A DNA stretch of 23,281 bases. Origin: a virus. Shown here in pieces: positions 1 through 23,281 of the stretch (within the stretch, counting starts at the first letter, position 1; every line of letters starts with the position of its first letter). Under the pieces are notes generated by a model. That model had not been told where the DNA came from. It worked only from the letters and a program-made list of their open reading frames with translations, and did not search any database. A program made the translations under genes and the position numbers. The stretch lies in the IMG/VR virus record IMGVR_UViG_3300035701_002933, positions 1 through 23,281 of that record. One strand, given 5' to 3'.

Positions 1-143
1 GGCTCCTGGCGCTCCAGCATGGGCGGCCGGTCGGTGGCGATGGGTCCTACTTCGGCTCCAAGAATCCTGGACGTCCCCCACCCGTCGCGCAACGCGTCAC
101 AGGAGTCACTAGAGCCGAACTGATCCACAACGTCTTTTACCAT
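1..143 (-). CDS. Hypothetical protein, N-terminal fragment cut by the window edge
   Basis: The minus strand reads from ATG at 143 (MVKDVVDQFGSSDSC...) with no stop to the window edge, about 47 residues. It starts 5 nt after the stop of the gene at 149-373, so it would be the fifth gene of the leftward operon whose promoter is near 1345-1373. I see no recognisable motif in the visible part, and there is no clear ribosome binding site, so translation may depend on the upstream gene. The function is unknown. The call rests on the open frame, the tight spacing and the shared orientation. Confidence 0.45.
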   Translation of the reverse strand, partial: MVKDVVDQFGSSDSCDALRDGWGTSRILGAEVGPIATDRPPMLERQE

Positions 144-148
144 AACAC

Positions 149-373
149 TTACGGCAGAATGAGACCAGGGAAATCCCCATCATTGGCTTCAGCGCTAAGG
201 GTTACGGTTTCTGGTTCGAGAGCGTCTTCGGGGCCGAGGGATGGTTCGCCCGGTTCGACGGCGTTGATGTGATTTTTCCAGGCGTCTACGGCTTCTTGCC
301 AACCGGCAGCGACGATGTGGCAGTCAAAGTCTGGGGACTCTACGTGGAGGAGTTTCATTGTAAGTGGTTCCAT
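149..373 (-). CDS. Small acidic hypothetical protein (74 aa)
   Basis: This is a 74-residue acidic frame, MEPLTMKLLHVESPDFDC..., with a conserved-looking stretch around HIVAAGWQEAVDAWKNHI (residues 19-36). The second Met (358) is an equally good start, because neither has a clear Shine-Dalgarno sequence. It sits between the winged-helix gene (406-714) and the partial gene at 143, all on the minus strand, so it is read as part of one leftward operon. A short 18-bp tandem repeat lies just upstream and overlaps the first start codon. The overlapping plus-strand frame has no sensible composition and is treated as a shadow. The function is not recognised. Confidence 0.55.
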   Translation of the reverse strand: MEPLTMKLLHVESPDFDCHIVAAGWQEAVDAWKNHINAVEPGEPSLGPEDALEPETVTLSAEANDGDFPGLILP

Positions 374-396
374 AGCAGAAAGTGGTTCCGTAGCAG
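362..396. repeat. Two-copy 18-bp tandem repeat
   Basis: A 17-bp unit beginning AAGTGGTTCC occurs at 362-378 and again at 380-396, with 16 of 17 positions identical and an 18-bp period. It lies between two leftward genes and spans the first possible start codon (373) of the downstream one. A second, slightly displaced start at 358 lies just beyond it. Confidence 0.7.
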
Positions 397-405
397 GGAG
401 TATGG

Positions 406-714
406 TCAGGCGGTAGCCGGGGGTGTCAGATTCGCGTCTGACGGCGTAATATTTTCGTCTGTCGCGTCAGATTGGGCGGGTTTCGTGGTCGTTGGGACGG
501 TTGGGACGTTAGGGAGGGACCAGCCGTTATGGTCGGAGTTTCGGAGTACGATTCCCTCCGACTTCATGTTCCAGAGCTCTTTGACGACATCCACGACGCT
601 GGCCTTGATAGCACGGGAAACGATTGAGCCGTGGAGCGGTCGGGTGGGGTTTGGGTTTTTCCTGAGGAATTTGATGATCTTATCACGGAGTTCCATGTTG
701 ACTGGTTCGATCAT
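406..714 (-). CDS. Predicted winged-helix DNA-binding protein (102 aa)
   Basis: This small protein probably binds DNA. Residues 7-67 (MELRDKIIKFLRKNP, then an Ile/Val/Ala-rich helix, then a second helix running into GIVLRNSDHNGWSL) follow the helix-turn-helix plus beta-wing pattern of winged-helix regulators. The C-terminal 30 residues are Thr/Pro/Asp-rich and probably disordered. The start ATG at 714 overlaps the stop of the upstream gene (TAATG), which indicates translational coupling; Met at 696 is an alternative. A longer frame reaching to 1152 exists, but the extra N-terminal part is Pro/Arg/Thr low-complexity and is the antisense or shadow of two other genes, so I reject it. A role as operon regulator is inference from fold and position. 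Confidence 0.65.
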   Translation of the reverse strand: MIEPVNMELRDKIIKFLRKNPNPTRPLHGSIVSRAIKASVVDVVKELWNMKSEGIVLRNSDHNGWSLPNVPTVPTTTKPAQSDATDENITPSDANLTPPATA

Positions 715-983
715 TATTGGGCTTTCGTGGGGGTTGGAGTGCGCTTCCATGCGAGAAGGGACCAGGCGAGGTGTGCGAGGGTAAGTCCGGTCGTGTCGGG
801 GCCGGTAGTTCGCTTTGCGTCCACCGAGTTCGCGAAACGGGTCATATCCATAAAGGGGGATGTGGGTACGACCAGGTTGACGAGGGGTCGGTTGAGGGGT
901 CTGACGCGGCGTTTCCGGGAGGTCTGAGCGATCTCCTGGCGTTGGGTGCGGAGTTCGTGCTTCTGGTAGGGCGTGAGTGGCAT
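714..983 (-). CDS. Basic hypothetical protein (89 aa)
   Basis: I take the start as ATG at 983 (MPLTPYQKHELRTQRQ...). It lies 2 nt after the stop of the previous gene (986), whereas the longer frame from 1124 overlaps that gene and adds only a Pro/Ala-rich extension. The protein is strongly basic (RKRRVRPL near residue 23) with a hydrophobic patch LVNLVVP, suggesting nucleic-acid or protein contact, but no family is recognised. The stop overlaps the start of the winged-helix gene, so the two are probably co-translated. Confidence 0.55.
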   Translation of the reverse strand: MPLTPYQKHELRTQRQEIAQTSRKRRVRPLNRPLVNLVVPTSPFMDMTRFANSVDAKRTTGPDTTGLTLAHLAWSLLAWKRTPTPTKAQ

Positions 984-985
984 GG

Positions 986-1318
986 TTAGAGGTTCGTAGG
1001 GTCGGGGTGGGCGGTAAATGGCGTGTTGGCATTCCCCAGCCATGGCGGCAGGAGCGGGTCGCGGGGGGGAGGCTGTTCCGGGTACGGCACCTTGGGCAGA
1101 TCCGGGCAGGTCGACTTGCGCCATGGGGCGGTCGAATCCTTCCGCAGTCCATCGCGCACTTCCCGGAGGGCGTTGACGGTTTTCTCGACGACGTCCGCGG
1201 CGGAGGTCAACGCCTTGGCGAGGTTGGCGTGTACGACGGCACCGCCACGGAGATCTTCCAGGTCAGCGGTTGCCTCTTTCAGGACCTTTTCCAGTTGCTC
1301 GAGCATCATGGTCTCCAT
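986..1318 (-). CDS. Small coiled-coil hypothetical protein, first gene of the leftward operon
   Basis: The frame encodes up to 110 residues. The first 60 are heptad-like (LEQLEKVLKEATADLEDL, then a second helix of Ala/Val/Leu repeats ending in REVRDGLRK), and the C-terminal half is Pro-rich. The start is one of three Mets at 1318, 1309 or 1306; GGAG lies just before the last two, with a better 6-nt gap to 1306. A good promoter-like pair, TGGACA and TATAAT with 17 bp between, lies at 1345-1373, putting the transcript start about 20-30 nt before the gene. That argues against a longer upstream frame. An oligomerisation role is inferred from the coil only. Confidence 0.6.
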   Translation of the reverse strand: METMMLEQLEKVLKEATADLEDLRGGAVVHANLAKALTSAADVVEKTVNALREVRDGLRKDSTAPWRKSTCPDLPKVPYPEQPPPRDPLLPPWLGNANTPFTAHPDPTNL

Positions 1319-1344
1319 GATCCGTGAAATTGAGGAAAGGTCGC

Positions 1345-1373
1345 ATTATAAGCGGCTCCGTTCGGGTTGTCCA
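1345..1373 (-). promoter_or_regulatory. Sigma70-like promoter for the leftward operon
   Basis: On the minus strand a -35 TGGACA (1373-1368) is followed after 17 bp by a perfect -10 TATAAT (1350-1345). The predicted transcript start near 1338 is about 20 nt before the first Met of the gene at 986-1318. It is one of the two strongest promoter matches I found. Confidence 0.7.
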
Positions 1374-1490
1374 GTCGGATGGACGGATCTGGGGCCTGGT
1401 AGCCGATTCGGGAAATGTATTTTCCCAGGGGTCATCTCCTCCGTCCGTGGTCAGCGGATCGGGGTCCACCCTGCAAGCCAGTAACTCCAC

Positions 1491-1540
1491 GCGCTACAAA
1501 GTAGCGCACAGCGCTACAAAGTAGCGCACAGCGCTACAAC
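1491..1540. repeat. Alternating half-site array (operator-like), 20-bp unit in 2.5 copies
   Basis: GCGCTAC occurs at 1491-1497, 1511-1517 and 1531-1537, and its reverse complement GTAGCGC at 1501-1507 and 1521-1527, separated by AAA or ACA. The five half-sites are exactly 10 bp apart, so a dimeric protein could bind side by side on one face of the helix, and each neighbouring pair is a palindrome. It lies about 120 bp upstream of the leftward promoter at 1345-1373. An operator, partition site or iteron is possible; the choice is inference. Confidence 0.8.
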
Positions 1541-1933
1541 ACGGGATTTTACGGCAGTTTTGCCGCTCCCGCTGCCATCACCGCCCTGGGCACGAGCCGC
1601 GATTGCACGCGGATCACCCGTAGTTTCCTGACGGTGACTTGGGCTTTGTTCGTCCCCTTTTGTCGGCCTCAGCCGGTCGGTAGGGGACCTCTTGCGAACC
1701 TAACCGCGCTTCCCCGAATTGGTGGGGTGTTTGCCGGCGGCGGAGCAGAGCCGGCGTGACTGGTAGTTGTCTTCCTGCTCGAGCGTCATGGGCAGGCATT
1801 GGATCGGGTAGAAAAGGGTGTAACTCGCGAGCATTTCTCTCTCACGTTCCCGGAAATGCTGGCGTGCGAGCCCTTTCAGGCTATCGCGGCAAATCAGCTC
1901 GATGTCGGAAAGTGACAACAAGTAGCACCAGCC
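1541..1933. other. Gap with no convincing gene; one nested inverted repeat
   Basis: Two minus-strand frames occur here (1614-1799, and 1700-1921 starting at TTG). Both lack a ribosome binding site, they conflict with each other, and they lie beyond the terminator at 1934-1978, so neither is called. The 1700-1921 product (LSDIELICRDSLKGLARQHF...) is the more protein-like and could be a small gene. Positions 1652-1688 form a nested inverted repeat: GTCCCCT pairs with AGGGGAC, with an inner CGGC/GCCG hairpin. A weak TAAAAT on the minus strand (1551-1546) has no matching -35. Confidence 0.4.
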
Positions 1934-1978
1934 AAAAAAAGGACCCCCTCAAAGCCCAGAACGGTCTAAGAGGGGGTC
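1934..1978 (-). terminator. Intrinsic terminator ending the GroES operon
   Basis: On the minus strand GACCCCCTC (complement of 1970-1978) pairs perfectly with GAGGGGGTC (complement of 1942-1950) across a 19-nt loop, and seven T residues follow at once (1940-1934). It lies about 150 bp after the last gene of the leftward cluster (2128-2445). Confidence 0.8.
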
Positions 1979-2127
1979 TCGCGGAGGCGGGTCATCGGGC
2001 CCTTGCTGCGCCCCGTGAACTTTGTCCCTGTTTTCCAGCAAGACTGACAGGAACCGGGTATGACTTGACCCACTTGACGACCCTTTCAGGTGTTTCACAC
2101 ACGCATGGGGGTAAGCGAGCGGGCAGT

Positions 2128-2445
2128 TTACTCGTCGTGGAAAAGCCAGTCAATCCCGGTATCGTAAGTCGAGCTCTCTTCGAGGTCTCGAACCGCGTTT
2201 TCCTGGGATCCCGATGGATCACGCTCATGCGCCTGCCGCTTCTCGGCAGGTCTCATTCTGGTTCGCCACGGCACTTTTTCGAGGAATCCGCTGCGTTGCA
2301 GGTCAGCAAGCACGCTCTTCCTGCAATCTCTGCAAAACCGTTCTCCCAGCACCCTCTGGGCTTCATTGCACCGCTCACATGGCAGCTCGCCTCGATCCAG
2401 TCTCGCCTGCCGCTCCGCTCGTGCAAATCGCTCCAGTTTTCTCAT
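2128..2445 (-). CDS. Small four-cysteine zinc-binding protein (105 aa)
   Basis: Cys23, Cys26, Cys38 and Cys41 (CERC ... FCRDC) form a C-x2-C, C-x2-C pattern typical of a small zinc knuckle. It is preceded by a basic Arg-rich helix (MRKLERFARAERQARLDRGE) and followed by another basic segment and an acidic tail ending WLFHDE. Nucleic-acid or protein binding is likely, but the exact family is not recognised. It starts 8 nt after the stop of the coiled-coil gene and is the last gene before the terminator at 1934-1978. AGGTG lies a short distance before the ATG and may act as a weak ribosome binding site. A competing minus frame (1992-2228) overlaps its end and lacks coding character. Confidence 0.75.
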   Translation of the reverse strand: MRKLERFARAERQARLDRGELPCERCNEAQRVLGERFCRDCRKSVLADLQRSGFLEKVPWRTRMRPAEKRQAHERDPSGSQENAVRDLEESSTYDTGIDWLFHDE

Positions 2446-2453
2446 CGGTGCAC

Positions 2454-2807
2454 CTACAACAGGTCAAATACCTTGCTGAGAGCCTCTTTCAATCGCGAAT
2501 CCCGACCCTGGCGGGGATCGGTTCCGGTTATCTGCGCGTGAGCCCGGCACAATCTTTCGATCGTTTCGGCGTACTGCCGGCCGAAAGTGTTCAGGGCTTC
2601 GTGCCGGTCGATGTCTTTGCGGGTGTAGATTTCCGCCGCGCGACGAGCCTCTTGAAGCAGGGCCTTGGTGTGCGTCAGCTCGTTTTCCGCGGCATATCGG
2701 AGATTGATCTCGATCGCGCGATCAGCCTTTACCTGCCGGAGCTCGTCGATCACCTGCTTTTTCGTGGGAGGTCGCTGGCGAGCCGGCTTCTTCTTGGGCT
2801 TCTTCAT
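2454..2807 (-). CDS. Basic coiled-coil protein (117 aa)
   Basis: I choose ATG at 2807 (MKKPKKKPARQRPPTKK...), which overlaps the stop of the membrane-protein gene as ATGA; the longer frame to 2933 simply runs antisense-like through that gene. The N-terminus is a Lys/Arg/Pro cluster and residues 17-95 are a long charged helix (VIDELRQVKADRAIEIN ... ENELTHTKALLQEARRAAEIY), a probable coiled coil. The C-terminus is another short helix. The basic tail plus coil could bind nucleic acid or act as a partner of the neighbouring membrane protein. No family is recognised. Confidence 0.7.
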   Translation of the reverse strand: MKKPKKKPARQRPPTKKQVIDELRQVKADRAIEINLRYAAENELTHTKALLQEARRAAEIYTRKDIDRHEALNTFGRQYAETIERLCRAHAQITGTDPRQGRDSRLKEALSKVFDLL

Positions 2808-3064
2808 GGGACTTTTCCACGGGGCTCGACCGGGTACCAGCCGAAAGCGTAAAGACGATCCGTCTTGCCCGTTATCCGGTGTGTTCGAACATAGACGTCC
2901 GTGCTGCCAAACTGGACGTGAGCGTAGCTCCACCGGTCGCGGGGCAGGTTGTATCCGACCAGGGCGCCCGCGAGCAGGCCGCCGATGATGCAGGACCAGA
3001 CAATCCAGCCAAGATCTCGGCTGCTCGTCACACGGTAGCCCTGGGCGGGAAAGAACGTGTTCAT
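2804..3064 (-). CDS. Small single-span membrane protein (86 aa)
   Basis: Residues 19-38 (GWIVWSCIIGGLLAGALVGY) form one hydrophobic transmembrane helix with small-residue GxxxG-like packing. A short N-terminal segment containing Arg/Ser precedes it, and a soluble aromatic and basic C-terminal domain of about 45 residues follows. The protein would sit in the inner membrane of the host. Both ends overlap neighbours by ATGA, so it is translated as part of a coupled chain from the co-chaperonin gene to the coiled-coil gene. Small phage membrane proteins include holins and superinfection-exclusion factors. No lysis gene lies beside it, so I do not assign either role. Confidence 0.7.
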   Translation of the reverse strand: MNTFFPAQGYRVTSSRDLGWIVWSCIIGGLLAGALVGYNLPRDRWSYAHVQFGSTDVYVRTHRITGKTDRLYAFGWYPVEPRGKVP

Positions 3065-3327
3065 TGCGTTGAATCCAGCTCGTAATGCTCGATCATGCCC
3101 GCGAGTGAGTCAGCCCGGCCCTTCCACTTCTCGACGAGTTGCGCGTCGAGAATCTTGCGTTTGTCGTTGGCTTCGTCGATGTTTTTGATCGCATCGTTTT
3201 CGCGTTTTTTCTGCTGAGCCCGACAAAACACGAGCAGCCCGACAAGTGGGTAAAAATTGATAAGTTTCCGACCGCACTCGGGGCAGAACTTAGTGCTTAC
3301 GGTTTGACCGCAACAGTAGGTTGTCAT
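3061..3327 (-). CDS. Zinc-ribbon protein with hydrophobic segment (88 aa)
   Basis: The N-terminus has Cys5/Cys6 and Cys15/Cys18 in the form CCG ... FCPECGRKL, the classic short zinc-ribbon pattern. A hydrophobic stretch follows (INFYPLVGLLVFC, residues 23-35) that could be a short membrane anchor or the core of the domain, and then a charged helix (KKRENDAIKNIDEANDKRK ...) that is probably coiled coil. The start ATG at 3327 overlaps the stop of the GroES gene by ATGA and the stop overlaps the next start the same way. The zinc-ribbon, hydrophobic and coil order resembles small regulatory or membrane-associated phage proteins, but the function is not known. Confidence 0.7.
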   Translation of the reverse strand: MTTYCCGQTVSTKFCPECGRKLINFYPLVGLLVFCRAQQKKRENDAIKNIDEANDKRKILDAQLVEKWKGRADSLAGMIEHYELDSTQ

Positions 3328-3626
3328 TCGACGATCGTAGCGAGGATGTCGCCCTCCCGCATGATGTAGAGCTTCGATCCGTCTTCGGTCTCGAATTCGC
3401 TGGTACCCTGACCGTAGCGGTTGAAAAGCACCTTGTCGCCCGGCTTCAGGCGCAGCGCTTCGTAACCGCCCTGCATCAGCGGTCGCCCGTAACCGACGTT
3501 GACCACAACGCCCTTGCGGGGCTTCTCCTGAGCCGCGTCGGGAATGAAGATGCCGCCCTTCGACTGCTTCTCGGCGGCGTCCGGCTGAATGGTGACGTGG
3601 TCGTAGAGGGGAATGTACTTCGCCAT
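3324..3626 (-). CDS. groES: GroES-family co-chaperonin (Cpn10), 100 aa
   Basis: The protein caps a GroEL-type chaperonin ring. The full GroES fold is visible: the opening strand KYIPLYDHVTI, the mobile loop with GGIFIP at residues 24-29 (the hydrophobic tripeptide that grips GroEL), the roof region around NVGYGRP, the conserved LKPGDKVLFNRYG (60-72), and the ending LYIMREGDILATI. The length equals that of bacterial GroES. No GroEL gene lies in the window, so it presumably works with the host ring, as established for T4 gp31, which is needed to fold the T4 coat protein. It is coupled by ATGA to the zinc-ribbon gene downstream. The ribosome binding site is weak (AGG about 12 nt before the ATG). 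Confidence 0.93.
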   Translation of the reverse strand: MAKYIPLYDHVTIQPDAAEKQSKGGIFIPDAAQEKPRKGVVVNVGYGRPLMQGGYEALRLKPGDKVLFNRYGQGTSEFETEDGSKLYIMREGDILATIVE

Positions 3627-3644
3627 GGGTTTCTCTTACCTTTT

Positions 3645-3683
3645 GCGTAAAGGGTTTCGGGAAAGGGCTTCGGAAAAGGGTTT
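3645..3683. repeat. Three-copy 13-bp tandem repeat before the GroES gene
   Basis: The imperfect units GCGTAAAGGGTTT, CGGGAAAGGGCTT and CGGAAAAGGGTTT follow each other at 3645-3657, 3658-3670 and 3671-3683. They fill the space between the stop of the upstream gene and the GroES start. In the message they read as three AAACCCTTT-like boxes. Confidence 0.7.
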
Positions 3684-4056
3684 ACTCGTTTGGTAAAGTC
3701 GGGCGCTCGAAGGCGTCGTCGATGTGTCTGACGGTGATCGGCCCGTTTTTCAGGACGTACTTGATGATTCCGACCGCCTGCTCGACAACGCCCTCGTCGC
3801 GCAGGATGTCCATGAGCGTCTCGGATTGCTGGCAGACGATGAGCGCCTGAAAGGCAGCCTGGAGCTGATTCATCTTCGCGTTTTGCTGCGACTGCCGTTC
3901 GTGCTGCTCGCGCGTGACTTGCGTCGCCACCTGCAAGCCCGCCACCACTTCTTCCACACTTAGAGCCGGCCCGCCGCCCATGAATGGGAACCCCTGGGGC
4001 GCTGACTGCGGTTGCGGCGGGGTGGCTGGCTTCTCACGAATCGGTTTCTTCGCCAT
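3682..4056 (-). CDS. Hypothetical protein, first gene of the GroES operon (124 aa)
   Basis: The N-terminal 25 residues are Lys/Pro/Gln-rich (MAKKPIREKPATPPQPQ...). Residues 33-75 are a Gln-rich amphipathic helix (SVEEVVAGLQVATQVTREQHERQ...), and the C-terminal part (DILRDEGVVEQAVGIIKYVLKNGPITVRHIDDAFERP) looks like a small helical domain. A good AAGGAG lies 9 nt before the ATG, and the promoter at 4080-4109 places the transcript start about 17 nt upstream. The overlapping plus-strand frame is a shadow. No family is recognised. Confidence 0.75.
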   Translation of the reverse strand: MAKKPIREKPATPPQPQSAPQGFPFMGGGPALSVEEVVAGLQVATQVTREQHERQSQQNAKMNQLQAAFQALIVCQQSETLMDILRDEGVVEQAVGIIKYVLKNGPITVRHIDDAFERPTLPNE

Positions 4057-4079
4057 TATCGGTTTCTCCTTTCGGGGGC

Positions 4080-4109
4080 ATTATGGACGTCCCCGTCTAT
4101 AACTGTCAA
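4080..4109 (-). promoter_or_regulatory. Sigma70-like promoter for the GroES operon
   Basis: On the minus strand a perfect -35 TTGACA (4109-4104) and a -10 CATAAT (4085-4080) are separated by 18 bp. The predicted start lies near 4073, just before the gene at 4056. The left outer arm of the methyltransferase cassette begins 8 bp upstream (4117), so the cassette sits directly behind this promoter. Confidence 0.72.
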
Positions 4110-4132
4110 GCGTTAGAGTCTGACAAAAATAA

Positions 4133-4156
4133 TGGTACTGACATACTTGACGCATA
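4133..4156 (+). repeat. Left 24-bp inverted repeat of the methyltransferase cassette
   Basis: It begins TGGTACTGACA and ends TTGACGCATA, reading inward. It is the exact reverse complement of 5453-5476. The match stops at both boundaries: the next bases inside (AC against CC) and outside differ. Confidence 0.9.
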
Positions 4157-4177
4157 ACATTCACTTGTGTTGCAAAA

Positions 4178-5440
4178 TCAGACATTCAAAACCTCAATGA
4201 ACGCCCTTATGAACTCCGCCGCTTGCGGGACGACGATGGCGTTACCGTAGCCGCGCAGTCGTCCCACTCGATTGGGAACCCCATCAGCCAGCGGGAATGT
4301 GCCGGATTCAACGCGCCGCGTTTTTTCGTCGAGGCAGGGGATGAGGTCGAACCGACTCCAAGCGCCAAGGTGGCTTGCCGCGGCAGCGTATCGAGCCGCG
4401 AGCGCGTTGAGCCGTCCGGGTTCACTCCCGTCGTCGCCATCCCCGGTGTGTCCTTCCAGTCCCGAGACGCTGGTGTGCACCATCCTGCAAGCCTGGCCTG
4501 ACTGGTCAACGTGTCCGGTATTCCCGAATGAGCTCCCGTTGATTCCGAGTCCTCTGCTCGCGGCGTTGCCCAGCCCGTCAGTTTCTTGCCGTTCACTGTC
4601 TCGCGCAGACCCATCGCCAGTTCCACGCGCCTCTCGTAATCGCTGTTCCCGCCGTCCTGATTTGGACACATTGGCGTTGCCCAACCGGCCATAGCCGCCA
4701 TTTGATTGAGCTTCGATGGCGAGGGTCGATCCGCTTTGCTCGGCGGTGGCTTCGAGCCCTTGTCGTCCGAACAGACCGGCGTTGGCCACCCCGCCAGTCC
4801 GGCCGCCGTCTGGAGCGTGAAATGCTCGCCCGTGTTCCCCGCTGGATTCGCTCCCCCATCTGCATTCTGCGCCGCCGGCGTCGGCCACCCAGTAAAGCCG
4901 CTGTCTGATGTGGGGGGCACTGATGACAAGTCGCTCCCACCCGGCCTGATCGCCATGCACAATCCATCCTTCGCCTTGCGTGCCCGTCCCCGCAGCGCAC
5001 AGATCCGCCCCCCCGACGGCATATCCCAATGCTTCCAGGTCAGCACGTACTCCGGCGAGCCAGTCGAGCCCATCTTTTCCCGCAACCTGTTCTCCAAAGA
5101 TTGTTGCAGGGCGGCGCTTCTCGATGAGGCGCAGGAACTCTGGCCAAAGGTGGCGCTCGTCGGACTTGCCTTTGCCTTTCCCCGCAACGCTGAACGGCTG
5201 GCAGGGGCAGGAACCCGTCCAGACTTCCCGATCGACGGGCCACCCGGCAAGCTGCAAGGCGAGTTCCCAGCCACCGATGCCTCCGAAGAAATGGCACCGC
5301 TTGAATTGAAGAGCGTCCTCTGCTTTGACATCGACGATACTCCTGTCGTCCACAACCGCAGTCGGGTAAAGTTTCTTCAGCCACTTCGATGCGAACGAAT
5401 CGTTTTCGTTGAAGTAGGTGAGTGTCTCATTTTGCGTCAT
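4178..5440 (-). CDS. DNA cytosine-5 methyltransferase (420 aa)
   Basis: This enzyme transfers a methyl group from S-adenosylmethionine to C5 of cytosine in DNA. All main motifs are present in order: motif I FFGGIGGWE (51-59), motif IV PCQPFS with catalytic Cys80 (79-84), a motif VI variant GEQV (116-119; the usual form is ENV), motif VIII QRLYWV (180-185), a long Gly/Asn/Arg-rich target-recognition region (about 190-360) with repeated VADAG, VANAG and LGNA units, and motif X GYGNAIVVPQ near residue 397. It resembles the phage subgroup with EQV and APHIRQRLYWVADA. No restriction gene is beside it, so it is an orphan enzyme, likely protecting phage DNA or marking it. The gene fills a 24-bp inverted-repeat cassette and shares its DNA with a second long frame. 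No clear ribosome binding site is seen. Confidence 0.93.
   Translation of the reverse strand: MTQNETLTYFNENDSFASKWLKKLYPTAVVDDRSIVDVKAEDALQFKRCHFFGGIGGWELALQLAGWPVDREVWTGSCPCQPFSVAGKGKGKSDERHLWPEFLRLIEKRRPATIFGEQVAGKDGLDWLAGVRADLEALGYAVGGADLCAAGTGTQGEGWIVHGDQAGWERLVISAPHIRQRLYWVADAGGAECRWGSESSGEHGRAFHAPDGGRTGGVANAGLFGRQGLEATAEQSGSTLAIEAQSNGGYGRLGNANVSKSGRREQRLREARGTGDGSARDSERQETDGLGNAASRGLGINGSSFGNTGHVDQSGQACRMVHTSVSGLEGHTGDGDDGSEPGRLNALAARYAAAASHLGAWSRFDLIPCLDEKTRRVESGTFPLADGVPNRVGRLRGYGNAIVVPQAAEFIRAFIEVLNV
4207..5355 (-). CDS. Overlapping +1 frame inside the methyltransferase gene with GW-x-TP repeats (382 aa)
   Basis: A 382-residue frame lies wholly within the methyltransferase gene, shifted +1. 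It is not random in appearance: five units GWPTPAAQN, GWPTPVCSD, GWATPMCPN, GWATPRAED and GWCTPASRD recur every 30-50 residues, and the end reads LNPAHSRWLMGFPIEW. From memory, similar G-W-P-T-P and LNP...WLMGFP sequences occur in phage proteins annotated as methylases. Part of the pattern is forced, because GTGGCCGACGCCGG reads VADAG in one frame and GWPTPA in the next. The N-terminus is Ser/Ala-rich. It may be a true second product, a recoded extension or only a shadow; I lean slightly towards shadow. Confidence 0.3.
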   Translation of the reverse strand: MWTTGVSSMSKQRTLFNSSGAISSEASVAGNSPCSLPGGPSIGKSGRVPAPASRSALRGKAKASPTSATFGQSSCASSRSAALQQSLENRLREKMGSTGSPEYVLTWKHWDMPSGGRICALRGRARKAKDGLCMAIRPGGSDLSSVPPTSDSGFTGWPTPAAQNADGGANPAGNTGEHFTLQTAAGLAGWPTPVCSDDKGSKPPPSKADRPSPSKLNQMAAMAGWATPMCPNQDGGNSDYERRVELAMGLRETVNGKKLTGWATPRAEDSESTGAHSGIPDTLTSQARLAGWCTPASRDWKDTPGMATTGVNPDGSTRSRLDTLPRQATLALGVGSTSSPASTKKRGALNPAHSRWLMGFPIEWDDCAATVTPSSSRKRRSS

Positions 5441-5452
5441 GTTTTTCCGTGG

Positions 5453-5476
5453 TATGCGTCAAGTATGTCAGTACCA
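5453..5476 (-). repeat. Right 24-bp inverted repeat of the methyltransferase cassette
   Basis: It is the exact reverse complement of 4133-4156 and lies 12 bp upstream of the methyltransferase start codon, so the promoter of that gene must overlap it or lie outside the unit. A TACAAT box on the minus strand (5487-5482) is a possible -10, but I see no good -35. Confidence 0.9.
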
Positions 5477-5501
5477 AAATAATTGTAGACTGCCTCGCAC
5501 A

Positions 5502-5939
5502 ATGATTCCACGATACAGGCATCTTGTTCGGATCATCGGCACGCCGCTTCCGGTCGACGTGTTCCAGCGCTATCATTATTTCGTGTCGGAGAAGGCGGCG
5601 TTGCGGTTCGCCGGCCGAATTGACGAATGCGAATGCTACATGCTGGCGCTTCTCGACCCTCCCAGCTTTTTGAAACCCGTGACTCGCATCAGGCTCCAGT
5701 ACAGGGGGAAGATCTACGAGTGCCGATACGATTTTCCGTACGAGACGGACAGCGACGACGTCGCCGAGGCGTGGATCGACCCTAAGGCCCTGGGCTGCGA
5801 CTGTGCGATGAGCGACATGATCTCCCGCTGCCACGAGCAGGGGTTCAAGCACATGCCTTGCGGGCACAAAATCAGCGTCGTCGGCATCTCGCTTTCGTGG
5901 GAAACGGATAAGGCTGAGATCGACATGCACCCGTTTTGA
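5502..5939 (+). CDS. Cys-rich hypothetical protein (145 aa)
   Basis: This is the first rightward gene. I start it at ATG 5502 (MIPRYRHLVRIIGTPLPVD...), because the longer frame to 5418 would cross the cassette end. The protein has strands rich in Tyr, Phe and Val, and nine cysteines, including CECYML (48-53) and a C-terminal group CDCAMSDMISRC ... MPCGHK (112-134) that could bind a metal. The opposite-strand frame over the same DNA lacks aromatic residues and is a shadow. No ribosome binding site is evident. The protein may be leaderless or read from a longer message. No family is recognised. Confidence 0.65.
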   Translation: MIPRYRHLVRIIGTPLPVDVFQRYHYFVSEKAALRFAGRIDECECYMLALLDPPSFLKPVTRIRLQYRGKIYECRYDFPYETDSDDVAEAWIDPKALGCDCAMSDMISRCHEQGFKHMPCGHKISVVGISLSWETDKAEIDMHPF

Positions 5940-5967
5940 TCTCGCCAAAAGACTGAGACGCCGGTAT

Positions 5968-6076
5968 CCTCAGCATCGGCAACATCAGGTGGCCGCCCGA
6001 TATTGCTTCACCAGCGCGTTCCGTGAAAGGGGACGACGACTTTTGTCGTTGGTCCCTTTATTTTTTGGAATGCGCG
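5968..6076 (+). repeat. Copy 1 of a ~110-bp intergenic module
   Basis: It aligns to 11823-11932 with about 8 mismatches and one single-base gap. It includes a GGTGGCCGCC palindrome-like core, a TTCAC...GTGAA stem, a strong hairpin with T-rich tail and the GGAATGCGCG segment that serves as the ribosome-binding region. It ends 3 nt before the start of the gene at 6080. In copy 2 the downstream gene starts immediately. Confidence 0.9.
6026..6066 (+). terminator. Terminator-like hairpin in module copy 1
   Basis: AAAGGG pairs with CCCTTT and CGACGAC pairs with GTCGTTG around a TTTT loop, with a 2-by-2 mismatch between the two stems. TTTATTTTTT follows. It lies after the gene at 5502-5939 and only 14 nt before the next start codon, so it could end the first message, attenuate the next or mark a processed 5' end. 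Confidence 0.65.
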
Positions 6077-6079
6077 GTA

Positions 6080-6700
6080 ATGGTTGCCCGAAAGAAAAAC
6101 CCCGTGCGGAGTTACGGCAAGCCCGAATCGGCCATTTCGATCGAATGGGTGGCGAGCGTTCTCAGGACCTACAAGCGAGACAGCGGCGGTGAGCTGCTCG
6201 ATCTCCCGGACCCTTCCGAAGCTCCGTCGCCCGCGGCGTACAACCAGTTCTTAGCTTGCCTCGAGGACCCCGGCGAGGCCCGCGCCTTCCGCGCCAGCTA
6301 CCGCAAGATGGCGGACAAGCAGATGGAGCGCAACGCCATAGACGACGAGGACGAGGAAGACAAAGCGGTCCAGTTCCGCCTGCTCGAAAACCTCTTGCGG
6401 GAAAACAAGTCCCTGATGGAGAGAAAGCATGAGTTCGACTCCCACGACAAAGCCCGCATCGAAAACACGAGGAAAGTCGCCGAAGCTGCCAAAGCCCGAC
6501 CCCAGCAGCGTGGCGCCGGTCCCCGACTTACTCCCCCAGCCAAGCCCGCCCCCGTCGACGCCGGACCTGTCGAAAGTGGAGGAGCCGGAGAAGGTCCAGG
6601 CTTCGACGCCATCGACACCGTCGAGCCCGCCGACCCCACCTTCGCCGCCTGCGAAGAGTACGACCCCCTCCGCTCCTATCGCCGCGCGGCATCTGCCTGA
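6080..6700 (+). CDS. Hypothetical protein, candidate small terminase subunit (206 aa)
   Basis: The start is ATG 6080 (MVARKKNPVRSYGKPES...), with GGAA about 9 nt upstream. The frame opens further upstream, but only through the repeated noncoding module. Residues 15-40 could form a small helical DNA-binding domain (ISIEWVASVLRTYKR), and residues 65-145 are a long charged helix (ASYRKMADKQMERN ... LLRENKSLMERKHEF), a coiled coil. The last 60 residues are Pro/Gly/Ala low-complexity, where the DNA also codes for the next gene in another frame. Position two genes before the large terminase and the domain layout (helical head plus coiled coil) suggest the small terminase that recognises the packaging site; I have no sequence motif to prove it. 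Confidence 0.6.
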   Translation: MVARKKNPVRSYGKPESAISIEWVASVLRTYKRDSGGELLDLPDPSEAPSPAAYNQFLACLEDPGEARAFRASYRKMADKQMERNAIDDEDEEDKAVQFRLLENLLRENKSLMERKHEFDSHDKARIENTRKVAEAAKARPQQRGAGPRLTPPAKPAPVDAGPVESGGAGEGPGFDAIDTVEPADPTFAACEEYDPLRSYRRAASA

Positions 6701-7073
6701 CTTCGGATGGAACAAGACCCACAAGGGATACATATTCTCGATAATGACCCGGCCGGAACGTGAGCAGAAGTGGCTCCCGATTTGCGGGTACTCGTGCTAC
6801 TCCAGGCACGTCGCGGTCGAGCCGACGTATGCAGCCGTCCCGGACGACATGATCCCTGACGCCGCAGGACTCGATGCCGCGCGGGAGTTGGCGATGTCGA
6901 AGATGAGAGCCAGCATCAGAGCGGCGATCGACAAGGCGCACGCCGGCAAGCCGCCGATGCGGTTGCAGCCGACGTCGATTACCCTGATGAGCGACACCAC
7001 CACGAAAGAGGTGCGCTGTCTGTTCCCTGCCGATGATCCCTTGGAGGTGAGAAGCGCCGATGTCGCTCCTTGA
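6429..7073 (+). CDS. Hypothetical protein overlapping the previous gene (214 aa)
   Basis: GGAGAG lies 5 nt before ATG 6429, a strong reason to accept this start although 272 nt overlap the previous gene in another frame. Residues 1-90 are Pro/Ser/Thr-rich, probably disordered, and encoded in the overlap. The unique part (residues 90-214) is folded-looking: HLPDFGWNKTHKGYIFSI, a Cys pair in ICGYSCYSRHVAV, and a helical segment around AARELAMSKMRASIRAAIDKAHAG. An internal Met (6744) is possible, but the protein-like residues just before it argue for the upstream start. It ends just before the large terminase gene, so a packaging or terminase-accessory role is inferred from position only. Confidence 0.7.
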   Translation: MSSTPTTKPASKTRGKSPKLPKPDPSSVAPVPDLLPQPSPPPSTPDLSKVEEPEKVQASTPSTPSSPPTPPSPPAKSTTPSAPIAARHLPDFGWNKTHKGYIFSIMTRPEREQKWLPICGYSCYSRHVAVEPTYAAVPDDMIPDAAGLDAARELAMSKMRASIRAAIDKAHAGKPPMRLQPTSITLMSDTTTKEVRCLFPADDPLEVRSADVAP

Positions 7074-7075
7074 AA

Positions 7076-9028
7076 ATGACCACATCCTTCCCCGTTGACG
7101 GGCCCACCGACTGGTTCTACCGCACGCTCGTACCGAAAGATCCGGTCGACAACGTCGCCTGGAGAAAATCGGTACTCGAGAAGGGCTACCGGAGCAAGAA
7201 GTTCGCGGCGGCGCTCCGTGACTGGTGCGCGCGAGACATTCTCTTTTACCTGAACACGTTCGGGTACCTGCTCGAAGTCCGCGACAAGGCGCCCTGGCAG
7301 CCGTCCCGGTGTTTCGGTAAGGCGCGCGAGATCCCGTTCATCACGCGCCCCTACCAGGATGAAGCGATTCTCAGGATTTGTGCGGCTCTGGGGCAACGCG
7401 ACATCCGAACGCTCAAGTCCCGCGAAATGGGCGCGACGTGGCTCAATCTCTACGTCGTCGATCACTCGTGGCGGTTCCACCCGCATTCGCATTTTGGCCT
7501 CGTGTCAAAAGACGAAAAGTCGGTCGACAACCCGGATGATCCCGACAGCCTGATGAGCAAGCTCGATTTCATCGACGATCACCTGCCGCGGTGGCTGCGT
7601 CCGACCAGAAACAGGAATACCTCGAAGCACACGATCAAAAACGTGATGAACCTCTCCACCATCACGGGCGCCGCCTGCACGGGCGATATGTTCCGCGGCG
7701 GCCGTAAACTGATGATCGTCGCGGACGAAATGCACGCGTGGCCGACGGATGCCGAATTCGCGGCCCACGACTCGATGCAGCACGTCACCTACTGCCGCAA
7801 CATGATCTCGACCCCCGTCCGTGACAAAGGTCAATCCGGCGCGTTTTTCAAAGTCTGCCAGGACAAACACAGCGACATGGAGAGGATCGACCTGGACTGG
7901 AAGGATGATCCCGACAAATGCTCCGGCCTTTACACTTCGGAAGGCTCCTCGCTGGTTCTGCTCGACAAGGGCTTCAAGCATCCCGAGGGGTACAAGTTCA
8001 TCCTCGACGGCAAGGTGCGGTCGCCATACTACGATTGGGAGTGCCGGCGCCCGCTGGCGACCGAGCAGTCGATCGCGGCCGAGCTGGACAAAGATTTTGG
8101 GGGTGCCACAAATCGGTTTTTCGACCCGACCATCATCGCTCGGGGCTTCTCGATTGCGCGAGACCCATCCTACCGCTGCCGGCTCGAGGTACGTGATGGA
8201 CGGTTCTTCCCCTCGCTGATCCTGGACGAGCGGGGCGACATAGAACTCTGGACGTTCCCGGTATCCGGGCTGACGTTCGACGACGACAACCGGCTTGTCG
8301 TCCCTGCCAGCCGCGCTTATGCCAGTGGGTGGGACATCGCGGCCGGTCTCCACGGAAAATCGACCAGTTATTCCGCGGGCTCGTTTCTGGATGAGACCAA
8401 CGGCGAGCAGGTCGCCATGTGGATGGGTAACGACATCCCGCCGCACGAGCTGCCGGAGCTGGCGGTCGCGATCTGCCAGGTCTTCAACAATGCCCTTATC
8501 AACCCCGAAGTCACCGGCATGGGGAATACGTTCGTCAACTTCCTGCAAAAAACCGGGTACACCAACATCTGGCGGCGGCCGGTTCAGGAGGGCTCGATCG
8601 GAGGTCAAAGGGCATCGGTCAGACTGGGGTACGACAACAAGGACGGCGGCAAGACGATTTTCACCGCTCTTCAGAATGCGATTCAGTTGGGGAAGGTTTC
8701 GATCCGGTCCCAGCGCGTCATCGAGGAGTGCGAGAGGTACTACATCGACGTCAACGGCAAGCTCAAACATCCCCTGATCGGCAAGGGGCGGGACAACGCC
8801 CCCGAGGTCTCGCACGGGGACTGCGCTATCGCCACGGCGACGGGTTGGTATGCTATCCACACCAGGCCGGCGCACACTCCGACACCGGACGAGGAAGCAA
8901 TCAACCCGGACAGTCAGAGCGGGCGCAGGGGCGACATCATCGACAGCAGGCGCCGCGGGAAGAGTCGCTCATGGTGGCCGAAGACGGAAGTGAAGACGTT
9001 GCGGTATCGTGAAATTCTGGAGAAATGA
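7076..9028 (+). CDS. terL: Terminase large subunit (650 aa)
   Basis: This is the ATP-driven motor and nuclease that packages phage DNA through the portal. I use ATG 7076; TTG 7070 is only two codons earlier and overlaps the previous stop. The ATPase domain shows a variant Walker A, KSREMGATW (114-122), Walker B LMIVADE with catalytic Glu218 (212-218), and the coupling motif STP (245-247). The nuclease domain shows SGWDIAAG with Asp420, Glu478 (NPEVTGMG) and SHGDCAIAT with Asp582 as a plausible metal triad. Length is normal for the family. The gene is followed 3 nt later by the portal gene, the standard packaging order. The C-terminal 50 residues are basic and may contact the portal or DNA. 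Confidence 0.92.
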   Translation: MTTSFPVDGPTDWFYRTLVPKDPVDNVAWRKSVLEKGYRSKKFAAALRDWCARDILFYLNTFGYLLEVRDKAPWQPSRCFGKAREIPFITRPYQDEAILRICAALGQRDIRTLKSREMGATWLNLYVVDHSWRFHPHSHFGLVSKDEKSVDNPDDPDSLMSKLDFIDDHLPRWLRPTRNRNTSKHTIKNVMNLSTITGAACTGDMFRGGRKLMIVADEMHAWPTDAEFAAHDSMQHVTYCRNMISTPVRDKGQSGAFFKVCQDKHSDMERIDLDWKDDPDKCSGLYTSEGSSLVLLDKGFKHPEGYKFILDGKVRSPYYDWECRRPLATEQSIAAELDKDFGGATNRFFDPTIIARGFSIARDPSYRCRLEVRDGRFFPSLILDERGDIELWTFPVSGLTFDDDNRLVVPASRAYASGWDIAAGLHGKSTSYSAGSFLDETNGEQVAMWMGNDIPPHELPELAVAICQVFNNALINPEVTGMGNTFVNFLQKTGYTNIWRRPVQEGSIGGQRASVRLGYDNKDGGKTIFTALQNAIQLGKVSIRSQRVIEECERYYIDVNGKLKHPLIGKGRDNAPEVSHGDCAIATATGWYAIHTRPAHTPTPDEEAINPDSQSGRRGDIIDSRRRGKSRSWWPKTEVKTLRYREILEK

Positions 9029-9031
9029 CCG

Positions 9032-10915
9032 ATGTCTATGATCCAATCGCCATTCGCCCCGCCGCCAGTTCCAGGCGTCGCTGCTCCTGCTCCTGATCCT
9101 GTTGAACAGAAAAAGGGCAGACCCATTGAGTGGCCTGTGAATTTCACGAAAGAGGACTTCACCAAACTCAAGGCTTCCGTGAAAACCTCATACGAGAAAC
9201 TCGACTCGTTCCGCAAGAATCGGCTGGCGCTGATTGAACAGCACGCCGGCAGCTTCTACGGGGACGGAGAGAAACGCTCACCGTCCGACACCGTCGTCAA
9301 TCTCCTCGGGCAGATGGTCCGCACGTACTGCGAGCAGCTCGTGTCGGCGAATCCCCAGGTTGCGATCCGTACCAACAAAATGGCTCTCAAGGCGGCATGT
9401 CGGAATTTCGAAGTAGCCGCCAATCATGTCCTCAAGGCGATCAACATCCAGCCTGCCCTCGAGCTGTGGGTGATTGAATCACTCTTCTCCATGGGCATCC
9501 TCAAGGTCGGCGTTGACCTCCCCGAGCATACCTCTCGCTCATACCCGTTTGACTCCTCGGCGATCCCGTTCTGCGAGGCAGTGTTCTTCGATGACTTCGT
9601 TTTCGACACGAACGCCAGCCGATGGGACCAGATCCAGTTTTGCGGGGACCAGTACAAGGAACTGCGGGAAGTCGTCCTCGATGATCCGCGCAATAACTCC
9701 GCGATCCTGGACGAGCTGACGTCCAGCGATTCCACCAACGCGTTCACAACCGGCATGACAGAAAAGGCCGATCACCTGTCAACCGGGAAGGAGGCGTACG
9801 AGAACGACGACAAGAGTCATTTTCGGCTTCAGGATGTGTTTCTCCCGAAACAGCGAGTGATGGTGACATGGGTCATCGACGGGCCCGAGGAGCCGTTGCG
9901 CGTGAACCCGTGGACAGGTCCGCCGTCCGGTCCCTACATCGAGCTGATGTACGAGCCGATCTTGAACAACGTGATGCCCAAGGCTCCGGCGCATGACATC
10001 GCCCCGCTCTCCGACCTGGAAAACGAGCTCGTCAACAAGATGGGCGACCAGGCGCAGCGGCAAAAGACGATCACCTACGCCACGCTGACCGGAATTCAGG
10101 ACGCCAAAGCCGTCATCAATGCCAGCGACGGCGAGACGATCAACGTGATTGACCCCAACTCGGTGAAAGAGGTTTCCTATGGCGGGGTCCGCCAGGAGAC
10201 GTTGACGTTTGCCCAATGGGTGAACGGTCGCGCCAGCGAAGAGGGAGGAAACCTCAAGACACTTGCCGGCCTTGCGACCGGGGCTGACACCCTCGGGCAG
10301 GAAGAACTGCTCAAGTCGTCGTCGTCCGGCCGAATCAAGTTCTATCAACTGAAGGTTTACCAGGGCACGGCCCGCGCCGTCGAAGCGATCGCGTGGTACA
10401 TCTGGAACGATCCGCTTGTGCGCGTGGACGTCATCGACAAGGTTCCCGGCACCGACATGCAACTCGATGTCACCTGGCCGATTCAGCAGAATGAGTACGG
10501 GCAGGAATTCGACACGAGGATGGGGCAGTTCAACGATTACAACTTTTCGATCGAACCGTTCTCGATGTCTCCGCAGTCGCCGGCACAACGCCTGCAACAG
10601 ATCCGTTCGATTGTCGAGACCGAACTGCTCCCGATGATGCAGATGCTCACCGCGCAGGGAATTTCAATCGACCTTCAGGAGCTCATACGGATCTACGCTC
10701 GGCTCACCGGCCTCGACGAGTTGCTTGATATTGTCAAGATGCAGGCGCCCGTTGACGATTCCCAGACACCGGTCGATACCGGCGGAATCAAACCATCCAA
10801 AACGACGCGTGTCTACGACAGCCGAAGCACAAAGACGCCCGGCTCCGATCAGACAGACAGTCTCGCAAAGCTGATTGGTGGGATGAAGGGCACCCCGCCG
10901 CAACAGGGAGCGTGA
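9032..10915 (+). CDS. Portal protein (627 aa)
   Basis: The portal is a dodecameric channel at one head vertex through which DNA enters and leaves, and it docks the terminase. The assignment comes from position immediately after the large terminase, from the length (like podovirus portals), and from sequence features: a Pro-rich N-terminus, the early helical segment with RNRLALIEQHAGSFYG, the hydrophobic core strands around NLLGQMVRTYCEQLVSANPQV, and a long helical C-terminal half ending in a Thr/Ser/Asp-rich tail. GGAG lies 9 nt before ATG 9032; a second Met two codons on is possible. The exact portal family is not recognised by me. Confidence 0.82.
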   Translation: MSMIQSPFAPPPVPGVAAPAPDPVEQKKGRPIEWPVNFTKEDFTKLKASVKTSYEKLDSFRKNRLALIEQHAGSFYGDGEKRSPSDTVVNLLGQMVRTYCEQLVSANPQVAIRTNKMALKAACRNFEVAANHVLKAINIQPALELWVIESLFSMGILKVGVDLPEHTSRSYPFDSSAIPFCEAVFFDDFVFDTNASRWDQIQFCGDQYKELREVVLDDPRNNSAILDELTSSDSTNAFTTGMTEKADHLSTGKEAYENDDKSHFRLQDVFLPKQRVMVTWVIDGPEEPLRVNPWTGPPSGPYIELMYEPILNNVMPKAPAHDIAPLSDLENELVNKMGDQAQRQKTITYATLTGIQDAKAVINASDGETINVIDPNSVKEVSYGGVRQETLTFAQWVNGRASEEGGNLKTLAGLATGADTLGQEELLKSSSSGRIKFYQLKVYQGTARAVEAIAWYIWNDPLVRVDVIDKVPGTDMQLDVTWPIQQNEYGQEFDTRMGQFNDYNFSIEPFSMSPQSPAQRLQQIRSIVETELLPMMQMLTAQGISIDLQELIRIYARLTGLDELLDIVKMQAPVDDSQTPVDTGGIKPSKTTRVYDSRSTKTPGSDQTDSLAKLIGGMKGTPPQQGA

Positions 10916-10918
10916 TGA

Positions 10919-11107
10919 ATGACTGGGAATTGCGATGGAGGATTCGAGTATCGACTAAACGCAGCAATCCTTACGGGGGATTTGTTTGGATTGTGGAAAA
11001 CGGCCGACGAGATCAATAGCAGACTTCTCAACGAAAGATGGTTCGAGGATTACTATGTCGAAGTACCGCCTGAAGAACGTCGAGACCGGAAACGAGCATG
11101 TCGTTGA
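10919..11107 (+). CDS. Small hypothetical protein (62 aa)
   Basis: GGGAG ends 8 nt before ATG 10919 and the frame MTGNCDGGFEYRLNAAIL... has normal composition, with an acidic aromatic stretch SRLLNERWFEDYYVEV. It overlaps the start of the next gene by 53 nt in another frame. A competing 34-codon frame starts at 10915 (TGATG overlap with the portal stop) and would use the same ribosome binding site; I prefer the longer one. Its DNA contains the GAGGA that drives the gene at 11055. The function is unknown. Confidence 0.5.
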   Translation: MTGNCDGGFEYRLNAAILTGDLFGLWKTADEINSRLLNERWFEDYYVEVPPEERRDRKRACR

Positions 11108-11558
11108 CTGCAACCGCGCCCAGCTCGAGACGCGAGTGATTGGCGGAGGCCCGGCAGAAGTCGGCGCACGCGTACGCAGCGTGTCGCGCCTCGACGGCAG
11201 CGAGGTCATTCACGAAATCGTGGGCGTCGCCGCAACTCCGATCTCGACCTTCGCGACCTGGGATCGCGGATTCCGCGATGACCAGATGGGGATCAATCCC
11301 GACGATCGGATCGAGACCCTGCAAGCGGACGAGGCAATGGGATTAACCGGAGTCGACTACGATCCAGAAACGGGGGAAGCGATTTTCTCCTGCCCTTCCG
11401 CCTACAAGCGCTACTGCGAGGCGCACGGATTCGGATCGAAGAATGCGGGATACTCGAGTCCCAAAATGCGCGATGAACGAGAGCGCGAAATCATGCACTT
11501 GCCCCAGTTGCCCGAAACCGCGCAGCCGGACAACCAGATGATTTTTATGGATAGGTGA
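11055..11558 (+). CDS. Hypothetical protein (167 aa)
   Basis: I choose ATG 11055 (MSKYRLKNVETGNEHVVDC...) because GAGGA lies 6 nt before it, and the longer frame from 10986 starts inside another gene. The N-terminal 50 residues look like a small beta barrel (KYRLKNVETGNEHVVDCNRAQL...). The rest is acidic and polar with no recognised motif, and the end reads MIFMDR. It lies between portal and scaffold genes, where head-assembly factors or proteases are often found, but I see no catalytic motif for a protease. Confidence 0.65.
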   Translation: MSKYRLKNVETGNEHVVDCNRAQLETRVIGGGPAEVGARVRSVSRLDGSEVIHEIVGVAATPISTFATWDRGFRDDQMGINPDDRIETLQADEAMGLTGVDYDPETGEAIFSCPSAYKRYCEAHGFGSKNAGYSSPKMRDEREREIMHLPQLPETAQPDNQMIFMDR

Positions 11559-11581
11559 TGGGCAAGCTGGGCGCTTTGCTA

Positions 11582-11623
11582 TTGACAACGCAAACCAATT
11601 AGCGAAGAATCGCTCGCAGCGAT
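11582..11623 (+). promoter_or_regulatory. Possible promoter and small hairpin before the 46-aa gene
   Basis: TTGACA (11582-11587) is a perfect -35; 17 bp later AAGAAT (11605-11610) matches the -10 consensus at four of six positions. A perfect 6-bp stem ATCGCT/AGCGAT with a 3-nt loop follows at 11609-11623. The -10 is weak, so the promoter is a guess supported mainly by spacing. Confidence 0.4.
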
Positions 11624-11650
11624 GGAATTATCAGTTGTGAGATCAAGATT

Positions 11651-11791
11651 ATGCCGCTCCGAAAAGGTACCAGTCACGAGGCAGTCGCCCAGAACATTCG
11701 GACGGAGCTCGCCGCTGGCAAGCCCCAGAAACAAGCTGTAGCGATCGCTCTCCACACTGCACACCCCAAGGGCGTCAAAAAGAAGAAGTAA
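11651..11791 (+). CDS. Small basic phage protein of the PQKQAVAIAL type (46 aa)
   Basis: The frame reads MPLRKGTSHEAVAQNIRTEL, then AAGKPQKQAVAIALHTAHPK and a Lys-rich end. From memory, short proteins with the layout MPL(K/R)KGSS...I..NI.TE...GKPQKQAVAIA and a Lys-rich tail are widespread in phages and prophages, with no known function. It is too short for most gene finders. Basic and helical, it may bind nucleic acid or the capsid interior. The ribosome binding site is weak. It is followed by module copy 2, whose hairpin could terminate its message. Confidence 0.75.
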   Translation: MPLRKGTSHEAVAQNIRTELAAGKPQKQAVAIALHTAHPKGVKKKK

Positions 11792-11822
11792 GTTTGGCGG
11801 GACCGACGGTACAAGTCGTCGG

Positions 11823-11932
11823 CCTCGACATCGGCAACATCGGGTGGCCGCCCGAAGCTGCTTCACCAGCGCGTTCCGTGAAAGGGGACGACGACTTTTG
11901 TCGTTGGTCCCCTTTCTCTTTTGGAATGCGCG
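11823..11932 (+). repeat. Copy 2 of the ~110-bp intergenic module
   Basis: It matches 5968-6076 at about 92% by hand alignment. Differences cluster in a 3-base block after GCCCGA and in the T-rich tail. It ends exactly at the scaffold start codon (11933). The hairpin stem is stronger than in copy 1 because one extra C restores an 8-bp outer stem, which suggests selection on structure. Confidence 0.9.
11881..11922 (+). terminator. Terminator-like hairpin in module copy 2
   Basis: AAAGGGGA pairs with TCCCCTTT, then after one bulged G, CGACGAC pairs with GTCGTTG around a TTTT loop. A pyrimidine-rich tail CTCTTTT follows. The gap to the next start codon is only 10 nt and contains GGAA, so a single short segment appears to carry both the termination signal and the ribosome binding site. 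Confidence 0.65.
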
Positions 11933-13021
11933 ATGCCAGAACTCGAATCGCTTCTACCCGACACTGGAGCCGGTGGCGATTACGATTTTGGACCTGATGC
12001 TTCGGTAGGGGGTGGGTCGTCAGACCTATCGCCCGAGCCGGCCGCAGCCGCCGCCCCGGAGCCGACACCCGCGCCGGAAGCTCCGGCAGCTCCCGCCGCT
12101 CCCGCCGCCGCACCAGTCGCCCAGCCGAAAAGCGAGTACGACGTCGTTGACCCGGTCCTCGACGCTCCGCCGCCGGCAGCACAGCCGGCTTCAGCTCCCG
12201 CCGCTTCGGCTACTCCCGCCGCCTCGGCCGTCGACCCATCCGGCCTTTCGCCGCAGCAGCAAATGCGAGCGAACGCCCTCGGAATGACTCCGCAACAGCT
12301 TGCGGCGTTCAAAGACCCCGAGATGGCTCTTCTGACGGCGGAAAACATCGCCTGGCGTACACTCGCCGCGTCGCGTGCGCAACCGGCAGCTCCGCAAGCC
12401 CAGCAACCGGCTCCCATCCAGCCGCCGAGATACGACGAAAACCTGGCTCGCCAGCAGTACGCCGAATTGGGAGTTGACGACACCTTCGCCGCCGCCCTGG
12501 TCGAGCGCGACAAGCAGATCCACGCGGCGCAAATGTCCGGCTTTCAGGCGCAGCAGGCTCTCGGCGAAGTCCGTGCCTGGGCCCAACAGACGCAGAATCA
12601 GCTTACCCATCAGCAGCAGCTCCATCAGCAGGATCTCATTACGCGAGACTACGAAGGGTTTGTGTCGAAGCAGTCGCCAGAAATCCGGCAGGCTCTTGCC
12701 GATCCCCAGGTGAAAGCACAAATCTTCCAGGAGGCCGACGTCCGCTGTGCGGGATTGCACGCGCGCGGTCTCCAGATCCCGAGTTTCGATCAGGTTTTCC
12801 AGGCGGCGACAAGTGCCGTACTGGGAGACAAAGCGCAGTCCATTGCCCGTGAGCAGGTACGCCGCGAAGTCGCAGCGCACCGAGACCGGGCAGTTTCCCG
12901 CCCCCGTGGTGCCGACGCTCCCAAGCAGCAAGGCGATGCCGCGGCCGGTTCTTTCGCGAACGACTTCTTTTCCCGGCGGGGTCTTGCCCCTCTCGGAACC
13001 ATTCACCGCGACGACGTCTAA
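11933..13021 (+). CDS. Scaffold-like protein (362 aa)
   Basis: The start is ATG 11933 (MPELESLLPDTGAGGDYD...), with GGAA just upstream. Residues 30-115 are Ala/Pro repeats and probably disordered. Residues 110-300 are Gln/Ala/Glu-rich helices (QQQMRANALGMTPQQLAAFKD, AEVR-like coils and QNQLTHQQQLHQQDL), and the end is basic (RSRPRGADAPKQQG ... FFSRRGLAPLGTIHRDDV region). It directly precedes the major capsid gene. Phage scaffolds typically have this composition, length and place, and guide coat assembly before leaving the head. The basic C-terminus fits the coat-binding end of P22-type scaffolds. The function is inferred from these features. Confidence 0.75.
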   Translation: MPELESLLPDTGAGGDYDFGPDASVGGGSSDLSPEPAAAAAPEPTPAPEAPAAPAAPAAAPVAQPKSEYDVVDPVLDAPPPAAQPASAPAASATPAASAVDPSGLSPQQQMRANALGMTPQQLAAFKDPEMALLTAENIAWRTLAASRAQPAAPQAQQPAPIQPPRYDENLARQQYAELGVDDTFAAALVERDKQIHAAQMSGFQAQQALGEVRAWAQQTQNQLTHQQQLHQQDLITRDYEGFVSKQSPEIRQALADPQVKAQIFQEADVRCAGLHARGLQIPSFDQVFQAATSAVLGDKAQSIAREQVRREVAAHRDRAVSRPRGADAPKQQGDAAAGSFANDFFSRRGLAPLGTIHRDDV

Positions 13022-13040
13022 CTTTTGGGAGCAATAAACC

Positions 13041-14120
13041 ATGTCGGAACTCGCCTTTGAGGACATTACGGACCTCGTCGCCGGTACGCTGAAGCATCTC
13101 GGCCGGATGAAATTCCAGCAAATCGCCCAGAACTTGCAGGACTACGAGGTAGTCGGCAACTGGTTCAAGCGCGACAAGGTGCAATTCGACTACGGCGTTG
13201 GTATCCAACGCAACATCATGGGCTCGCTCTCAAAGCAGGCCCGGCATACCGGTGCAATGACCACCGACTCGGTCGACATTCCGACCTTGATGGTGCAGCT
13301 CGCCCTCAACTGGCGTCACGCGCAAGTGCCGTGGGCTTTTGAATATCAGGAACTCCTGATGAACCGGGGCGAGGCCCTGGTCTTCAACGTCGTCAAGCCG
13401 CGGCGCGTCGACGCGCTCCTGTCGATGGCTGAGGAGCTCGAGGCGAAAGCCTGGACGCTCACAACTTCGGGCGACAAGCTGATGCCCTGGGGCTTACCGT
13501 ACTGGATCGTTTACTCGGCCGTGGCAGCGCCCGGCGGTTTCAACGGCGGGGCTCCGTCGGGGTTCACGACCGTTGGCGGTATCGACCCGACGGTGACGAC
13601 CAACTTCAAGAATTACTGTTCGACCTACGTCGCAGTGACGAAGCTCGACCTGATTAAGACGATGCGTCAGGCGCATCGCAAGATCCGCTGGCGCGCGCCG
13701 GTCAACGTGGCCGACTACGGACGCGGCGGATACGGCAACCTGCGGCTCTACACCGACAACACGACCATCGCCGCGTTCGAAGACCTGGGCGAAGCTCAGA
13801 ACGAGAACCTCGGCCGCGATCTCGGTCGGTTCGGCGGGGCGAAGGACGTGAAGTACGTCGAGGAAGTGCTGACCTTCCGCAGGCACCCGTTGATCTACGT
13901 GCCGCAAATCGACGACACGTCGGTCTTCACCGCCGCGACCAACCCGGTCTACATGATCGACCACTCGACGTTTTACCCGGTGTGTCTCGCCGGCGACTAC
14001 CTGCGCGAGGGTGAAGTGATTCGGGCGCCGAATCAGCACAACCTTTTCCGCATCTTCATCGACCTGACCTACAACTATTTGTGCGTCGATCGCCGACGCA
14101 ACGCGGTTTTCTCCAAGTAA
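13041..14120 (+). CDS. Major capsid protein candidate (359 aa)
   Basis: GGGAG lies about 9 nt before ATG 13041. The protein is a single globular unit with the order expected of a coat subunit: an N-terminal helix (FEDITDLVAGTLKHLG), a beta/loop segment (QFDYGVGIQRNIMG), a long spine-like helix (VDALLSMAEELEAKAWTL), the insertion-like PWGLPYWIVYSAVAAPGGFNGG, and C-terminal strands (TLFRIF-like region ... LCVDRRRNAVFSK). Position after the scaffold and before head-surface genes, with length near 360, supports the major coat role. The fold (HK97-type) is inferred, not proven by a motif. A phage co-chaperonin encoded at 3324-3626 could assist its folding. Confidence 0.8.
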   Translation: MSELAFEDITDLVAGTLKHLGRMKFQQIAQNLQDYEVVGNWFKRDKVQFDYGVGIQRNIMGSLSKQARHTGAMTTDSVDIPTLMVQLALNWRHAQVPWAFEYQELLMNRGEALVFNVVKPRRVDALLSMAEELEAKAWTLTTSGDKLMPWGLPYWIVYSAVAAPGGFNGGAPSGFTTVGGIDPTVTTNFKNYCSTYVAVTKLDLIKTMRQAHRKIRWRAPVNVADYGRGGYGNLRLYTDNTTIAAFEDLGEAQNENLGRDLGRFGGAKDVKYVEEVLTFRRHPLIYVPQIDDTSVFTAATNPVYMIDHSTFYPVCLAGDYLREGEVIRAPNQHNLFRIFIDLTYNYLCVDRRRNAVFSK

Positions 14121-14182
14121 CCAACGCCCTGATGGGGTGAGTTTACAGACCCGGTACCTGACAGCTTTCAAGGAGTTTCAAA

Positions 14183-15025
14183 ATGGCCGATCTTGTTGTT
14201 GGCTTTCTGGGTCGCGATACAACGCGCAAGCCGAGCGATTCAATCTGGAAGGGCTGCCCCTGGCTCGAGCTCTTGCATGGCGGAGTTCAGCGCTCCGGGT
14301 TTGCCATGTGGGACGACTTCGGCGACTCGACCGCCCCGGTGACAAACGGAACGGTCGGCCGGTACACCGTGATCGGGACCACCGGAGCGGGTGCGCTGAC
14401 CGCGACCGACGACGGTGGCGTGATACGACTTGCGACCGGTGCCGGTGCCAGCCAGGAGGCTTACCTCGGCTACGGCGGCGCGACGGGCGGACCCGTGGCG
14501 ATCCGCAACGCGGGCCCCAACATGCTTTGGTTTGAGGCGCGCGTGCGTTTGCAGACCGTCTTAGCTGGCGGATACTTCGTCGGTCTCATGCGTTCTTCCG
14601 ACATCGCCTCCGGTATGCTCGTCAACGTGACGACCGTACTGGCGTCAACCGTCAAGGGGTTCGGCTTCAGCATCGCCAATGCCACGCCAACGCTGTTCGA
14701 TGCGGTGTTCGCCAACGGTGCGGCTCCGACCACCTTCAAGGCCGCGGCGGCAACGATGGTCGTCAATACCTGGGTCAAACTGGGAATGAAGTATTGGGGC
14801 AACATCGGCCCCAACGTCAACGCGGTTCAGTGGTTCGTGAACGGCGTCGAAGTGACGAACACGGCTGGAACGTCGTTCAACCAGGCGGTGAGCGCGGCGA
14901 ACTTCCCAAGCGCCCAGTGTTTGACGCCGGTTTTCGCTGCCAAGAGTTCCGGCGGAACGCAGACGCAGATGGATGTCGATTGGTGGCGTCTGGCGCAGAT
15001 CATCGAAGACCCGACCTTCGGGTAA
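14183..15025 (+). CDS. Virion surface protein with lectin-like jelly-roll domain (280 aa)
   Basis: AAGGAG lies 10 nt before ATG 14183. After an N-terminal capsid-facing segment (about 1-45) the protein is beta-rich, with a concanavalin/LamG-like signature: AMWDDFGDS, LWFEARVRLQTVLAGGYFVGLMRSSD, WVKLGMKYWG, WFVNGVEVTNTAG and a closing MDVDWWRL. Such folds are common in head decoration and host-carbohydrate-binding proteins of phages. It follows the coat gene, so a head decoration or head-fibre role is likely; the target sugar is unknown. Confidence 0.7.
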   Translation: MADLVVGFLGRDTTRKPSDSIWKGCPWLELLHGGVQRSGFAMWDDFGDSTAPVTNGTVGRYTVIGTTGAGALTATDDGGVIRLATGAGASQEAYLGYGGATGGPVAIRNAGPNMLWFEARVRLQTVLAGGYFVGLMRSSDIASGMLVNVTTVLASTVKGFGFSIANATPTLFDAVFANGAAPTTFKAAAATMVVNTWVKLGMKYWGNIGPNVNAVQWFVNGVEVTNTAGTSFNQAVSAANFPSAQCLTPVFAAKSSGGTQTQMDVDWWRLAQIIEDPTFG

Positions 15026-15083
15026 TCGTTCGGCTGTTTGACTTTCACCGCAGCAACGCGGATAGCCTTGAAGGAGTGAGACC

Positions 15084-15374
15084 ATGGCAAGAAAAAGAAA
15101 TTCTCTGGCTTCCACTGCCGGAGACGATGCGGGATCTGGCAGTTCGGACCAGGCTCGGGAATCGGGTACCATTCCCAGCAAGACCCAATCCGGCAACGAC
15201 CCGGTTGACGGTCAGACCTACAGCTACGGCGAGGCTGACGACGATGGCTTTGACATCAAGACCACGTCGGACAATTCACAGTCGATAGCCCAGCGGGCGG
15301 TCGACATGGCGAAGGGCGACGGATCGCAGCCTGGCCTGGATGTTGAAGGCGGGGAAGAAGAAGACACCGAATAA
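15084..15374 (+). CDS. Small acidic hypothetical protein (96 aa)
   Basis: GAAGGAGTGAGACC precedes ATG 15084, a clear ribosome binding site. The protein begins basic (MARKRNS) and becomes strongly acidic and Ser/Gly/Asp-rich, ending GGEEEDTE; only residues 68-75 (AQRAVDMA) look helical. It is likely disordered. It may be a capsid-associated or regulatory protein, but nothing in it is diagnostic. Confidence 0.6.
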   Translation: MARKRNSLASTAGDDAGSGSSDQARESGTIPSKTQSGNDPVDGQTYSYGEADDDGFDIKTTSDNSQSIAQRAVDMAKGDGSQPGLDVEGGEEEDTE

Positions 15375-15418
15375 CCCGACCAGGCAACCCATGCCCGGAT
15401 TGATCGAAAGAAGTTCAG

Positions 15419-15982
15419 ATGCCCGCGTCCAAAGCCAAAACCGAAAATGCGACACCACCTCCGAAGTTTCAGGAGGTGATGGCGCTTGATTCCTACGTTG
15501 CCGACAGACTTCGGGCGATGCTTCGTCTTCCCGACGATGCCGACATTCCCATGCCGCTTCGGAAGGTGATTACCGATTTCCAGGCGGAGCACCTCGGCGA
15601 GCAGCTCCTTAGCTCGATGACGGATGAGCAGATCAAACTGTTCATCCAAATTGCAGAGTGTCGGTACCCGTCGAAGAAGTCCATTCCGATCAAGCCTGGG
15701 GCGACGGTATTCTCTCGCACGTTCAACGACGACGTAATTTTCGTACGTCCGGCGGCGATCGAGCGGGCGCTTATCAATCGCGGTGGCACATTCGTCGTCG
15801 TGCAGATCGACGATCTTGTCACCAACGAGGATGCGGACCCGAACAGTCGGCACAACCAACTTGCCGAGAAGGCCACTTTGCAGGAGGAGGGATTCCTGCA
15901 AGCCCAGAAACAGGCAGCCGCGGGACCCCGGCCAGCGATCAAAAGGGCAGCCCCGGAACTCGCAGGCACCCCAGCCGGATAG
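15419..15982 (+). CDS. Hypothetical protein in the head module (187 aa)
   Basis: ATG 15419 is preceded by GAAAGAAG, a fair ribosome binding site. The core (residues 20-145) is a globular alpha/beta domain: LDSYVADRLRAMLRLPDDADIPMPL, then GEQLLSSMTDEQIKLFIQIAECRYPSK, and then a beta-rich part VFSRTFNDDVIFV ... GGTFVVVQIDDLV. The C-terminal 40 residues are Ala/Pro/Gln-rich and basic. The reverse-strand frame of similar length is a shadow. No family is recognised; head-tail connection is possible from its place. Confidence 0.68.
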   Translation: MPASKAKTENATPPPKFQEVMALDSYVADRLRAMLRLPDDADIPMPLRKVITDFQAEHLGEQLLSSMTDEQIKLFIQIAECRYPSKKSIPIKPGATVFSRTFNDDVIFVRPAAIERALINRGGTFVVVQIDDLVTNEDADPNSRHNQLAEKATLQEEGFLQAQKQAAAGPRPAIKRAAPELAGTPAG

Positions 15983-15994
15983 AGAGGGTAGCCG

Positions 15995-16816
15995 ATGCCC
16001 CAATCCGGCCTGACACTGCAATTCACCGACCTGCAAAAACACGCTGCCTATTTCGTTTACGGCATCGACGGGGTGGATAGTCCGCTCGCGACCGCGCTCG
16101 CCGCTTCCGAGCTGCGGAACCTCAACCGGCTCATCTTCCGAGGTCTCCGTGCGTTCTACTACCCGCAACAGATCAGCGGGACGATCTACGACTGGCCGTT
16201 CCTGCGGAGCAAGCTGACGCTCCTTGTGCAGGCGAACCAGGGCGACTACGAAATGCCGTATGCCTTCGGTGGGGCTTTGGGAACGCTGCGGTTCGGCGAG
16301 GTCGACAGCGTGTTTTTCCCTGTTCGAAAGGTCAGCCAGGAGATCATCGACGCCAATCGGGCGACGAATGTGTCAACCACGGGGTTTCCCCAGATGTACA
16401 CCGAGCGCCCGGTCATGCACGCGGGGCGCGAGGGAACGCGGTGGGAAATCCTTGTTTGGCCGACTCCCGACGCCACGTACACCTTGACCGGGACGATGCG
16501 GATTCACCCGCTCGCACCGGACACGACAGCCACGACGCCTCAGCTTTACCTCTACGGCGGCCCGGAGCATGAGGAAACGATCCTTGCGTCGGTACTCGCC
16601 TCGTGTGAGCTGTTCCTGGAGGGGCAGCCTGGTCCCATGGCGCAGGACTACGAGCGCAAACTGCGGACCTCGATTGCAATGTGTGCATTGATGCACCCCT
16701 CTGAAAAACTTGGGTACAACGGTAACTCTCGCAACGCGGGACGATTCTCGCGGGGCGGACGGGCTTTCGACAATTACTCAAATGTGACGTTCAACGGCAC
16801 GGATTACGGGAGCTGA
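15995..16816 (+). CDS. Head-tail adaptor-like protein (273 aa)
   Basis: This has the look of the phage adaptor family often annotated as P22 gp4-like or tail tubular A-like: an N-terminal helix pair (TALAASELRNLNRLIFRGLRAFYYPQ), then DWPFLRSKLTLLVQANQGDYEMPYAFGG, a central beta region VDSVFFPVRKV ... FPQMYTERP, WEILVWPTPDATYTLTG, and a final helix with EHEETILASVLASCELFLEG. It fits the W-F-L ... DYxMP ... YPTPDAxYxL pattern I associate with these proteins. In a podovirus-like virion it would sit beneath the portal and receive the hub or nozzle. GAGAGGG precedes the start (15995). The assignment is by recalled resemblance and gene order. Confidence 0.68.
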   Translation: MPQSGLTLQFTDLQKHAAYFVYGIDGVDSPLATALAASELRNLNRLIFRGLRAFYYPQQISGTIYDWPFLRSKLTLLVQANQGDYEMPYAFGGALGTLRFGEVDSVFFPVRKVSQEIIDANRATNVSTTGFPQMYTERPVMHAGREGTRWEILVWPTPDATYTLTGTMRIHPLAPDTTATTPQLYLYGGPEHEETILASVLASCELFLEGQPGPMAQDYERKLRTSIAMCALMHPSEKLGYNGNSRNAGRFSRGGRAFDNYSNVTFNGTDYGS

Positions 16817-16820
16817 AGAA

Positions 16821-17132
16821 ATGGCGCTCACCAGCGTTGCACAAACGGTGCGCGGAAACATGAAAGTCTCGATCGGCACCCTTTCGGGCGGCGACGATAC
16901 CTTCACGTTTGACTCGAAGATGGTTCAGTGGTGGATCGCGACGCCGGCTGCCGCGGTGCTGATGGTTCCTGCAAGCGCCTCAGCCGGCAACGCCGGCTTC
17001 AACTGGGCGTTAGCGTCCACGTTCGGACCATTCCACCACATGGATATGGCAGGTCGCATTGTGACGCTGGTCGGGACCAATACGCAAATCGTCAGAATCA
17101 TGGAATCTCTGAGAGGCAATCCGACAGCGTAG
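16821..17132 (+). CDS. Small beta-rich virion protein (103 aa)
   Basis: The start at 16821 lies 4 nt after the previous stop, with GGGAG and GAAGAA in the gap region. The protein is beta-rich (VRGNMKVSIGTLSGGDDTFTF, MVQWWIATPAAAVLMVP, AGRIVTLVGTNTQIV) with no helix-rich parts. It resembles short decoration or fibre modules more than enzymes. It could be a capsid cement protein. The family is not recognised. Confidence 0.6.
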   Translation: MALTSVAQTVRGNMKVSIGTLSGGDDTFTFDSKMVQWWIATPAAAVLMVPASASAGNAGFNWALASTFGPFHHMDMAGRIVTLVGTNTQIVRIMESLRGNPTA

Positions 17133-17212
17133 TTTCCCGTTACTTGGGCCGAGAGAGCCCGGCATTCGCCAACGGGACCATCACTAACCAGATGTAAAAA
17201 GGAATCTGAATC

Positions 17213-18316
17213 ATGGGTGCTGCAAACATTGCTCGACTTCTGGCTGCCGGATGCGACATCGAGGCCCTGTCTCCGGTCGTGAACAACGTGACTAACCCCT
17301 TCAAGTTCGGGGCGGCTGGAATCTCGTTTGACACTGGCGGAAAGATCTTCCGCTCGTCGACGAATGCGATCACCGCGTTCGCCGGTGGCGGTCAGACGAG
17401 CGCGACAGCTCTTACCAGCGACTTCAACCGGGTGACGACCGTCGCGACCTCGGGCGACTCGGTCAAGCTCCCGGCGTCGGTAGCGGGGCTCGAGATTTTT
17501 GTCGCCAATGCCGGGGCGGCTCCGATGGACGTTTTCCCGTTTTTGGGGGATACGATCGCCCCTGCGGCTGTAAATATCGCCTATCGTCTCGCTGCCGGAA
17601 CGTCGATGCTCTTCGTCTGCACGATTGCCGGTACATGGGTGCTGGTAATTCCCAATTCGGCGAGCAACGCGCTTACCGCGTTCGCCGGGGGCGGACAGGG
17701 AAGCGCTACGATTCTTCCCTCCACCGTCAACCGGGTCTCTACGGTTGCCACCATCGGCGACTCGGTAAAATTGCCGCTCGCGGCTCCGGGGTCGGTTATC
17801 TTTGTGTCGAATACGGGCGTCGCCGCGATGGACGTATTCCCCACCACGGGCGACCAGATCGCTCCGCTTGCGGCTAATACCGCCTACCGCATCAATACCG
17901 GTGTGTCGCTGTTCTTCCAATGCACGGTGGCGGCTATCTGGACGCCGATGTTGGCGCTGCCCAAGTCGGCGAAGTACACCAAAAACACGACAGTCGGTGG
18001 CACGACAGCAGCAGTTGGAGATCTCACCGGGGCCGCAGTAGTCTCGTGCGAATACTCGGCGGTCGGTGCGGCGAACATGCAGGTCCGTACGGCGACGCAG
18101 ATGTTCAACGATGCCGGAAACGTGCTGCCCGGCGACTCGTACCTGCTGATAATCACCAATACGTCGGCAGGTACCACGACAATCACCACAAACACCGGAA
18201 TCACTCTTACCGGCACAATGACGCTGGCATTAAGCACGACGCGCACATTCCTTGTGACATTCACCACGGCGACAGCGTGCGTGATTCAGTCAATCGGCGT
18301 AGGAACCATCTCGTAA
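17213..18316 (+). CDS. Beta-rich virion protein with two tandem ~101-residue repeats (367 aa)
   Basis: AAGGA lies about 10 nt before ATG 17213. Residues 51-143 and 152-244 are copies of one domain with a 101-residue period: both begin NA(I/L)TAFAGGGQ and share N-R-V-x-T-V-A-T-x-G-D-S-V-K-L-P, I-F-V-x-N, M-D-V-F-P, G-D-x-I-A-P, A-Y-R and C-T-x-A. The C-terminal third (about 250-367) is Thr/Ala/Ser-rich with a further repeat-like string of Thr-Thr-Ile-Thr. This is the shape of a surface-exposed beta-sandwich fibre or decoration protein. The repeat probably arose by internal duplication. Its function in host binding is inferred. Confidence 0.72.
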   Translation: MGAANIARLLAAGCDIEALSPVVNNVTNPFKFGAAGISFDTGGKIFRSSTNAITAFAGGGQTSATALTSDFNRVTTVATSGDSVKLPASVAGLEIFVANAGAAPMDVFPFLGDTIAPAAVNIAYRLAAGTSMLFVCTIAGTWVLVIPNSASNALTAFAGGGQGSATILPSTVNRVSTVATIGDSVKLPLAAPGSVIFVSNTGVAAMDVFPTTGDQIAPLAANTAYRINTGVSLFFQCTVAAIWTPMLALPKSAKYTKNTTVGGTTAAVGDLTGAAVVSCEYSAVGAANMQVRTATQMFNDAGNVLPGDSYLLIITNTSAGTTTITTNTGITLTGTMTLALSTTRTFLVTFTTATACVIQSIGVGTIS

Positions 18317-18326
18317 GGAGTGGGCT

Positions 18327-18776
18327 TTGCCAAGTTTGTACGATTACGATGCCTTCGATTTTCAGGCGGCATCGGGGTCAAAATTCGACGACGGCAACCT
18401 GGAGCTGGCGAATATCGTCGCCGGGTTGACGATTCCCTACACCTACTCGCTGTCCCTGGCAACAGGGATCAGCGGGCAGTTGTGGAGTTCGGCGAACGGA
18501 CCCACTGCGTTCAAGTATCTGCGGGTGGTGAGTGACGTCGGAACCTTCGCACTCCCCGTCATCCTGGAATTGACGACGGATCTGGCAGCGGCGACGGCGA
18601 CCGGGTATGCAACCGTGCCCATCATCGCCAATTGTCCGTTCAAGCTGTTCGGAAACGCCTCGTACGCCAGTTACATCGCGAACTTTGGTGGCGGAACGAT
18701 ACGCACCATCGACCGCATCCGAGCGAAGAATCTGAACGCCTCTACCGCGAACGTCAAGATCTGGGTTTTCAACTGA
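18327..18776 (+). CDS. Beta-rich virion protein with TTG start (149 aa)
   Basis: A strong AAGGAG (18315-18320) lies 6 nt before TTG 18327, and no ATG or GTG fits, so the TTG start is well supported. The protein is beta-rich: LANIVAGLTIPYTYSLSLATG, AFKYLRVVSDVGTFALPVILEL, CPFKLFGNASYASYIANFGGGTIRTIDRIRAKN and a closing ANVKIWVFN. It resembles the neighbouring surface proteins in composition. It may be another decoration or fibre module. The family is not recognised. Confidence 0.65.
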   Translation: MPSLYDYDAFDFQAASGSKFDDGNLELANIVAGLTIPYTYSLSLATGISGQLWSSANGPTAFKYLRVVSDVGTFALPVILELTTDLAAATATGYATVPIIANCPFKLFGNASYASYIANFGGGTIRTIDRIRAKNLNASTANVKIWVFN

Positions 18777-18783
18777 TTGCCCC

Positions 18784-20295
18784 ATGCCTAATCATCTGTT
18801 CTGCGGACCATTCCAGCCTGAAGACGCTTTCGAGGTCAACGGCGAGGGCTTCGAGGGTGCCTATCGGGATCACCGCCTGAGCTGCGGGCTCGAGCCGCTT
18901 CCACCGCGCTTCTCCGTGCCGACGAGCGTATCCATCGTCATTGCCGGACGGAACTACGCGAATTTCCTGCCGGAAGCAATTCACTCGGCGATTAACCAGA
19001 CCATCCCATGTGAAGTGATTTACTCTGACGACGGCAGCAGCGACGACTCGGTCGAGATCGCCCGGCAGTTTGAAGAGGTCGGTCTCGTCGTCATTGCCAC
19101 TTCGACGAATCAGGGTGTCGTTTCCGCTCGCAACCGTGGCTTTCACGCGAGCCGCGGTCACTGGATCATCAACCTGGACGCCGACGATGCCCTGCCGATC
19201 AACTACGTCGAAAAGATGCTCGAAGCAGCTACCCCGAGCTCGCCGTTCTGCTACGGGGCTGCCCATGCGTTCGGGAAGATGTCCCTGACCTGGAACGCTC
19301 CCGAGTGGGGTACCGAAAGTCTCTGGATTCGGAACTTCGTCAACACCTCGGCGATGTACTCACGGGCTGCCTGGACGGCTGCGGGGGGTTGGCAGGAGTT
19401 TCTCGGTACCATGTGGGACTGGAGTCTCTCGCTTCGGGCGTCGCGGTTCGGCAAACCGGCTAAAGCGAATACCGGCGTCTTCTACCGCATCCACGACAAC
19501 AGCTTCTCCGAGCAGTACAACGAGCGGGACGAGTCAAAGCTGGAGGTTCTTCTGGCTCGAGGCCGCCGGATGGTGGCTCGTTTGTCGGTGGGCTCGATCC
19601 TGAGCGGCCGGCTGCCGGATCTGTTCCCCGCGTGGCTCGAAAAGCTGGCTCATTCGGTGCGACACATCCCGCTGTCCCAAAAGCCGGATCTCACGCTTCT
19701 CAACAATTCAGACAATCCAAGGTTCGCCAGGATGGTCGCCAAGGAATGTGCTCGCTTCGAAGCACAGTTCGGTTGCATACGCATCCTGCCGTTTCCAGTT
19801 CGCCTTGCATGGGAGGGTGAGCTGGAGCGGCGGGGGCGTGTGGCCGAGCTGCTTGCGGACGCGTGCAACAAGCTCCACTCGGAAATGCCCGGTGAGGTGC
19901 ATTGGCACATCGAGGACGACGTCATGGTACCACGCCAGGGCGGTGAGGTCCTATGGGAATCTCTCACGGCGGGTTGCCGACCCCCGGCGGCGGTGACGGG
20001 GGTGTATCGCAGCCGACACCTGGAACACGACCTGATCGGCGGCTGGTGGAAGTGCGACAAGCCGGTCGAGCTGAAGCGAATTCCCGAGCGCAGGCTGCGG
20101 CTCGACTTTGCCGGCATGGGTTGCGTGATGTACTGGAAGGATCGCGTCCCCGACTGGTTGCCGTACTGGTGTGGCGTTGCGGCGCACGACTGGAATTGGG
20201 GATGCCGGTTGAAACGTACCGGTGGCCGGTTGATGATGCTGCCCGAGGTTCGTTGCGGCCATGCGGTGAGCGCCTCCGAAATTGTGGAGGTCTAA
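18784..20295 (+). CDS. Two-domain glycosyltransferase (family 2 type), 503 aa
   Basis: The N-terminal domain is a clear GT-A, family 2 transferase: SVSIVIAGRNYANFLPEAI (48-66), a nucleotide-sugar-binding DDGS (82-85), NQGVVSARNRGF (109-120) and a metal-binding DADD (132-135), then the acceptor-side DWSLSLRA (213-220). The C-terminal half (about 325-503) looks like a second GT-A-like unit, with HWHIEDDV (EDD 378-380), LDFAGMGCVMYWKDR and HDWNWGCRLKRTGGRL, which could be a second active site or a relic. It adds sugars to an unknown acceptor: capsid, fibre or host envelope. It sits inside the virion gene block and ends TAATG into the hub gene. The ribosome binding site is weak. Confidence 0.88.
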   Translation: MPNHLFCGPFQPEDAFEVNGEGFEGAYRDHRLSCGLEPLPPRFSVPTSVSIVIAGRNYANFLPEAIHSAINQTIPCEVIYSDDGSSDDSVEIARQFEEVGLVVIATSTNQGVVSARNRGFHASRGHWIINLDADDALPINYVEKMLEAATPSSPFCYGAAHAFGKMSLTWNAPEWGTESLWIRNFVNTSAMYSRAAWTAAGGWQEFLGTMWDWSLSLRASRFGKPAKANTGVFYRIHDNSFSEQYNERDESKLEVLLARGRRMVARLSVGSILSGRLPDLFPAWLEKLAHSVRHIPLSQKPDLTLLNNSDNPRFARMVAKECARFEAQFGCIRILPFPVRLAWEGELERRGRVAELLADACNKLHSEMPGEVHWHIEDDVMVPRQGGEVLWESLTAGCRPPAAVTGVYRSRHLEHDLIGGWWKCDKPVELKRIPERRLRLDFAGMGCVMYWKDRVPDWLPYWCGVAAHDWNWGCRLKRTGGRLMMLPEVRCGHAVSASEIVEV

Positions 20296-21866
20296 TGGCT
20301 CAAAAGCTCGTCGAGCTGCCGTTCCCGGTCGCCGGCCTGAGCGTGCATGGGGCATTCTCCGACCAGGAAAAGGGGACATGCGTCGATTGTCGCAACGTGC
20401 GCGCTTACGATCCGACAACGAATCGCGTCCGCGGTGCCCAGCGGTGCGGACACTCGAAGTATGTCTCGACGCAGCTCAATGGCGCGAATTTCATCCAGAA
20501 CATCAACCAGGTCTCCGGGGGCGGAATCCGCACGACTGCGGGCTTCACGACTCGAACGATCAAAGCGATTGCTGTTGGAGGCGGCACGATTAAGACGTTC
20601 ACACGAGCGGGCTGGAGCTTGCCCACCAACGGGACGGCGGCCCTTCACGCGACGAACCCGTTCGTCAATTCGGTGGTCCTCAACAACAAGGTGTACTACG
20701 CCGACGGTGCCAACTGGAAGTATTACGATCCCAACTTCGACACAGTCTACCCGTGGAACGCGACGGCGGGCGCCCTTCCGACCGATAGCCAGGGCTCGAG
20801 GCCGAAGCTCATCATGCAATGGCGCGGTCGGATCTGCGTTTCGGGACTGGGGTACGATCCCAGCAATTGGTTCATGTGCCGCCAGTTCAATCCCGGAGAC
20901 TGGGACTACGGGGCGGCAATTACGGATGCCACGATGGCCGTCGCCGGAAACAACGCCGAGGCCGGGAAGTGCCCGGACATCGTCAATTGCCTGATCGCGT
21001 ACAACGATGACATCTCGATCTTTGGTGGAGATCATTCGATCTGGCAAATGACTGAAGACCCAATGTCCGGCGGTCAGTTCGACCGCATCAGTGATACCGT
21101 GGGAATGGCATTCGGGACGCCCTTCTGCCGGGACGCGGTCGGCAATCTCTTTTTCATGGGCTCGCGAGGAAGCCTGTATGTCTGCAATCCAGGTCAAGGG
21201 GGAGTGACTGCGGCACCGCAACGCATTTCAGGGACAAAGGTCGACGCCCGCCTGCTCGACATCGACTTCTCGGCATACGTCGTCAAGATGGTTTTCGACG
21301 ATCGGTTTCAGGCGATCATGTTTTACATCACGCCGATCGCGGGGGGAGCGACGGTCAACTGGTGTTACGATCTCCGGCAAGGCGCATTCTGGCCCGACAG
21401 CTTCGGGAACAACAACCACAATGTTACCACCGCATTCCTTTTTGACGCAGATTCACCTACCGATCGGGTCGTTCTTTTGGGATGCTATGATGGTTACGTG
21501 CGGGAAATCGACATCGCCGCCAAGGACGACGACGGCACGGCGATCTCCAGCTACGTCTGGATCGGACCAATTCAGGCGAATTCGCAGCGGTTGCGGCTGC
21601 GGGAGTTGCGGGGAGTCTTGGCTGCGGGCTGCGATCCGGTGCAGGTGGACGTATTCTCCGGGAACACGCCGGAGGCAGCGTATGGAGCGGTGAGCCGATG
21701 GACAAAGAACTGGAACGCGGGGCTGAGCCCGGCGAATAAGCCAATGACGACCGGACAGGCCATGTTTCTGAAACTGAGCAACAGCACGGTCAGCAAGACC
21801 TGGGAGCTTGAGAGTATTTACGCCGAGATTGAAGCCCTGGGCTCGGCTGCGGGGAGAGCGCTGTAA
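20295..21866 (+). CDS. Tail hub or stabilisation-like protein (523 aa)
   Basis: I start at ATG 20295, overlapping the glycosyltransferase stop (TAATG); the longer frame upstream is antisense-like noise inside that gene. The protein begins with a short capsid-side segment (LVELPFPVAGLSVHGAFSD ... CVDCRNVRAYDP) and is then built of many short beta units with repeated Trp and Gly (NWKYYDPNF, LGYDPSNWFMCRQFN, FGGDHSIWQM, MGSRGSLYVCNPGQ, WCYDLRQGAFWPDSFG, GCYDGYVREID), a beta-propeller pattern. Phage hubs such as P22 gp10 and T7 gp12 have this layout and place. The assignment is by pattern, not by a diagnostic motif. Confidence 0.7.
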   Translation: MAQKLVELPFPVAGLSVHGAFSDQEKGTCVDCRNVRAYDPTTNRVRGAQRCGHSKYVSTQLNGANFIQNINQVSGGGIRTTAGFTTRTIKAIAVGGGTIKTFTRAGWSLPTNGTAALHATNPFVNSVVLNNKVYYADGANWKYYDPNFDTVYPWNATAGALPTDSQGSRPKLIMQWRGRICVSGLGYDPSNWFMCRQFNPGDWDYGAAITDATMAVAGNNAEAGKCPDIVNCLIAYNDDISIFGGDHSIWQMTEDPMSGGQFDRISDTVGMAFGTPFCRDAVGNLFFMGSRGSLYVCNPGQGGVTAAPQRISGTKVDARLLDIDFSAYVVKMVFDDRFQAIMFYITPIAGGATVNWCYDLRQGAFWPDSFGNNNHNVTTAFLFDADSPTDRVVLLGCYDGYVREIDIAAKDDDGTAISSYVWIGPIQANSQRLRLRELRGVLAAGCDPVQVDVFSGNTPEAAYGAVSRWTKNWNAGLSPANKPMTTGQAMFLKLSNSTVSKTWELESIYAEIEALGSAAGRAL

Positions 21867-22489
21867 TGAATCAACCAGTTCCAGCGATGCGAGGTCACTT
21901 CAGTCGAGGATCGACTCGGGCATCAGCGCGTCGTGCGCTCCAGCGCATGCGGACCAACGTCAACAGCCCCAAGGCGATCAGCGCCAACGGGACACTGGGG
22001 GTAGGTTCCACGGCGGCGGCGGGCGGGGACGTGTTGAATCCCCTGGGAGGGGGCGGCGGCGCGGGAACCCTCCAATCAGCCAAAATCAAATTTCCGGCAA
22101 TCAACTTTCCGGCCAACTCGGCCAATACGGTGGGCTTCACCACAACCGAGTGGGACGATGGAGGGTTCGTAACTACTTCCGGCGGTGTAAAAATATTCCA
22201 AGTTCCGGCCGCCGGAACGTACCACATTTGCATCGGTCTCACCTGGACGTGCAACTCGGCAGCCAACGCGTATCTGTCGATGTATGTGAATGCGAACCAG
22301 AACTGCGTCGTGCGATTCGCAGCGGCACTCGACGGGTATGTAACGGCGTGCTGGGTCACACAATTGTCGGCGCTTGACGGGGTCAGCTTCCTTCTCACAA
22401 ACGACAACCTCGTCGATCAGGTCGAGGTTATTGGTGGTGGCGTCTCCGACATAAATCGGGATTTTGCCACGATTACACAATTTCGGTAG
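21866..22489 (+). CDS. C1q-like trimeric fibre protein (207 aa)
   Basis: ATG 21866 overlaps the hub stop as TAATG. Residues 1-35 are basic (RGHFSRGSTRASARRAL) and may attach the protein, residues 36-72 are a Gly/Ala linker, and residues 72-207 form a jelly-roll with the C1q/TNF signature: IKFPAINFP, GVKIFQVPAAGTYHICIGLTWTCNS, LSMYVNANQN and DGVSFLLTND. Such domains trimerise and serve as tips of phage fibres or as head decorations that bind host glycans. The location after the hub fits a tail or head fibre. Confidence 0.72.
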   Translation: MNQPVPAMRGHFSRGSTRASARRALQRMRTNVNSPKAISANGTLGVGSTAAAGGDVLNPLGGGGGAGTLQSAKIKFPAINFPANSANTVGFTTTEWDDGGFVTTSGGVKIFQVPAAGTYHICIGLTWTCNSAANAYLSMYVNANQNCVVRFAAALDGYVTACWVTQLSALDGVSFLLTNDNLVDQVEVIGGGVSDINRDFATITQFR

Positions 22490-22491
22490 GG

Positions 22492-22569
22492 ATGGGTTTT
22501 ATCAACAACGGCGGAGTGTCATTGCCGGTTTTGGCGACGTTGGCGTTGACGCCTTTCGGAACCACGTAG
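22492..22569 (+). CDS. Very short hydrophobic peptide (25 aa), doubtful
   Basis: GGTAGGG precedes ATG 22492, and the frame MGFINNGGVSLPVLATLALT PFGTT ends at TAG 22567-22569. The peptide is hydrophobic from residue 8. The TAG forms part of the ribosome binding site AGGA of the next gene. It may be a leader peptide or chance; coding evidence is thin. Confidence 0.3.
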   Translation: MGFINNGGVSLPVLATLALTPFGTT

Positions 22570-22578
22570 GAATCAACC

Positions 22579-23281
22579 ATGACATCAATAGGTTTTGGCG
22601 GCGGAGGTGGAGCGTGGGACCCAAGCAATTGGGGAAGTGCCGCCCTCGACGCCGCTCGGGGTCTTGGAGGATTCGTAAACTGGCAAGGGCAAAACCTCTA
22701 CAATCTCGCAAACAACACGCTCTCGTGGGCGTTTAGTCCGAATACCGGGCGGTGGGAACAAGTCCCCGCCGGGACGCCGAACTCTGTTCAAAGCCCGGTT
22801 CCTCCTGGTGGGGGATCGACTACTGGCGCGCCTCCGCCTCCCGGCGCAACTACGTCTCCGTCTGGCGCGACGTATCCGCCTCCAGGCACGTATGGCCCGC
22901 AAGATCCGAGGTCTTATCAGCCTGTGACTCAACAGCCGGCTCCGGCTGGCTCCGCCCCGTTTAATTGGGGACTGCCACCCGGTTCGCCTATTCCGTCTGC
23001 GACTGATCCGTACGGCCGTGGAAACCCGAGCCAAATACCGGTCCCTTCTCCAACATCTACCGGCATCGACACAAGCGTCGCCACGTCGTCGCCTGGTGGT
23101 AGCGCTCCGTCTGGCGCTGGATCGCCTGCAACGCCGGCGCCGGCAGCCGGCGGCGGAAACACACCTCCTCCAGGAATGACGCCACAGCAGGAACGGGCGT
23201 GGTGGTTGGCAAAATACACTCAGAGCCCAGTTGGCGCAAACACGCCTCCGTCTGGGACCAATCCAGACGCTTCCGGTGGCG
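22579..23281 (+). CDS. Pro/Gly/Ser/Thr-rich protein, cut at the window end (234+ aa)
   Basis: A frame opens at ATG 22579 with AGGA 7 nt upstream and stays open to the window end. Residues 1-65 look foldable (MTSIGFGGGGGAWDPSNW, then AARGLGGFVNWQGQNLYNLANNTLSWAF). From about residue 70 it is almost purely Pro/Gly/Ser/Thr/Ala, with repeated PSGA, TPPP and PPG units. Near residue 200 a short helix-like MTPQQERAWWLAKY interrupts. Such long disordered linkers occur in phage tail-needle, ejection and fibre proteins. As it follows the hub and fibre genes, an internal virion or ejection protein is possible, but this is inference. The opposite-strand frames here are shadows. Confidence 0.7.
   Translation, partial: MTSIGFGGGGGAWDPSNWGSAALDAARGLGGFVNWQGQNLYNLANNTLSWAFSPNTGRWEQVPAGTPNSVQSPVPPGGGSTTGAPPPPGATTSPSGATYPPPGTYGPQDPRSYQPVTQQPAPAGSAPFNWGLPPGSPIPSATDPYGRGNPSQIPVPSPTSTGIDTSVATSSPGGSAPSGAGSPATPAPAAGGGNTPPPGMTPQQERAWWLAKYTQSPVGANTPPSGTNPDASGG

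Follow-up and report, generated by a model that had tools for sequence, protein, structure and literature searches.

Solitary methylases come and go between phages by a route usually attributed to illegitimate or homologous recombination, and small gene units that lack a recombinase of their own are known as pdif/Xer modules and integron cassettes, which move by site-specific recombination at conserved cores. Mobile insertion cassettes are defined by inverted repeats, the lack of a transposase, and a target duplication (PMC3913671), and one of them, MIC231A1, was reported to be mobilised in trans by the IS231A transposase (PMC3913671). The IS1595 family of insertion sequences is marked by 8-bp target-site duplications (TSDs), an N-terminal zinc finger, and a DDE_Tnp_IS1595 domain (PMC8101967); ISApl4, a member of this family, has A/T-rich 8-bp repeats (PMC12561309).

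Here we analyze a methylase gene enclosed by terminal inverted repeats (TIRs) in a 23,281-nucleotide stretch of viral DNA (IMG/VR record IMGVR_UViG_3300035701_002933, positions 1 to 23,281), referred to throughout as the window. Positions 4126-5483 very probably represent a non-autonomous IS1595-type transposon, or mobile insertion cassette, that inserted between two divergent gene blocks of a phage. The features of this region are as follows.

4080..4109, minus strand: promoter-like TTGACA-N18-CATAAT of the leftward block (11/12 consensus match; consensus only)
4117..4126, plus strand: left outer arm AGTCTGACAA of an interrupted palindrome; phage sequence, outside the element
4126..4133, no strand: left TSD AAAATAAT, 8 bp, matching the right copy at 8/8 positions
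4134..4156, plus strand: left TIR GGTACTGACATACTTGACGCATA, 23 bp, on the 3' side of the cargo gene; the same end occurs on units of other phages and of cyanobacteria
4134..4178, minus strand: 3' shell, TTTTGCAACACAAGTGAATGTT plus TIR, 45 nt (blastn 93% over 45 nt, E 7e-12)
4178..5440, minus strand: gene for a solitary C5-cytosine DNA methyltransferase, 420 aa (Pfam PF00145, E 1e-11; PHROG 363, E 5e-61)
5427..5475, minus strand: 5' shell, comprising the TIR, the RBS-like CCACGGAAAAAC, the start codon, and the first codons, 49 nt (blastn 96% over 49 nt to L187, E 1e-15)
5453..5475, minus strand: right TIR, 23 bp, identical to the left TIR and inverted
5476..5483, no strand: right TSD AAAATAAT, 8/8 with the left copy
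5483..5491, plus strand: right outer arm TTGTAGACT of the interrupted palindrome; phage sequence

Boundaries, cargo, and insertion site of the methylase unit

The inverted repeat at 4133-4156 and 5453-5476 is perfect. At 24 nt it exceeds every other exact inverted repeat in the window, the next best being 15 nt; shuffles gave 0 matches. A preliminary description of this DNA had taken all 24 bp as the unit's ends. Comparison with related units instead places the end of the element at GG..CC, a shift of one base per side, so that the TIR is 23 bp long and begins with a terminal GG (GGTACTGAC...; probe form GGYACTGACWTACTTGAMGCA), and the outermost T/A pair of the longer repeat is part of the target duplication. 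AAATAA, previously read as a 6-bp direct repeat, does flank both ends (P ~ 4e-4 for random positions, 0.04 if both 6-mers are A/T only), and the true duplication is the 8-bp AAAATAAT. On its own AAATAA would be modest evidence because both sides are A/T-rich; it is the presence of an 8-bp direct repeat at the same position in related units that makes the evidence for duplication strong.

The methylase is the sole gene between the TIRs and carries the motifs FGGIGG, PCQ, EQV, RQRL, and GNAI. Neither a transposase nor a restriction-enzyme gene is among the genes of the unit, and with only a methylase between its TIRs the unit is a derivative rather than an autonomous IS1595 element. The 80 IMG/VR methylase loci nearest to this enzyme have no flanking TIRs, indicating that these ends do not go with the methylase family as such, and DNA and protein searches of named phages and plasmids returned ordinary methylase relatives only.

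The insertion is intergenic, lying between the divergent gene blocks of the phage, and leaves the promoter-like sequence of the leftward block unbroken. It splits a 25-bp imperfect palindrome whose outer arms pair as originally described (predicted empty site, AGTCTGACAAAAATAATTGTAGACT); the further proposal that these outer arms resemble the inner arms found no support as a meaningful likeness. The insertion sites of other units (described below) are not palindromic, and we therefore regard the palindrome in the window as a local feature and not as a recombination site. A palindromic target as a rule for the family is ruled out by the same sites. No empty site was found in relatives sought via the terminase, the first rightward gene, and the major capsid protein (MCP), searches that recovered distant phages only; the nearest in IMG/VR have 48-63% MCP identity.

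Several other features of this phage were observed. Its terminase, portal, and MCP (window 7070-14120) have only distant IMG/VR relatives, and it apparently belongs to a separate phage lineage. The leftward block encodes, downstream of the promoter-like site, a phage-borne Cpn10 (GroES-like co-chaperonin; window 3324-3626). A 53-bp exact direct repeat precedes two genes of the structural block (window 6004-6056 and 11859-11911); the strong hairpin that it holds (-20.3 and -26.6 kcal/mol, z -5.1 and -6.9) has a U-rich tail, making this a duplicated terminator-like element. At window 1491-1539, a 29-bp direct repeat with 20-bp spacing (GCGCTACAAAGTAGCGCACAGCGCTACAA) forms a tandem with palindromic units.

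Units with the same ends and their link to IS1595

The exact 24-mer has no match in IMG/VR beyond the window's own record, and a 20-mer of the repeat has none in 84,980 species genomes. When IMG/VR was scanned with a 17-mer from the repeat, a phage contig (L100) emerged that carries two diverged copies in inverted orientation. Its duplication is the 8-bp AAAGGAAG, and the element there starts at GG, not at the preceding T. Further pairs were obtained with looser patterns and with searches of the records behind the matches; a reversed-pattern control gave 0 matches in those records and 1 in 386 cyanobacterial genomes. The preliminary description had proposed seeking the repeat around other genes in phage and metagenome contigs, and the same ends do occur there around unrelated genes. 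The units recovered are the following.

L187: 1319 bp, TSD AAAATTAG
L167: 821 bp, no TSD (1/8)
L166: 274 bp, TSD GAACGAAA
L165: 318 bp, TSD CTAACAAT
L164: 1926 bp, TSD TTCGGAAT
L172 (L100 1264-2820): 1557 bp, TSD AAAGGAAG
L173 (L122 2042-4612): 2571 bp, no TSD (3/8)
L168, from a cyanobacterial MAG (Stenomitos): 378 bp, TSD AAACTTTT

Seven of the nine units (the window unit, L187, L166, L165, L164, L172, and L168) have a perfect 8-bp TSD, the sequence of which differs between units and is mostly A/T-rich. Units with these ends occur mainly in metagenomic phages, with two phage contigs carrying two units each. In a sample of 386 cyanobacterial genomes we also found miniature elements of 141-163 bp with the same TIR, several per genome, whose duplications match at 7-8 of 8 positions.

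Among side observations on these units, a 43-kb phage contig harbors two related IS1595-type elements with passenger genes (L100 1264-2820, L122 2042-4612), the transposase being truncated in one and frameshifted in the other. The 274-378 bp units contain short ORFs of 64-89 aa (L165 721-990, L166 660-863, L168 3044-3238), which have no PHROG match and, for the 89- and 67-aa ORFs, no Pfam match either; these are possible small cargo genes. The transposase-bearing phage unit L164 has a passenger ORF for an HNH-like/D5-like regulator (1249-1665; PHROGs 374 and 323). The L187 cassette (duplication at 1501-1508) has inserted at the 3' end of an HTH gene of the phage, whose last codons it replaces.

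The link to IS1595 comes from genes encoded within the same TIRs: L164 and L173 (L122) encode both PF12760 (zinc ribbon) and PF12762 (transposase domain), and L172 (L100) encodes PF12760 alone. The L173 transposase is frameshifted, with its two halves in different frames, and that of L164 is without the stretch matching VYTDESPAY of L122, in the region of the second catalytic Asp. With these two copies damaged, no intact transposase with these ends is present among the recovered units. The cyanobacterial genomes that carry miniature elements yielded no autonomous partner, having IS1595 transposases with other ends or none. The transposase is absent from isolated phages except for two fecal metagenome records at ~31% identity, and its plasmid relatives are distant only; the inverted repeats of two named plasmid IS1595 elements were not definable by a simple scan. 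Of the hallmarks of the family, the window unit thus has the 8-bp TSD (AAAATAAT, 8/8) and a TIR with the terminal GG common to units encoding PF12762/PF12760 proteins, and it has no DDE_Tnp_IS1595 transposase of its own.

These comparisons bear on three other explanations. The first, one of two readings offered in the preliminary description, is a cassette of the Xer or integrase type, in which two att- or dif-like sites with a 6-bp AAATAA core were recombined by a host tyrosine recombinase, as in pdif modules. Inverted arms flanking a direct repeat, and a target that is itself an imperfect palindrome, are what such a cassette would display. A recombination core would be conserved, however, and here the repeat is 8 bp and differs at every insertion, the outer arms are not conserved, the other targets are non-palindromic, and the elements to which these ends belong code for IS1595 DDE transposases, all of which makes this explanation very improbable. 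Similarly hard to credit is the suggestion that the repeats are operators bound by a regulator, or phase-variation sites that invert the methylase segment. The repeats are indeed close to the gene (12 and 21 bp away), with the TIR extending into the expression region, but at many loci these ends enclose unrelated genes or gene-poor elements and are accompanied by fresh 8-bp duplications, which disfavors the operator reading that had been named as a possible refutation, and the flanking repeat is direct, not inverted as an inversion would call for. Finally, because every phage example is from an IMG/VR metagenome assembly, an assembly chimera has to be considered. A chimera would neither yield an exact 8-bp duplication beside TIRs nor recur in independent contigs and bacterial genomes, and the GC content of the cassette (0.61) matches that of the phage (0.60); we consider this origin negligible. 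Transposition with target duplication into a palindrome, also raised in the preliminary description, is the reading that the evidence supports, with a duplication of 8 bp instead of 6.

A shared shell around different methylases

Three of the units, those of the window, L187, and L167, are methylase cassettes with common sequence inside both ends (CACGGAAAAACATGACGCAAAWTGA; TTTTGCAACACAARTGAAWGTT). In matches to L187, the 5' shell, running from the TIR through CACGGAAAAAC to the first codons, has 92-96% identity over 49 nt, and the 3' shell has 91-93% identity over 45-46 nt. The enzymes within are quite different: the C5 enzymes of the window and L167 share 28% identity across 174 aligned positions, and the cargo of L187 is a D12-class adenine methylase unrelated to either. 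The L187 enzyme is 52% identical to the methylase of a related phage-like contig (L169) that has no TIR adjoining it, which suggests that cargo was replaced within a retained shell. The shell is not present in the L164-L166 units, which have other cargo, nor was it found in the other loci compared, and named phages gave only chance short matches to it. Three cassettes with near-identical shells and different methylases point to repeated movement or exchange, and one possibility is that cargo was exchanged by recombination between two cassettes within the conserved shells.

The shells also bear on whether the window unit is simply an ordinary phage methylase caught in a decayed insertion sequence, a dead relic of internal deletion without continuing mobility. 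We consider a relic unlikely, though less readily dismissed than the explanations above: no intact transposase with these ends was found, those of related units are damaged, and two units have no duplications. The two TIRs of the window unit are nevertheless identical to each other and its duplication is perfect, suggesting a recent event, and the near-identical shells around different methylases in cassettes of different phages speak for repeated movement or exchange.

Proposed mobilization and comparison with known systems

We propose that the window unit is a transposable cassette that is probably moved in trans. The acting enzyme would be an IS1595 DDE transposase, provided by the host, by a prophage, or by a co-infecting phage; it would bind the TIRs and move the unit, making an 8-bp staggered cut at A/T-rich targets. 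The idea of a recombinase acting in trans is thus retained from the preliminary description, with an IS1595 transposase as the presumed enzyme and not Xer. The shell would give an RBS and start codon to whichever methylase lies inside, with translation from GGAAAAAC-ATG, and the methylase may shield phage DNA from host restriction, such counter-restriction being the presumed benefit of carriage. Near-identical ends around quite different phage methylases suggest that phages trade such genes as insertable cassettes. We lean, with some reserve, toward the broader reading that these cassettes form a dedicated family of phage one-gene transposons, with a constant shell, exchange of unrelated methylase classes, and IS1595 mobilization in trans.

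These cassettes make visible a defined vehicle for methylase transfer, with exact ends, exact TSDs, and one shell around three different methylases. If the cassette moves, phages could change their DNA modification, and hence their restriction phenotype, in a single step; if the one-gene transposon family is real, counter-restriction enzymes would be swapped by transposition and not only by homologous recombination. Mobile insertion cassettes would also extend from bacterial and plasmid genes to phage genomes, and the TIR consensus is a simple probe for more units and other cargo.

The open-access literature searched yielded no account of a solitary methylase in an IS1595 cassette, of phage cassettes of this kind, or of a single shell with interchangeable methylases, and within it the earlier statement that no methylase-only element had been described still holds. 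The parts are of known kinds; as far as we found, there is no description of their combination, a phage-borne IS1595 cassette in which the shell is constant and the methylases are exchangeable.

Compared with pdif/Xer modules and integron cassettes, the window unit is likewise a small gene unit without its own recombinase; unlike them, it has no conserved crossover core, the flanking 8-bp repeat varying at every insertion, and it is not moved by site-specific recombination at such a core. With IS1595 insertion sequences (Siguier et al. 2009, cited in PMC8101967; ISApl4, PMC12561309) it shares the terminal GG and an A/T-rich 8-bp TSD, and related units encode the zinc-ribbon and DDE_Tnp_IS1595 domains; it differs in having no transposase, and the searches recovered no intact autonomous copy bearing this TIR. 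In mobile restriction-modification systems (Kobayashi group; PMC3031569), DNA-modification genes also move with flanking repeats and TSDs, but those are complete systems moved with IS copies or by long-duplication insertion, whereas the window cassette is a solitary methylase directly between TIRs, with an 8-bp TSD, in a phage. Close counterparts, too, are mobile insertion cassettes (MIC231, of the IS231/IS4 family, and the qnrD mic elements; PMC3913671), which likewise have one or more genes between transposon inverted repeats, a TSD, and no transposase nearby. Having IS inverted repeats around a passenger gene, no transposase, and a target duplication, the window unit is by definition such a cassette, here with IS1595-type ends. 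It departs from those described in that its ends are of the IS1595 type instead of IS231, in being phage-borne, and in that methylases of different classes occupy one constant shell, from which the start codon also comes.
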